From assembly GCA_021324685.1 (NCBI GenBank), contig JAJPIQ010000043.1, positions 1-64,000 of the forward strand: a DNA stretch of 64,000 bases, in the 5' to 3' direction. Source of the stretch: Bacteroidota bacterium. Lineage in GTDB: Bacteria > Bacteroidota > Ignavibacteria > Palsa-1295. The notes below the pieces were generated by a model. That model was given only the letters and a program-made list of their open reading frames with translations. It was not told where the DNA came from and made no database searches. This document shows, piece by piece, positions 1-64,000 of the stretch (positions are counted from its first letter, which is position 1; every line of letters starts with the position of its first letter). The translations under genes and the position numbers were made by a program.

Positions 1-2
1 GC

Positions 3-287
3 CTTCAAATCACATGGGACACCGTTAGACAGACGGCATATGCTACACTCCAAATTCCGTATTCCTATTCCCAGACCCCGACGCACACAATAGACTCCAG
101 TTGGAATATGCTCTCCGCAAGTCAACAGTTACCCCTTCCGGTCGGCAATGCAATAGAGTTGACCATGTCGAATTATTACTACCAAATCACGGAGGACTCT
201 TCCGATACGCAAGGTCTCGTGAACTGGCAGGAAACGACAGATGCGACGTTCAAGTCGGGATCGTTCGACCTCGTACTCAAACCCTGA
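3..287 (+). CDS. 3' end of a CDS truncated by the window start (hypothetical, probably secreted)
   Basis: Frame 3 is open from base 3 to TGA at 285-287 (...ELTMSNYYYQITEDSSDTQGLVNWQETTDATFKSGSFDLVLKP*). It is absent from the ORF track because no start codon lies in the window. Confidence 0.55.
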   Translation, partial: LQITWDTVRQTAYATLQIPYSYSQTPTHTIDSSWNMLSASQQLPLPVGNAIELTMSNYYYQITEDSSDTQGLVNWQETTDATFKSGSFDLVLKP

Positions 288-294
288 TCTCCGA

Positions 295-421
295 CCGCTT
301 AGATCGCTACTCAGAGGCGGCTTAGATGGCAACTCAGGCGGCTTAGATGGCAACTCAGGCGGCTTAGATGGCAACTCAGGCGGCTTAGATCGCTGCTCAG
401 ACCGCTTTGATCGCCTGCTCT
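295..421. repeat. 21-bp tandem repeat, about 6 units, overlapping the 3' end of the DUF4199-like gene
   Basis: Three exact GGCGGCTTAGATGGCAACTCA units flanked by degenerate units (GGCGGCTTAGATCGCTGCTCA, GACCGCTTTGATCGCCTGCTC). The last unit is the coding end of the minus-strand gene. Confidence 0.9.
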
Positions 422-912
422 TCGGGCTTCGTGCGGACGAAGAGGCCGATGATCAGCGAGAGGACAGTTGAAATGGCGGGGCTTCCGAAGAGCATCGAAA
501 GAACGGTTCCCGGCACCGCCCAGCTCCGCGTCATCGAAAGGGCCTGCGCCATTCGATCGGGCGGCACATTCCGCTCGCGCATGGCGGCTTCGCTTTTCCG
601 CACGATCTCATCGACCATGCTCGGGTCGATCGACGTGTAATAGAGGTACATGAAGATCGCCATGACGATCCCGGAAAAAACGCCCACGAGCGCGCCCGTG
701 CCAATGCACTGGCCGTAGGTGATCGTCCCGTCGAAATCCTCTTCTTTCCGCTGTTTCATTGCCAGGTAGAGGAACAACACCGAGGCCAAGAATGGAATGA
801 TTCCCGACCATGCGGCCCCCGGCGCTTTATCGAGCCCCGCAAAATAGAGTATCAGGTTCACCGCGATGCCAACGGCCGCGGAATAGAGTCCGAAGAGAAT
901 TGCAGTTACCAT
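397..912 (-). CDS. DUF4199-like membrane protein
   Basis: 171 aa with several TM segments; pattern ...ITYGQCIGTGALVGVFSGIVMAIFMYLYYTSIDP... resembles DUF4199. Confidence 0.75.
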   Translation of the reverse strand: MVTAILFGLYSAAVGIAVNLILYFAGLDKAPGAAWSGIIPFLASVLFLYLAMKQRKEEDFDGTITYGQCIGTGALVGVFSGIVMAIFMYLYYTSIDPSMVDEIVRKSEAAMRERNVPPDRMAQALSMTRSWAVPGTVLSMLFGSPAISTVLSLIIGLFVRTKPEEQAIKAV

Positions 913-984
913 AGTGAATAAACGGGCGAGAAAGAACTCGCGTTGGGTTCAAAAATAAGCAAGGATTTGCCGCCGCGCCTAAAA

Positions 985-2526
985 TTACGTTTGTGTTTCC
1001 TCGAAGGTCGGGATGTGTTCTAAATGAATACATCCCAGATTGTTGAGACCGCGGCCATCCTCGAGCGAAAAGCGCCAAAAATGACGCGGGCAGGTCAGTA
1101 CGCCGTCCTCGATCTTCGCATTGGAAAGGTCTTCGCAGTTATGCGGGCAAAAACGGTCGTACTCGATCGTCACGCCCTGATGGACGCGCCGCACACGCTC
1201 GCGATCGCGGCGGTCGAGCCGCTCCAGGAAGCGGACGTAATCTTCCCGTTCACGGCCAGTATCGAGCTGTAAAAATGCGATGAACGCTTCGTTATAGACG
1301 TCGGGCTCGCGCGAGATCGAAAATCGGAACGAAAGGATCAAGTCCTCCCATCGAATTTTTTTTGCGACCAGTGCACGCATCCAGAATTCGGAGAGTTCGA
1401 GCGTGTACGATTGCCGCCCGAGCGCCCGGGGTTTCGCGTCGCTAACGTTCCCCGCGAACGTATCGACATAAAAGCGGTCGCGTTCGAGGTGCACTTCGAG
1501 CAGCACGTTGGCCCGCCGCGCGAGTGCCGGAACGTCCAGCAATTTATCGCGAAAATGTTCCCGGGCCGCACGGGGAAGATCGGGGACGGCGCAGGCGAAA
1601 TCCCGCAAACGGTCCGCGATCGCGGCGGCGCGATCGTTCGCGTAGGAGTCGAGATACGCAGGCGTTTCATAGTCCGGGGCCGCGCGGCGCTCTTCGTGCG
1701 AAGCGCGATCGATCCGCTCGCCGGGGGCGAGTTCAACGAAGTTCCATTTCCGCGACTGCGGCTGGAGCCACTCATAAAAATCGGACACGCCCGAAAAGAC
1801 GGTGGCCGGATTGAGGTTGAGCGAAAACAGCTCCCGATCCAGAAAGCACGCCGGGCCGGCCGACGGAATATACGCGTTCGCACCGAGGCGTTCGGCCGAA
1901 CGCGCGATGCGCTCGAATTTCGCTTCGCGCCGCGCGCGGGAGATCTCGATCTTTCGTTCCAGAGGGTATTCATAACAGGTCGGATGGAACGTGGCGCCGG
2001 AAAACTGGGCCGTGTAAAACGTGACCGGCCCAAACCGCTTTACGATCTCCTCTTCCTGGCCGATCGTGAGTTTGCAATCGTTCGAATTCACGAACACGTC
2101 GCCGCCGGAGGCAATGACGATGGAACTATCGGAATAGAGCGGGTTCTCGTCGCGCTGGATATATATCCGTATGCCGCCCGCACGGACGTACTCGTCCTCG
2201 ATCTCGAGAATATTGGTATATCCGCAGTGCGCGATCGCCTCGCGCAGTCTCGGATATTTGAATTTCGGAATGAGGACGACGACCGATCGCTTGAATGCCT
2301 CGCTCCGGCCGGAGAGGAACCACTCGTCCAGATGGTCCTCGTGCCAATGGGAAATATAAAGATGGGTCGCGCGCTCCAACGCCTCTAAATCGATCTGCGA
2401 ATTCGATGGGAACGGATACCACGATCCCGCATACGCGCCGAAAGGCGAGAACCACGGATCGCAGAGGACGGTAGCGCTCCCACAATCGACCAGGAACCCG
2501 GCGTGGCCCAGGAATTCGATCGTCAC
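985..2526 (-). CDS. MBL-fold metallohydrolase with C-terminal Rieske [2Fe-2S] domain
   Basis: N-terminal HWHEDH (HxHxDH) metallo-beta-lactamase motif; C-terminal CPHNCEDLSNAKIEDGVLTCPRHFWRF (CxH...CxxH Rieske motif). Confidence 0.85.
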   Translation of the reverse strand: MTIEFLGHAGFLVDCGSATVLCDPWFSPFGAYAGSWYPFPSNSQIDLEALERATHLYISHWHEDHLDEWFLSGRSEAFKRSVVVLIPKFKYPRLREAIAHCGYTNILEIEDEYVRAGGIRIYIQRDENPLYSDSSIVIASGGDVFVNSNDCKLTIGQEEEIVKRFGPVTFYTAQFSGATFHPTCYEYPLERKIEISRARREAKFERIARSAERLGANAYIPSAGPACFLDRELFSLNLNPATVFSGVSDFYEWLQPQSRKWNFVELAPGERIDRASHEERRAAPDYETPAYLDSYANDRAAAIADRLRDFACAVPDLPRAAREHFRDKLLDVPALARRANVLLEVHLERDRFYVDTFAGNVSDAKPRALGRQSYTLELSEFWMRALVAKKIRWEDLILSFRFSISREPDVYNEAFIAFLQLDTGREREDYVRFLERLDRRDRERVRRVHQGVTIEYDRFCPHNCEDLSNAKIEDGVLTCPRHFWRFSLEDGRGLNNLGCIHLEHIPTFEETQT

Positions 2527-4100
2527 GGCCGGCTCCCGTTCGTAAAATATCGCTCCATACGCCCCGCAAGGGCGGCGCGCGCCGGCAGCGGGATCGAATA
2601 AAGCTCGAAATAATTATTGCGTGACACCCGCTGGCCTTCGGGAGGCCCGATGGCGCTCACGAGGCCCGGCGTCGTTACGTAATAGAGCGGAGTCCTCTCC
2701 GGAACTTCCGACATTTCCGAATGGAACGAAATCGAATCGGCGCGATAATAGATCACATGTTCCGCATCGCTCACGGGCTGCGTCAAAAACGCGAGCGCCG
2801 GAAAGTGGGCCTGCAGCGCACGTGGATATGCCAGGACCGACGCCGCATGGTCGATCAGGACCACGCTGCCAGTGGGAACTGAATATAAGAGCGAGTCCAC
2901 GGCGGCCATGGCGTTATCGCTTTGCTCCAGGAATGCGAGCGTCGGCGAAAAGAACGAAAGTCCGCGGTACGCGGCATCCTGGAATCGTTCCATGGGCGAT
3001 CGTTCCGCATGGCTGAGCGCGGAGCGGTCCGAAGGCGGAACGAATGGAACGGCAAAGACGACAAGCAGATTCGCCGCGAGGGCGGCCGCGATCCAGGGCT
3101 TACTCCACGCGGTCGTACGGAGGAGCGATGCGGAAAGAAGTGCGAACGGCGCGATATAGAGCAACGCATAGCCCTTGGAATAGCAGAACAATGCAAAGAA
3201 CAGCGCCGGGACGACGATGAGGAGCGAAAGGATCACGATCGTTTCATCCTTCTGCCGGAGGCGCCGCCACATCGTTCTCGAGTGAACGAGCGCAAGGATA
3301 AGGAGCACATTCGCCATCCAGATCGAGTACGGAACGAAAATTGCGAGGTTCTGCGTAAAGCTGCCGGCAAACGACGTGGCATCGCGAAGCACATGGAACC
3401 ACGCGCCGAGACCGCCCACGGCGTACGCGCACGGCACGAGCCATACAAGCGTTCCTAACGCGATCATCCCGGTTTGTACGATAAGCGGCTTCCACGTTTT
3501 CTCTCGAAGCGCGAGGAAAAGCAGTACGCCGGCGACCACCGGGAAGGTGAGGATCACGGACGATAGACGAAACGCCCCGAAGAGCCCATAGAAAAAGAAC
3601 AGGGCTGCGCTCTTCCGCGAGCCAGTATCCAGGAGGAGGAGAACGACGAACGCCGAAAATGCGGCATCGTATGAATAGATCTCGCCGGTCGCGCTATAGA
3701 AGAGCACGAGCGGATTTGTGGCAACGAGGACCGATGCAAGCAGTCCGAAGGATCGTCCCCGAAGCCGCGTTGCGATCCAATAGACAAGCGCAATGGCAAG
3801 AAGGGTAAAAAATATATTTCCAGCAAGGATCGCATGGAATTCACTCATTCCCGTGAGTACGCGGAAAACGTTCCAGAAGACATAGAAGCCCGGATATCCC
3901 GGCGCGTGCGGCCGCATCTGCCAGGGATCGAATCCATAGCGGAGCATCAGCACGAAATTCGCCGGGTCGTGCCCGGATAATTCGTGCTGGTGAAAAAGAA
4001 AGAAAAACAGGGCCGATCCCGCGAGGACCAGAGGCAGTTCAAAACGCGAAAGTTTGGAACGGTTCATGGAATGAGGGACAGCCGGGAGCGCCGCGTTCAA
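2523..4100 (-). CDS. Polytopic membrane glycosyltransferase-like protein (GT39/DUF2723-like)
   Basis: 525 aa, many TM segments; ...GHDPANFVLMLRYGFDPWQMRPHAPGYPGFYVFW... and ...TNPLVLFYSATGEIYSYDAAFSA...; 4-bp overlap with the next gene. Confidence 0.65.
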   Translation of the reverse strand: MNAALPAVPHSMNRSKLSRFELPLVLAGSALFFFLFHQHELSGHDPANFVLMLRYGFDPWQMRPHAPGYPGFYVFWNVFRVLTGMSEFHAILAGNIFFTLLAIALVYWIATRLRGRSFGLLASVLVATNPLVLFYSATGEIYSYDAAFSAFVVLLLLDTGSRKSAALFFFYGLFGAFRLSSVILTFPVVAGVLLFLALREKTWKPLIVQTGMIALGTLVWLVPCAYAVGGLGAWFHVLRDATSFAGSFTQNLAIFVPYSIWMANVLLILALVHSRTMWRRLRQKDETIVILSLLIVVPALFFALFCYSKGYALLYIAPFALLSASLLRTTAWSKPWIAAALAANLLVVFAVPFVPPSDRSALSHAERSPMERFQDAAYRGLSFFSPTLAFLEQSDNAMAAVDSLLYSVPTGSVVLIDHAASVLAYPRALQAHFPALAFLTQPVSDAEHVIYYRADSISFHSEMSEVPERTPLYYVTTPGLVSAIGPPEGQRVSRNNYFELYSIPLPARAALAGRMERYFTNGSRP

Positions 4101-4142
4101 TCGAACGCGGCGTGGACCGGTCTCGAGATCCGGAGCATGGGC

Positions 4143-5747
4143 TTACGCTTTCGGGCCGGCTTTTCGGACCGCTTCACTCGTGCCTTCTTCGAATTTTTTG
4201 AAGTTTTCGTGGAAGCGGCGGGCGAGGTCGGCGGCCTGCTTATCGTAGGCCGCTTTATCGGCCCAGGTATCGCGAGGATTCAGGACTTCACTGGGAACGC
4301 CGGGCACCTCCTGCGGGATCTCGACGCCAAAGATCGGGTCCTTCACCGTGGGAACGTTATCGAGCTCGCCCGTCAGGAGCCGCTCGACCATCGCTCGCGT
4401 GTACGGAAGGTGCATGCGCTTGCCCACGCCGTACGGCCCGCCCGTCCAACCCGTATTCACGAGCCAGCAGCGGACGTTATGCTCCTCGATCTTCTTGCCG
4501 AGCAGATCGGCATAGACGTGCGGATGGTGTACCATGAACGGGGCCCCGAAGCACGTGGAAAAATTCGGCTCGGGCTCGGTGACGCCACGTTCCGTTCCCG
4601 CGACTTTGGCCGTGTAGCCCGAAATAAAATGATACATCGCCTGCTCTTTCGTCAGCTTCGAGATCGGCGGAAGCACGCCAAAGGCGTCCGCGGTGAGAAA
4701 CACAATATTGGAGGGGTGCCCGCCCAGCGACGGCTCGACCGAATTCTCGATGAAATCGAGCGGATACGCAACGCGCGTATTTTCCGTCTTCGTCGTATTG
4801 TTATAATCGGGAACTCCGTTCTCGTCGATCACGACGTTCTCGAGCACGGCACCGCGCTTGATCGCATTCCAGATCTGCGGTTCGGCCTCCTTCGAGAGCT
4901 TGATACACTTGGCATAGCATCCACCTTCGAAGTTGAAGACGCCGCGGTCGGACCATCCGTGCTCGTCATCGCCGATCAAGCGGCGCTCGGGGTTCGCGGA
5001 AAGCGTTGTTTTTCCGGTCCCCGAAAGCCCGAAGAACAGCGCGACATCGCCCTTCTTTCCGATATTCGCCGAGCAGTGCATCGGCATCACGCCTTTGAGC
5101 GGCAGAAAATAATTCAGCGTCGTGAAGATCGACTTCTTCATCTCGCCCGCATATTCCGTTCCGCCGATCAGCAGGAGACCGCGCTCGAGATTCAGCAGGA
5201 TGAACGTCTCGGAATTCGTTCCGTCCGTTTTGGGGTCGGCTTTGACACTCGGTAGGTCGATGATCGTGAATTGCGGACGGTGTTCCGCCAGTTCGGCCTG
5301 CGTCGGACGAATAAAAAGATCGTGACAAAAGAGATTGTGCCAGGCGTATTCGTTGATGACACGAAGCGGGAGCTGGTATTCTTTTTCGGCGCCGGCATAG
5401 AGATCGGCAACGAACAGTTCTTTCTCGTTCATGGCCGCGACCATTTTTTGATAGAGCCGTTCGAAGTTTTCCGCGCTGATCCCGCGATTCACGGTGCCCC
5501 ACCAGACATTCCCTTTGCTCTCCGAATTTTCGACAATAAACTTATCTTTGGGCGAGCGGCCGGTGAATTTTCCCGTGGAAACGACGAGTGCTTCGTTCGA
5601 TGCTAATTTCCCTTCTCCTCGCGAAAGTGCTTCGGCATACAGTTCTTCGGGTGTCAGATTGAAATAGATCTGTCCGTGAGAAATGCCATGGTCGGCTAAA
5701 GTGTGTTCGAGAACGTTCGCTTCGGGGGAATGGGGAGTATTCATCAA
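4143..5747 (-). CDS. pckA: Phosphoenolpyruvate carboxykinase (ATP)
   Basis: 534 aa; [28 protein letters not shown] kinase motif, [21 protein letters not shown]. Confidence 0.97.
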
Positions 5748-6001
5748 TAAAAATTTTTAGGCCTGAAAGCACAATCGGCTTCATGTCAGGCGAATGATTA
5801 CGGCGGATGGCCTGCCGCACCGAAAATGGCGGCGACGGCATCCGATGAGACCTCTTTTATCGCAATTTTAGCCGTTTTGATTCCGATGAACCGCTCGATT
5901 CCCGTTCGTGGGCCGATTTCCCGAACTCCTTAAATCATGGGGCCGTTTGTGGCTCCGATCGCATGGATTTGCGCGAATAGAACCAAATTCCTGCGAAAAT
6001 C

Positions 6002-6083
6002 GGAAGGCTGGCACAATGGTACTGCAGCAGTCTTGAAAACTGCCGCCCGCAAGGGCTTGGGGGTTCGAGTCCCTCGCCTTCCG
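6002..6083 (+). tRNA. tRNA-Ser(UGA)
   Basis: Acceptor GGAAGGC/GCCTTCC, anticodon arm GCAGT-CTTGAAA-ACTGC, long variable arm GCCC-GCAA-GGGC, T-loop TTCGAGT, discriminator G; CCA not encoded. Confidence 0.93.
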
Positions 6084-6086
6084 CAA

Positions 6087-7958
6087 CTAACGCTCGATGG
6101 CAAACGGCTGAATGGCCGAGCGTCCGTCCATCGTCCGAAGCTCGCAGAAATACGTTCCCGAAGTCAGGCCGTTCCGGTCAAGCGCGAAGGAATGGCTTCC
6201 CACGCCCGCCACATATTCATTCGAACTTCGTACGCGGCCGAGCGCATCGTAGATCTCAAACGCGATCGCCTGCGGACGATCGACCGTCACGATCGCTGAA
6301 ATGCCGCCGGACTCCTCTGCGATCGAAAAGGAAATGGCTGCAGGTGTGGCACTCGTGACCGCACTCTGGCCGCCATCGGAAAGCTCCGGATATTTTAAGG
6401 CCCGATACGAATAGTTATAATCGCCCAGCGTCAGTTCGAAGAGGGGCCGATTGTGCGGGTCGACTTCCGTCATCGAAACATCGGGGTCGAGTCCCCAGCC
6501 GATGAACGTATTCCCGTTCGGAAGCCGCTCGGCGTTGCCCATCGCCATGGAAAACGTCTCGGGACTATGATGATACTGCCAGACGAGCGTGAGCGTTTTT
6601 TGGGCCGTGTCGATCGCGTATTCCACGGCACGGCTCGCATAGAGATAATATCCCGGCTGCCCTTCGACCGAGTCGAAGTTCCCATTGTCGAACAGGATCA
6701 GGTGCCCGTTCGGAAGCCACCGGACCGAATGCTGGTACGAGAACCAGATCGAGTCGCCCAGGAGGCGAAACTGGTTATGCGCGCCCCCCAGCCGCCAGAT
6801 CATGTCTCCGGTCTCGCTGCTGATCAGCGTAATTTCTGAAAGGTTCCGATTCGAAAGAAGGATGTTGCGGTCCGAGTCGAAATCGAGCGAGTTCGAATGC
6901 TGGAAATCGATCTGCCCGAGCTCGAGGTCCTCATGGACCGCATCGGCTACCTGGTAATGCTGATCTCCTCTCCACTCGAACGTTTCATGATGGTGCGCGT
7001 CGAAGAGTTGAATCACGCTTCCCTGAATGGTCGCGTCGGTATCGATCCCGGGCGCGTACTGGTCCTCCGCGATGAGGTCCTTCGAAAGCGCGAAAAGCGC
7101 ATAACTGCCGTCGGCGAACACATGAAGATCGTGATCGTCCGCAAAATATCCGCCGACCGTCTCGAAGCTATCGATCACATTCCAGGCGGAGTCCAACCCG
7201 TAATATTTAAGCGCGTTGTAATCGAAATAGGTCGTCATCCCATTGGGCTGCTTCTGAAAATCGAACGCGTACGAGGGCGTCAGGTCTTTTTGGCGGACGG
7301 TCGTCCCGCTTTCGTTTAAATTCAAAAGAAGATTACTGTTGATACCGGGATTACCGCCTTCGTTCGCAATATAAATAATTCCCGGCGTGGGCGTACGGTC
7401 GACGGAAACGGTCATGATGGGCAGCGTATCGGGCGTCGAAAGCCCGAGCACACTCGATTTTGCGCGACGGCTCGAATGGGCATTCGAAGTGCCTCCCAAT
7501 TCCGCGCGCAGGTCCGGCTGGACCATCGGTCCGGACATCGTGTGGAAGGAAAACGTATCGGTCAGCGGTTCGCCATCCGATAAAAATTCCCGGAGCAGGA
7601 CCGAGACCGATTCGTTGTACAAAAAAGGATCGTCCGGCGTAAGCAGGAGCGTTCGGCCATCGTCCGAGAGTGTCGCCTGGGCGGTATGCGGACCGGACTT
7701 CGTTCCCACGATCGTCATCGATCCGGTCTCCGCAAACGAGGTCGAAAACGGCAGCGCCGCACGAATACCGATATTCGTACGCAGAGGCACGTGGCGAGCG
7801 CCGGCGGTTGGAAACTGGCTGCGGACGAGCGGTGGACCGGATCGGGCACGAGAGACGCCCGAAAGGAACACGAACCCTAACACACGGACAAGCACAAACA
7901 CCGCACGGCCCATCTTACCACGGGCCGAGCGTGCGCGTAAACGGCGATAGCGCATCAT
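6087..7958 (-). CDS. Arylsulfotransferase-like (ASST) secreted protein with Por/T9SS-type C-terminal tail
   Basis: ASST-like segments (DHDLHVFADGSYALFALSKD, GDMIWRLGGAHNQF, RLPNGNTFIGWG); C-terminus ALDRNGLTSGTYFCELRTMDGRSAIQPFAIER resembles a sorting domain. Start uncertain. Confidence 0.8.
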   Translation of the reverse strand: MMRYRRLRARSARGKMGRAVFVLVRVLGFVFLSGVSRARSGPPLVRSQFPTAGARHVPLRTNIGIRAALPFSTSFAETGSMTIVGTKSGPHTAQATLSDDGRTLLLTPDDPFLYNESVSVLLREFLSDGEPLTDTFSFHTMSGPMVQPDLRAELGGTSNAHSSRRAKSSVLGLSTPDTLPIMTVSVDRTPTPGIIYIANEGGNPGINSNLLLNLNESGTTVRQKDLTPSYAFDFQKQPNGMTTYFDYNALKYYGLDSAWNVIDSFETVGGYFADDHDLHVFADGSYALFALSKDLIAEDQYAPGIDTDATIQGSVIQLFDAHHHETFEWRGDQHYQVADAVHEDLELGQIDFQHSNSLDFDSDRNILLSNRNLSEITLISSETGDMIWRLGGAHNQFRLLGDSIWFSYQHSVRWLPNGHLILFDNGNFDSVEGQPGYYLYASRAVEYAIDTAQKTLTLVWQYHHSPETFSMAMGNAERLPNGNTFIGWGLDPDVSMTEVDPHNRPLFELTLGDYNYSYRALKYPELSDGGQSAVTSATPAAISFSIAEESGGISAIVTVDRPQAIAFEIYDALGRVRSSNEYVAGVGSHSFALDRNGLTSGTYFCELRTMDGRSAIQPFAIER

Positions 7959-8212
7959 ACAATTGTAATTGACGGCGTGACCTTGTAAGGCACAAGGAAG
8001 CAAAGGATGTGGACCGATGACCGGACCGGAAACAGACCTTAGAGTGGGTTCCTGCCTTATGGGTTTAACGCTCGAGCCCGGGAAACATCACAAAAGATTT
8101 TTAGCCGCGTTTACCTCCCGTTACCTTTTCTCTGCTCGTGGGTCTTCCTAAAAAGAAGGTCGCCATCCTGTAACAATTTCGATCTTCGGAAGTTATTTCC
8201 GGAAAGGTCTTT

Positions 8213-9775
8213 ATGCGTCACGCGCTCCATTGCTTTTTCCTTGTCGTTCCGCTTTTAGCGAGCGCCGCGGTCGAGCCGCTGCTGGCGCAGCCGTCTGCCG
8301 CATCGCTTCCGCCCACACAGGCGGTGCTGCTCGGCATGGAGGGTGGCATCACCTATGCCCGGCTCTCGGGAGGCCAGAATTTTGGTTTTCGGTATGTTTA
8401 TCCGCTCGGCAATATGGTCGAACTGTTGAAATTCAATTCCCTCGGCAGTGGCATGAGCGGCATGGGCGGGCTCCGAATACAACTTCCTCTCTCCGAACGG
8501 TTTGGGCTGATCGTCGGACTCCAGGACGTCGGTCTTGCCACGGGCGCGACGCAAACGATCGTCCGCAACCCGGCACCGGAGATCAGTGGCACGCAACCGG
8601 CGACCGTCTGGCAGCAATACGAAGACGACTGGCGGTTCACGAATGCGGAACTTTTACTGCGGTACCGGCTGGTGCCGTCGTGGCTTTACGGATTTGCAGG
8701 CGGCTCGCTCGCCGTGCTCACCTCGGACGGGTTCAATGCGACCCAGCAGATCCTTTCCGGCGGCAGTTTCGAACAATTCCCTTCCGGCACGCCAACGGGT
8801 TCGACGTTCATTCAGTTGAAGAACTATTTTAGCGTCCAATATTACGAACTCCTGCGCGGCGCGTTCACGGCGGGGCTGGGCTCGATGTTCGAGTGGGAAG
8901 CACCGATCTTCGGTCCGGTCGTCATCGCTCCGGAAGTCGCTCTCAATGTTCCGCTCACGCGGCTCTTCAACGCACAGAGCCGCGCCATCTACGCGAGCGA
9001 TGGGATCACCGCGCCCAATTTATGGTATGGAACGTTCTCGATCACGTTCAGCACGCCGCTTTCGAGCGCCGAGCCGCAACGGGCGCGTCCCGGAGTTCCC
9101 ACCGTGTCGTATATCGTCACGGACGATCGCGAGCGCGGGCCCCAGCAGCCGCCCTCCGAACGAGCGATCGCAGTCCAGGGCGTGGTACGGGACGAAAACA
9201 CCGGAACTCCGCTCCGGGCTACGCTCACGGCGATCGACCTGACGCACGGCGCTCGCGTAGCCACGAGTACCGCCGATTCCAGCGGACACTATGTGCTCCG
9301 CCTTCCGGCCGCCGGACATTATTCGATCACCGCCGAAGCGCCCGCATATTTATTTCATTCGCTGGAAATTGCGCCCGCACAGGACACCGGACGGATCGAT
9401 CTTGCGCCACTCACGCTCGCAGCCAGTTCTTCCGGCCGGACGGAACTGCTTATCTTTTTCGGTTACAATAATGCCACGCTCATCCCGGAATCGTATCCGG
9501 AACTCTTCAGGGTCGTGGACCTTCTTGCGAACGCTCCGGAAATGAAGATCGAGATCGCCGGACACACGTCGAGCGAAGGCTCGGACGATTACAATCAACG
9601 GCTCTCGGAAGAACGGGCCGGCGCCGTCCGCAATTTTCTGGTGCTGCATGGGATCGCGGGCGCGCGAATTACCGCCGTCGGATTCGGGAAATCGCAGCCC
9701 GTCGCTTCGAACGAAAGCGAAGAAGGCCGCGCCAAAAACCGCCGCGTCGAACTTCGCGTCCTGCCGGCGCCATGA
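8213..9775 (+). CDS. OmpA-family outer-membrane protein with carboxypeptidase-regulatory-like domain
   Basis: 520 aa; C-terminal EIAGHTSSEGSDDYNQRLSEERAGAVRNFLVLHGIAGARITAVGFGKSQP...NRRVEL (OmpA motif); signal peptide. Confidence 0.9.
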   Translation: MRHALHCFFLVVPLLASAAVEPLLAQPSAASLPPTQAVLLGMEGGITYARLSGGQNFGFRYVYPLGNMVELLKFNSLGSGMSGMGGLRIQLPLSERFGLIVGLQDVGLATGATQTIVRNPAPEISGTQPATVWQQYEDDWRFTNAELLLRYRLVPSWLYGFAGGSLAVLTSDGFNATQQILSGGSFEQFPSGTPTGSTFIQLKNYFSVQYYELLRGAFTAGLGSMFEWEAPIFGPVVIAPEVALNVPLTRLFNAQSRAIYASDGITAPNLWYGTFSITFSTPLSSAEPQRARPGVPTVSYIVTDDRERGPQQPPSERAIAVQGVVRDENTGTPLRATLTAIDLTHGARVATSTADSSGHYVLRLPAAGHYSITAEAPAYLFHSLEIAPAQDTGRIDLAPLTLAASSSGRTELLIFFGYNNATLIPESYPELFRVVDLLANAPEMKIEIAGHTSSEGSDDYNQRLSEERAGAVRNFLVLHGIAGARITAVGFGKSQPVASNESEEGRAKNRRVELRVLPAP

Positions 9776-9808
9776 TCTGTTGCCGAGCGTAAATCTTACT
9801 TCTGAACC

Positions 9809-11617
9809 TTACGGTACGCTAAATCCGCACGACCCGAGGCGGCCCTCGTCCGTCCGGAGAACGGCATAATACGTTCCCGGAGTAAGGTGCTGGACCGGAA
9901 GCGGCAAGACCTGCCTGCCCGATGGCTCGAACCGGGCGATGGGAATGGTTACCGAACGGCCCAGCGCGTCGAAACACGAAAGCGTGACGCGTTCGGCACG
10001 ATCGAGCGAAACATCGACCGCGATCGCCGATCCGCGCCGTTCGAGCTGAACGGCGATCGGCGTGAGCGCCGGGGAGACACTCGCCGGCGCTGCCACCGGG
10101 GTAAGGTACTTGAACGCCCGGTATGAATAATTCCCTTTGCCGAGCGCCACCTCGAACGCCGTGCTTCCGTCCGGACGCACTTCCGTCATCGAGACTTTCC
10201 GGTTCATCCCCCACGCGATAAACGTGTTCCCGTTGGGCAACCGCTCGGCGTCTCCCATCGCATAGGTGTACGTCTCGGGCGTATGATGATATTGCCAGAC
10301 GAGCGTCGCGACCTTCTGTACGGTATCGATCGCATATTCGATGGCCCGGCTGTGGTTGAGATACTGGTTCCCGCTCAATGCCGGGGACGCTTCGCCGGAG
10401 ACGGAATCGAAATTCGCATTGTCGAAAAGAATGAGATGTCCGTTCGGCAGCCAGCGCGGCGCATGCTGGTAGGAGAACCAGATCGAATCGCCCGCAAGCT
10501 GGAACTCATTATGTACGCCGCCGAGCCGCCATAGCATCCGCCCGGTCGAGCGGTCGATCTGCGTCAGCTCGCAGAGATACCGGTTGGAAATGAGGACATT
10601 GCCGGCCGAATCGAAATCGAGCGCGTTGGCATGCTCGAAATCGAGCGCGGACTGCGTCAGGTCCTGATGAACGGCATCGGCGACGTGGTAATGGTCGATC
10701 CCCCGCCATTCGAATGTCTCGTTGCCGTGGGCATCGAAGATCTGGATGACGTCCCCGAAGACGGTCGCGTTCGGGTTCATGCCGAGGACGTATTCGCTTG
10801 AGTCGAGCGTCGTCATAGACGTCGCGAGGAGTGCATAGCCTCCATCGGAGAAAACGCGCAGCTCGTGCCAGTCGAGTGCGTATCCATTCGCCGATGGAAA
10901 ACTATCGGCGACGTTCCAGTTGCTGTCCAGCCCATAATACATGCATGCCGCCGAGTTGAAGTAGGTGATAAGGCCGTTCGGCTGGCGCTTGAAATCGAGC
11001 GCCATCGTTTCGCCTAAGTCCTGCTCCCGAACGACGCTCCCGTTCTGGTCGAGATTGAGAAGGAACGTATTGTTGCTGGTCGGGCTGACCTGAAAATTGG
11101 TAAAATAAATGATTCCCGGCGTCGCATTGCTATCGGCCATCACGGTGATCGGCGGCAGCGTATCCGCCGAAGCGGTATCGGCAGCGGGGCACCCCAGCCA
11201 TTCCGAAGGGGGCCGAGTCCCACTCGGGATGACGCGTCGCATCGTCCGGAACTGAAACGAATCTGTCACCCACTTGCCCGTCATCAGCCGGGCGCGAAGC
11301 ACGACGGTCACCGCTTCGTTGTAGGCGAACGCGTTCGACGGGCTTACAATAAGCGTCGCGCGGTCGTCGCTTAATTTCCATTCCACGGTATGCACGCCGG
11401 AACGACTACCGATAACGCGCAGGCCGGCATCCGAAAGCGAGGTTCGGTCGTACGGCGCAGGCGCCGTCAGGCCGATCGTTGTCACCGGCGGTACTTCGAA
11501 GGCGTTCGCGACCGGGTACTGCCGCACAAGCTGCACGGACCCGGGGTTCGCATACGAAAGAATGGGAACGGAAAACAGCGCGTACCAGAACGCGCCCCGA
11601 ACAAAGGTGTGTTTCAT
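9809..11617 (-). CDS. Arylsulfotransferase-like secreted protein, paralogue of 6087..7958
   Basis: Shared segments (IDRSTGRMLWRLGGVHNEF, RLPNGNTFIAWGMN, NYSYRAFKYL) and sorting-like C-terminus. Confidence 0.8.
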   Translation of the reverse strand: MKHTFVRGAFWYALFSVPILSYANPGSVQLVRQYPVANAFEVPPVTTIGLTAPAPYDRTSLSDAGLRVIGSRSGVHTVEWKLSDDRATLIVSPSNAFAYNEAVTVVLRARLMTGKWVTDSFQFRTMRRVIPSGTRPPSEWLGCPAADTASADTLPPITVMADSNATPGIIYFTNFQVSPTSNNTFLLNLDQNGSVVREQDLGETMALDFKRQPNGLITYFNSAACMYYGLDSNWNVADSFPSANGYALDWHELRVFSDGGYALLATSMTTLDSSEYVLGMNPNATVFGDVIQIFDAHGNETFEWRGIDHYHVADAVHQDLTQSALDFEHANALDFDSAGNVLISNRYLCELTQIDRSTGRMLWRLGGVHNEFQLAGDSIWFSYQHAPRWLPNGHLILFDNANFDSVSGEASPALSGNQYLNHSRAIEYAIDTVQKVATLVWQYHHTPETYTYAMGDAERLPNGNTFIAWGMNRKVSMTEVRPDGSTAFEVALGKGNYSYRAFKYLTPVAAPASVSPALTPIAVQLERRGSAIAVDVSLDRAERVTLSCFDALGRSVTIPIARFEPSGRQVLPLPVQHLTPGTYYAVLRTDEGRLGSCGFSVP

Positions 11618-11780
11618 AGCCTACGAAAAAATGTTTTCGAGACCTTCGGGAGCAGCAGAAGCAGGAATAAGGTTTTACGACAAGGAGTGCATTCCAGGAA
11701 CACGGGACGCAATCCTAACTCCCCAAGGATTTGTTCATTTGGAAACCGTACTCCAGCCAAATAGTTGCTGCTAAATTTTT

Positions 11781-13121
11781 ATGACCGCCTTCGAAGTCGC
11801 CAAGAACCGTAATGCCGAGCTGGGCGCCTTCCTCGAGATCTTCGAGGAAGGCCGATTTCCCGGCCACGACGGCCCACTTTCGGATATGACCGTTGCCGTC
11901 AAGGACGTGCTTGCACTCCAGGGTGCGCGGCTTACGTGCGGATCGAAATTTCTCGAGAATTTCGAATCGCTCTATACGGCCACCTGCGTCCAACGATTGA
12001 TCGATCGTGGCGCGCGCATCGTCGGAAAAACGAATATGGACGAGTTCGCGATGGGGTCCTCGAACGAGAACTCGGCCTACGGCCCTGTAAAAAATCCGTG
12101 GGACGTTTCCCGCGTCCCGGGCGGTTCGAGCGGGGGGAGCGCGGTCGCTGCGACCATTGGCGCATGCGATGTTGCGCTCGGGACCGATACGGGCGGTTCC
12201 ATTCGCCAGCCAGCGGCGTTTTGCGGCGTCGTCGGATTAAAACCGACCTATGGACGCATTTCGCGTTATGGGCTTACCGCCTTTGCGTCTTCGTTCGATA
12301 CCGTGGGAACGTTCTCGCGGACCCTCGAAGCGGCCGCGCGCGCGCTCGAGGCCATGGCCGGGTTCGATCCCATGGACTCGACCAGTGCCAATATCGAAGT
12401 TCCCAACTATACCGCCGCCCTCACGAAAGAGGTCACGAGCATGACGATCGGCATTCCGAAAGAATATTTTGGGGAAGGGATCGAGCCGGAGGTCCGCCGA
12501 CACGTGGACGATGCCAGGGCAAAATTAATGAAGGCGGGCTGCAACACCGTCGAGGTCTCGCTGCCCCACACGAAATATTGCGTCGCCGACTATTATATCC
12601 TCACGACGGCAGAGGCTTCGAGCAATCTCGCGCGTTTCGATGGGATCCGATACGGACGCCGCGCGAGTTCCGGGAACGGATCGCTGGAAGACACCTATCG
12701 GCGTTCGCGGACCGAGGGCTTCGGCCGCGAGGTCAAACGCCGTATCATGCTGGGAACGCACGTCTTATCGTCCGGCTATTACGACGCCTATTATACACGC
12801 GCGCAGCAAGTACGCCGGCTCATCGTCCAGGACTTTACGAATGCATTCCGCACCTGCGATGCCCTGCTCACCCCCACGACGCCAACGACCGCCTTTAAAC
12901 TCGGAGAAAAAGTGAGCGATCCGCTCGCCATGTATTTAAACGATATTTTCACCGTGAGCGCGAACATCGCCGGAGTTCCTGCGATCAGCGTTCCCATTGG
13001 CCGAGACGCCGATGGGATGCCGATCGGCGCACAACTCATTACCAAATCCTTCGACGAAGCGACGCTCTTCGCGCTTGGGAAGGAAATTATCGCTCCCCTG
13101 CCGTACGAACGCCTCGCCTGA
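11781..13121 (+). CDS. gatA: Asp-tRNA(Asn)/Glu-tRNA(Gln) amidotransferase subunit A
   Basis: 446 aa; amidase signature PGGSSGGSAVAATIGACDVALGTDTGGSIRQPAAFCGVVGLKPTYGRISRYGL. Confidence 0.95.
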   Translation: MTAFEVAKNRNAELGAFLEIFEEGRFPGHDGPLSDMTVAVKDVLALQGARLTCGSKFLENFESLYTATCVQRLIDRGARIVGKTNMDEFAMGSSNENSAYGPVKNPWDVSRVPGGSSGGSAVAATIGACDVALGTDTGGSIRQPAAFCGVVGLKPTYGRISRYGLTAFASSFDTVGTFSRTLEAAARALEAMAGFDPMDSTSANIEVPNYTAALTKEVTSMTIGIPKEYFGEGIEPEVRRHVDDARAKLMKAGCNTVEVSLPHTKYCVADYYILTTAEASSNLARFDGIRYGRRASSGNGSLEDTYRRSRTEGFGREVKRRIMLGTHVLSSGYYDAYYTRAQQVRRLIVQDFTNAFRTCDALLTPTTPTTAFKLGEKVSDPLAMYLNDIFTVSANIAGVPAISVPIGRDADGMPIGAQLITKSFDEATLFALGKEIIAPLPYERLA

Positions 13122-13739
13122 CTATTTCTTCTTCTGCACCGGCTGGCGGAGGATCGTCTTTAATTTGTCGGGCGCCGAACGGCGGGGATCGCCAAGATAA
13201 ATTTCGTGGTGCTTGCCCGAAAGCTCATATCCTGCTTCGCGGGCGAAGGCATGCAGGCGTTCGATCGCCGGACCCTCCTTCGAATAGGGGCCGACATACA
13301 TCATTTGTACGGCCGGTCCTTCGGCAAATTTCTCGAACCGCACGGAGGGCAGCGCCGGTAACTTTTTCCGTTCGCCCGCTTCTTTGGCGGCCTCGGAAAC
13401 CTCTTTTTTCGTGACAAAATCGGGCTCCGCAAGCATCAACCGCCATTGCCATTGGGAGCGGTCGCCGCCTTCCATGAAGTTGTTCATGTCTTCACTCCAC
13501 CAGAGTCCTTCGAGCGGCGGAATTTTATAGTTCCAGTCCTCTCCCCGTTTTTTACGGCCAAATTTGATCCCATAGGCCAGCGAATAGAGTGCCTGCACGC
13601 CCTCCTGAAATGCTTTCGAGATATTTGGATCGCCCGTGCCATCGATCATCAGGAATTTTTGCGCTGGAATACGGACGAGTTCGGCCTTCTTTGCAGAGGC
13701 TTTGTATAAATTCAGGGGGATGCTTTGCGTCTTTGCCAT
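13122..13739 (-). CDS. GyrI-like small-molecule-binding domain protein
   Basis: 205 aa; IPAQKFLMIDGTGDPN...AFQEGVQALYSLAYGIKF...GLWWSEDM... pattern. Confidence 0.75.
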   Translation of the reverse strand: MAKTQSIPLNLYKASAKKAELVRIPAQKFLMIDGTGDPNISKAFQEGVQALYSLAYGIKFGRKKRGEDWNYKIPPLEGLWWSEDMNNFMEGGDRSQWQWRLMLAEPDFVTKKEVSEAAKEAGERKKLPALPSVRFEKFAEGPAVQMMYVGPYSKEGPAIERLHAFAREAGYELSGKHHEIYLGDPRRSAPDKLKTILRQPVQKKK

Positions 13740-13965
13740 TATCGTGTTTTTTTAGCAGAACACGACCAAAGACTTCACCAACCGCTGAACATGGGCAAAA
13801 TCGAACAGGCTGGAACTCATGCGTCATGAAAGCAGCAGAATGTTTAACGTCGCAATAAAAATTTTTATGACGATCCTATTCTTTGCGACCGGTGAGAGGG
13901 CCAGCGGAATAAGCACAGGCGGGGCCGGACACTGCATTGCAATTAGGGCCGACGCCGAAATCGGT

Positions 13966-15408
13966 TCAACCCAAGAAGTGCACTTTCACGATGTTCGTAT
14001 GGCTCACCTGGAAGATCGGGTGGCCGGCAGTAATGACGATCCAGCCGTCGTTGCCGATCAGGCCTTTTTTCTGGACGTCGCGAACCATGAATTCGAGCGT
14101 TTCATCGAAACTCATGACCGATTCTAATTTCATGGGGACGACGCCATGATAAAATGCCATTCGGCGAAGCGCTGCGTCCTCGGTGGACATTCCAACGACA
14201 AGTTTCGAAAACCGATATTTGGCAACAAACCGGGCGCTCCTGCCTGAGAGCGTAGCGCAAATGATCGCATGGGCATCGACCTCTTCGGCCAAAACGCAGG
14301 CGGCCCGGGCGACGGAATCGGTGGCATATTCGGCCTCCTCATGCGGCAGGACGAAGTCCCGTTCTACACGGACGTAGCCGCTCCGCTCGGCGGAAAGTAT
14401 AATTTCGCGCATCGTCGCAACGGCTTCGACGGGATACGCTCCGGCACCGGTTTCCGCGGAGAGCATTACACAGTCGGAGCCGTCGAAAACGGCGTTCGCG
14501 ACATCGCTCGCTTCGGCGCGAGTCGGCCTCGGATGCGCAATCATCGATTCAAGCATCTGCGTCGCCGTAATGACCGGAATTCCCCGTGCATTCGCGAGAT
14601 CCACGATCCGTTTCTGGATCGGTGGAACCCTTTCGAGCGGCATTTCGACTCCAAGATCGCCACGGGCGACCATGATCATATCCGTTTCGGCCAGGATATC
14701 TTTAATGTTCTCGACCGCCTCGGGTTTTTCGATCTTGGCGATGATCGGCGTCACCGTATCGCCTAATTCTTCGGCCAAAAATTTGCGCAGGTCGCGAATG
14801 TCTTCGGCCTTGCGGACAAAACTAATTGCCAGCGCATCGACGCCTACTTTTTCGATTGCAAATCGGACGATCTCTTTATCGTGGTCCGTCAGCGTCGGAA
14901 TTCGAAGAATAGTCGCCGGAAAATTTATTCCTTTGTGGCTTTTTAAAATGCCGCCGGTCTTAACGGTGGCGACAATTTCCGTTTCGGAAACGATGGCTTT
15001 TACGACAAGTTCGATCGCGCCGTCGTCGAGCAGCACCGGATGGCCGGGCCGAACATCTGCGCCGAGATACGGATAGCCGGTCGTAATGCGCTGCGGAGTC
15101 GATGCCGTTTCAGGATCGTAGGCAAGTACAACGTCTGCCCCGGCAATGAGGAGGACACCATTGGGATCGTGGACGTCGCCCGTTCGGATCTTTGGGCCGG
15201 GCAGATCGGCAAAAATCGCAATTTGTTCGCCCAAACGTTCGGCCACCGCACGAACTTTCATCGCGATGTCCAAATGCGTTTCGAATGTCGCGTGGGAGAA
15301 ATTGAGGCGGGCAATGTCCATTCCCGCGAGCACGAGTTTCTCGATGATTTCTTCTGTCGCGCTCGCCGGACCGAGCGTGGCGACGATCTTCGTCTTCGGC
15401 TGCAGCAT
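13966..15408 (-). CDS. pyk: Pyruvate kinase
   Basis: 480 aa; TKIVATLGPASATEEIIEKL, MVARGDLGVEMPLERVPPIQKRIV, TRAEASDVANAVFDGSDCVMLSAETGAGAYPVEAV. Confidence 0.97.
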   Translation of the reverse strand: MLQPKTKIVATLGPASATEEIIEKLVLAGMDIARLNFSHATFETHLDIAMKVRAVAERLGEQIAIFADLPGPKIRTGDVHDPNGVLLIAGADVVLAYDPETASTPQRITTGYPYLGADVRPGHPVLLDDGAIELVVKAIVSETEIVATVKTGGILKSHKGINFPATILRIPTLTDHDKEIVRFAIEKVGVDALAISFVRKAEDIRDLRKFLAEELGDTVTPIIAKIEKPEAVENIKDILAETDMIMVARGDLGVEMPLERVPPIQKRIVDLANARGIPVITATQMLESMIAHPRPTRAEASDVANAVFDGSDCVMLSAETGAGAYPVEAVATMREIILSAERSGYVRVERDFVLPHEEAEYATDSVARAACVLAEEVDAHAIICATLSGRSARFVAKYRFSKLVVGMSTEDAALRRMAFYHGVVPMKLESVMSFDETLEFMVRDVQKKGLIGNDGWIVITAGHPIFQVSHTNIVKVHFLG

Positions 15409-15414
15409 CGGATT

Positions 15415-15492
15415 GTGCTCAGTGCGGAGTGCTGAGCAGAGAGTGAAAGTGTGATGCCAGTTCTAAGGACTGAGCACGTAGCACTCAGCACT
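15415..15492. repeat. Interleaved inverted repeats between pyk and tRNA-Val
   Basis: GTGCTCAGT (15415-15423) with ACTGAGCAC (15469-15477); AGTGCTGAG (15428-15436) with CTCAGCACT (15484-15492). Confidence 0.7.
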
Positions 15493-15500
15493 ACTTCGCG

Positions 15501-15574
15501 TGGGCAATACGGGATTCGAACCTGTGACCTCTTCCATGTCAAGGAAGCGCGCTAACCAACTGCGCCAATTGCCC
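15501..15574 (-). tRNA. tRNA-Val(GAC)
   Basis: Acceptor GGGCAAT/ATTGCCC, anticodon arm CTTCC-TTGACAT-GGAAG, T-loop TTCGAAT; CCA not encoded. Confidence 0.95.
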
Positions 15575-15658
15575 TTTTTGTCGTTTGCTCACCTTTTTTG
15601 AGCGCGGAAGCAACAGACTCCGCGCCCACGCCGGTTCCATACGAGCGCCGATTTAACT

Positions 15659-17071
15659 TTATAAGTGAAAAACTACTTCGATCGTGTGGGGAAGGTCCGC
15701 GACTTCTTCGCGCTGAGCTTCAAAATATTTATTTCCGAGTGCTGAACGAATACGCGAGAGTAATTCATCCTGCTTTTGTCCTGGATTTCGAGGCTCACGA
15801 ATGGTCAGGGTGGCGCCCGAGTCCGCAAGCGATTTCATCCGGCTGATAAGCAGCGAAAGGGCCTCCGAGCCGCCGGGATATTCCGTAAAACGGTCCGAAA
15901 GGATGAAACGGTATTCGTTGTTTTCAATCGAAGCATGCCCTAAGACGGTATCTCCGGGCGGTAAAACAAGCGTATCGCGTGCTGCCACCGGTTCGCGGCT
16001 CGAAACGCGGAGTTCTGCGATAAGACGGTTGCTCTCGTCGGTCGTCATATGCGCCAGCACCGTTCGCCAGGCCGGATCGTCGTCCAGATCGAGCACCGTA
16101 TCGTTGGAAGTAAAACGGTTCGAGAACGTTTTTTCGATGATCCGAAGGCTGTCCTTCAGCACCATTAAATATCCACCCGCGGCGCGATCGAACGTGCAGG
16201 AAATCGCGATATGGGGCAAGTGGTACGACTCCTCCACCCACTGCGTAACGTTTGGCGGCGTATTCGCGCGATCGACCATCCGGTACTCTTTTATCCGCGT
16301 TTCGACCCGTTCGAGGGGCGGGTTTCCATTCGGCCTGCGTCCATTGACCAAAAAGGTAACGCTCGGAATGACATTGGAAGCCGATGGACTATTCTGCGCC
16401 GGGACCGCCGCCTCCTGCCCGGTCGTTTCGGGTGGGAATTTTTCTGGCGCGTTCGCACCGAACGGATACGCGACCGAAAGACCAAAACTCCACGCGCTCG
16501 AGCCGGCCTGGGGATCGCTGAGATCGAGCCGCGCTGTTAGTTCCGGCTGTAACGGGAACCCGTGAATCCGCCATGCAACTCCGGCCAACACGCCCGCATG
16601 GGTTGCCTTCGAAGCGATGGTGTCTCCTGCGGCGATCGTTCGGGAACCCGTGCTGTCGTTCTCATACACATTCGAAGAAATCCGGGCCGAGAGCCATGGA
16701 CCGGCACGGAGGACGAACGGGCCGGACCGGACGGAAGCGTCCAGATCGAGCAGAATCGAGCGGTCGATCCCGGAGACCGAAAACTGCGAAGCATTGAAAT
16801 AGCCGGAAGTATAGACGTATTCAAGGTCGCCCGAAATTCCAAACCGGTGAGAAATCGTCGCCAGGACCTCTGCTCCTATGCCATACGATGTACTTACGCT
16901 CGAAGTCGCCGCTACGTCCGGAGTGAACTGGTTTAACTTGCCCGTCGTGCGATCGATAAAAAGCGGGCGGCCGGCCTGGAACGAAATAATGGGAGCGATT
17001 TCAACTTGCGCGCGAGCCGTGCTCGCCATTCCGAGTACCACGAGCATTAAACAGCAGGCAAAGGAACGCAT
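15659..17071 (-). CDS. Outer-membrane beta-barrel protein with OmpA-like C-terminal region
   Basis: Signal peptide MRSFACCLMLVVLGMASTARAQ; beta-barrel-like N-terminal half; C-terminus ...LLSRIRSALGNKYFEAQREEVADLPHTIEVVF. Start moved inward from the ORF track. Confidence 0.6.
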   Translation of the reverse strand: MRSFACCLMLVVLGMASTARAQVEIAPIISFQAGRPLFIDRTTGKLNQFTPDVAATSSVSTSYGIGAEVLATISHRFGISGDLEYVYTSGYFNASQFSVSGIDRSILLDLDASVRSGPFVLRAGPWLSARISSNVYENDSTGSRTIAAGDTIASKATHAGVLAGVAWRIHGFPLQPELTARLDLSDPQAGSSAWSFGLSVAYPFGANAPEKFPPETTGQEAAVPAQNSPSASNVIPSVTFLVNGRRPNGNPPLERVETRIKEYRMVDRANTPPNVTQWVEESYHLPHIAISCTFDRAAGGYLMVLKDSLRIIEKTFSNRFTSNDTVLDLDDDPAWRTVLAHMTTDESNRLIAELRVSSREPVAARDTLVLPPGDTVLGHASIENNEYRFILSDRFTEYPGGSEALSLLISRMKSLADSGATLTIREPRNPGQKQDELLSRIRSALGNKYFEAQREEVADLPHTIEVVFHL

Positions 17072-17102
17072 CCATTGCAAAAATACGAATTTCAAAAACA
17101 AA

Positions 17103-17131
17103 GCCCGCGCGTTCGAGAGCGACGCGCGGGC
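17103..17131 (-). terminator. Intrinsic terminator downstream of the YCF48-like gene
   Basis: Perfect 9-bp stem GCCCGCGCG/CGCGCGGGC followed on the minus strand by TTTGTTTTTG. Confidence 0.8.
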
Positions 17132-17153
17132 CTGTTCTGAAAAACGCAGGGAC

Positions 17154-18179
17154 TTAGTTATCCCGCACGTCGATCGCTCCATTCGCACCGAAAAGGACGG
17201 CATGGTGCGGGTTTACATAGATAATATCGTTCCAATTGCCGGGACCGACGGTGGTCGGAGTCCAGGTCGTGCCACCGTCGGTCGATTCGATGACGGTTCC
17301 GTTCTGCCCCACCGCCGTGACCGTCCCCGCGCCATTGGTGGCGATGTGAAACAGACCGCTTGCGATCGTTTTGATGGTCGCCCAGGTATGGCCACCGTCC
17401 AAGGTCGAAAGAATATATCCGGTCGTCGCCGTGCCGGTAATCGGTGCGACCGCGACCGCGAAGCCGGTGGTCGCGCTGGTGAAGGTCGTGCTATAGATCA
17501 GCGAGTTGGGCTGGTCCGAAGAGCCGGGATGCCACGTTGTGCCGCCGTCCGTCGTCCAGTAATCGACGCCATAGCGACCGGTCGCAACACCATGCATTCC
17601 ATTCGAGCCCGGAATATTGAAGTCCATATTGTAAATACCGCCGTGCGTTGTGAAGACCGGATACCAGGTTTGTCCTCCATCGGTCGTCTGGCAGATCGAG
17701 CCGGAGGGACCGGCATAAACATCGGATGTACCGATGAATCCGGTATTGCGGTTGGTGAAGTACATCGATCGGATAAGATCCGATTGCGGCACGTAGCTGG
17801 CGTCCATGGGTTGCCAGGTATAGCCGCCATCGGTCGTTTTCGAAATGTCCCGCTGGTCCCCGGCGACGATGCCGTTTTGTGCATCGAAGAAGGAGATCCC
17901 ATAAAGATTGCCGTCCAGTGACCCGCTATAGCACGGAGCCGGGGAACCTGTGCTCCAGGTCTTTCCCGCATCGTTCGTAACTAAAACGGTCCCGTGCTGT
18001 CCGGTCACGAAGCCCGCCGTCGCATTCACGAATTGCCCGACGATCAGCGATTCCGGGCTCCCCGAATTGACGGACGTCCACGACCCGCTCGAGGTGGGCG
18101 GTGTTCCCGGAGAAGTGACATTCCGGCAGCTTGCGAACGCCAGTAGGGCGATCGCACAAGAAAAAAGACGAAGTTTCAT
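17154..18179 (-). CDS. YCF48/photosystem II assembly factor-like repeat lipoprotein
   Basis: Signal peptide ending LLAFASCRN; repeated TTDGGxTW motifs. Confidence 0.75.
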   Translation of the reverse strand: MKLRLFSCAIALLAFASCRNVTSPGTPPTSSGSWTSVNSGSPESLIVGQFVNATAGFVTGQHGTVLVTNDAGKTWSTGSPAPCYSGSLDGNLYGISFFDAQNGIVAGDQRDISKTTDGGYTWQPMDASYVPQSDLIRSMYFTNRNTGFIGTSDVYAGPSGSICQTTDGGQTWYPVFTTHGGIYNMDFNIPGSNGMHGVATGRYGVDYWTTDGGTTWHPGSSDQPNSLIYSTTFTSATTGFAVAVAPITGTATTGYILSTLDGGHTWATIKTIASGLFHIATNGAGTVTAVGQNGTVIESTDGGTTWTPTTVGPGNWNDIIYVNPHHAVLFGANGAIDVRDN

Positions 18180-18193
18180 GGGTTGGTTGTTAA

Positions 18194-18221
18194 AAAGTTA
18201 AGATGCAAAAGTTAAAATGCA
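18194..18221. repeat. 14-bp tandem direct repeat just upstream of the YCF48-like gene
   Basis: AAAGTTAAGATGCA / AAAGTTAAAATGCA (one mismatch), 15 bp upstream of the ATG at 18179. Confidence 0.75.
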
Positions 18222-18290
18222 AGTGAATCGAACGACAGCGTTTCGGAACGAAAGAACTATTATTTCTCGCGTACCGCAACGTGATGAAGG

Positions 18291-20021
18291 TTATCTCTCG
18301 CGGACATCGATCGCTCCGTTCGCACCAAAGAGAAGGGCCCGGTGCGGTGTCAGATAGAGGACGCAGCGCCAGTCATTGCTTCCGGCTATGCTCTGGGACC
18401 ACGTCGTGCCGCCATCGGTCGATTCGACGATAGTTCCGCCGGAGCCGACCGCTGTAATCGTTCCAGCACCGTTAGCCGCGATGCCGATTAGCCCTCCCGC
18501 AATCGTTTTTATCGTCGTCCAGGAGTGGCCGCCATCCGAGGTCGAAAGAAGATATCCGGTCATAGGGGTCCCGGTCAGCGGAGCAGAAGCGACGGCGAAG
18601 CCGGTCGTCGCACTCGTAAAGGTGGTTTTATAGATGACGGAATTCGGCTCGTCAGAAGAACCCGTGTGCCAACTCGTGCCACTGTCCGTCGTCCAATAAA
18701 CGACTCCATCGCGGCCGGTCGCCACGCCGGACCTGTTATTCGTGAAGGAATTAAATCCGATATTATAAATACCGCCGTTCGTGTAAAAGATCGGGTTCCA
18801 TGTCTGCCCGCCATCGTTGGTCTGGCAGATCGAGCCGGAGGGCCCCGCCAAATAGTCGGAAGTTCCGATAAAACCGGTCGTGCCGCTGGTGAAGCACATG
18901 GAACGAATGAGGTCGCTCTGCGGGAGGCTGCTGGCATCGATCGTCTGCCAGGTAAAGCCGCCATCCGCCGTTACGGAAATATCGTGCTGATCGCCGGCGA
19001 CGATCCCATTCTGCGCATCGAAGAATGTGAGGCCGTAGATATTGCCGGTGAGCGATCCGGTGAAGATCGGAGCCGAACCTCGCACGGACCACGTCGCTCC
19101 GGAATCGTTCGTTGCCAAAACGACTCCGTACTCGCCACCGACAAAGCCGATCTTTGAACCGACGAATTGTCCGATCACGAGATTATCGCTTGTGACGGCG
19201 CTGACCGGGGTCCAGCTCGAATCCGTACCGGGCGGCGGCGTTACGACCGTATCGGTGCGCTCGTACCAGCCGCTTTCGTGGAAGCGCGACCCAACATCGA
19301 CAGGATCGATAGCTTTGTTGAGAATTAAAACATCGCTGAGGTCGCAATCATGTCCTTCGATCGTGACAGGGCCGTCATTATTAAGTTCCGGCGTCATGGT
19401 CGGCTCGGGCTGATATTGATCGAGTGCTGAATCGATATACAGATAGACCCCTTGATGAGCGACAACGACAGCGGTGATGAGATGCCATGAATTGGCGGGT
19501 ATGGAACGTCCACCTCGCATCTCAAAATGACCGCGGGTATCGTCTGTGGCTTGAAAATCGGCAACGCTAAGCGTATTGCCTGATGAGTCGGAAGTTTGAG
19601 TAATTCCCAGACGGTAGCCGATTCGGCTCTTGTCTACAGGTTGTTTGCGAACGATGTCAAAATCCCATGCTTGTTCAATATCCACCCATGCCGAAATCGT
19701 GTAAGAATCGTTACCCGTAAAATTCAGTCCTGAAGTATTGGAAACGACCAAACCGGAAATATCCGATAGCGTATCTGGAAAATGCAGCGCGTGACCGGCT
19801 GTCCCAAAACGATTTTTTGCATATCCATACCCAGGGCCGAAGTTAAGCGAACCGTCATGCCCATTCCCACTGACGTCTTTGAGGTTCCCATCGAAGGTCC
19901 AATAGGCGACCGTATCCGAAACGGCGGGCGTCGGATTCGGCGGCCCGGTGAGATGATCCCGGCAGCTTGCGAGTCCGAGCAAAGCCGCGGCGGAGAAGAA
20001 AAGAGCAATGTATCGTTTCAT
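18291..20021 (-). CDS. LamG-like plus YCF48-like repeat lipoprotein, paralogue of 17154..18179
   Basis: Signal peptide MKRYIALFFSAAALLGLASCRD; LamG-like VAYWTFDGNLKDVSGNGHDGSL; YCF48-like TADGGFTWQ repeats closely matching the neighbour. Confidence 0.75.
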   Translation of the reverse strand: MKRYIALFFSAAALLGLASCRDHLTGPPNPTPAVSDTVAYWTFDGNLKDVSGNGHDGSLNFGPGYGYAKNRFGTAGHALHFPDTLSDISGLVVSNTSGLNFTGNDSYTISAWVDIEQAWDFDIVRKQPVDKSRIGYRLGITQTSDSSGNTLSVADFQATDDTRGHFEMRGGRSIPANSWHLITAVVVAHQGVYLYIDSALDQYQPEPTMTPELNNDGPVTIEGHDCDLSDVLILNKAIDPVDVGSRFHESGWYERTDTVVTPPPGTDSSWTPVSAVTSDNLVIGQFVGSKIGFVGGEYGVVLATNDSGATWSVRGSAPIFTGSLTGNIYGLTFFDAQNGIVAGDQHDISVTADGGFTWQTIDASSLPQSDLIRSMCFTSGTTGFIGTSDYLAGPSGSICQTNDGGQTWNPIFYTNGGIYNIGFNSFTNNRSGVATGRDGVVYWTTDSGTSWHTGSSDEPNSVIYKTTFTSATTGFAVASAPLTGTPMTGYLLSTSDGGHSWTTIKTIAGGLIGIAANGAGTITAVGSGGTIVESTDGGTTWSQSIAGSNDWRCVLYLTPHRALLFGANGAIDVRER

Positions 20022-20109
20022 AACGTTTATGTTTGGTAGCATGAAGACGTTCGGCCGAAACGAAGCCTGACACGGGAGACCCATTTTGAGGAAAGAACCG
20101 CGTTTCTTT

Positions 20110-20682
20110 CTACCCGGCAGGGTTATACAGCCTTTGCTGGAGTTCGATCGCTACGTAGTGAAAAATAACGGAATGGACGCTCTCGGAAGTACACATATCG
20201 TCCAACGGGACATGGACGCTGGTCGCGACGATTTGCTTTAATTTTCCACCTGCAAAACCGGTGACCCCGACCGTGTGAAGTCCATTGGCATTGGCCCATT
20301 CGATCGCTCCCACCACGTTCGGGCTGTTGCCGGAGCCCGAAATTGCCACGACGATATCCCCTGGCCGGGCATACGTGCGTAACTGCTGTTCGAAGATCGA
20401 AGCATATCCTTCATCGTTGCCGTAGGCCGTCATGAGAGCGACATTATCGGTAAGGGAAAGCGCCCGGAGCCGTTTTTTTTGCTCCAGAGACTGCAGCGTT
20501 CCCTTCGCCAGGTCGTTGGCAAAATGCGATGCATTGGCGGCACTGCCGCCATTGCCAATGACGAAAACAGTTCGGTCATTTTCATAGGCATCGATTAAAA
20601 TTTCGAGCAGACGCGAAATTTCCGCATGATCGAGGCTGGCCAGGGACTGATTAAAATACGATGTATATTCTTCGAAATTCAC
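20110..20682 (-). CDS. gmhA: Phosphoheptose isomerase (SIS domain)
   Basis: 190 aa; VFVIGNGGSAANASHFANDLAKG, GDIVVAISGSGNSPNVVGAIEWA. Confidence 0.88.
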   Translation of the reverse strand: MNFEEYTSYFNQSLASLDHAEISRLLEILIDAYENDRTVFVIGNGGSAANASHFANDLAKGTLQSLEQKKRLRALSLTDNVALMTAYGNDEGYASIFEQQLRTYARPGDIVVAISGSGNSPNVVGAIEWANANGLHTVGVTGFAGGKLKQIVATSVHVPLDDMCTSESVHSVIFHYVAIELQQRLYNPAG

Positions 20683-20867
20683 GGCAAATAGGCAGGGTTC
20701 TTTAGAAATGGGTCGGAAGACGGCTAACTACGATGAATACGCTTTCAGTTCGCGCTGGTTAGCAGCTATTCATGTTAATTTTTGCAATTTTGGCCTTTCG
20801 TTTGAGAGAGGTTTTAGGTAGAGGCAAGAAGAATTTATTAATCCTCTGGTCATAATATGGAAATGAT

Positions 20868-21050
20868 ATGAAACGATCTACTACCTCGAACGACGCGGAA
20901 TCGATGAACCGCGTCGACCGTATACTTAAGCTTCAAAATGCAGCGACTCATCTGGAAATCCTTATGAAACGGGTTTCCGATATCGAAGAAGCCGAACAAA
21001 AACAGGAAGAAGAAAAACGTCCGGGTCGAAAACTCAGCCATAACGGGTGA
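20868..21050 (+). CDS. Small hypothetical coiled-coil-like protein
   Basis: 60 aa, charged (DIEEAEQKQEEEKRPGRK), intergenic and not antisense to a recognised CDS. Confidence 0.4.
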   Translation: MKRSTTSNDAESMNRVDRILKLQNAATHLEILMKRVSDIEEAEQKQEEEKRPGRKLSHNG

Positions 21051-21072
21051 TCGGTCATCACGGATCTTTTGG

Positions 21073-21711
21073 TCACGTTCCCGACAGTGTTTTAAGTCGA
21101 TCGTTCAAATGGTCGCGTCCGCCGACAACTTCAATCAGCGGCCCGTGATCGCCGGACCGGACGACACTCACCGATCCGACGGGGCACCCGAGTCGATACC
21201 GAAACCGGCCGACATCGATCCCAAGTAGAGAACAGAGAATAATTCGGATCGTCGCTTTGTGCGAAACGATCAGGACCTTTCCGTCCCCGCATTTCCCCCG
21301 AATTTCTTGGATTACTCCCAGAGCCCGCACGGCAACGTCAATGGCCGTTTCACCGCCCGTCGGCGGATACCATGCCGGATCGGCCGTCCAGCTTAAATGC
21401 TCGTCGTGGTATTCACGCTCCACCTCTTCGACCGTTTTAGATTCCCATTTGCCATAGGCAATTTCCGTTAAACCGTTTGCAAGGATGGGAACGATGTTCT
21501 GCTGTTTCGCGATGAGATCGGCGGTAACCTTTGTGCGCGCGAGCGGACTCGAATATATTTCCGTCCAGCGCGTTCCTTTATAATATTCGGCAAACGCCTG
21601 CGCCATTTCGAGACCTTCGGGCGTCAGCGGCGCGTCCGTTCCGGAACCGCAGAACCGGTTTTGTCGGCTGAACGGGGTCTGACCGTGACGAAGAAAATAA
21701 AGCTCGAGCAT
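21073..21711 (-). CDS. Histidine phosphatase family protein
   Basis: 212 aa; LYFLRHGQTPFS RHG motif and VLIVSHKATIRIILC. Confidence 0.9.
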   Translation of the reverse strand: MLELYFLRHGQTPFSRQNRFCGSGTDAPLTPEGLEMAQAFAEYYKGTRWTEIYSSPLARTKVTADLIAKQQNIVPILANGLTEIAYGKWESKTVEEVEREYHDEHLSWTADPAWYPPTGGETAIDVAVRALGVIQEIRGKCGDGKVLIVSHKATIRIILCSLLGIDVGRFRYRLGCPVGSVSVVRSGDHGPLIEVVGGRDHLNDRLKTLSGT

Positions 21712-22701
21712 TCACCAACGGTAACGGCGCTGGTTGAAAATGATCGTGGCGCCGAAATTATCGAGCATGACGGGCATCTGGCGATATTCCGATAGTGCGT
21801 CACGCACTTTGGCCTGGAACTCCGGCTTGACATAGAGCAATAAGAATCCCCCACCCCCCGCGCCGGCCACTTTTCCGCCGATCGCTCCGGCAGCTCGTGC
21901 ACGAGCATACATTTCGTCGATTTTAGAATTGGTAATACCGGAAGCGAGACGTTTTTTGAAGGCCCAGTTCTCGTCGAGCACTTCGCCGATTTCATCGAAC
22001 CGCCGGCCGCGGATCGCCGCCTCTATTTTCTTTCCGAGACCGTGGATGGCTTGCAAATGGCTCCGGTTCTGTCCGGTTTTGTCCTGCTGTTCTTTAAGGA
22101 TCGAAGCGGCCTGACGCGTAACGTTCGTAAAAAACAGCATGAACCGGCCGCCGAGATCGTGCCGCTCGCGCTCGGTAAGTTCCAGGCGCTCCGTTGTTAC
22201 CCGCTCCGAGCCATGGAAGGTGATCGAACAGAGGCCACCATGCGCGGCGATATATTGGTCCTGTTTCCCGATCGGTTTTTTGAGGACTTCGATCTCGATC
22301 ATGCACGCTTCTTCAGCGAGCTGATCGTGCGTGACCTGGCGGCCACGAAAGGTGTACATCGCGTTCAGGAGGCCGACGGTCAGGCTGCTCGAAGAGCCTA
22401 ATCCGGAACCCTCGGAAGGAATATCGGCAAAGGTCGCAAGCTCAAAACCGTTTCGAAGTCCCGCCACAATTCCGGCTTCCCGCACCAGTTCGTGCTGGAT
22501 CTCGGAAATGTCATCGACGATTTCTTTTCGGGCGGCATAGTTCAAATAGATCTTCGAGTCGAAGCGCTCTTTGATAAGGACGTACATGTACTTATCGATC
22601 GCCGTGGAGACGACAAAGCCGTCGGAATCTTTATAATATGCGCGCAGGTCCGTCCCGCCACCCGCGAGCGAAATCCGTAAGGGAGTTTGGCTGATCAGCA
22701 A
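21712..22701 (-). CDS. GHMP kinase, HddA-like
   Basis: 329 aa; MLISQTPLRISLAGGGTDLRAYY, PSEGSGLGSSSSLTVGLLNA, GGKVAGAGGGGFLLLY. Confidence 0.85.
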   Translation of the reverse strand: MLISQTPLRISLAGGGTDLRAYYKDSDGFVVSTAIDKYMYVLIKERFDSKIYLNYAARKEIVDDISEIQHELVREAGIVAGLRNGFELATFADIPSEGSGLGSSSSLTVGLLNAMYTFRGRQVTHDQLAEEACMIEIEVLKKPIGKQDQYIAAHGGLCSITFHGSERVTTERLELTERERHDLGGRFMLFFTNVTRQAASILKEQQDKTGQNRSHLQAIHGLGKKIEAAIRGRRFDEIGEVLDENWAFKKRLASGITNSKIDEMYARARAAGAIGGKVAGAGGGGFLLLYVKPEFQAKVRDALSEYRQMPVMLDNFGATIIFNQRRYRW

Positions 22702-22726
22702 GTTCTAAAGGCGATAATCGATTTTT

Positions 22727-23161
22727 TTATCCAGGCGCTCGTTCGAGCTCGGCCCGTATTTTTCGCGCGATTTCTACCATTTCGCTTTCCGGAATCTCGC
22801 GAAGGATTTTCGGATCGGGAAGTTCCCCATGCCCATCGTCCTCGAAACGAGGGACCAAATGGACGTGCGCGTGCGGCACACCGATGCCACCCGTATCGGC
22901 GATAATCCAGTCGGTCTCGAACACGTTCTGGAGTGCTTTCGCAATCCGCTGGACCTTCATAAAAAGAAAGCCCAGGTCGGCTTTATCCATATCCCACACC
23001 CATCGATAATGGTGCTTCGGAATAAGCTGGGTATGTCCGGCATTGAGCGGATATTTATCGAGAAATCCCAGAAACTCGGAGTCTTCATAGATGATCTCGT
23101 GCGGATTCTCTCCGCGAACGATATCGCAAAAGACGCAGGGGAGCGGCGAGGAAGCTGGCAT
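22727..23161 (-). CDS. HIT family protein
   Basis: 144 aa; CVFCDIVRGENPHEIIYEDSEFLGFLDKYPLNAGHTQLIPKHHY, VPHAHVHLVPRF. Confidence 0.93.
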   Translation of the reverse strand: MPASSPLPCVFCDIVRGENPHEIIYEDSEFLGFLDKYPLNAGHTQLIPKHHYRWVWDMDKADLGFLFMKVQRIAKALQNVFETDWIIADTGGIGVPHAHVHLVPRFEDDGHGELPDPKILREIPESEMVEIARKIRAELERAPG

Positions 23162-23197
23162 ATTTTGATAACAGCCCGGAACAACAATTCCTTCCTG

Positions 23198-24331
23198 TTA
23201 AAATACGTACCCTGCTCCGAGCGCCCATTCGCGATGTTCGAGCGGCGAATCGGTATTCGTCCATTGATAATCCGCCTTCAGGATGAGCTCGTTCATCGGT
23301 TTGAACGCAACGCCACTAACGAGTGCCCGATGGATCGTGGACACGGTGGGGCCATCGCCCAAAATATCTTCGCTGCTATCCGAGGTATATTCGCGGAACG
23401 CATACTCTTCAAACCGGCTAAAGGCCCACAGTTGGGAACGCATTTTCGTAAAGGAAAACAGGTTGAAGGCCAGTTCGCCGTAGCCTCCGACGACCTGCGC
23501 AGGAACGTCTGGCAAGACCATTCCCGTGTTCACGTACGCTCCTTCCGCACGGAACCGCCAGGCATTCGTCTCATATTGCACATCGAGGTCCCCGAGCTCG
23601 AACAGGTTCGAAAAAATCGTCGTGGGTCCCCGCTCGAGGTATCCCGACGCACCGATTTCCAGGCCTTCCGCCGGGGTGAAGGTCAACTTGCCGGAAAGTG
23701 CGGGCCGCGACACATTGCTGCCGGCCAACGTATCGCTGGTCTCGGCCGCAGCCCACCCTTCCTGTTTTGCGCCATCGAGCGTTTGCATGGTACTGTTTTG
23801 AGTCTGGAGGCCTTCCGAAAGGTAGAGTTGATAGGCCAGGGCTTTCGAAAGATTCCCATAGACTCCGGTCCCGATTTCCGCCCACGTCGTGGGAACGACC
23901 GTTTGGTCGAAGAGCGGACGCAGGACACTAAAGTAGGAATTGGGTTCGTGCGTCTGGTTCATGATACCGATCGGCAGGACGAGAAGTCCGCCGCGCCAGC
24001 CGATGCGTTCGTTCGCGCGATATTCCAAATACGCTTGTTCAATTCCGATCTCTCCGCCGGCGCCGCCCTCGATCTTGACGTGCTCGATCTCGGTCTCGGA
24101 ACGAAACGTCCAGCGCGAATCGAAGGTGTGGTCCAGATAGATCACAAAGCGAGAAATATCGAGGCGCGGCGGATTACCGTTCGAGAAATTTTGGTAATTC
24201 ATCTCGCCATAACCGCCGACATACGTCGACGACTGCGCTCGCGTGCGAGCGGCGAGGAAGGTAAAGAAAACGAAAAGAATGCTATTAAGACTTAGTCTTA
24301 ATAAGTATCGAAAGCGAACAGGATGAAGCAT
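23198..24331 (-). CDS. Outer-membrane porin-like protein
   Basis: 377 aa; signal peptide MLHPVRFRYLLRLSLNSILFVFFTFLAARTRAQS; beta-barrel pattern with terminal WALGAGYVF. Confidence 0.7.
   Translation of the reverse strand: MLHPVRFRYLLRLSLNSILFVFFTFLAARTRAQSSTYVGGYGEMNYQNFSNGNPPRLDISRFVIYLDHTFDSRWTFRSETEIEHVKIEGGAGGEIGIEQAYLEYRANERIGWRGGLLVLPIGIMNQTHEPNSYFSVLRPLFDQTVVPTTWAEIGTGVYGNLSKALAYQLYLSEGLQTQNSTMQTLDGAKQEGWAAAETSDTLAGSNVSRPALSGKLTFTPAEGLEIGASGYLERGPTTIFSNLFELGDLDVQYETNAWRFRAEGAYVNTGMVLPDVPAQVVGGYGELAFNLFSFTKMRSQLWAFSRFEEYAFREYTSDSSEDILGDGPTVSTIHRALVSGVAFKPMNELILKADYQWTNTDSPLEHREWALGAGYVF
24283..24303. promoter_or_regulatory. Candidate Fur-family operator, intragenic in the porin signal-peptide region
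   Basis: TATTAAGACTTAGTCTTAATA: perfect 10-1-10 palindrome identical to 26260..26280. Confidence 0.7.
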
Positions 24332-24374
24332 GGATACGATTATAAATGAAAGTTAGAAAAGGAAGTAGAAAAAA

Positions 24375-25583
24375 TCAGGGTCGCCAGTCGGCGATGAAAA
24401 GGTTCATATTCTGCGAATGAGAACCGTTCCGGCACGAAACGAAGACGAGTTTCGAGCCATCGTGGGTGAACATCGGGAAACCGTTAAAGCCACCGCCGTC
24501 CGTGATCCGATCGATGCCGCTCCCATCTTTATCGACCATAAAAAGATCGAAGTTCTGCCCGTTCGGATCGAGTTCGTTGGACGAAAAAACGATATGCTCT
24601 CCGTCTGGCGCCCATGCGGCCTGACCGCTCATCGCATGGAAATGCGTCACCGGGTGCACGTGGGACCCATCGGAGTCCATCACATAAATTTCAAGTTCCG
24701 TCGGATGAACGGACCCCTGAGCGAGGAGTTTTCGATATTCCGGCAGGTCTTTGGCCTCGATCCGAGCGGCACAAAAGAGAATTTGCTTCCCATCGGGCGA
24801 ATATCGAGCGCCGCCGTGATAGCCGGGTTCGTGCGTGAGTTGCTGAACGTCCGATCCGTCCGTGTTCATCGTAAAGAGTTCCGGATCTCCCGACCGGGTG
24901 CTCGTAAAAACGATACGATCGCCCAGGGGCGAAACGGCCGGTTCGCCGTCATACATCGTATCGTTCGTGAGGCGGCCCCGGAGCGTCCCGCTCGTATCCG
25001 CAACATATAGATCGTATCCTTTAAAGAGCGGCCACCCGTGAGCATAATCGAGCCGTGGACATCCGGGCCCGACCGCCATGGTCGATGAAAAAAGGAGGTG
25101 GGCGCCATCGGGAAGGAAATACGGACTCGAGCATCCCCCTTCCCCATTCGAAATACGCTTCACATAATTCCCTGCGAGCGGCATCATGTAGATCTGGTCG
25201 CAGGACGCAACGTTCGTTCCACGGGCCTCGAACGCAAGGAATTTATCGTCCGCGCTAAGGGCCGCGCCCGTATTCACCCCTTCGGACGTGAGTTGGCGGA
25301 TGTTCTTAAGATGTGTTTCGCCGCGATAGTAGCACGAGTCGGGAAGCAGCACCGCTCCGCGGAACTGTTTCGAGCTGTCGATCGCGGCGTTATCGTGGAT
25401 CGAAAATTGGTATACCGGAGCAATATTCAGGGTCTTGAGCGTGAAAACCGGCTTTGAGGTATCGGCTGGTTTTGCCCTCGACGTATCGGTAACCGGCGAG
25501 GTGCGTTGCGCGAACGACCTCCCCACAAGGGCCGTGAGAAGAAAAAGGATCGAGAGAAGCGAGCGAAAAAGGGTGCGGTTCAT
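24375..25583 (-). CDS. TolB-like PD40/WD40 beta-propeller protein, exported
   Basis: 402 aa; repeated SPLGDRIVFTSTRSGDPELFTMNTDGSD, YSPDGKQILFCAAR, APDGEHIVFSSNE. Confidence 0.82.
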   Translation of the reverse strand: MNRTLFRSLLSILFLLTALVGRSFAQRTSPVTDTSRAKPADTSKPVFTLKTLNIAPVYQFSIHDNAAIDSSKQFRGAVLLPDSCYYRGETHLKNIRQLTSEGVNTGAALSADDKFLAFEARGTNVASCDQIYMMPLAGNYVKRISNGEGGCSSPYFLPDGAHLLFSSTMAVGPGCPRLDYAHGWPLFKGYDLYVADTSGTLRGRLTNDTMYDGEPAVSPLGDRIVFTSTRSGDPELFTMNTDGSDVQQLTHEPGYHGGARYSPDGKQILFCAARIEAKDLPEYRKLLAQGSVHPTELEIYVMDSDGSHVHPVTHFHAMSGQAAWAPDGEHIVFSSNELDPNGQNFDLFMVDKDGSGIDRITDGGGFNGFPMFTHDGSKLVFVSCRNGSHSQNMNLFIADWRP

Positions 25584-25653
25584 AGATAAAACAATGAAAT
25601 GCTTCCAGCGGATGAACGGTCCGCCGAACGAACGACCGTAAACATCAGGCGCA

Positions 25654-26256
25654 TCACGATCCGTGCTGTTCTTTGATCGTTTTTAATGGAAGGACACCGC
25701 TGGAACCCGGGGAACCGGTGACGGCGGAGAGCTGCGGTTGTGCCGAATGAAGAGCGTGCCGCCCATTGGACGAAACCGACGTGCGGCATTCCAGGCATAT
25801 CCCGAAGATCTGGAACGAATGATACATAGGCGAAAAGCCGACCTTTGCACAGGCATCCTCCTGCAATCGTTCCACACGCGAGTTCTCGAACTCGACGATT
25901 TTCCCGCATTTCGTGCAGACCATGTGGTCGTGGTGCGGACGGTCGGTCGTTTTCTCATACTGGGCATGACCCTGTGAGAACCGGTAGCGCGAAACCAGGC
26001 CGCATTCGTGAAGCAAGGCCAGCGTTTTGTAAACCGTCGCGCGCGATACCTTCGAGCCGTTGTTCTTTAAATAGATAAACAAGTTATCGGCATCGAAATG
26101 GTCGTTCCACGCAAGCACGGCATCGAGGACATCGAACCGTTCCGGTGTGATACGGTACTGCCCTTCCTGCAGGAACTTGCGGAAGTGCTCGTGCGGACGG
26201 TTCGAAATCGCCGTCCCCAGCGAAGAGATCCCTTTTTTCTTTACAGCGGATGCCAT
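25654..26256 (-). CDS. Fur-family metalloregulator
   Basis: 200 aa; NGSKVSRATVYKTLALLHECGLVSRYRF, DRPHHDHMVCTKCGKIVEFE, HSFQIFGICLECR. Confidence 0.9.
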   Translation of the reverse strand: MASAVKKKGISSLGTAISNRPHEHFRKFLQEGQYRITPERFDVLDAVLAWNDHFDADNLFIYLKNNGSKVSRATVYKTLALLHECGLVSRYRFSQGHAQYEKTTDRPHHDHMVCTKCGKIVEFENSRVERLQEDACAKVGFSPMYHSFQIFGICLECRTSVSSNGRHALHSAQPQLSAVTGSPGSSGVLPLKTIKEQHGS

Positions 26257-26259
26257 GCT

Positions 26260-26280
26260 TATTAAGACTTAGTCTTAATA
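26260..26280. promoter_or_regulatory. Candidate Fur-family operator, autoregulatory position
   Basis: TATTAAGACTTAGTCTTAATA located 3 bp upstream of the Fur-family start codon. Confidence 0.8.
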
Positions 26281-26314
26281 CAAAGCCGGCTCTTCTTACG
26301 TTCCGAGATCCAAC

Positions 26315-27583
26315 TTACAGGAAATGGGCTTGCCCGTTCGAAACGACACCGAGTACTTTGCCAGTGAATTCTGTGCCCAGAAAGGGGGTATTATGCGATT
26401 TGGAGCGAATATCCGATTCCTCGAACCGCCATTGTTTGGCCGGATCGAACATCGTAAGGTTTGCCGGTTCACCGATGCTGATCGAGGCCGGGCGGAGCCC
26501 CAACAACCGGCGAGGAGCAATGGAACTGCGTTCGATAAACTGGGAAAGCGTAAGTTTTCCCGCTCCGACAAGATGGGTCAGACCGAGCGGAATCGCGGTT
26601 TCAAGACCGATAATTCCCATTGCCGCACTCGCAAGGTCGGTTTCTTTTTCGTGTAGCGCGTGCGGTGCATGGTCCGTTGCGATCGCATCGATCGTTCCAT
26701 CGCGCAGACCCTCGATGATCGCATCGACATCGTCGGAGGTTCGAAGTGGCGGGCACATTTTGGCGTTCGTCCCGAGCTCTTCAACCGCCCGATCGGTCAG
26801 GGTGAAATGGTGTGGAGTCACTTCACAGGAAACGACCAGGCCGCGCGCTTTCGCCTCGCGAACGAGCCGAACACCGCCCCTCGTGCTGACGTGAGCGACG
26901 TGATATCGAACGTTCCCAATGTATTCGGCAAGCAGGATATCGCGCGCGATAATGATATCTTCTGCCACCGCGGGCCAGCCCGGCAGCCCCAGGCGCGTGG
27001 AAACCATTCCCTCGTTCATGACGGCTCCATGGGTCAGGGCATGTTCTTCACAGTGCTGGGTCACCAGGAGATCGTACATCTTCGCATACTCGAAGACGCG
27101 CCGCATCACTTCCGCGCTGCGCACCGCGGCACCGTCGTCAGAGACCATACGAACGCCGGCCTTGGCCAGCGCCGCCATCGGAGAAAGTTCTTCACCGCCG
27201 CGGCCGTTCGTCATCGTCCCGCATATCTCGAGGGCTACCAGATGCCCGGCAGCACGTTCTCGAATGTAGCTTACAACGAACGGGTCGCTGATGGCAGGCT
27301 GCGTGTTCGGCATGCAGCAGACCCCGGTAAAACCTCCGGCCATCGCGGCATCGAGCCCGGACTCGATCGTCTCTTTGTATTCGAACCCCGGTTCGCGGAA
27401 ATGGACGTGCATGTCGAAAAATCCCGGGGCAATCACGGCGCCATTCAAGTCCCGGCGTTCGAATGTCGAGGTAAGTGCTGTGCCGATGCGGGAAATCTTC
27501 CCATCTGAAATTTCGAGATCGGAAATTTCATCGAGCTTGCGGACCGGGTCGATTACGCGTGCGTTTTGGAGAACGAGATTCAT
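26315..27583 (-). CDS. pyrC: Dihydroorotase
   Basis: 422 aa; APGFFDMHVHFREPGFEYKETIESGLDAAMAGGFTGVCCMPNTQP, DAIATDHAPH. Confidence 0.95.
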   Translation of the reverse strand: MNLVLQNARVIDPVRKLDEISDLEISDGKISRIGTALTSTFERRDLNGAVIAPGFFDMHVHFREPGFEYKETIESGLDAAMAGGFTGVCCMPNTQPAISDPFVVSYIRERAAGHLVALEICGTMTNGRGGEELSPMAALAKAGVRMVSDDGAAVRSAEVMRRVFEYAKMYDLLVTQHCEEHALTHGAVMNEGMVSTRLGLPGWPAVAEDIIIARDILLAEYIGNVRYHVAHVSTRGGVRLVREAKARGLVVSCEVTPHHFTLTDRAVEELGTNAKMCPPLRTSDDVDAIIEGLRDGTIDAIATDHAPHALHEKETDLASAAMGIIGLETAIPLGLTHLVGAGKLTLSQFIERSSIAPRRLLGLRPASISIGEPANLTMFDPAKQWRFEESDIRSKSHNTPFLGTEFTGKVLGVVSNGQAHFL

Positions 27584-27586
27584 ATC

Positions 27587-28588
27587 TTAGACTTCATTGG
27601 AAAACAGCCATTCCATAACGGCCATGCGCACCGCTACTCCGCGCCGCACCTGCCGTAAAACGAGCGATCGCTCGCCATACGCCGCTTCGGTTTCGATTTC
27701 GACGCCGTGATTGATGGGCCCCGGATGCAGGATCAGGGCGGTCGAGCGCGACATTCGTTCCGGGGTCATGCCGTATTCCTCACGGTATTCCTCGATACTC
27801 GGAAAAAATCCGCGCGCTTGCCGCTCCATTTGAATGCGCAGCATCATGACGGCATCGGCTGTGTCCAGAATGGAATCGAGATTGTTCGTTGTATCCACGC
27901 CAAACACGGCAGCGACATTTCGAGGCATCAGCGTATCGGGTCCGACGAACGTGACCTTCGCTCCGAGTTTTGCGAGCAGCCATGCATTCGAACGCGCGAC
28001 GCGCGAGTGTAGAATATCGCCGACAATGGCGACATGCTTTCCCGATAAACTGCCGAGTGCGGCTCTCATCTCTGCCGCATCGAGGAGCGCCTGTGTGGGA
28101 TGCTCGTGGACACCGTCGCCCGCGTTGACAACGTGAAGGTTGTGCGGTAACCGGCTCGCCAAAAATCCCGGAACGCCGGAAACATTGTGTCGAATGACAA
28201 AGGCATCGATCTTCATTGCCTCGAGCACACGGATCGTATCGAGGATCGACTCGCCTTTCGCGAGACTGCTCACCGCCGGTGTCAGCGAAATCACATCGGC
28301 GCCTAACCGCCGTTCCGCGAGTTCGAATGAGGTCCTCGTCCGAGTAGAGGCTTCGAAGAAGAGATTCGCGATCGTGCGGCCCTCGAGTATCTTCAATTTT
28401 TGAAACGGCCCGGGGGCTTCGAGAAATTTTACGTAATGATCGCTGCGATCGAGGAGATGAAGGACGGTCTCTAAGGGAAGATGCTCGACCGTAAGAAGGT
28501 CTTTTCGTTTGGGACTGGAAAAAGCTTTCCCGTTGGGCGAAAAAGCCGCCGTTTTAGGTTGTATACTGGCCGCTCGTGTCGACGCCAT
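27587..28588 (-). CDS. pyrB: Aspartate carbamoyltransferase catalytic subunit
   Basis: 333 aa; NLFFEASTRTRTSFELAERRLGADVI, HPTQALLD, HPGPINHGVEI. Confidence 0.96.
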   Translation of the reverse strand: MASTRAASIQPKTAAFSPNGKAFSSPKRKDLLTVEHLPLETVLHLLDRSDHYVKFLEAPGPFQKLKILEGRTIANLFFEASTRTRTSFELAERRLGADVISLTPAVSSLAKGESILDTIRVLEAMKIDAFVIRHNVSGVPGFLASRLPHNLHVVNAGDGVHEHPTQALLDAAEMRAALGSLSGKHVAIVGDILHSRVARSNAWLLAKLGAKVTFVGPDTLMPRNVAAVFGVDTTNNLDSILDTADAVMMLRIQMERQARGFFPSIEEYREEYGMTPERMSRSTALILHPGPINHGVEIETEAAYGERSLVLRQVRRGVAVRMAVMEWLFSNEV

Positions 28589-28675
28589 TAAAAGAATCGC
28601 GCCTAAAAGAATTCTTTTTCATCGTTAGTTCCTGCTTCGGGGCAACCAACCGATTTTCGATGCTGTTTTTCTCGA

Positions 28676-31600
28676 TTGGCCATTTTTTTAAAGCCGATTT
28701 TAGCATTGCCAACCGCCCAACCATCGAAACGGAAGACTTCCTCACGCGCGCTCAAGGAGGAACGCACGCCGAGAGTCGCGGATACACCAACTCGATCGCC
28801 AGAGGATTCGGACACGCTGATTCGATCGCGAGAGGATTCGATCATCGTCCGCGGCGCTCGCGTGCATAACCTAAAAGGGATCGACGTCGATATTCCTCGT
28901 GAGAAGCTCGTCGTCATCACAGGAATTTCGGGTTCCGGGAAATCATCCCTCGCATTCGACACGATCTATGCGGAAGGCCAGCGGCGATACGTCGAATCGC
29001 TTTCGGCCTACGCGCGCCAATTCCTCGATATGATGGAGCGGCCCGAAGTCGATTATATAGAAGGACTTTCGCCCGCTATTTCCATTGAGCAAAAGACGAT
29101 CGGTACGACACCGCGCTCGACCGTCGGCACCGTAACGGAAATTTATGATTTTATTCGCCTGCTCTTCGCTCGGACCGGTACGCAATATTGTGTGGAATGC
29201 GACCTGCCCGTCACGAAACAGACGGTCGACCAGATCATCGACGCCTTGCTCGGATACCCGCAAGGGACGAAACTGACGATCTTTGCTCCGGTCGTTCGGG
29301 GACGCAAAGGGCAGTTCAAGGAACTGTTCCGAGATGTGTTACGGCAAGGTTTTACAAAAGCCCGTATCAATAATCTTCCGAAAGAGATCACGGAAGGGCT
29401 CGAACTCGACCGATACCGGTCTCATACGATCGAGGTCATGATCGACCGGCTCGCGCTGCAACCGGAAGTGCGCGAGCGGCTCGCGTCCTCGGTCCAGGCG
29501 GCGCTGAAAATGAGCAAGGGAACGATCTCCGCGGATATTACGGAGCCCGGCTCCGAGCGGACGGAACACACGCTCTTCAGCGAAAAATATAGCTGCCCTC
29601 AATGCGGACGTTCGTATGAAGAACCGCAGCCGAACACCTTCTCTTTCAACTCTCCGGCGAATGCCTGTCCGGAGTGCCATGGCCTGGGCGAAAAGCGGGA
29701 CTTTGCATTCGAACTGATCGTACCGGACCGGGCCGTTTCCGTTGCCGAGGGCGGCATGGTCCCCTTCGGGAAACAGCGTGATAACTGGCTATGGGCCCAG
29801 GTGCTCGCCGTCTTTGAACGATTCGAAGTTCCCATTTCTGCGCCCATCGCCGATCTTCCAAATGCCCTGTTCGAAATGCTGATGGAAGGTTCCAAAAAGC
29901 AGAAGCTCACGGTCACGTGGACCTCGGAGAAAGGCCGCACCTCGAAATACCAAACAACGTGGCCCGGCGTCTATGAAACGCTCCGGTATTGGTACAGCGA
30001 TTCCGGCTCTGAATCGCAGCGTACCTGGGCCGAACAATTCATGGCCGCGAGCGTCTGCCCGGTATGCCACGGCGGCCGGCTACGACCGGAACACCTGGCC
30101 ATTCGCGTTGCCAATAAGAACGTCCACGACATCGTCACGCTCTCTTTGCAGGACACGGTCCAATTTTTCCGTTCACTTTCGTTCCAGGGCCTGAAACAAA
30201 CGATTGCCGAGCCGATCCTTCGAGAGATCGTTCCAAGGACCGATTTTCTGCTGCAAGTGGGGCTTGGGTATCTGTCGCTCGATCGCTCCGCACGGACGCT
30301 TTCCGGCGGAGAATCGCAACGCATTCGTCTGGCCACCCAGATCGGGACGCAACTTGTCGGCGTCCTTTATATTCTCGATGAACCGAGCATCGGACTGCAC
30401 CAGCGCGATAACCGCCGGCTCATCCACTCCCTGGAACAACTTCGAGATCTTGGGAATACCGTCATTGTCGTCGAACATGACCGTGAGATGATGGAGTCTG
30501 CCGATCTCCTGATCGATATCGGGCCACGGGCCGGAGAATATGGCGGCGAACTCGTCGCTTACGGCCCGCCATCGTTTTTTCAAACGAGATCGGCTCACCC
30601 GGCATCCGAGACCTATTTTGTCGAGGTCGATTCGCCGACAGCCAAGTATCTTTCCGGTGTTGAAACGCTCGAAATTCCGAAGGACCGAGTTTCGCCATCC
30701 AAAAACAAGTTCCTATCCCTGGAAGGCGCGACCGGAAATAATTTGCGGAACGTCGACCTCCGGATTCCACTCGGTACGTTCACGTGCATTACCGGCGTTT
30801 CGGGTTCCGGAAAATCGACGCTGATCAATGAAACGCTCGCGCCGATCCTGAACCGGCATTTTTATAGCTCGCATGTCGTCCCACTGCCCTATAAAAAGAT
30901 CGAAGGTCTCGACCGGATCGACAAAGTGATCGAGATCGACCAATCTCCGATCGGTCGCACCCCTCGTTCCAATCCCGCGACCTACACCGGCCTGTTCACC
31001 TACATCCGCGATTTTTTTGCTTCGCTGCCGGAATCGAATATTCGCGGTTATAAAGTCGGACGGTTTTCTTTCAATGTCAAGAGCGGCCGATGCGAAGCGT
31101 GCGAAGGCGATGGCGTGAAAAAGATCGAAATGAATTTTCTGCCGGACGTCTACGTCACCTGCGATGTATGCCGCGGCAAACGCTATAACCGCGAAACGCT
31201 CGAGGTGCACTATAAAGGCAAGTCCATCGCCGATGTGCTCGCGATGAGTGTGACCGAAGCCGAAGCATTCTTTTCAGAAATCCCGAGGATCAAACGCAAA
31301 CTTTCCGCGCTTTCCTCGGTGGGGCTGGGCTACATCCGGCTCGGGCAGCAGGCGCCGACGCTTTCGGGCGGCGAAGCGCAGCGCGTAAAACTCGCAACGG
31401 AACTTTCTAAAGTCGCGACCGGAAAAACACTCTATATCCTGGACGAGCCGACGACCGGACTTCATTTCGAAGACATTAAACAATTAATGCATGTGCTGCT
31501 CGAACTTCGTGCGCGCGGCAATACCGTGGTCGTGATCGAACATAACCTCGATGTGGTAAAAATGGCCGATTGGGTCGTCGATCTCGGACCGGAAGGTGGT

Positions 31601-31720
31601 TCCGGGGGTGGCGGCATCGTCGATGAAGGGACTCCCGAAAATATCGCTCGTCGATTTAGCACGACTGGGAGCCATACGGCGTTCTTTCTACGAAAGGAAC
31701 TCGGCCTGCCTGTGGACTAA
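28676..31720 (+). CDS. uvrA: Excinuclease ABC subunit A
   Basis: 1014 aa; [79 protein letters not shown]. Confidence 0.97.
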
Positions 31721-31728
31721 CTCCTGCA

Positions 31729-32595
31729 ATGCAACGCTTTCTTCGTTTTCTTCTTGTCGTTCTTCCAGCGCTCGCGATGGCTTCCTGCGGCGGCATTCCC
31801 AAAACGTCGATCGTCTCCGTGCCGGATGGAACCCCGATTGCCTCCGTGGACGATTCCCTTTTGGCCCGTGTGCTCGAACGCGCGATCGCGCCCAACGGCG
31901 CCGTGAGTTATACGGAACTACGCAGCGACAGCGAACTCACTGAATATTTGCGCGAGATCGCTCTCGTACGGACCGATGCCTTTGTTTCCCGAGCCGAACT
32001 GCTCGCCTTTTGGATGAATGCACACAATGCGTACGTACTGGACCTGATACGCTCGAATGGACCGGCTCATTCCCTGGACGATATTCCCGGGTTCCAATAT
32101 GCGAAAGTCGTCATCGCCGGAGGAAAATCATATTCCCTCGACGACATCGAGCATGCTGTGATCGAAAAGCAATTTAGGGAACCCAGGGCATTTTTTGGCC
32201 TCTTCGAAGGCTCACGATCTTCACCGGAACTGGCTCGAACGCCATTTTCCGAATCGGAACTCAGCGATGAGCTCGATTTCCAGCTCAGGAATTTCCTTGC
32301 CGATTCGACAAAGAATTATCTCGATCGAAGAACGAATACGTTATATCTCTCGCCGCTCTTTAAAGAATATGAGTCCAGTTTAGAAGCGGCGACCGGCGGG
32401 TCCATGCTGGCGTTCATTCGCGATTTTGCCCCGCCCCAGATGGCCGAATGGATTGCCGGGCATCCGCATATAACGATTTCGTATCTTCGCAGCGATAACA
32501 CGATCTTTACAAGCGATATCGAACCTCATCACGAACCGAGCCATGAACGAACGTATGCTCCAGCCCCCCGACGAACTCCTGGCGGCATTAGATAA
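31729..32595 (+). CDS. DUF547-like lipoprotein
   Basis: 288 aa; ALAMASCGG lipobox; LLAFWMNAHNAYVLDLI, FGLFEGSRSSPELARTPFS pattern. Confidence 0.82.
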   Translation: MQRFLRFLLVVLPALAMASCGGIPKTSIVSVPDGTPIASVDDSLLARVLERAIAPNGAVSYTELRSDSELTEYLREIALVRTDAFVSRAELLAFWMNAHNAYVLDLIRSNGPAHSLDDIPGFQYAKVVIAGGKSYSLDDIEHAVIEKQFREPRAFFGLFEGSRSSPELARTPFSESELSDELDFQLRNFLADSTKNYLDRRTNTLYLSPLFKEYESSLEAATGGSMLAFIRDFAPPQMAEWIAGHPHITISYLRSDNTIFTSDIEPHHEPSHERTYAPAPRRTPGGIR

Positions 32596-33040
32596 AAGTT
32601 TTCAGATCTTTTTGGAGACGGCACACCGATACCCGCGCGAGAGCGTCCGCGAAAAGCCTTCCCTTACCGCGTTCAGTGCGACCGAGATTGTCTATCACAT
32701 GCTCGATGTCGAGCGTTTGTGGCAGGCACGTATCCGCGGGCTCATCGATGGATCGATGCGTCATTTTCAGCAGATGGACCCCGACGCAGTAGCGGCCGAA
32801 CGCCGCTACAATGAGAAAGACTATGAGGCCGGTATTGCCGACCTTCGCACCGCTCGTACGGAGACCGAGGAACTCGTCCGTTCCATGAAACCGAGCGACT
32901 GGCGGCTCGTGGGAACCCATTCGAAGTATGGCGATATGGATGCGGTGGCCATCCTCACAACGATGGAAAACCATGACCGCACCCATGCGGCACAACTCGA
33001 GCGAACGCTTCGGCAAATCGAACAGCGAGTACATATTTAA
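32543..33040 (+). CDS. DinB-family protein
   Basis: 165 aa; SLTAFSATEIVYHMLDVERLWQARI, NHDRTHAAQLERTLRQI; 5' end overlaps the previous gene. Confidence 0.82.
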   Translation: MNERMLQPPDELLAALDKSFQIFLETAHRYPRESVREKPSLTAFSATEIVYHMLDVERLWQARIRGLIDGSMRHFQQMDPDAVAAERRYNEKDYEAGIADLRTARTETEELVRSMKPSDWRLVGTHSKYGDMDAVAILTTMENHDRTHAAQLERTLRQIEQRVHI

Positions 33041-33050
33041 CTTTCGATTC

Positions 33051-33770
33051 GTGATCGTTGCTTTTCTTATCGGAGCTATTACCGGGTGGCTAATGTCGAT
33101 GCCGATCGGCCCGGTGAACGCTGCGGCCATTTCGCGGACGCTCAAATACAATTTTAAGTTCGGCGTTGCCGTCGGCGTAGGCGCTGCCGTGATGGACGTC
33201 ATCTATTGCGGCGGAGCGGCTCAGATCAACGAATTCCTCGTAGCATCCCCTATCATCAATCTTTGCTTTGAAGCAGCCGGCTTTGGTGCACTGCTATTTC
33301 TGGGAATTCGCCAACTTCGTTCAAAGCTTCCGTCCAGGAACGAAGACGAGGAAGATGGCGGCATGGCAAAACGAATCGCGATGAAAAACAAGACGATCGT
33401 TGAGCCGTTCGTGATTGGAATTTTGCTCTATGCGACGAACGTGATGGCGGTGCCCGAATGGATCATTATTTCGGGCCTGTGGCGTAGCTGGGGAGTTCTG
33501 CACACCGGCGTTCTGACGAATGCGGTATTCGCCCTTGGCGCTGGAGTGGGGACCGTCGGCTGGTTTATCGTCCTCATCGGCTGGATCGCACGGCATCATC
33601 GAGGCTTTCAGCCATCGACTCTTGCAAAGATCAATGTCGGGACCGGGATCGCAATGCTCATCTTCAGCGGATATTTTGCTTATGCGATCCTCTTCGAGAC
33701 GCATTGGGACCAGGTACGGTCCCATGCACAGCAAAATACGAATCGTATTATCGACTCGTTGAACCGCTGA
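33051..33770 (+). CDS. LysE-family translocator (GTG start likely)
   Basis: MSMPIGPVNAAAISRTLKYNFKFGVAVGVGAAVMDVIYC and multiple TM segments; frame continues from 33051 after the DinB stop. Confidence 0.75.
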   Translation: MIVAFLIGAITGWLMSMPIGPVNAAAISRTLKYNFKFGVAVGVGAAVMDVIYCGGAAQINEFLVASPIINLCFEAAGFGALLFLGIRQLRSKLPSRNEDEEDGGMAKRIAMKNKTIVEPFVIGILLYATNVMAVPEWIIISGLWRSWGVLHTGVLTNAVFALGAGVGTVGWFIVLIGWIARHHRGFQPSTLAKINVGTGIAMLIFSGYFAYAILFETHWDQVRSHAQQNTNRIIDSLNR

Positions 33771-33808
33771 ATTCGCTTCGTGCCTGTAGCGCACGCGCTA
33801 TGTTCCGC

Positions 33809-36800
33809 TTAATGCTGCAGCATCACGCGTTGCGTGCATACGGTGCCGCCAGATGCGAGTCGCAGGAAATAGGTCCCTTCCGGAAGATCGCTCGTTTCCA
33901 TCGCGACCTCATAATTTCCCTGGTCCTGCACTTCATTCACGAGCGTGCGCACCTTTTGCCCTAACGCGTTATACAGTTCCAGCACGACCGGTGCCTGGAG
34001 CGGGACGGCATACTTCACCGTGGCAGCACTTGCACTCGGGTTCGGTTTCGCCGGTGCCAGCCAGAGAATGGTCGGCTTGGCGGGATTGCCGACGATCGTG
34101 GCACACGAATCTTTCAGGACCACCGTACCGCCGTTCATCCGCCCGGAGGGTGCCGGCAGTATGACGTTGAAGTTCGGTCCCACAATGGCCGTATCGTTTC
34201 CGCCGTTATAGATCACGTCCTCGCCACATGGATCGGGATCGATTAGGATATGGGCCTCCTCGACGTCCGTAACGGAAGCGGTGTTAAAGAGCAGGTAGAT
34301 CAGCGTATCGTTTGCCGGAGGATCCATGAGGGGTGTGCCGCTGCCCGTAATCGTATACGTGCGTGGATTCGGCGGAGGAACCGTTCCGGGTGCCGGGGTG
34401 ACGGTCCATCCGGCCGAAAGCGTATTGGCGGTCTGCGTTCCGGCAAACGTCAGCGCGGGACTTCCCGTGAGATGGAACGTGAATTGGAACTGCGAAAGGT
34501 GTTTTTGCGCGACCGGGATCGCATCCGTGGTCTTGAGGAATATCGGAACTTTAAACTGCTTCGACTCCGCAATTCCGGTCGCATTCATGCCCAAGTCCTG
34601 CTTGTAGATCCACACATCGGTCGACGTGGTATGCGCCGCGCGGGAGGAAGAAAAGAGATGCCCATACAGATCGAGCGTCGTGACGGTGGCCAGGGCCGAC
34701 GCCGTATCGTGGAGCACCGCCAGCGTTTCTGTGACGCTCGGCGCGCCGGGGTGCGCCGTATCGTCCAATGGAACGAAATTGACGATACTGTCGAGGCGGA
34801 CCTCATAGACGCCTCGATCGCGCGGCTGTGAATCGGTCACTGCGATCGTGAGTGCCGGGCACGGCGCCGTCGTCACTGAAATTTTCGGCGCATTGAGATC
34901 GTGCGTCAAAGGATAACACCATTCTTCGGGCGCATTGCACAGCGAGTTGTCTGCACCGTCGATCGCATTGAAGTAAAGACACGCGGCCGAATCGGGAACG
35001 AGCGAGTCGATCACCATCAGCGTGAACGTATCGAGTTTTTGATAGAGCGGATGGTCGTGGCCGGTCAACGTACCATGGATCCCGGCATTCTGCGGCTGGG
35101 AATTCCATGGGGAGGGTGAGGAAACGCCACCGTGCTTGAGTTCTACATTCGTATTCGAGAAGAACCAAATGGAATCGATCCCCTCGTCGTATGTGATGGT
35201 ATCGCTGGGGAAGTTGGTGAACAATGGGTTCCCGTTCCCGTCGTGGTAATCCGACACTTCGAAGGTCACCCATCCCGGTCCGGAGGCCAGGATGGTATCG
35301 CAGGGACGAAAGCTATCGACGCGCTGCGTCGTACAACTGTTGAGCAAAACACTTTTATTGCCGGCGCAATCGGTCGCCTGTGCCGTGAAGCAGGCCCGCG
35401 CAAACGTATCGAGGATCTGCACCGAGTAATCGAGCGACGCTGGACCGGGGCAACCCTGGAGCGGAAACACCTTCCAATCGGCGGAATCGATCTTTGTGGT
35501 TCCAAGAACCGCGGGGTTGACCACCGGTATGCAGTTCTGGACAAAGGTCATGTAGACCGTGTCCACGCCTCGGTCCCATGCCTGCGAATCGGTGACATGG
35601 ACATTCCAGCCTCCCGTAACGGAAACATCCGAAATTCGAGGCGATACAACGTCCGCGACGGTGCAATACTGGATCGTATCCCACGAGGTGTTGGGGGGCG
35701 AGGCTGCATCGGTCGCCTGGACAATAATGGTTCCATCCTGCATCGAGTCGTCCACGCAGACCGAGAACGAATCGACACCCATCCCCGGCGTGACGGGATG
35801 GAACAGCGTGAAGGTCATATTCGTAGCGCTGCCGCCCAGCACACTGATGGAACTAAGTCCTTTATCGTTCTGAAGGGCGGGCAGGGTGCTCTTTACCGTA
35901 TCCGTCACGACCCAATGGCTGCACTTGTTTCCGCAGGACGTATCGGTTGGAACGTTCCAATTCAAGCGTTGCGTCAGGTGGAACTTTGGCGGGAGCGTAT
36001 CGAAGGGAACCGGCGGAAGGCATTTTTCAAAGCAAACCGTTTTCGTGCTTACGTTCCCAGCGCAGTCCGTTGCGGTCAACGTGACGCAGGGCGTATGAAG
36101 CGTGTCTTTTTGAATGAGAAAAATGGGGCCAACGACTGGCGGGCATCCGGCGATCGGTATGGGAATGCCGTTGACGGTAATGGCACCAGGCGATGGCGAA
36201 ATGCTGTCCGTGATACTTCGAATGCCCTGGTCCGTCGAAAGATTATCGTAGATCGAGTCGATCTTATATTCTTTAGCATAGCCGCAGTTCGTCCTCGCGA
36301 CGACAATCGTGTCCGAAAATCGCGGCGCGATCAGGTCCTTTTGCAGGCAATCGACCACAACCGGGCAGGCGCACGGTGGATTTATGAAAATCGGCTGCCC
36401 TACCCCGTTTGCCGAAACGGAAACTGCGATATCGTAGGTGGAATCGGTCGAGCAATTGATGAGTCCATTGGGAAGGTCCTGCACGACCGTATCGATCCAC
36501 GTCGCATAGGACGCGCCATACGGCTGAACGGCAGAACCGGAAAGTTTATGCGTTTGCGAATAGCCACCGTTCGACGCGGGCAGCGGCGAAACGATTTGGA
36601 CCGGGCCGTTCGCAACGCCAGTATTGGAATTGGTGATCGATTCTGTTGCAGAGGCATTCGTCGCTTCGGAGTTCGCATTCGGATTCCACACGATCACATC
36701 GACCGGGAAGTGATCTAAATCGAACGTCGATTTGCCATCCGAATAAAATTTGCTCAACGGGTTCCACACCATGTGGTCGGGGTGAATCACCAGAGCATCG

Positions 36801-37786
36801 AGGTTCCCAAAACAAATCGGATTTCCGCAGGCCGGCGTGCCATAGCTTCCTCGTCCGAGCTCAACAACAGAGTCCGGGCCGCTACTGACGGAGGTTTGAG
36901 GCCACTGGATGAGCATCGCTTCGTCAGTAGAATGATTGAAGAACGGGAACGGAGCGCCCCAGGTATAGCCCGTCACGATCGTCGGCCAGTCCACAAATTC
37001 AAGCTTGGTCGGCTGCATCAAACCCATCGGGCCCGGCGCCAGAGAATCGTTATTGAAACCGATCCCAATATTCGATAAAATATTGTTATTGCCTGGGAAT
37101 AGCGACGATGACAGGGGATGCAGTGTCGCAATAAAATAGGGAGGAATCGGAGAATAATCCTGCCAGTCCTGCGTATATCCGGCGCGGGTCGTGATCGGTG
37201 CGTTGTCATTGGTCGTATCGTTGTTTCCCGATCCGGTCCCAGACATCTCTACGTCAAGTAAAAACTGGAGCTGGACGTTAAATGAACCATTCGCATGATC
37301 GACGGCATAAAAACGATAGACAATTTGTCCCGAATTCGAAAATGGAAAGAAAACAGGATACACATCCTGTACGATATCGATATTATTCGGCCCTTGCGGC
37401 TGCCAAATCGTTCGGACCGTATCCTGTATTTTAGATATCTTGGCATTTTGCAAATAACCAGTAGGGTTTGCCGGGACCGCACCGGTCGTTGGTAACAGAG
37501 CAATATTCGTATTATTCGTATAATACTTCCCATTAATAGAGACCGTCACATAAGAATGCTCTTGGTAGGAAAGCCAATTTTTGGGTGAACTTGGCTGCGC
37601 GAGATAAATTCCAATGAGCCCAGCTCCGTCCTTCGATACGTCTGCCATCACTGCGCTATTGCCAGTCGTCAGGAATTGCCCTCTCACCGGAATGCTAAGG
37701 CCTAAAATTAAAAAGCAGAAAACCGGAACGAGATACCGGTTCCTAAACGCCGTTCGGCAAAGAATCGAAGAGAACGTTAAAAGCAT
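33809..37786 (-). CDS. Large secreted Cys-rich multidomain protein with Por/T9SS-type sorting tail
   Basis: 1325 aa; C-terminus LELYNALGQKVRTLVNEVQDQGNYEVAMETSDLPEGTYFLRLASGGTVCTQRVMLQH. Confidence 0.8.
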   Translation of the reverse strand: MLLTFSSILCRTAFRNRYLVPVFCFLILGLSIPVRGQFLTTGNSAVMADVSKDGAGLIGIYLAQPSSPKNWLSYQEHSYVTVSINGKYYTNNTNIALLPTTGAVPANPTGYLQNAKISKIQDTVRTIWQPQGPNNIDIVQDVYPVFFPFSNSGQIVYRFYAVDHANGSFNVQLQFLLDVEMSGTGSGNNDTTNDNAPITTRAGYTQDWQDYSPIPPYFIATLHPLSSSLFPGNNNILSNIGIGFNNDSLAPGPMGLMQPTKLEFVDWPTIVTGYTWGAPFPFFNHSTDEAMLIQWPQTSVSSGPDSVVELGRGSYGTPACGNPICFGNLDALVIHPDHMVWNPLSKFYSDGKSTFDLDHFPVDVIVWNPNANSEATNASATESITNSNTGVANGPVQIVSPLPASNGGYSQTHKLSGSAVQPYGASYATWIDTVVQDLPNGLINCSTDSTYDIAVSVSANGVGQPIFINPPCACPVVVDCLQKDLIAPRFSDTIVVARTNCGYAKEYKIDSIYDNLSTDQGIRSITDSISPSPGAITVNGIPIPIAGCPPVVGPIFLIQKDTLHTPCVTLTATDCAGNVSTKTVCFEKCLPPVPFDTLPPKFHLTQRLNWNVPTDTSCGNKCSHWVVTDTVKSTLPALQNDKGLSSISVLGGSATNMTFTLFHPVTPGMGVDSFSVCVDDSMQDGTIIVQATDAASPPNTSWDTIQYCTVADVVSPRISDVSVTGGWNVHVTDSQAWDRGVDTVYMTFVQNCIPVVNPAVLGTTKIDSADWKVFPLQGCPGPASLDYSVQILDTFARACFTAQATDCAGNKSVLLNSCTTQRVDSFRPCDTILASGPGWVTFEVSDYHDGNGNPLFTNFPSDTITYDEGIDSIWFFSNTNVELKHGGVSSPSPWNSQPQNAGIHGTLTGHDHPLYQKLDTFTLMVIDSLVPDSAACLYFNAIDGADNSLCNAPEEWCYPLTHDLNAPKISVTTAPCPALTIAVTDSQPRDRGVYEVRLDSIVNFVPLDDTAHPGAPSVTETLAVLHDTASALATVTTLDLYGHLFSSSRAAHTTSTDVWIYKQDLGMNATGIAESKQFKVPIFLKTTDAIPVAQKHLSQFQFTFHLTGSPALTFAGTQTANTLSAGWTVTPAPGTVPPPNPRTYTITGSGTPLMDPPANDTLIYLLFNTASVTDVEEAHILIDPDPCGEDVIYNGGNDTAIVGPNFNVILPAPSGRMNGGTVVLKDSCATIVGNPAKPTILWLAPAKPNPSASAATVKYAVPLQAPVVLELYNALGQKVRTLVNEVQDQGNYEVAMETSDLPEGTYFLRLASGGTVCTQRVMLQH

Positions 37787-37972
37787 CAGGATAAAAAAAG
37801 CAGCGCTGGGCGCAAGCGCGCCATTAGCGTAAAAACGTGAAAAATCGCACTAAATCCATGAAAGCGAAGACCAACGCCATCAACGCCGGTTCATCCATAA
37901 TGGTGTCGAAAAAAAGAGCCGCTTAGCGATGAAAAGCCTTGAAAAAAGCCTCGCAAAATCCAAGTTTGAACG

Positions 37973-38806
37973 CTAATCGAGCTTGAATTTCAGTTCTACC
38001 GAGCCATACAGGGACCCGATCTTCCATGCGGAGCCGCCGGTATTGCCGCTCGTCGTGATCGGAAAATCGTACGTCAGAAGCGGTGCGAAGACCGACCGCT
38101 CCGAGACCTGGATATTATACCCCGCAGAAAGCAAGACCCCAAGGCGAAGTCCTGTAAAGCCGGTACTCGTTTGGGGGACGTCCTCCGAAAGGGTTCCGTT
38201 GGTAAACGTGAGATTATCGACCGTCGTCCCGTTGGATAAGGTGGCGGAAGTCGTTATTAACTGCCGGCTTTGCGTAAGACTGCTCGCAAGCAAGAACCCG
38301 ACATCGATTCCCGCCTGTAAAAAAGGACCCATCCGAAAAAATTGGTATTGTGCGTAGGGGGCAAGATTCAGGTACGTTGCTTTTACTTTCCCATTGCGCG
38401 TCACATACATCGGGAACGTATCGGTCTGAGATTGGTCGGGCGGTAATACCACCACATTCTCATAGACGGTCGCACTCGTACTCAGATTCTTGAAATCGAT
38501 CCCACCCTTCAGGCCGATGGCCCATTCGTAATCGAGTGGAAGCTCGAAGAAGATCGATCCCAGCAATCCGGTCCCCGTGCCGCCGGTGAAGTTGGCGCCA
38601 CAATTGCAGTCGATCTGTCCCTGCTCGGTGTGATTCCCAAATCCGACTTCGACGCCGGCCATGGGCGGCGGAGCGCCGGGGCCGAACAGGTCGCCACGGC
38701 TAAGGATCTGCGCATTCGCGGTTCCCGAAAGAACGAGCGTTATGGCTACGGCAAACGAACAGGCAAGCCCGCGCGACCAGCGATTTCTACGTTCATGCTT
38801 CATCAT
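37973..38806 (-). CDS. Outer-membrane beta-barrel protein
   Basis: 277 aa; signal peptide; PFLQAGIDVGFLLASS and terminal YGSVELKFKLD. Confidence 0.75.
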   Translation of the reverse strand: MMKHERRNRWSRGLACSFAVAITLVLSGTANAQILSRGDLFGPGAPPPMAGVEVGFGNHTEQGQIDCNCGANFTGGTGTGLLGSIFFELPLDYEWAIGLKGGIDFKNLSTSATVYENVVVLPPDQSQTDTFPMYVTRNGKVKATYLNLAPYAQYQFFRMGPFLQAGIDVGFLLASSLTQSRQLITTSATLSNGTTVDNLTFTNGTLSEDVPQTSTGFTGLRLGVLLSAGYNIQVSERSVFAPLLTYDFPITTSGNTGGSAWKIGSLYGSVELKFKLD

Positions 38807-38815
38807 ATCCTTGCG

Positions 38816-40690
38816 TTAGTCCTTTCTTCCCACAATTTGCACTTCGACGCGGCGGTTCTTGGCAAGATTGTTCGGATCGAGCGGCTGCGATTTGCCGAAT
38901 CCCTGCACGAGTGCAATCTGCTCTTTGGGTACCCCCTGACTCAGCAAGTAATCGGCGACCGCCTTCGCGCGGTTCTGTGAAAGTTCCATGTTGTGCGCCT
39001 CGGATCCCGTGGAGTCGGTATGCCCGTTAATTTCGAAGCGCACTTCGGGATTTTCCTTTACCTGGCGAATGAAGTCCGGGAACTTCGCCCGTTCTTCCGG
39101 CGTGATGTCATATTTATCGACATCGAAAAAGACCATAAATCCTTTCACCGCTTCCGGCGTAAGCCGAATTTCTTTCTCGATCGAGATCAATTTTTCGCGT
39201 GCGGCAGGAACGTCGATCTTGTCCTCATACGGCTGGTAATCGGGGACCGTCGTCGAAATACGATAAGAAATAAGCGGATTGACATTGAACGAATAGGCGC
39301 CCGTCTGCGGGTCGGTTTGGACGGTCACCGGTGCGGCGCCGCCGGCAAGTTGTTCCAGCGTTACGGTAGCTTTCAGCGGCTGTTTATTATAGGAATTGAT
39401 CACATGCCCATAGATGCGCGCGTGTGAAGGCGTCAGCGAAATATCCTGCGTAAGGACGGGCTGCGCATCGCTGCCCGGCGCCTGGATTTCGAGCGCATTC
39501 GAAACGTAGTTCTGCGCGCCGACGGTGATATGCACTAAGCTTCCGGCGAGTACCTTTACGCTATATTCTTTTCCCGACGATTCATTCGGGATCGATTCTC
39601 CGCCGTTTGAAAAGGCGATCGCGATCTCCGGCGTGCTCGTGATCGGCTGGCTCGTTTCTGCATCCAGGATTCGACCCGTCAGAGTAACGTATTTCGGTTT
39701 TGGCGGAGCCGGCTGCACGTATTCCCGATACAGATCGAAGGACCCCTCTCCACCGGGCCGATCGCTGGAAAAATAGACGGCATCTTCACTGGGCGGTACG
39801 TAAAAGAACAGCTCGTCGTACTTCGAATTGACTGCCGCGCCTAAGTTTTTCGGTTCCGTCCATTCGTTTTCGCCGGTCCGCCGCGTAACGTAAATGTCGT
39901 ACCCTCCCTGCGCGCCGGGTCCGCGGTTCGACGCAAAATAGAGCGTTTGATTGTCTCGTGCGATGTAGGGCGACATTTCATCGCCACCGGTATTGAAACT
40001 TACATTCACGGGATCGCTCCACGTCCCTTCAGCGGTCCTGGTACACATATAGATATCGATGCCGCCATGGCCGCCCTTGCGGTCGCTCGCAAAAAAGAGG
40101 AGCTGCCCGTCCTGGCTAATGCACGGCTGCCCCTCCCACCATTCGGTATTGATCGGTTTGCCGAGCGGGACCAGATGGCTCAGCGTACCATCGATCAGTT
40201 CCCCCTGATAGATATCGCACGATTGCAGGATCGCATCCGGCCGGTTACAGACACCGACCACCGCCGTTACGCCATCGCCCGCGACCGACAAGGAACTGAT
40301 ATTTTCTTTTGCGGGAAGTTCAGCAAAGACCTGCGGCTCGCTCCAGTGGGATGCATGATCGCTCGCACTCTCGGCCGGCAAGCGCTTCGAAACGTACAGT
40401 ACCTGCTTGCCGGAACGGGAACTCGTAAAATAGATCGAACCGTCCGCAGGCGAGATAAAAGCCGTCGCATCGTCACCTTTGGAATTGATCGTTTTCAACT
40501 CTTCGGTGCGAAGATCGTCTTTCGCGGCGGTCAGGACCTTGCTCGTGCTGGTATCCGATGCGGATTGCGCATACAACGGTGCCCAGGCAGCCACCGCTGC
40601 GAGCAGGAACGCAATGAATTTAAAAATCCGAAAGGGGCGGACAGACAGCACTTTAGAAGCGCGGCGTCCTAAGAACAGCTTAACTGACAT
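38816..40690 (-). CDS. OmpA-family protein with PD40 repeats
   Basis: 624 aa; DGSIYFTSSRSGKQVLYVSKR, LYFASNRGPGAQGGYDIYVTRR; C-terminal EINGHTDSTGSEAHNMELSQNRAKAVADYLLSQGV. Confidence 0.92.
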   Translation of the reverse strand: MSVKLFLGRRASKVLSVRPFRIFKFIAFLLAAVAAWAPLYAQSASDTSTSKVLTAAKDDLRTEELKTINSKGDDATAFISPADGSIYFTSSRSGKQVLYVSKRLPAESASDHASHWSEPQVFAELPAKENISSLSVAGDGVTAVVGVCNRPDAILQSCDIYQGELIDGTLSHLVPLGKPINTEWWEGQPCISQDGQLLFFASDRKGGHGGIDIYMCTRTAEGTWSDPVNVSFNTGGDEMSPYIARDNQTLYFASNRGPGAQGGYDIYVTRRTGENEWTEPKNLGAAVNSKYDELFFYVPPSEDAVYFSSDRPGGEGSFDLYREYVQPAPPKPKYVTLTGRILDAETSQPITSTPEIAIAFSNGGESIPNESSGKEYSVKVLAGSLVHITVGAQNYVSNALEIQAPGSDAQPVLTQDISLTPSHARIYGHVINSYNKQPLKATVTLEQLAGGAAPVTVQTDPQTGAYSFNVNPLISYRISTTVPDYQPYEDKIDVPAAREKLISIEKEIRLTPEAVKGFMVFFDVDKYDITPEERAKFPDFIRQVKENPEVRFEINGHTDSTGSEAHNMELSQNRAKAVADYLLSQGVPKEQIALVQGFGKSQPLDPNNLAKNRRVEVQIVGRKD

Positions 40691-40861
40691 CGATAGCGAT
40701 CGCGGTAGTCCATGAAGAACAACACTCAGCGCCAGGCGGGGCGAAGCACATCATGGATGATGACTGGAGCTGAATGCAGCACTCTGATACACTTCGAACA
40801 TTCCGGCGCGGAATGCTCAAAACATGCGCAGTATAACAACGAGCGAATAAAAGCGTTTCGA

Positions 40862-41530
40862 TTATCCTCCGGACGTCCGCTTCCGTTTTATGACCTTTCC
40901 CGGCTGAGAAGGCTTTCCGCGGGAGACAAATTCATTGCCTTCGATAAAAAATCGCCATGGATATTCCTGCGCCACATTGATCCCAATACGCGTGGTCACG
41001 GCGATCTGTGAAATGGGAACCGACTTCCCCATTGTGATAAAAAGCGTGTCGCTCTCGATAAGATCGATCGCATTCTGCTCCCGCGTCAGGCCGAACGCCT
41101 GACACACACGGCCCGGCCCACTCGTAAGTTCACGGTCTGTTCTCGCTTTTGGGCGCAGCCTCCGCATGGTCTCGATGCCCTTGACGGGCTCCACGGCGCG
41201 GACGAGCACGGCTTCGGCAGCACCTTCAACATTCGTTGAAATATTGAAGCAATAGTGCATTCCGTAGGTAAAATAAACGTAGGAAAAGCCCCCTTCGCGA
41301 AACAGGATCGCATTGCGCGGCGTCTTGCCGCGAAACGCATGGCACGCCGCGTCGCCAACGCCATAGGCTTCCGTCTCGACGATTTTTCCGATCCGTTCAT
41401 CACCGTCCACCACATAGTGCAGGTACGAACCGAGAATTTTTTTTGCTACTACGGGACTCGGCTGAAGAAAAAAGGACCGAGGATAACGCTTTCCGGAAAC
41501 ACTCACGTCAATTTCTCCAGGCCTTGACAA
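40862..41530 (-). CDS. mpg: DNA-3-methyladenine glycosylase (AAG/MPG family)
   Basis: 222 aa; GRIVETEAY-like KIVETEAYGVGDAACHAFRGKTPRNAILF, VYFTYGMHYCFNISTN, LVRAVEP, LTSGPGRVCQAFGL. Confidence 0.93.
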   Translation of the reverse strand: MSRPGEIDVSVSGKRYPRSFFLQPSPVVAKKILGSYLHYVVDGDERIGKIVETEAYGVGDAACHAFRGKTPRNAILFREGGFSYVYFTYGMHYCFNISTNVEGAAEAVLVRAVEPVKGIETMRRLRPKARTDRELTSGPGRVCQAFGLTREQNAIDLIESDTLFITMGKSVPISQIAVTTRIGINVAQEYPWRFFIEGNEFVSRGKPSQPGKVIKRKRTSGG

Positions 41531-42251
41531 AACGGTTTTTCTTCGGGTCCCAGATGAGGCCGTACCAATAATCGCGGCTGTGAAAGACGCTGTACATGAC
41601 GCGCGGCTCCCGAAAAAGTTCTGCCGCTTCGTTCGAATGTGGTGGGATGTCGGCCGGGATGACTCGCTTCATCATATCCGAAAAATCGTTCGAATCGACC
41701 ACCTCGAAATTCTCATTTGCGAAGAACACGGTGACGATCATACGAAGGCGCTTCAGCTTCACACTATCCGTCAAATGGTCCATGGTGTCGAAATAGCCCC
41801 CGGCAAGCCACGAATCCTCGAACAATGTTTTCTTTCCGCTTTTGATCGTAAACGTGAGCCGTGTGTCGTCCACGCGTTTGGGAACATATCCTGAAAGCCG
41901 CAGGACTTCCGGTTTGCCATCGTTCGTCAAGTCGATTTCACGCTGAGTGGCAAGCTGGTGAGTCCGCTCGAACCGGCGCTCTTCTTCCAGGCGCAAAACA
42001 CGTTCGAGTGAATCGGCTTTGAGCAACGAGTCCATATACTGTTCGGCAACATGCAGGGAATCCACCGCGGCAGACGGGCCGGCGGAAACATGAGTCTGCT
42101 GCGCGCGCACCGTAAGGGGAAAATATATACTCGGAAGTATGAAATACGAAAGAAGAACGATGAACGTGGTTCGGACCAAAATTTTAGGAGTAAATCGAGA
42201 ATTTAATTTCACATCAGCAAAATCAGCGTAATCGAGGTTTAGCTTTTCCAT
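41508..42251 (-). CDS. Hypothetical exported protein
   Basis: 247 aa; overlaps both neighbours by a few bases (operon). Confidence 0.6.
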   Translation of the reverse strand: MEKLNLDYADFADVKLNSRFTPKILVRTTFIVLLSYFILPSIYFPLTVRAQQTHVSAGPSAAVDSLHVAEQYMDSLLKADSLERVLRLEEERRFERTHQLATQREIDLTNDGKPEVLRLSGYVPKRVDDTRLTFTIKSGKKTLFEDSWLAGGYFDTMDHLTDSVKLKRLRMIVTVFFANENFEVVDSNDFSDMMKRVIPADIPPHSNEAAELFREPRVMYSVFHSRDYWYGLIWDPKKNRFVKAWRN

Positions 42252-43129
42252 ACAATGACAAAACCTTTTTTCGATGGAAGCCAGGCGATGCCTTTCGAGC
42301 CGCGATCGCCGACATAATAATTGAACATCAATTCGCCGGAGCGCATCAGTTCCACCATTGCTGAAGATTTAGGCTGTACGTCCTGCCAATGGGACCAGTC
42401 CTGATAGGCCAGCGAGTCCGTATGCACAAACGCGCTGGGAAGGAAAAACCGATTGAGCTCCGTCCGGACGATCTCGTGACGCTCATCGTCCGTCAGTTCC
42501 GGGCGGCTTTTGAAGTAGACCGAAAGCGGCCACGCATCGCGATAGCGGATCGTGTCACGACGGGTGATTTCGAAGATTAGCGAGTCCCGGTAAATATCGG
42601 GACCCGTACGGATCAGACGCAGGCGGTCGGGATCGTTTTGGTTCTGCATATCGGCTGTACGCTGGCGCTCGAAGTGCCGTGCGGTGTCCGCCGCCTGCCA
42701 GGCGTCGATGTCATCGCCTTCGCCTTCTTCATCGACGCCATTCGGGCCGACCCAATAGAGCGTGTAATCTCCAATGCCGATCGTCGGCGGATATCGATAG
42801 ACGATCTTTTCCGCCCGCGTCCCGATCGCAATGAAATAGCCTTTTCCATTATCGTTACGGAAGAGATCGATGGGGTCGATCTGCGTCGGGAAATAATTTC
42901 GGATAGAATCGTAGAGATGCGCTTCGTTCGTTTCGGGATAGTGGTGTTTCGCTTCATAAAAATTATGAAGCCCCTGCTGGATTTGCGCCATGACGTCCCG
43001 CGCCGTGAGCACCGACTCCCGGCTTTTGGCGGAAACGTCGATCTCGCGAAAGCCGACATCCCGGCAGCCGATGGCACAGACAGAAAAAAGGAAAAGAGCG
43101 GCCGCGGGCCACAGAAAACGGAATCGCAT
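42239..43129 (-). CDS. Lipoprotein with type II secretion pseudopilin (GspG)-like globular region
   Basis: 296 aa; signal ending LFSVCAIGC; IQQGLHNFYEAKHHYPETNE...IDPIDLFRNDNGKGYFIA...YTLYWVGPNGVDEEGEGDDI. Confidence 0.55.
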   Translation of the reverse strand: MRFRFLWPAAALFLFSVCAIGCRDVGFREIDVSAKSRESVLTARDVMAQIQQGLHNFYEAKHHYPETNEAHLYDSIRNYFPTQIDPIDLFRNDNGKGYFIAIGTRAEKIVYRYPPTIGIGDYTLYWVGPNGVDEEGEGDDIDAWQAADTARHFERQRTADMQNQNDPDRLRLIRTGPDIYRDSLIFEITRRDTIRYRDAWPLSVYFKSRPELTDDERHEIVRTELNRFFLPSAFVHTDSLAYQDWSHWQDVQPKSSAMVELMRSGELMFNYYVGDRGSKGIAWLPSKKGFVIVWKS

Positions 43130-43159
43130 TACGGGTTCAAACGCTTTTGATGCAGCGAA

Positions 43160-44119
43160 TCATTTCGGGCCAACGATGAACGGGCACAGGGCCGACTCCC
43201 TTCCGGAATTCACACGCGCGAAAAAGAGCCCGCTCGAAAAAATGGGTAACGGTATTTTCGTTTCTCCGGTAACAAGTGACCTTCGATAGACAACACTTCC
43301 GACTTCATTCCATATTTCGAGGATGGAGGGTCCCTGACTTGTAACGTCGGCTTCGTTCGAAAAGCCGTCGTTCACCACACGAACCGTTAGCTGCGGAAGG
43401 CTGGGAATGGAATGAACGGCATCGGTACAAAGGCCAAAATAATCGCATAGGACGCGGGTGAGGAAAAGGTCGTAATAGGAATCGATGATCTGTTCGTCTG
43501 CATGATGCACGACCGCACGAAGCGAACGGTCGGATGGTATCCACGCAAAAATATAATTTTCATCCGCGGTTGCAAACAGAACTGGAGAAATATTGCCATT
43601 CGGGAAATAATCGCCGTCCAATCCAAAGGGATCTTGTTGCCACGAAGTATCAATCCCTTTAGTAAACTCGGAATCAACGCCATGAACTGCATAATAAGAA
43701 ACTGCCACAGCATCTTGTGCTTCAAACTGTAATCCCAGGAACCGCCATAACGTATCGGACACAAGTGTGTCGGGGTATTCAAAGCCACTTAAGAAAAATC
43801 CGCCTTGGGCATAGAGTTTTCCGCCATTTTTTAGATAGTCGATAAGCCTGAACTTGTCTTCAATTGAAATACTATCGGTGGGTACTTCATTTCTACCATC
43901 GACAAAAAAAAGTATTGCATCGTATTGCGACAGGTGCGCAGGGAATGAAGACATCGAATCGATAGTACCCGCGTAAATATGCGGCAATAGTGCTTCAACT
44001 CTATCTTCGTTTCTCCAGACAGAATCTCGCACAATCAATATCTTCCCTTTGAACCCCTGGCTTCGCGCGACGGTGAGTGAAACGAAGAGCGTTAGGAGGA
44101 CCGGAAAAATCCGCTTCAT
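43160..44119 (-). CDS. Secreted protein with Por/T9SS-like C-terminal tail
   Basis: Signal peptide MKRIFPVLLTLFVSLTVARS; C-terminus LEIWNEVGSVVYRRSLVTGETKIPLPIFSSGLFFARVNSG. Confidence 0.65.
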   Translation of the reverse strand: MKRIFPVLLTLFVSLTVARSQGFKGKILIVRDSVWRNEDRVEALLPHIYAGTIDSMSSFPAHLSQYDAILFFVDGRNEVPTDSISIEDKFRLIDYLKNGGKLYAQGGFFLSGFEYPDTLVSDTLWRFLGLQFEAQDAVAVSYYAVHGVDSEFTKGIDTSWQQDPFGLDGDYFPNGNISPVLFATADENYIFAWIPSDRSLRAVVHHADEQIIDSYYDLFLTRVLCDYFGLCTDAVHSIPSLPQLTVRVVNDGFSNEADVTSQGPSILEIWNEVGSVVYRRSLVTGETKIPLPIFSSGLFFARVNSGRESALCPFIVGPK

Positions 44120-44232
44120 ACAAAACTCCATACGCCATGGGCTGAAGCCCACAGCAATAAAAGCGCGCCAACGAGTAACGAGCCTTGCGCTCGTTACTCA
44201 CTCACTTCGGTAGTCAGACCGGGATCTACCCG

Positions 44233-44595
44233 TTACCAGCGTTTTCCGCCGCGGTCGCCACGATCGCCTCCGCGGTCACCCCCGCGTCCGCCACCACCGC
44301 CGCCGCCGCGATATCCGCCACGACCGCCGCCTCCGCCACGATTTTCGCGCTGCTCCATCGGGCGCGCTTCATTGACGGTGAGCGTGCGCCCGCCAAGCTC
44401 GGCCTGGTTCAGCTCCTCGATGGCTTTCTTCGCGGCTTCGTTGTCGTTCATCTCGACAAATCCGAAACCCTTGCTTCGCCCGGAATCGCGATCGGTAATG
44501 ACCTTCGCGCTGGCGACTTCGCCATAGGTCGAAAAAATCTGAGCGAGCTGACTGTCATCCGTTTGATACGGAAGACCTCCTACATAAATCCTCAT
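44233..44595 (-). CDS. RRM RNA-binding protein with Gly/Arg-rich tail
   Basis: 120 aa; RIYVGGLPYQTDDSQLAQIFSTYGEVASAKVITDRDSGRSKGFGFVEM (RNP1/RNP2); GGGGGRGGYRGGGGGGGRGG tail. Confidence 0.95.
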   Translation of the reverse strand: MRIYVGGLPYQTDDSQLAQIFSTYGEVASAKVITDRDSGRSKGFGFVEMNDNEAAKKAIEELNQAELGGRTLTVNEARPMEQRENRGGGGGRGGYRGGGGGGGRGGDRGGDRGDRGGKRW

Positions 44596-44759
44596 GAATT
44601 GACCAAAAAGATATGAAACAAAACGTTACGCTTCGAGCTTAGGAAACGGGGAACGAAATCGAGTGTCCGCACAGTCCCGCCCGGAAGAACGCGTTCGCGT
44701 CCCCGATGGCCGGCCCAATCCGATACAAAAACTTCTGATATCCACGAAACACACAACCT

Positions 44760-44788
44760 CAAAGGTAGCATGAATTCATGATTTCAAA
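44760..44788 (-). promoter_or_regulatory. Bacteroidetes-type promoter for the RRM gene with palindromic spacer
   Basis: Minus strand TTTG-17 nt-TACCTTTG (TTTG/TAnnTTTG); spacer contains perfect palindrome CATGAATTCATG (44769-44780). Confidence 0.6.
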
Positions 44789-44953
44789 TGCCAGAAAAGC
44801 ATAAAAGGTTCTATGAGGTCGCCTCCGGGAGGGCATTGCAACCCGCTCCGGGAGCGACCCGAAGAAGGGCAAAAGCACGCCGAAGAATGCGAAAGGGCCG
44901 AGCGATCGTGGAAAATCGTCCGGCCCTTCCCTTTGCTTCCTGCTTTTGGGGGA

Positions 44954-46684
44954 CTATCTTTGGAGCATTAATCGCTTCGAACTTGTACCCAACGGCGTAC
45001 TGATCCGAACGATATACGCACCGTTTGCCACGGGTGCTCCACCCGAGCGCCCATCCCAGGTCAGACTGCCCTGAGCGGCCTCGCGGAACACACGGTTTCC
45101 AAGTACATCGTAGATCTCGATCGTAGAAGGACCTTCGGGTACGCCGATCGTGACTTCATCGCGCGCCGGATTCGGCGACAGCGTGAAATCGATGACGGGA
45201 GTGGTTTTGGGTTCCGAAACACCTTCGGTAACCGGCGGCAGGCGATGAGCAATCACGTTATACGTCAGGGTCGAACTCGAGGTGTGCTCTTCCTTCGGGT
45301 GCGATTGCTGGACCGTGTACGTGAGCGTCATCGTCAGGTCATACGTTCCGGTGTCCGGCGCTTCGAGCGTCATCAGGAGCTCTTGCGAAGTTGCCCCGGC
45401 CGCGAGCGAGTCGTAGATATAAATCCCATCGTCGTACGGGGGGAATGAAACTCGCACGTTCGTATCCGCCGCGGTCGCCCCGAGATGCTCGAGCAGGAGG
45501 GCATTACTGCCCGCGTTATGAATAAAAATGGCATGGCGCGTTTTTTCGGCGTGTGCCGTGATGCTCAGGGAATTCGTTCCCGGTGGAACATCCAGGGTGA
45601 TGGAATCGACGACCGGAATGCTGACGCTACCCGAAAGCGCGACTCGGACCGGATCGCAGGAGACGCCGTCCACGCTCGTGCCGTACACTTCGGCCTCGAA
45701 CGTACCATAATAATTATCGCTTGCCGCCGGGCTGGGAACCGAATAGGAAACATACACGACCACGCTCGAATCGCGCTCCAGCACGAGTGGGAATTGCGGC
45801 GATGTGATCGCAAATTCGTCCGTATCACCTACGATCTGCGCACCGTCAAGGTAGATCGACGAATCGGTCGTGTTCGTGAGCAGGAACGAGGAAGAAACAG
45901 TTTGCCCTTCGGACGCAGAGACATCAACCGTCCCAGCTACGGTCACGCACCGTGAGTCGAGCGGACTCCGTCGGCCATAAAGATCCGCCATAATGGAATC
46001 GGTGGTATTACCAAGGCGATAATAGATCCAGAGCTGGCCGGAAAGGCTGGAGTCCGAAGCGGTCGCAAGCGCACAGAGTTCACCTAAGCTCCAGGCCGAA
46101 TTTCCGGGAACAAACGTTGGAAGCGACGCAACGTTTTTGAGCGACCACTGCGTCCCGGGTGCCGGATCGTCGATCAAAACGATATTCGTGATCCAGATCG
46201 TATCGATATCTTTGTTGTACAGCCCGAAATTCTGGCATTCTTCAACGCCGGAACGAAGGCTGTCATAGTTCGACGTGTTAATTTCAGGTCCATAATGGCT
46301 GATCGGAACCCCAATGAGTTGAACATGAACCGTATTGCTATCGCCCACAACGGTCAGCTCACCGAAGGCATCCGTCCCACTGCTCGCATTATATCGAACG
46401 CGGATGGTCGTAACACCGAGAAATTGTACGACGGAGTCCGACACGAGCGAAAATTCGGAATTCCCGGAAAGCGAAATGTGGATCGTTCCCGCCGGAAGTT
46501 TCGCGTTAGAATCGAGTCCGTCCGAGATCCAGACATAACCATCGCTCGAGGTTCCGACTCGGGCGCTCATCCCAAGGCTGTCCGGTCCGGAAATCACATA
46601 CCCGTAGCCTTGCGACGTCAGTCCCACGCAGAGTGCCGCAGTAAGAACGAAAGCGAAGACGAAGGGCTTCATAGCAAGTCTCAT
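44954..46684 (-). CDS. Secreted protein with ASH/choice-of-anchor-like repeats and Por/T9SS sorting tail
   Basis: Signal peptide MRLAMKPFVFAFVLTAALCVGLTSQGYG; C-terminus LSPNPARDEVTIGVPEGPSTIEIYDVLGNRVFREAAQGSLTWDGRSGGAPVANGAYIVRIS. Confidence 0.82.
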   Translation of the reverse strand: MRLAMKPFVFAFVLTAALCVGLTSQGYGYVISGPDSLGMSARVGTSSDGYVWISDGLDSNAKLPAGTIHISLSGNSEFSLVSDSVVQFLGVTTIRVRYNASSGTDAFGELTVVGDSNTVHVQLIGVPISHYGPEINTSNYDSLRSGVEECQNFGLYNKDIDTIWITNIVLIDDPAPGTQWSLKNVASLPTFVPGNSAWSLGELCALATASDSSLSGQLWIYYRLGNTTDSIMADLYGRRSPLDSRCVTVAGTVDVSASEGQTVSSSFLLTNTTDSSIYLDGAQIVGDTDEFAITSPQFPLVLERDSSVVVYVSYSVPSPAASDNYYGTFEAEVYGTSVDGVSCDPVRVALSGSVSIPVVDSITLDVPPGTNSLSITAHAEKTRHAIFIHNAGSNALLLEHLGATAADTNVRVSFPPYDDGIYIYDSLAAGATSQELLMTLEAPDTGTYDLTMTLTYTVQQSHPKEEHTSSSTLTYNVIAHRLPPVTEGVSEPKTTPVIDFTLSPNPARDEVTIGVPEGPSTIEIYDVLGNRVFREAAQGSLTWDGRSGGAPVANGAYIVRISTPLGTSSKRLMLQR

Positions 46685-46993
46685 AAATGTTCCTTTCGAA
46701 GTAATGTAAAAGACGCGAATGGAAGGAGTTTCCCATTTGGTCACTCCGAAAACCCGTACGCAAAGCGAAAGTTACCGATCGGTACTACTCAATTTTTACT
46801 CAGAAGCAGACTCAATGCACGAATGAGCCCTCAATAAAATAATTAGAAAATCTTCCAAAACTAAGGAAGTACCCAAATGCTGTGCGCATTTTTTTCGACC
46901 CTGAAAGAAGCCAGATCGTGTATTTTGCGTCATAAACGCCGGTTCTTGAATCCTTGCTACGCGGCGAGCGTATGAAAGGTCTATTTTGCCTCC

Positions 46994-48217
46994 ATGTTCG
47001 TCCAGTTCGGTAATAGTATTGCGATGGCTTTTCACTCGCTCGCGAGCAATAAAACGCGTGCGCTGCTTACGATGCTGGGCATTATTATCGGGGTCGCTTC
47101 GGTGATCACAATGACGGCGATCGGCGAAGGCGCGGCACAGGCTGTTTCCGCGCAGATCAATTCGATGGGCAGTAACCTGTTGCAGATCGATCCCGGCCCG
47201 ACGCTATCTGGCGGGATCTCTTCCGGGGCCGGCGGCAGCATTCGGCTGACGGAAAGCGATGCCGAGGCAATTAAGCAATCGAGTTTCCTCACTGCCATAG
47301 CGCCTTCCGTCGACACCCGCGCCCAGGTGGTGGCAGGCAATGCAAATTGGCAGACCCGGATCACCGGATCGACACCGGCAATCATGAGCATTCGAAATTA
47401 CGTCGTCGATCGCGGAAGCATGTTTACGGAGACCGATGCGCGGTTGGGAACAAGAGTATGTCTTCTGGGAAAGACCGTCGCCGATAATCTTTTCGATCCC
47501 GTTACGGATCCGATCGGTCAGCAAATTCGGATTAAGGGGATCCCCTTTACCGTCATCGGTCTGCTCAAGCCGAAAGGTTCCAATGCGTTCGGCCAGGACC
47601 AGGACGATAATATTCTTGCTCCGCTGGTGACCGTCCAGCGCCGTGTAATGGGCATTACCTGGCTCGAAGATATCTTCGCCAGCACCGCTTCGACGGCCGT
47701 TACCGAGCAGGCCATTGAGGATGTCACGCAAATACTCCGGATTCAACACAGGACCCAACTCGGCGCGAACCAGGACTTTCGTGTCCGCTCGCAAGTCGAA
47801 ATGGCACAAGCTTCGGAGGCCGCGAGCACGGCAATGACGGACTTGCTGAGCATGGCGGCGGTCGTCTCGCTGATCGTGGGGGGAATCGGAATTATGAATA
47901 TCATGCTCGTGACCGTCACGGAGCGAACCCGTGAGATCGGAATTCGAAAATCGATCGGGGCGAAGCCACTCAACATCCTCCTTCAGTTCCTGACCGAAGC
48001 AATAACGTTAAGCCTGATGGGCGGTATTATCGGCGTCCTCGTCGGTTATCTGGCAAGCATGGTGGTGTCGATGCAGAACGGCTGGTCCCTCATCATTTCG
48101 GCGCAGGCCGTTGGCCTTTCGTTCTGTGCGGCGACGGCGGTCGGAATGTTTTTCGGCTGGTATCCGGCCCGAAAAGCTGCCCGGCTGAATCCGATCGAGG
48201 CCTTACGATACGAATGA
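46994..48217 (+). CDS. MacB/FtsX-type ABC transporter permease
   Basis: 407 aa; SNKTRALLTMLGIIIGVASVITMTAIGEGA, GGIGIMNIMLVTVTERTREIGIRKSIGA, GWYPARKAARLNPIEALRYE. Confidence 0.93.
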   Translation: MFVQFGNSIAMAFHSLASNKTRALLTMLGIIIGVASVITMTAIGEGAAQAVSAQINSMGSNLLQIDPGPTLSGGISSGAGGSIRLTESDAEAIKQSSFLTAIAPSVDTRAQVVAGNANWQTRITGSTPAIMSIRNYVVDRGSMFTETDARLGTRVCLLGKTVADNLFDPVTDPIGQQIRIKGIPFTVIGLLKPKGSNAFGQDQDDNILAPLVTVQRRVMGITWLEDIFASTASTAVTEQAIEDVTQILRIQHRTQLGANQDFRVRSQVEMAQASEAASTAMTDLLSMAAVVSLIVGGIGIMNIMLVTVTERTREIGIRKSIGAKPLNILLQFLTEAITLSLMGGIIGVLVGYLASMVVSMQNGWSLIISAQAVGLSFCAATAVGMFFGWYPARKAARLNPIEALRYE

Positions 48218-48378
48218 TCAGCGTTCCAGAAGTCTTGTTTTTAGGAACTGCTTTTTAGCAACGTCGATGACTTTGCGGTCACTTATCTTGGGGTATGTGT
48301 GTTCCACCCGCACAATTTGCCCCGACCGAGGGGTTATAATTTCCCTATTTTGAGGGAATTGGACTAAAAGAAGCAATT

Positions 48379-48576
48379 TTGATGAAACCAAGTAAGATCA
48401 CGATCGATACGAAAGAAGCGCTCAACCGCTTAGCTCACCCGACTTTTTTCGACCACCTCGAGCGCCAGGCCGCCTTTGAAATCGTTATGCGCAGCGGAAA
48501 TCAAAGCCAGAAAGCCAGCGCCCAACAGGCCGTCTCCATGTGGCCCATCGAAGGCCTCAAGAAAACAGCGGCCTAA
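48379..48576 (+). CDS. Small hypothetical protein
   Basis: 65 aa; intergenic, upstream dyads and a TATTTTG element; ends in a short tandem repeat. Confidence 0.45.
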   Translation: MMKPSKITIDTKEALNRLAHPTFFDHLERQAAFEIVMRSGNQSQKASAQQAVSMWPIEGLKKTAA

Positions 48577-48612
48577 CCCGATTAGCGGCCTAAAGCCGAT
48601 TAGGGCCTAAAC
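48556..48612. repeat. Short degenerate tandem repeat (17-18 bp) duplicating the 3' end of the 65-aa ORF
   Basis: AGCGGCCTAACCCGATT / AGCGGCCTAAAGCCGATT / AGGGCCTAAACCGG. Confidence 0.7.
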
Positions 48613-48654
48613 CGGCGCTGTGAGCCGATCGGAGTCACGCCGCCTCCATCGCGT

Positions 48655-49479
48655 TTATCGGCATTGCAATAAAAATTCGTGAACGGTATCGCCGAAGAGC
48701 TGCGTCGCCTTGAAAGGAATTTCGAGATGGTCGCAGTTCGGGAATTCGACGTACTTTTTGTTCTCGATCGGAACGGCACGAACGAGGTCCAGTAATTCAT
48801 CGCGTAAAATAAACTTTTCGTCCGCTCCGTGAAGGACGACCAGATGTTTTGCGCCAAATTTTGCGATGTGCTTCATCGGCTCGAGGCTGTCGGTCGCAAC
48901 GATGGCGATGTTCGTTCCCGGCACTTTCGCTTCTATATTTTTCTTTAGTTCCATCTGGGTCGCATAGGGACTTTCGGCAATGATGCCGGTAAGGTCCCTT
49001 CGTTTTTCGGCCTCGACCAACGCGAGCGATGCGCCCAGGGAACGGCCATAGACAATAATCTTATTTCCCGGGTACGACGCGTGCGCGAAGGAGACGGCGG
49101 CGTCGAGATCGGAGAGATACTGTGGTTCGGCGATCGCATTGGAGTCGAAAGAAAAGGGCTGGCTCGTCCCGAACCCCCGATAATCGAACAGCAGGACGGG
49201 AACTTTAAAATTCTCGATGAGGAACTGGGCAAGCGCCAGATCGTAGCTCATGTTGCCCGCGTCGCCGCCGGCAAGCACGATCAGCGTCTTCGAGGAAGGT
49301 TCCGAGACCTTGCAGTACCACGCCGTGAGCCGATAGTGATCCGGAGTGACAATATTCAGGCTGTCATACGCCAGTCCGTTTTGGTCCGGGGAGGAGACGT
49401 AATGCGTGTCCGGCCGAATGGCGATAGCCCGGGTGGCCACGAATACCAGAAGACAGAGAGCAAGGAAATATCGGTTCAT
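48655..49479 (-). CDS. Alpha/beta hydrolase, exported
   Basis: Signal peptide MNRYFLALCLLVFVATRAIA; VLLFDYRGFGTSQPF, IIVYGRSLGASLALVEAEK, HLVVLHGADEKF. Confidence 0.85.
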   Translation of the reverse strand: MNRYFLALCLLVFVATRAIAIRPDTHYVSSPDQNGLAYDSLNIVTPDHYRLTAWYCKVSEPSSKTLIVLAGGDAGNMSYDLALAQFLIENFKVPVLLFDYRGFGTSQPFSFDSNAIAEPQYLSDLDAAVSFAHASYPGNKIIVYGRSLGASLALVEAEKRRDLTGIIAESPYATQMELKKNIEAKVPGTNIAIVATDSLEPMKHIAKFGAKHLVVLHGADEKFILRDELLDLVRAVPIENKKYVEFPNCDHLEIPFKATQLFGDTVHEFLLQCR

Positions 49480-49504
49480 CGTTCTTGTATCGTATTTTTG
49501 TTCA

Positions 49505-50272
49505 ATGTCATTCCTCGAATCGCTATTTTCTTTGGAGGGCAACGCGGCGATCGTGACCGGCGCTTCGCGCGGCATTGGGCGCGCGGCGGCGATCGCTCTC
49601 GCCTCGGCCGGCGCGAGCGTCGTTCTGACCGGACGAGATGAATCGGCACTCAGGGAAACGCAGTCGATGATCGGTCCGAATGAGCGAACGCACTGCATAT
49701 CCGGTGATGTGAAAGATCCTTCGCACGCCATGGAAACGATTTCGACGACCGTCCGGACCTTTGGGCAGCTCGATATTTTAGTCAACAATGCAGGGATCAT
49801 TCGTCGGTCCGCGGCGGTCGATTACAGCGCACACGATTGGTACGACGTGATCGATACGGACTTAAATGCGGTGTTTAGCTGGTCTCAGGCGGCCGGCAAA
49901 CTCATGATCGAACAAGGCAGCGGGAAGATCGTTAATATTGCATCGCTGCTTTCATTTCAGGGCGGACTGAACGTTGTAGCGTATTCCGCGGCCAAAGGCG
50001 GCGTGGCACAATTAACCAAAGCGCTCGCGAACGAATGGGCGAAATATGGCGTCAACGTCAATGCGATCGCGCCGGGATACATGGAAACGAATGCGACCGC
50101 CGCACTTCGGGCCGACACGAAGCGAAAAGAACAAATTCTTTCCCGCATCCCCGCCGGCCGATGGGGCGAACCGGAGGACCTGGCCGGCGCCATCGTTTAT
50201 TTAAGTTCCTCCGCGTCCGATTACGTGAATGGGCACATTCTCGCGGTCGATGGAGGCTGGCTGGCATACTAA
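49505..50272 (+). CDS. kduD: SDR oxidoreductase, 2-deoxy-D-gluconate 3-dehydrogenase (KduD-like)
   Basis: LEGNAAIVTGASRGIGRAAAIALASAGA, NNAGIIRRSAAVDYSAHDW, YSAAKGGVAQLTKALANEWAKYGVNVNAIAPGYMETNATAALRADTKRKEQIL. Confidence 0.82.
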   Translation: MSFLESLFSLEGNAAIVTGASRGIGRAAAIALASAGASVVLTGRDESALRETQSMIGPNERTHCISGDVKDPSHAMETISTTVRTFGQLDILVNNAGIIRRSAAVDYSAHDWYDVIDTDLNAVFSWSQAAGKLMIEQGSGKIVNIASLLSFQGGLNVVAYSAAKGGVAQLTKALANEWAKYGVNVNAIAPGYMETNATAALRADTKRKEQILSRIPAGRWGEPEDLAGAIVYLSSSASDYVNGHILAVDGGWLAY

Positions 50273-50282
50273 CTTAGTACCG

Positions 50283-51077
50283 ATGAATACACCATGGCTC
50301 TTTAGAAATACGGCTTCCAGAAAAGGACGCGCGATCTCCATTACTCCCGAAACATCGGAGTTCCAGGCCATCCACGCCGGCCGGATCATCCTCGATCCTT
50401 CCGTCCCAACGGCGTCCGGCCAGAACGATGGCCGCGAAACGACGCTCCTCTGCCTCCACGGTACCGGAGAAGTAACGACCGGCGGTACCACCTATTCCCT
50501 TTCGCGTTTGGACGGCCTCTACATTTCTCGCGGCGAGCCGTTCGAAGTTTCTACGACCGGAACCGTCGATATCGTCGAAGGCTCGGCCCCGACCGAAAAA
50601 ATCCATCCCACGAAATATGTCAATTTTGAACGCGAAGTAAAAAACAGCGACACGCTTTCGCTTCATGTCGGAGCGGAACCCTATTACCGGGATATTCATA
50701 AGGTCCTTGCCGAGAACGTCGAGGGTTCCCGAATCTTAATGGGGGTGACGATGTCAAAGCCGGGGAACTGGACGAGCTGGCCGCCGCACGAACATGCGGC
50801 CACGCGAGAAGAGCTCTATCTCTTTTTCGACATGCCGCGTCCCGGGTTTGGAACGCAATTTATTTACTCCGATCTTACGCACCCCGAATTCGTTCAGCCC
50901 GTGTATGAGGACGATGCAGTGGCGATCGTGAAGGGGTATCATCCGAACGTTGCGGCACCCGGATATCCGATTAACTTTTGCTGGATCCTTTGTTCGCTCG
51001 AAGACGACACGTGGCGAACGCTGGGAGGGGTCAACGTCCAGCCCGGTTTCGAGCAAATGCCGACGGGACTACGATGA
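50283..51077 (+). CDS. KduI/IolB-family isomerase, IolB-like
   Basis: 264 aa; NWTSWPPHEHAATREELYLFF and GYHPNVAAPGYPINFCWILCS. Confidence 0.75.
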   Translation: MNTPWLFRNTASRKGRAISITPETSEFQAIHAGRIILDPSVPTASGQNDGRETTLLCLHGTGEVTTGGTTYSLSRLDGLYISRGEPFEVSTTGTVDIVEGSAPTEKIHPTKYVNFEREVKNSDTLSLHVGAEPYYRDIHKVLAENVEGSRILMGVTMSKPGNWTSWPPHEHAATREELYLFFDMPRPGFGTQFIYSDLTHPEFVQPVYEDDAVAIVKGYHPNVAAPGYPINFCWILCSLEDDTWRTLGGVNVQPGFEQMPTGLR

Positions 51078-51727
51078 TACCATCCGATCGTCTGCGTTCG
51101 TTCAATAGCTTTTTTACCCCGCTGGTCAGCGATGTCATGGACCGGCTTGGGATCCGTTCCCACACGCTCCCGCGTGAAATTCAGGCCATTCCATTCGATC
51201 CTTCTCTCAAAGCAGCGGGACGTGCCTTTCCCTGCCGTGTCGTTCCGACCGAGGAATACGTCGAAATCGATACGCTGCTTGAAATGGTCGATTCGATCCC
51301 GCAGGATGCCTTCGTCGTTGTTGCGGCGGATGCGGACATCGACGCCGCGCTCTGGGGAGGCCTCATGTCCACGCGAGCGAAAGCACGAGGGGCGGTCGCG
51401 GCGGTGGTCAACGGCGGTATTCGGGATTTCGAACAAATCGCAACGCTGGAGTTCCCCGTGTTCGGGGCGTATCGGTGCATTAAGGATATTCGTCGTCGAG
51501 GGTACATGGCAGAGTACAATACCACGGTCACGATCGGCGGCATCCCCATTCGCCCGAACGATGTCGTCTTCGGCGATGCGAACGGCGTACTCACCATCCC
51601 CCAGGAGCACTTCGAGACCGTGTATGCGGAACTTTTAAAGTCGATAGAAGGCGAGCAGAAGACCGCCGTGGGACTCCAGGAAGGCCGCGCCGCACGCGAG
51701 CTCTTTTCCCAATTCGAAACGTTTTAA
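51074..51727 (+). CDS. RraA-family protein (HMG/CHA aldolase-like)
   Basis: FFTPLVSDVMDRLGI, AADADIDAALWGGLMSTRAKARGAVAAVVNGGIRD, NDVVFGDANGVLTIP; ATGA overlap with previous gene. Confidence 0.8.
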   Translation: MIPSDRLRSFNSFFTPLVSDVMDRLGIRSHTLPREIQAIPFDPSLKAAGRAFPCRVVPTEEYVEIDTLLEMVDSIPQDAFVVVAADADIDAALWGGLMSTRAKARGAVAAVVNGGIRDFEQIATLEFPVFGAYRCIKDIRRRGYMAEYNTTVTIGGIPIRPNDVVFGDANGVLTIPQEHFETVYAELLKSIEGEQKTAVGLQEGRAARELFSQFETF

Positions 51728-51731
51728 GCGC

Positions 51732-52364
51732 ATGGCAAAAGAACCGGTGATTCAACGGATCCTCTCCGAACGCGTGTTTGCCGTGCTTCGGCTTCGACAG
51801 ACGGAACGTATCGAATCGATCGTGGAAGCGTTAATGGTCGGAGGCCTTACCACGATCGAGATCACGATGAATTCGCACCGGGCGGAGGAATCGCTCTATC
51901 GAATCGCAAAAGAATTCCCAGCGGTATTACTCGGGGCGGGAACGGTGATGGGAGTGGATTCGGCAACGCGCGCGATCGAGTGCGGGGCAAAATTTCTCGT
52001 AAGCCCGGTAACGGACCTCGACATGCTGGCCGTGGCCCAGGAAGTCGGAGTCGCTTCCATGGCCGGCGCCCTTACTCCTACCGAAGCGTGGCAAGCCACT
52101 CAGGCCGGTTCCGATTTTGTAAAGTTGTTTCCACTCGCCCCGCTCGGGCCACGGTATATTCGTGCTCTTCGCGGTCCGTTCCCAGAGATGCGCTTCGTCC
52201 CCACGAACGGCGTGACCGTCGAGAATGTCGCCGAATGGTTTGCGGCCGGCGCTTCTGCCGTCGGCGTGGGAACGCCGCTGGTCTCCGACAGCGATATCGA
52301 AGCGGGAGATCTTACGGTCCTGACGGCTCGCGCAAAGCAAATCGTCGAATCGGCGAAGCCATAA
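51732..52364 (+). CDS. eda: 2-dehydro-3-deoxy-phosphogluconate (KDPG/KHG) aldolase
   Basis: 210 aa; RVFAVLRL, GGLTTIEITMNS, LLGAGTVMGVDSATRAIECGAKFLVSPVTD, FVKLFPLAPLGPRYIRALRGPFPEMRFVPTNGV. Confidence 0.92.
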   Translation: MAKEPVIQRILSERVFAVLRLRQTERIESIVEALMVGGLTTIEITMNSHRAEESLYRIAKEFPAVLLGAGTVMGVDSATRAIECGAKFLVSPVTDLDMLAVAQEVGVASMAGALTPTEAWQATQAGSDFVKLFPLAPLGPRYIRALRGPFPEMRFVPTNGVTVENVAEWFAAGASAVGVGTPLVSDSDIEAGDLTVLTARAKQIVESAKP

Positions 52365-52372
52365 AAAAACAG

Positions 52373-53407
52373 ATGCCAAAAAAAATAACAACCGATCTGC
52401 TGGACCCTCGCCTTTTGATTAAGAAAGTCAGCGAATCCTTTATCGCTCGTCACCGCCCGGAATCGCAATCGACGGATTGGGGCCAATCGCTCGCCATGTA
52501 CGGGCTTCTTCGGGGACTTCGAGTCGATGAAAATCCCAACGTGCGCGAATACCTTCGGCGCTGGCTTTCGTTTCACCTTGCGGAACGTGTGCCGGTGAAC
52601 TATTTTTGCGGTTCCTGGAGTTTCGCGCTGCTCTACCCCGAGGTCCTCGAAGAATTCGAAGAACTGCAGATTCCGCTCCAGGACACAGCGGAACGAATTT
52701 ATACCTTTATTCGCCGTAACGCGATTCGCAATGGCGAAGGCATCCTGCTTCACAATGTCGACCTGCCCAATATTTATATCGATACCGTCTATTATTCGGC
52801 CGTGTTGCTCGCAAAACTGGGAACCGCGCTCGATGTTCCCTGGGAGGACGAAGCGATTCGCCAGATCGCCCTGCACCTGGAACGGTTGCAGGACGGCGAT
52901 AATGCGTTCTTCATTCATTGTGAAGAGAATAATGGAGGGACTCGATCTCAGGGAAGCTGGGCACGCGGTAATGGATGGGTGATGATGACGCTTGCGGAAA
53001 TCCTTGCGGTCCTCGACAAAAAAACTGCTCGCTACCGGGACGTACTTTCGATCTTCCAACATCTCACAAACGCCCTCCTGGAACATCAAACAAAGAATGG
53101 TTTGTGGCGGACCATTCTGGACGACCGTAGTGCCTATGAAGAAACTTCCGCTTCCGCAATGTTTTGTTTTGCACTGGCAAAAGCACAGAACGAGCATATT
53201 GCCTTGAACCGCTCTTCCCTTTCCGCTCTGAATAAAGCAGCGCTCGGGCTCGCGAATGCTGTCGACAAAAAGGGTCGCGTTGTGGGTGTTTCCGAAGGGA
53301 CGTGGCCGGGAACGATCGAGTATTACAAATCGCTCGCGACGGGCGAGTGGTGGTGGGGAACCGGCGCGTTTTTACTGGCTATGGCTGAGTTGGCGGAAGC
53401 GCGCTGA
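52373..53407 (+). CDS. Glycoside hydrolase family 105/88-like (unsaturated uronyl hydrolase), cytoplasmic
   Basis: WARGNGWVMMTLAEIL, GVSEGTWPGTIEYYKSLATGEWWWGTGAFLLAMAELA; no signal peptide. Confidence 0.82.
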   Translation: MPKKITTDLLDPRLLIKKVSESFIARHRPESQSTDWGQSLAMYGLLRGLRVDENPNVREYLRRWLSFHLAERVPVNYFCGSWSFALLYPEVLEEFEELQIPLQDTAERIYTFIRRNAIRNGEGILLHNVDLPNIYIDTVYYSAVLLAKLGTALDVPWEDEAIRQIALHLERLQDGDNAFFIHCEENNGGTRSQGSWARGNGWVMMTLAEILAVLDKKTARYRDVLSIFQHLTNALLEHQTKNGLWRTILDDRSAYEETSASAMFCFALAKAQNEHIALNRSSLSALNKAALGLANAVDKKGRVVGVSEGTWPGTIEYYKSLATGEWWWGTGAFLLAMAELAEAR

Positions 53408-53509
53408 ACCAATAAGGGGGGCGGCGGACCTGAACTCTTTTGCTTAGTTTTACGCTAAGTTTCCACCTTATCGCACTTTCAACCTTTCCCCGTTCGACGA
53501 CTATCGGAA

Positions 53510-55261
53510 ATGCAAAAAATGCCTCGTTCAATCTATTATAAATCCTGGTGGCTGGCCGCGCTGATCGTAACCTTTTCAACGATCGCTCGCGCACAGGAAA
53601 CGGCCGACAATGATGTTGTCATCCAGACGATGAAGTCCGAGCTTGCGCGCGAACACGATGCGCTTGCCTCACAGACAGTGCCACCCTATTATATGAGTTA
53701 TAACGTTGGCGATGAACAAACGGTCAGCATCGTCACCAGTTATGGATCGATTATGAAGTCGGACTCGACGCGGCGGCGAACCCTGCTCGTCGATATTCGC
53801 GTGGGCGATTACTCGCTCGATAATACACACGAGATTCGTGCTTCGAACGACATGTTCGCTCGCGGCGGTGCGCGTTCGATCCCTTACGAGGACAACTCGG
53901 AATCGCTCCGGCTCGCCCTATGGCGCGAAACAAATGCGAGTTACAATGCGGCGACCGAACGCCTGCAGCAAGTCCGCACCAATAAAACGATCAAAGTGGC
54001 CGAAGAAGATACTTCCGGCGACTTCAGCAAAGCCGACGCTGCCAACCATTATTATGAGCCGGAGATCGATATGGCCAGTTACTTCCATGACCGAAAGGAA
54101 TGGGAGAAACGGCTCGCTCGATATTCCGCGCTCTTTGTAGGCCAGCAGGATATTTTCGAAGCGAAAGCAACGCTCGACGCAAGCATTGTACGAAAGTATT
54201 TCGTATCGACCGAAGGAGGCGAGATCGCTTCCAATCAACTCTATACACGCGTCATGATCATGGCGACCGCAAAAGCGGACGACGGCATGGAATTGCCGCT
54301 TTATAAGAGTTATTTCGCCTACGTTCCAAGCGACCTGCCCTCCGACGATTCTATTATGCACGATGTGTATAATATGATCGCCACGCTCGAGCAAATGCGC
54401 AATGCACCCGTGATCAGTCCGTTCGCAGGCCCGGCGATTCTTTCCGGAGGACCAGCCGGCGTATTTTTTCACGAGATTTTCGGTCACCGGGTCGAAGCAC
54501 GGCGCGAAAAAGACGTGAATGAAGGACAGACCTTCAAGAAAAAAATTGGACAGGAAGTATTGCCGACGTTCATGGATGTTTTCGACGACCCGAACCTCCA
54601 GCGATACGACAGCACCGATCTGCTCGGACATTATACGTATGACGACGAGGGCGTTCGCGGGCAACGGGTCGATATTGTCCAGAATGGAGTCCTGAAGAAC
54701 TTTCTTATGGGACGTTCCCCCATCGAAGGGTTCCCACATTCGAACGGCCATGGACGCGCCCAGCCGGGGAAGCTTCCCGAGGCGCGGCAATCGAACCTGG
54801 TCGTCGTCGCAAAACAGACGGTTCCCTTCGATACGCTTCGGGCGATGCTCATTGAAGAGTGTAAGCGCCAGGGAAAACCGTACGGACTGTGGTTCAAAGA
54901 AGTCGAAGGGGGGTTTACGCTCACCGGGCGTACGATCCCGAATGCATTCAATGTCCTGCCGATCCTGGTCTATCGGATTTATGCCGATGGCCGCCCGGAC
55001 GAACTCGTCCGCGGCGTCGATTTGATCGGTACTCCGCTCGCGACATTCGAGCGCATCATGGCCGCCGGCAACGATGGGGAAACCTTCAATGGGATGTGCG
55101 GCGCCGAGTCCGGATGGGTTCCCGTTTCTGCGTCCAGCCCCAGTTTGCTGGTGCGCGAAATCGAAGTCCAGAAGAAACAGAAGTCGCAGGAACGGTTACC
55201 GATCCTGCCGGCGCCCGATGCCGCCGCTTCCTCGAAGTCCGTCGATCCAGGCAAAGGATGA
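53510..55261 (+). CDS. Exported TldD/PmbA-family metalloprotease-like protein (intact HExxxH)
   Basis: 583 aa; signal peptide; GGPAGVFFHEIFGHRVEARREKD. Confidence 0.85.
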   Translation: MQKMPRSIYYKSWWLAALIVTFSTIARAQETADNDVVIQTMKSELAREHDALASQTVPPYYMSYNVGDEQTVSIVTSYGSIMKSDSTRRRTLLVDIRVGDYSLDNTHEIRASNDMFARGGARSIPYEDNSESLRLALWRETNASYNAATERLQQVRTNKTIKVAEEDTSGDFSKADAANHYYEPEIDMASYFHDRKEWEKRLARYSALFVGQQDIFEAKATLDASIVRKYFVSTEGGEIASNQLYTRVMIMATAKADDGMELPLYKSYFAYVPSDLPSDDSIMHDVYNMIATLEQMRNAPVISPFAGPAILSGGPAGVFFHEIFGHRVEARREKDVNEGQTFKKKIGQEVLPTFMDVFDDPNLQRYDSTDLLGHYTYDDEGVRGQRVDIVQNGVLKNFLMGRSPIEGFPHSNGHGRAQPGKLPEARQSNLVVVAKQTVPFDTLRAMLIEECKRQGKPYGLWFKEVEGGFTLTGRTIPNAFNVLPILVYRIYADGRPDELVRGVDLIGTPLATFERIMAAGNDGETFNGMCGAESGWVPVSASSPSLLVREIEVQKKQKSQERLPILPAPDAAASSKSVDPGKG

Positions 55262-55265
55262 GACC

Positions 55266-57119
55266 ATGCAAAAAAGAAGGACATTTACATTCTCACTCGA
55301 TCTTTTGAAATTCGGTATGCCTCAGGTACGATTATTTCCGTTCGCAATACTTTTATTGACTGTTCCCGTATCGTTTCCATCCGTCCTGCACGCGCAGGTC
55401 TCCGATAAGACGATCGCGGTGGTGGAACGTGCCATGACGGACGAACTCGCTCGCGCCAAATCGGACTTGCATCTTCCGGGACTCGTCGATCCGTTCTTCA
55501 TCGCGTATACCGTCGCCGATCAGGAACGACTGGACCTCGCCGCATCGAATGGTTCCCTCACGCGTTCGGACCTGCACCACGAACGGCGCGAATCCGTTCG
55601 GCTTCTTCTCAATAATTACCAGTTCAACGACGAAAATTTCACGGACAACACGGGATTTTTCATGTTCTCGAGCGCACCGGACAATGCCCTGCCACTCGAC
55701 GACGACTATACCGGCATTCGCCGCGTGCTCTGGCTTTCGACCGACGATCTCTTCAAGAGCGCCAACGAGAACTTTTCAAAAAAGAAAGCGGCGCTCGAGC
55801 ACAAGGAAGTTGCCGCAGAATTAAAGGACCTTCCGGATTTCGCTCCGGCTCCGGCCATTGCCATCGCGGAACCACCGATCGCTTTACACTACGATCGCAC
55901 GGCGCTTGAAACGATGGTCAAAGATGTCAGTGAGGAATTTACCGCGCACCCGGAAATTCAGAACTCGAGTGTATCGCTCACGATCACGAATTCGTATGAA
56001 TGGATCATAAATACGGAAGGCACCCGGGTTCGGAAACCGGTCACCCTGTGCCAGATCGAAATCGAAGCCTACACGCAAGCCACTTCGGACGGGCAGCCGA
56101 TCCATCTTTCTCGCACGTTCGTCGCAAAGATTCCCGAACAACTTCCCACGAAGCTCGAACTCCTGAACCGGGTGGACGAAATGGCCCGCGATCTCATCGC
56201 GCTCCGCTCCGCACCGCTCTTCGATCAGGACTATACCGGTCCGGTCCTCTTCGAGAACGACGCCGCGGCTGATTTCTTGTCCGAGAACCTCATTTCGCGC
56301 CTGTTTGCGCAACGTGAGGACCTGTTCGGAAACGATGTTTCCGCTATTTTCTCGTCCGGGAAACGTTCCTCCCTCAAGGAAAAATTGAATACCCGGATTC
56401 TCCCGACCACGGTTTCCGTGCACGATCTATCGCTTACGAAAATGCGAAATGGGATCGAACTCCTCGGGTATTACCCCTTCGATGACGAAGGCGTCGTTCC
56501 ACCGGCAGACCTGACGCTCGTCGATAAAGGAATTCTTAAAACGCTTTATATGAGTCGCACGCCGACCAAAGAAGTACGGGAACCGAATGGCCACGCGCGG
56601 TCGCTGGCCGGTGGCTTACCGGGAATGACCGAAGCTTCACCGGCGCCCGGGATCGTGGAATATAAAGATTCGAAGCCGGTTCCGCTTTCGGGAATGAAAA
56701 AAGATCTGCTCGCTCGCGCCAAAGACGATGGGTATAACTACGGCATAATTGTCCGTGCGATCGACGGGGGCATCCCGAGCGACGAATCGGGCGAAAGTAT
56801 TCAGGACATGCTTGCAAACGGCAAAGCAATCATTCCTATTCTTATTTATAAATTATTGCCTGACGGAACGGAGCAGTTAGTGCGGGGTGCCGAGATCGGC
56901 TTACCCAGCATACGGGACCTGCGGGAGATCGTCTCGTCCAAAGAGATGATCACTCGGAATATGCTGATTTCAGCCGGTTCCGGCGGGCTTTTTAGCTTCA
57001 GTCCAAAAGTGGCGGCCACCCTGATCGCTCCGGCTGACATTCTTTCGCCAGAACTCGAAGTTCAGAGAAAGAAAGGGGAAGCATATCCGGCACCTCCTGT
57101 CGTGGCACGCCCTAATTAA
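55266..57119 (+). CDS. TldD/PmbA-family protein lacking HExxxH (TldE-like partner)
   Basis: Homologous in layout to the upstream gene; equivalent segment reads DFLSENLISRLFAQRE; DDEGVVPPADLTLVDKGILKTLYMSRTP. Confidence 0.78.
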   Translation: MQKRRTFTFSLDLLKFGMPQVRLFPFAILLLTVPVSFPSVLHAQVSDKTIAVVERAMTDELARAKSDLHLPGLVDPFFIAYTVADQERLDLAASNGSLTRSDLHHERRESVRLLLNNYQFNDENFTDNTGFFMFSSAPDNALPLDDDYTGIRRVLWLSTDDLFKSANENFSKKKAALEHKEVAAELKDLPDFAPAPAIAIAEPPIALHYDRTALETMVKDVSEEFTAHPEIQNSSVSLTITNSYEWIINTEGTRVRKPVTLCQIEIEAYTQATSDGQPIHLSRTFVAKIPEQLPTKLELLNRVDEMARDLIALRSAPLFDQDYTGPVLFENDAAADFLSENLISRLFAQREDLFGNDVSAIFSSGKRSSLKEKLNTRILPTTVSVHDLSLTKMRNGIELLGYYPFDDEGVVPPADLTLVDKGILKTLYMSRTPTKEVREPNGHARSLAGGLPGMTEASPAPGIVEYKDSKPVPLSGMKKDLLARAKDDGYNYGIIVRAIDGGIPSDESGESIQDMLANGKAIIPILIYKLLPDGTEQLVRGAEIGLPSIRDLREIVSSKEMITRNMLISAGSGGLFSFSPKVAATLIAPADILSPELEVQRKKGEAYPAPPVVARPN

Positions 57120-57201
57120 CGATAAAAATTTTTGCGCCCCGTCCCATGAGAGAATTCTTCCGAAAATCGCGCTCCTCGGAAAACTCTGATGGGCGACCAA
57201 G

Positions 57202-57921
57202 TCAGTACCCGGGAAATTCTTCAAAGCGAACATTGTCTTCGTCGACGCCGTCGGCTTTAAGCATATCCCGCATGGCATGGACAAACCCGGCCGGTCCGGC
57301 AAGATAGTAAATCGCATTCGAGCGATTTGGGATATGGCGTTCGAGCATCGCGGCATCGATCGTCCCTCGCTCGCCGGCCCACGAGTCCTCCGGTGTAAGA
57401 TCGGTCATCGTAGGAACGAAATGAAAGTTCGAATTTTGCTTCTGGAACTCCGCCAGGTCTTTCTGAAACGGAGCGTCCTGCGGAGTATGGTTGGAGTGCA
57501 GCAGATACATCGCGTGCGGTAACTTTTGATGCGTTGCCGACTTGACCATACTCATAAACGGGGTAATTCCGATCCCGCCGGCGAGGAAGACGGCCGGCTT
57601 TCCGGCGTTTTTATGCAGCGTGAACGAGCCATACGGCCCATCCCACGCCAATTCCATCTGCGGCTCTGCCGATTGGATAAGACGTTTGAATGCCGTATCG
57701 CGCATTCGGGTGGCGAACATAAGTTCTGGCTCATGCGGCGCGCTCACCAGGGAGAAGGTCCGTACCGGTCCTTCCGCGTCCATCTCTTTGGGATCGATAA
57801 GATAGAGGTCGATCGTCTGCCCTGCCTCGTACTGAAATCCTTCCGGTCGGGATAAATGGAACGCGCGCGTTCCTTTGGCAATCTCTTCGCTGCGAAGAAG
57901 GTGCAATCGTTTTTCTGACAT
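57202..57921 (-). CDS. FAD/NAD(P)-binding ferredoxin reductase-like oxidoreductase
   Basis: VRTFSLVSAPHEP, WDGPYGSFTLH, FLAGGIGITPFMSMVKSA, YYLAGPAGFVHAM; start set at MSEKRLHLL. Confidence 0.87.
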   Translation of the reverse strand: MSEKRLHLLRSEEIAKGTRAFHLSRPEGFQYEAGQTIDLYLIDPKEMDAEGPVRTFSLVSAPHEPELMFATRMRDTAFKRLIQSAEPQMELAWDGPYGSFTLHKNAGKPAVFLAGGIGITPFMSMVKSATHQKLPHAMYLLHSNHTPQDAPFQKDLAEFQKQNSNFHFVPTMTDLTPEDSWAGERGTIDAAMLERHIPNRSNAIYYLAGPAGFVHAMRDMLKADGVDEDNVRFEEFPGY

Positions 57922-58003
57922 AATGTAAATACGGGTTTTAAACGAGTAAAATACGCGGCGCTCCGATTGTTGTATTTTTGCGAACGATACAAAAGTACGA
58001 ACC

Positions 58004-58543
58004 ATGTCGCCCGTTATCTTAAAACAGCCCTTGTTGGCAGAATCGCTTATTCGCGATGTTCCCGATTTTCCCCGCCCAGGAATTTTATTTAAAGACATTA
58101 CCCCGGTCCTGGCCGATCCGGCGGCGATGAAGGAGGTGATCGATCGGTTTATCGAGTTTGCAGCTCCAAAATCGCCAACGGCGATCGTCGGGATCGAATC
58201 GCGAGGCTTTGTCTTCGGAATGCCGCTCGCTCTGGAAATGAATTTGCCGTTCATTCCAGTCAGGAAATTGGGGAAACTTCCTTACCGGACGATCCACGAG
58301 GAATACGATCTCGAATATGGCACAAATACCGTCGAGATCCACGAGGACGCTTTGAAACCCGGCGATCGAGTCATTATCGTGGACGATCTGCTGGCGACCG
58401 GAGGTACGGCCGCAGCCTCCAAACGGCTCGTAAACCGCCTGGGCGGCAGGGTCGAAGGCTTTGCCTTCCTGATCGAGCTTGAATTCCTCCACGGCCGGCT
58501 GGCGCTTGCCAATGACGATATACTGGCACTGATTGCCTGCTAA
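58004..58543 (+). CDS. apt: Adenine phosphoribosyltransferase
   Basis: 179 aa; IRDVPDFPRPGILFKDITPVLADP, GIESRGFVFG, RVIIVDDLLATGGTAAAS. Confidence 0.96.
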   Translation: MSPVILKQPLLAESLIRDVPDFPRPGILFKDITPVLADPAAMKEVIDRFIEFAAPKSPTAIVGIESRGFVFGMPLALEMNLPFIPVRKLGKLPYRTIHEEYDLEYGTNTVEIHEDALKPGDRVIIVDDLLATGGTAAASKRLVNRLGGRVEGFAFLIELEFLHGRLALANDDILALIAC

Positions 58544-58642
58544 AACGTACTTCGCTCAAAAAAGCGGATTTTTAGTACGATGGGAGCGTTCTGAAAAAGA
58601 CCTAAAACTTCGGACTAATTTTTGTTAACCCAGCAATATACT

Positions 58643-59152
58643 ATGAAGCATATTCTGACCGCAATCTCTATTTCGATCCTTCTTCTTGCCGGCTGCAAAG
58701 CCTCGACATCGCCGACCGGAACCACCACCACTCCGGGCAGCATGATCGCCACGGTCAACGGCAAAGCGTGGTCCTCGACGGTGCTCCCTGGAACCGGCGG
58801 CGCCACCGGTAAAATGAACAGCAACGTTCTCAGCATCATTGGTTTATCGGTCACCGATAACACCGAAATCTCTCTGATCCTGCCAAAGCCGGCAGTTGGA
58901 ACCGATTCGCTCGGCGCGACGGGGTATGAAGGCGATTACTCGATTCTCCTTGGCGCTACCGATACGACGATCTACGGCTCCATCCCCGAAGTTCTGCAAG
59001 GTCAGATTTACGATGGCGCTGTGAGCATTACCTCCTACGATTCCGTGAGCAAATCGATCTCGGGTACCTTCCATTTTATCGGCCGGCGGAGCGGTAACCT
59101 TTCGGATTCGGTCACGATCACGAACGGTTCTTTTTATCAGGTCACCTGGTAA
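58643..59152 (+). CDS. Lipoprotein, DUF6252-like
   Basis: MKHILTAISISILLLAGCKAS lipobox; MIATVNGKAWSS. Confidence 0.6.
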   Translation: MKHILTAISISILLLAGCKASTSPTGTTTTPGSMIATVNGKAWSSTVLPGTGGATGKMNSNVLSIIGLSVTDNTEISLILPKPAVGTDSLGATGYEGDYSILLGATDTTIYGSIPEVLQGQIYDGAVSITSYDSVSKSISGTFHFIGRRSGNLSDSVTITNGSFYQVTW

Positions 59153-59173
59153 TGGGCCGGGAAAAGCGTTCCG

Positions 59174-59575
59174 TCACTTTTTTTCAAAATCGAGCGAAAC
59201 GCTGTTAATGCAATAGCGAAGGCCGGTCGGGTCGGGACCGTCGTCAAAAACATGGCCTAAGTGCGCACCGCAAGTAGCGCAAGTTACCTCGGTTCGGACC
59301 ATACCGAACGACCGGTCCGCATGCTCCTCGATTTGCGCGTTCGCTTTCGGGGCAGAGAAACTCGGCCAGCCACACCCGGCATCGAATTTCGTATCGCTAT
59401 CGAACAGTGGTGCGCCACACGCGCCGCATTTATAAACTCCGTTTTCCCAGAATGCCTCATATTCTCCGGTGAACGGTCGCTCCGTCCCTTTTTCACGCAT
59501 CACGCGATATTGCTCGGGAGTTAACTCTCGTTTCCACTCGTCTTCGGTTTTTTCCATCGGTTTTTTCTCGTTCAT
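59174..59575 (-). CDS. msrB: Peptide-methionine (R)-S-oxide reductase
   Basis: [63 protein letters not shown]; start set at MNEKKPMEK. Confidence 0.96.
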
Positions 59576-59650
59576 TGCTCTACCTACGAAGAAAAAGGAA
59601 GCGGGATTCGAAGTCCTCAAGCTCCTCATTAGCATTTTTTCTCGTTGAAG

Positions 59651-59684
59651 GGCAGTAATGTCCTGAAGCAGGATATTTACTGCC
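59651..59684. repeat. Imperfect hairpin in the msrB/Rieske divergent region
   Basis: GGCAGTAA-TG-TCCTG-AAG-CAGGA-TAT-TTACTGCC. Confidence 0.75.
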
Positions 59685-59819
59685 TCACTTAAAAAATCTT
59701 ACGATAAACTCAAAAACGCAAACTGAATTTTTTGTCATGTGGAGAAAGGGGGCGGTTGGAGTTCCATTTGATAGAGACGTATGTGTCTCTAAGATAAATC
59801 GAATATCTTTAAGGTTAGT

Positions 59820-60287
59820 ATGGAATCCACTCAGGTCTTTTCTCTGAATACGGCGGTCGGTCGCCGTGAATTTTTGAAACGGACGGGGCTCGTCCTTACC
59901 GCAGCAACGCTTTCAGGTACGCTGGCCGAAATCCTGGCAAGCTGTAATTCGCCAACAGCGGCGAACATCACGCATGGGACGACAACGGTGAGCATTGCCT
60001 CGCTGAACTCCGACGGGCAGTTCCTCGTCGATACGAGTGTCACGCCAGACGGCACGCCGATCCTTGTTATTCGGCAAAATGCGACGACCTACACCGCGCT
60101 TTCCATGATGTGTACGCATCAGGGCTGTCAAGTGAACCCCCCGAGTGGCGGAACGATCTATTGCTCATGCCATGGCTCTCGTTTCGACTTACATGGAAAC
60201 GTTTTGAGCGGGCCTGCGCCCTCGCCACTGACGAATTATGGCGTTTCGCTCAATGCGGCAGCGAAAACAATTACCGTTACCTATTAA
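59820..60287 (+). CDS. Rieske [2Fe-2S] protein with Tat-like signal
   Basis: [29 protein letters not shown] twin-Arg signal; [40 protein letters not shown]. Confidence 0.92.
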
Positions 60288-60352
60288 AAGATTTTCCGAA
60301 CAACCGCAGGCTGCCCACTTCCCGTGATGGCAGCCTTTGCTGTTGCTACAAT

Positions 60353-61426
60353 TTATCGTTCCCGCACTCCGCCGGCGATATTATGCTCTTCTTTCTTGAT
60401 GTTCTGAATTTGGCCGGCATACGTCGGGCTGAAGTAATGCGTCCGGCTGCCATCGCGGCGAGCGACGAAGAAAAGATAGTTCGTTTCGGCAGGATAGACG
60501 GCAGCATAGATCGTTTGGATGCTCGGATTATTAATCGGCCCCGGCGGCAAGCCGGTCTTTAAATACGTGTTATATGGCGTGGACCGCAGAATATCGGAAT
60601 GGGAGATCGGCCGGTCCAGTTGGAGACCGTATTGCACCGTCGGGTCAGCCTGAAGCTTCATCCCGATGTGGTAACGATTTTCATAGACTCCGGCGATCAG
60701 GTATTTTTCGGAATCGTTCTTCGTCTCGCCTTCGACGATCGAGGCGAAGATCATGACCTGGTACGGTGAAAGTCCGCGCGCGCGCGCTGCATCGAGCAAC
60801 GAATCGGGGACCTCCTGATGGAACCGGGTCACCAATGCCTGAAGAAGCGTACGTCCATTAAATGGATAGAGCCACTTATAATGATCGGGATACAGATAGC
60901 CTTCGGCGGTCTGGGCTTCTTCGGGAAGGCCCAGCCAATGCAGGTACGCCGTATCGCCGGCAGCCTGAATAAAATCGTATTTATTGACACCGAGGCTGGC
61001 ATCGGCCGCATCGGCAACGTCCTTCAGGCGAAAACCTTCGGGGATCGAGAGTTCGAAGACGATCTGGTATTTCGTTCCGACAAGGTCCTCGAGCAATTGC
61101 AGATTGCTGAGGCCGCGATGAATTTGGAACGTTCCGCCATGAATGCGGTGGCCGGCACGGATCAGTTTGGCCGCGGCGCGGAACGTAATTTCATTCCGAA
61201 TAAAACCGCCCTGTTTGAGGGAATCGGCGATCTCGGCCATCGTCACATTCGGCCGTACCACGAGCATGGTCTCGCGCGTCAGTTGAGGATCCTCTTTTGT
61301 CAGATCCGGATTATGCAGAAAGAAAAGGCTGTATACGGCAGCCAGCAAAACGGCAACCGGAATCGTGATCCACCAGAAAAACCGTTTTCTGGATTCACGC
61401 CGAATACGATAATAGATCCTTTTCAT
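60353..61426 (-). CDS. mltG: Endolytic transglycosylase MltG
   Basis: 357 aa; IFASIVEGETKNDSEKYLIAGVYENRYHIGMKLQADPTVQYGL, YNTYLKTGLPPGPINNPSIQTIYAAVYPAETNYLFFVA. Confidence 0.95.
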   Translation of the reverse strand: MKRIYYRIRRESRKRFFWWITIPVAVLLAAVYSLFFLHNPDLTKEDPQLTRETMLVVRPNVTMAEIADSLKQGGFIRNEITFRAAAKLIRAGHRIHGGTFQIHRGLSNLQLLEDLVGTKYQIVFELSIPEGFRLKDVADAADASLGVNKYDFIQAAGDTAYLHWLGLPEEAQTAEGYLYPDHYKWLYPFNGRTLLQALVTRFHQEVPDSLLDAARARGLSPYQVMIFASIVEGETKNDSEKYLIAGVYENRYHIGMKLQADPTVQYGLQLDRPISHSDILRSTPYNTYLKTGLPPGPINNPSIQTIYAAVYPAETNYLFFVARRDGSRTHYFSPTYAGQIQNIKKEEHNIAGGVRER

Positions 61427-61510
61427 GCTATCGTCGTTCGGTTCAACTTGCGCGCCTGTGGCCCCGGTAAACGCATGACACTTGGATGAGTATTTCGACA
61501 GCGTGGAACA

Positions 61511-61571
61511 ATTTAAAATAGAAAAGCCCGCAACGGGTATTTAAAATAGAAAAGGCCGCCATCCGGCGGCC
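61511..61571 (-). terminator. Duplicated intrinsic terminator (two tandem units)
   Basis: Minus strand GGCCGCC-GGAT-GGCGGCC-TTTTCTATTTTAAAT, then CCCG-TTG-CGGG-C-TTTTCTATTTTAAAT; the 16-mer ATTTAAAATAGAAAAG is exact at 61511-61526 and 61539-61554. Confidence 0.8.
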
Positions 61572-61573
61572 TC

Positions 61574-61709
61574 ATCTACACACGATGTTTTCCTTCGATG
61601 CCTCAGAGAACCCTATTATCAGAAAAAGTTATTTGCTTTAAAAGCCCTGAATCGCAATCGCAACGCGGCTTCGTCGCATCGGACGAAGCGGGGCCGCGAG
61701 TGTGTAGAT
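61574..61709 (-). ncRNA. Candidate structured RNA (strand inferred from terminators; ends not defined)
   Basis: 10-bp closing helix ATCTACACAC (61574-61583)/GTGTGTAGAT (61700-61709) enclosing 8-bp hairpin GCTTCGTC/GACGAAGC (61668-61689) with flanking CGCG/CGCG. Confidence 0.35.
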
Positions 61710-61877
61710 TCCATTTTTTCAAAGTGGGTCTCGAACCATCCGAGGATGACTCGTATGCCTCCAATACGTTCTAATCGTGTGCCAGCGTGGCCATCCGTTC
61801 GAAAGATTATGCGCCACAAGAAATCGCTGTCATAAAGTAAATATTTTCATCTAAAAAAATTTCCGTATATTTAAGAA

Positions 61878-63152
61878 ATGAACTCCTCGACGATTTTAAG
61901 TCTCAAAGAAATACCCTTACAGGCCGACCTTTTCGAACGTTATCGTATCGTCCGTGAAACGACACGCTGGATCTGCGAGCCGCTTACGATCGAGGACTGC
62001 GTCGTGCAGACGGCCATCGAATGCTCGCCGGTGAAGTGGCAGCTAGCCCATACGACCTGGTTTTTTGAAACATTCGTCCTTATCGCGCACGACACATCCT
62101 ACAAGCCGTTTCATTCAAAATTTAACTACCTCTTTAATTCATATTATAATGCGGTCGGAGCGCGTACACCGCGCGATCTGCGTGGGCAGATGTCCCGGCC
62201 GACGATGGAGGAAGTCTGGCACTATCGCGAACATGTCGACCGAGCAATGGAACGGTTTTGCAGACACGAACTTCCGGAGGATATCTTCCGCACGATCGAA
62301 CTCGGACTGAACCACGAGCAGCAGCACCAGGAACTGATCGTCACCGATGTAAAGACCGTTCTCGCGATGAATCCCCTGCGGCCCGTCTATCGGGAACGGG
62401 AAATTCGTTCGGCCGCCGTCCCGGCGCATGCCTGGGTCTCCTTCGACGAGGGATTGTACGAGTTCGGCGCCCGAGGGAATGACTTTTATTTTGACAACGA
62501 GGGTCCCCGGCACCGCCAGTACCTCGATTCGTTCGCAATTGGGAACCGTTTAATCACGTGCGGAGAATACCTGGCGTTCATCCGGGACGGTGGATATCGG
62601 ACCCCGTCGCTCTGGCTTTCGGATGGCTGGGCCCGAGTGGCGGAAGAAGCCTGGAACGCACCGAAATATTGGGAACCGATAGAGGACGAATGGTGGCAGA
62701 TGACGCTTCAGGGCCTCCGGCGCATTGAAGATTCGGAACCCGTGGTGCACGTAAGTCACTATGAGGCCGATGCTTTTGCCACATGGTATGGGGCGCGGCT
62801 GCCGACCGAATTGGAATGGGAACTGGTGGCGACGAATCATCCGCCGAAAGGAAATTTCCTCGAAAACGGCAATTTTCATCCCGTCCCTCTTGATGTGAAT
62901 TCCGAGCCGATCGGCCAGCTCTTTGGAGACGTCTGGGAATGGACGCGCAGTGCCTATCTACCGTACCCCGGCTTTACCGTGGCTCCCGGTGCATTGGGAG
63001 AATACAATGGGAAGTTCATGTCCAATCAAATGGTCCTTCGCGGCGGTTCGTGTGTGACGCCTCGTCACCATATTCGGCCGACCTATAGGAACTTCTTCCC
63101 GTCGGAGTCCCGCTGGCAGTTCAGTGGCATTCGCCTGGCTACAACCGCTTAA
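61878..63152 (+). CDS. egtB: EgtB-type hercynylcysteine sulfoxide synthase (DinB plus FGE-sulfatase domains)
   Basis: 424 aa; SPVKWQLAHTTWFFETFVL, ELGLNHEQQHQELIVTDVK, LPTELEWELVA, FGDVWEWTRSAYLPYPGF, LRGGSCVTPRHHIRPTYRNFFPSESRWQFSGIRLA. Confidence 0.92.
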   Translation: MNSSTILSLKEIPLQADLFERYRIVRETTRWICEPLTIEDCVVQTAIECSPVKWQLAHTTWFFETFVLIAHDTSYKPFHSKFNYLFNSYYNAVGARTPRDLRGQMSRPTMEEVWHYREHVDRAMERFCRHELPEDIFRTIELGLNHEQQHQELIVTDVKTVLAMNPLRPVYREREIRSAAVPAHAWVSFDEGLYEFGARGNDFYFDNEGPRHRQYLDSFAIGNRLITCGEYLAFIRDGGYRTPSLWLSDGWARVAEEAWNAPKYWEPIEDEWWQMTLQGLRRIEDSEPVVHVSHYEADAFATWYGARLPTELEWELVATNHPPKGNFLENGNFHPVPLDVNSEPIGQLFGDVWEWTRSAYLPYPGFTVAPGALGEYNGKFMSNQMVLRGGSCVTPRHHIRPTYRNFFPSESRWQFSGIRLATTA

Positions 63153-64000
63153 GCAAAACATCGAAGGCGTCCGTCCGCCGTCACAAGATAAATCTCGGAG
63201 CTACCATCGCCATCGAAATCGGCGGCGATCGGCGATCCGACGGACGCTCCCATCTCCTGCTCCCCGATAACGGCAAAGGTTTTGCCATCGAATCCGATCG
63301 CTAAGAGCCGGCCATCGTTCGTTCCAAAAATAAATTCCGGATTTGTATCGCCATCGATATCGAGCGTCAGGACATCGGTCGTGATCGCCTTGAGATCGAG
63401 CGATGCACGCAAAGCACCGGAATCATAATCGTAGATGCGAAACGTTCCATCGGCATGGCCCTGTCCCCATTCGATTTTTCCATCTCCGTCCACGTCGCCG
63501 ATCCCTGGCAATCGATAGAGAACGTCACCGGCCGAGGCAATATGCCACCACCGCGCGATTCCACTCGGGAGGATAGACCCGAAACCGCCGAGGCATCCAG
63601 CGATAATAAGATCGTCATTCAAAATAAGAGGAGTGCCATACGCGGTGAAGGGGTCGTCCGCAGATACGGCCGTCGAAAGGGACTGCTCTTTCCACTGGTT
63701 CCGGCGTTTCATCTCATCGGACGTCCAACTCGTCAATAATTCCGGTTCCCGGACAAACGTCCCGGTTTCCAAGTCGATACGGCAAAGGGTATCTTTCGCG
63801 CAAAATACTGCAGAAGCTCGGCCATCGCGCTCGAATATCGACGATGTTCCCCACGGCCCGACTCCCCGGCCGAATTCTTTTTCACCGATGCGATCGATCC
63901 GCCAAAGGATTTCGCCATTCTCGATCAACATCCCAAGCGAGCATTCGCTATTCATCGAGTGTGAACGATAAAAACTAAGGGCCATCGCCGGACCCCGCGA
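63149..64000 (-). CDS. FG-GAP/VCBS-like beta-propeller protein, possibly truncated at window end
   Basis: Repeats PGIGDVDGDGKIEWGQGHADGTFRIYDYD, LDIDGDTNPEFIFGTNDGRL, ADFDGDGSSEIYLVTADGRL; frame stays open from 63985 to 64000. Confidence 0.75.
   Translation of the reverse strand, partial: SRGPAMALSFYRSHSMNSECSLGMLIENGEILWRIDRIGEKEFGRGVGPWGTSSIFERDGRASAVFCAKDTLCRIDLETGTFVREPELLTSWTSDEMKRRNQWKEQSLSTAVSADDPFTAYGTPLILNDDLIIAGCLGGFGSILPSGIARWWHIASAGDVLYRLPGIGDVDGDGKIEWGQGHADGTFRIYDYDSGALRASLDLKAITTDVLTLDIDGDTNPEFIFGTNDGRLLAIGFDGKTFAVIGEQEMGASVGSPIAADFDGDGSSEIYLVTADGRLRCFA

What the first reader, a model, noticed from the sequence alone, without database searches (positions are those of the whole stretch)
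24283..26280. Identical 21-bp palindrome at a Fur-family gene and inside the signal-peptide codons of a porin
TATTAAGACTTAGTCTTAATA (perfect 10-1-10 dyad) occurs twice and I found no other full copy in the window: 3 bp upstream of the Fur-family ATG, and 29-49 bases into the porin CDS. The simplest reading is one regulator controlling itself and a metal-linked porin. The sequence differs from the classical GATAATGATAATCATTATC Fur box. In the porin the site is intragenic unless translation starts at a non-ATG codon after it, suggesting roadblock-type control or a double role of the DNA.
Basis: partly seen in the sequence, partly recalled or inferred. Interest (0 to 1): 0.7.

Follow-up and report, generated by a model that had tools for sequence, protein, structure and literature searches.

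The report
Iron-regulator binding site inside porin gene
Two identical DNA switch sites in an uncultured bacterium most likely bind its only iron-sensing repressor (Fur); one site controls the repressor's own gene and the other lies inside the first codons of a membrane pore gene, an arrangement kept in five related species.

Summary
TATTAAGACTTAGTCTTAATA is a perfect 10-1-10 dyad at 24283-24303 and 26260-26280. The 3.47-Mb genome holds only one further good copy, in front of an Nramp (mntH) gene.

The box is very probably the operator of the adjacent Fur, the genome's only Fur-family protein. It lies just upstream of fur in all 12 family genomes with a fur orthologue. Outside the family it drifts towards TTTAGAtTnAaTCTAAA and lies at the fur promoter in 11 of 15 Fur-bearing genomes checked. 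That form resembles the EMSA-tested Riemerella Fur box ATTTAGAATTATTCTAAAT.

Target genes point to iron rather than manganese: FTR1 follows fur in relatives, feoAB has the box in two species, and a boxed MntH occurs only in the four genus genomes lacking both FeoB and FTR1.

The porin copy is truly intragenic: five species keep it 24-42 nt downstream of the only usable start codon, in rare codons. The mntH copy is not; the conserved GTG start follows it.

Mechanism: Fur-metal represses initiation at fur and mntH. At the porin, last gene of a fur-PD40-porin unit, it probably acts as a downstream block (inferred). No binding or expression data exist.

The parts
26260..26280 (-). Fur box 1 (operator at the fur promoter), perfect 10-1-10 dyad
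   Evidence: Exact match; conserved just upstream of fur in 12/12 family genomes carrying fur and at the fur promoter in 11 of 15 Fur-bearing genomes of other families checked
24283..24303 (-). Fur box 2 inside the signal-peptide codons of the porin (bases 29-49 of the ORF)
   Evidence: Exact match; same place, 24-42 nt from ATG to box core, in five species; rare-codon test
25654..26256 (-). fur, ferric uptake regulator family (200 aa), the only Fur-family gene in the genome
   Evidence: PF01475 E=2.6e-30; one match genome-wide; best PDB match Fur 6d57/4ets
24375..25583 (-). PD40/TolB-like beta-propeller protein between fur and porin, same strand; accompanies fur in relatives
   Evidence: PF07676; gene order in relatives
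23198..24331 (-). outer-membrane porin (377 aa), 16-strand barrel, N-terminal signal helix
   Evidence: AlphaFold2 model pLDDT 77.7, pTM 0.74; Foldseek to porins, OprP 2o4v E=1.2e-11
26300..26304 (-). GGAAC element, 19 nt upstream of the box in the fur promoter; likely -35 of an ECF-type promoter (inferred)
   Evidence: GGAAC at this exact spacing in 11/12 family fur promoters, GAAAC in the twelfth
26276..26281 (-). GTATTA, putative -10 overlapping the left arm of box 1 (inferred)
   Evidence: GGAAC-N18-GT(A/C)TTA in fur, mntH and feoA promoters; in the window only at fur

Best explanation
The palindrome is the operator of the Fur protein encoded beside it, a lineage variant of the Bacteroidota Fur box. 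When intracellular iron is sufficient, metal-loaded Fur binds the 7-1-7 core at three places in this genome: over the -10/start region of its own promoter (autorepression), over the promoter of mntH (which in this clade stands in for FeoB/FTR1 as the Fur-controlled inner-membrane importer), and inside codons 10-17 of the porin gene. Because the porin is the last gene of a co-directional fur-PD40-porin unit, the internal site most likely stops RNA polymerase arriving from the fur promoter, or from a promoter just before the porin, so that fur can be transcribed at a basal level without making porin. Shown by sequence and conservation: the sites, their positions, their restriction to these three genes, the link to fur, and conservation of the porin site as DNA. 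Inferred: binding, iron as effector, repression, and the roadblock step (about 0.5 on its own).
For: Box upstream of fur in 12/12 family genomes with fur. Outside the family a genome-wide hit lies at the fur promoter in 11 of 15 Fur-bearing genomes, while 9 genomes without a Fur match have 11 hits against 34 for the control pattern. The outgroup form resembles the Riemerella Fur box bound by Fur in EMSA (PMC5609570). Only one Fur-family gene in the genome. The same three orthologous sites (fur, porin, mntH) occur in G000, G004, G005 and G006. Iron genes share the box or the operon: feoAB in G001 and G002, FTR1 directly after fur, FMN_bind and ApbE in the operon, imelysins in G010. Porin site: five species; the only start before the box is the ATG; codons TTA AGA CTA AGT CTT AAT have joint probability 5e-7 under window usage, and a full core arises with probability 3.7e-5 from synonymous recoding. 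Precedent: mutating intragenic boxes of the Fur-family regulator Zur in B. subtilis raised expression 4- to 9-fold, though deleting zur did not (PMC4324032).
Against: No binding, metal or expression data. No conserved promoter was found upstream of the porin, and the GGAAC element of the other sites is absent there, so how the porin is transcribed is unresolved. feoAB in G003 has no recognisable box in the stretch held. The porin box is decayed in G001 (4 mismatches, left arm) and absent in G009. The importer swap is probably a single event in one clade, so it is weak as independent evidence. In the Zur precedent the effect did not depend on Zur. All genomes are drafts or MAGs.
Confidence: 0.82

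Rival explanations
1. The regulator is a manganese sensor (Mur-like) and the porin and MntH form a manganese uptake pair, as MnoP and MntH do in Bradyrhizobium.
For: A third site sits at an Nramp/MntH gene; MnoP is a manganese porin in Bradyrhizobium (PMC9334652).
Against: In relatives the same box precedes feoAB, and FTR1, FMN_bind, ApbE and imelysin genes share the operon or box; boxed MntH appears only where FeoB and FTR1 are both absent. Two other Nramp genes in the genome have no box.
Confidence: 0.15
2. The porin box acts on a conventional promoter just upstream of the porin ATG (block of promoter clearance), not as a roadblock for transcripts coming from fur.
For: There are 43 bp between PD40 and the porin; G000 has a TATAAT a few bases before the ATG.
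Against: The TATAAT is not conserved among the five species and no other promoter element is.
Confidence: 0.35
3. The porin starts after the box at a non-canonical codon, so the box is an ordinary operator in a leader.
For: The mntH box looked intragenic too, but its conserved GTG start lies after the box. G001 has an ATG inside a decayed box.
Against: No shared in-frame ATG, GTG or TTG lies after the box in the porin, and starting there would remove the basic n-region of the signal peptide.
Confidence: 0.06
4. The palindrome is a mobile repeat (REP-like) or an RNA hairpin/terminator, not a protein operator.
For: Perfect dyad, present twice within 2 kb.
Against: Only three copies genome-wide, all at conserved places across diverged species; no U-run follows; no exact copy in viral contigs.
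Confidence: 0.03

Closest known systems
Riemerella anatipestifer Fur and its box ATTTAGAATTATTCTAAAT (PMC5609570)
   Same: Palindromic Fur box with the same spacing around one central base; the TTTAGAtT form is found at fur promoters of other families of this class
   Different: In the window's family the arms read TTAAGACT; the regulated genes listed there are different ones
Classical Fur box GATAATGATAATCATTATC / 7-1-7 TGATAATnATTATCA
   Same: 7-1-7 geometry with T-n-A-n-A-n-T half-sites (own knowledge of the consensus)
   Different: Half-site TAAGACT instead of TGATAAT
Mur / MnoP / MntH manganese regulon of rhizobia (PMC9334652)
   Same: Fur-family regulator, Nramp importer and outer-membrane channel as targets
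   Different: In relatives the box also serves feoAB, and FTR1 and flavin genes share the operon, pointing to iron; metal response not tested
Intragenic Zur sites of Bacillus subtilis (PMC4324032)
   Same: Operators of a Fur-family regulator inside coding sequence; mutation of the box raised expression 4- to 9-fold there
   Different: The effect was not zur-dependent there; here the site is a perfect box conserved in five species
OprO/OprP/DcaP-type 16-strand porins (PF07396)
   Same: Predicted fold (OprP 2o4v, OprO 4rjw, DcaP 6eus); a gammaproteobacterial homologue hits PF07396
   Different: The window protein itself has no PF07396 hit; its relatives neighbour FMN_bind plus PepSY_TM or ApbE genes
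Flavin-based iron reduction/assimilation gene clusters (PMC8238504)
   Same: FMN_bind and ApbE genes beside an iron transporter (FTR1) in relatives
   Different: A porin and a PD40 protein are part of the operon; in the window genome FMN_bind and ApbE do not follow the porin

Membership tests
Fur (ferric uptake regulator) | FUR domain above the curated cut-off | tested here: met
   PF01475 105.5 bits, cut-off 23.1
Fur (ferric uptake regulator) | Metal-site residues H-x-D-H, downstream E and H, CxxC | tested here: met
   RPHHDH, CxxCGKIVEFEN and YHS align with Campylobacter and E. coli Fur; D110, H111, E122, H146, C114 and C117 invariant in ten relatives
Fur (ferric uptake regulator) | Regulated genes are iron-uptake genes and fur itself | tested here: met
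   Box or operon: fur, feoAB, FTR1, imelysin, FMN_bind/ApbE in relatives
Fur (ferric uptake regulator) | NCBIfam equivalog cut-off for a ferric uptake regulator (a naming threshold, not a biological feature) | tested here: not met
   Best NF006999 85.5 bits vs cut-off 146; it is the best-scoring family, so this says distant, not other
Fur (ferric uptake regulator) | Metal-dependent DNA binding to the box | not testable with these tools
   Needs EMSA or footprinting
Mur (Mn-responsive Fur) | Mn-dependent control of mntH/mnoP as the main regulon | tested here: inconclusive
   mntH is a target, but feoAB and FTR1 in relatives argue for iron; metal response not testable
PerR | Asp ligand where Fur has Glu (KIVDF vs KIVEF) | tested here: not met
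   E122 is invariant in relatives; the Asp in PerR is from memory
Porin_O_P (PF07396) | Profile match over cut-off | tested here: not met
   No Pfam hit for the window porin; homologue L148 38 bits, cut-off 20.9
Porin_O_P (PF07396) | 16-strand porin barrel fold | tested here: met
   16 predicted strands; OprP, OprO and DcaP among the best fold matches, TM 0.57-0.66 by query length; trimer not tested

The most novel reading that the evidence does not exclude
A Fur operator conserved inside signal-peptide codons works as an elongation gate within the fur operon: an autorepressed fur promoter stays leaky enough to supply Fur, while the internal box stops those transcripts before the porin, so the same 21 bp must both encode a working signal peptide and hold full operator strength.
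Probability: 0.4. Interest if true: 0.6.

Novelty: new variant of a known kind. Interest (0 to 1): 0.45.

Why it matters
It gives a testable Fur box and a very small (three-site) Fur regulon for an uncultured branch of the Bacteroidota/Ignavibacteriota group, for which no Fur motif was found in the papers searched. It shows one importer replacing others (FTR1, FeoB, MntH) under the same operator. It is also a clear case of an operator kept inside coding sequence across diverged species, a class of site that motif surveys usually discard.

Tried and rejected
Mn-only (Mur) reading: weakened by feoAB and FTR1 in relatives. The mntH box as a second intragenic site: rejected, because in G004, G005 and G006 the frame opens only at the conserved GTG after the box. 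Further own-genome sites: C34:27150 (3 mismatches; the control pattern gives more) and C7:23889 (ribosomal protein genes) treated as chance. GGAAC as a general upstream element: 10 GGAAC vs 8 GTTCC in the window's upstream regions, so no sense-strand excess that would make it a general -35. A promoter for the porin: none conserved. PDB sequence search with the porin: no hits. Literature searches for a Fur motif in this lineage found none.

Full report
What is there. The 21-mer TATTAAGACTTAGTCTTAATA is present exactly at 24283-24303 and 26260-26280, with no further match at up to three mismatches in the window and none in shuffled sequence. The gene order on the minus strand is fur (26256-25654), a PD40/TolB-like propeller protein (25583-24375) and the porin (24331-23198). 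In the whole genome (3.47 Mb, 89 contigs) the only other good site is TATTGAGACTGAGTCTTAGTA in front of an Nramp/MntH gene.

The regulator. The protein is a Fur-family member, the only one in the genome, closest by sequence among solved structures to Campylobacter-type Fur entries 6d57/4ets, with the HHDH, CxxC and KIVEF pattern. It falls below the NCBIfam equivalog cut-offs, with ferric uptake regulator models scoring best, so it is a distant Fur.

Link between box and regulator. All 12 family genomes in which fur was found carry the box a few bases before the fur start. Twenty-three family sites give 28 bits of information, with T1, T2, A4, G5, A6, A10, T12, C13 and T14 of the 17-bp core invariant. 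Outside the family the box becomes TTTAGAtTnAaTCTAAA. In a genome-wide scan its hits fall at the fur promoter in 11 of 15 Fur-bearing genomes checked, whereas nine genomes without a Fur match show fewer hits than the control pattern, 11 against 34. This outgroup form resembles the Riemerella Fur box ATTTAGAATTATTCTAAAT, for which Fur binding was shown by EMSA (PMC5609570). The window's box is therefore best read as a lineage variant of the Bacteroidota Fur box. The 7-1-7 geometry is the same as in classical Fur boxes (own knowledge).

Which metal. In relatives, fur is followed by an FTR1-type iron permease, PD40, porin, an FMN-binding protein and ApbE, in full in G001 and G009 and in part elsewhere, a combination linked to iron assimilation (PMC8238504). 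The box precedes feoA-feoB in G001 and G002, and outer-membrane protein/cytochrome c genes in five family genomes, with two imelysin genes next to them in G010. FeoB is found only in G001-G003. FTR1 is found in G001 and G007-G012. The boxed MntH orthologue (79-88% identical) is found only in G000, G004, G005 and G006, exactly the genus genomes that lack both FeoB and FTR1. The simplest reading is that MntH has taken over as the Fur-controlled divalent-metal importer in one clade. Manganese is not excluded.

Promoter anatomy. In fur promoters of the family, GGAAC stands exactly 19 nt before the 21-bp box in 11 of 12 (GAAAC in the other). In mntH and feoA promoters it stands 6 nt before the box in 5 of 6. 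Both spacings give GGAAC-N18-GT(A/C)TTA, so the box would overlap the -10 and start site of a promoter of ECF type (the sigma assignment is inference). In outgroup families the fur box directly follows a TTGACA-N17-TATATT-like promoter, for example L037. These positions fit repression by blocking initiation.

The porin site. In G000, G003, G004, G005 and G006 the box core starts 24-42 nt into the ORF. In each case the only canonical start between the last upstream in-frame stop and the box is the ATG, and no downstream start is shared. The porins of the other four are 51-63% identical to the window's. The codons TTA AGA CTA AGT CTT AAT are mostly rare in this 55% GC sequence: joint probability 5e-7 under window usage, and 3.7e-5 that a synonymous recoding of LRLSLN gives the full core. 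The DNA, not only the peptide, is therefore under constraint. By contrast, the apparent intragenic position of the box in mntH is an ORF-calling effect: the conserved start is the GTG after it.

The porin protein. The model is a 16-strand barrel (pLDDT 77.7, pTM 0.74) matching solved porins, with OprP, OprO and DcaP among the matches. Relatives in Gammaproteobacteria sit beside FMN_bind and PepSY_TM genes. An iron-related outer-membrane pore is likely; its substrate is unknown.

Mechanism. Metal-loaded Fur represses fur and mntH at their promoters. At the porin no promoter element is conserved upstream, and the GGAAC element is absent. Since the porin is the last of three co-directional genes, a block to RNA polymerase coming from the fur promoter is a reasonable mechanism. 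Roadblocking by an operator-bound repressor is established for LacI (PMC4132739). Mutating intragenic boxes of the Fur-family regulator Zur raised expression in B. subtilis, although in that study deleting zur had no such effect (PMC4324032). I put about 0.5 on the roadblock step and 0.82 on the Fur-operator explanation as a whole.

Limits. The genomes are drafts or MAGs; named members are recorded as Ignavibacteriae, Ignavibacteria or Bacteroidetes MAGs. Nothing biochemical was tested. The importer swap is likely one event. feoAB in G003 lacks a visible box in the stretch held.

Noticed in passing
L091, L095, L097, L098, L099 (family genomes G008, G012, G007, G010, G011): Paired Fur-type boxes 27-36 nt apart in front of an outer-membrane protein (ANRRHFTY; DUF6662 in G010) with a small c-type cytochrome alongside; a TATATTTG-like stretch resembling the Bacteroidota -7 element lies beside the pair.
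   Followed up: partly
L096 (G007:C5:408041): A Fur-type box upstream of a di-haem cytochrome c peroxidase/MauG-like gene (PF03150).
   Followed up: partly
L144, L147, L148, L151 and others: Homologues of the porin in Gammaproteobacteria sit beside FMN_bind and/or PepSY_TM-like genes, a possible outer-membrane partner of flavin-based iron reductases.
   Followed up: partly
class-level genomes G014, G017, G027, G036, G042, G045, G048, G054, G060: Near-complete genomes of the same class with no match to this Fur at E<=1e-8.
   Followed up: no
window 17154-20084: Two adjacent paralogous secreted proteins with similar C-terminal halves (WT-TDGG-like repeats), one carrying an additional N-terminal domain.
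   Followed up: no
window 20110-23161: SIS-type isomerase, phosphatase, GHMP-kinase-like and HIT genes next to the porin; a similar block follows the fur region in relatives (L066, L137).
   Followed up: no
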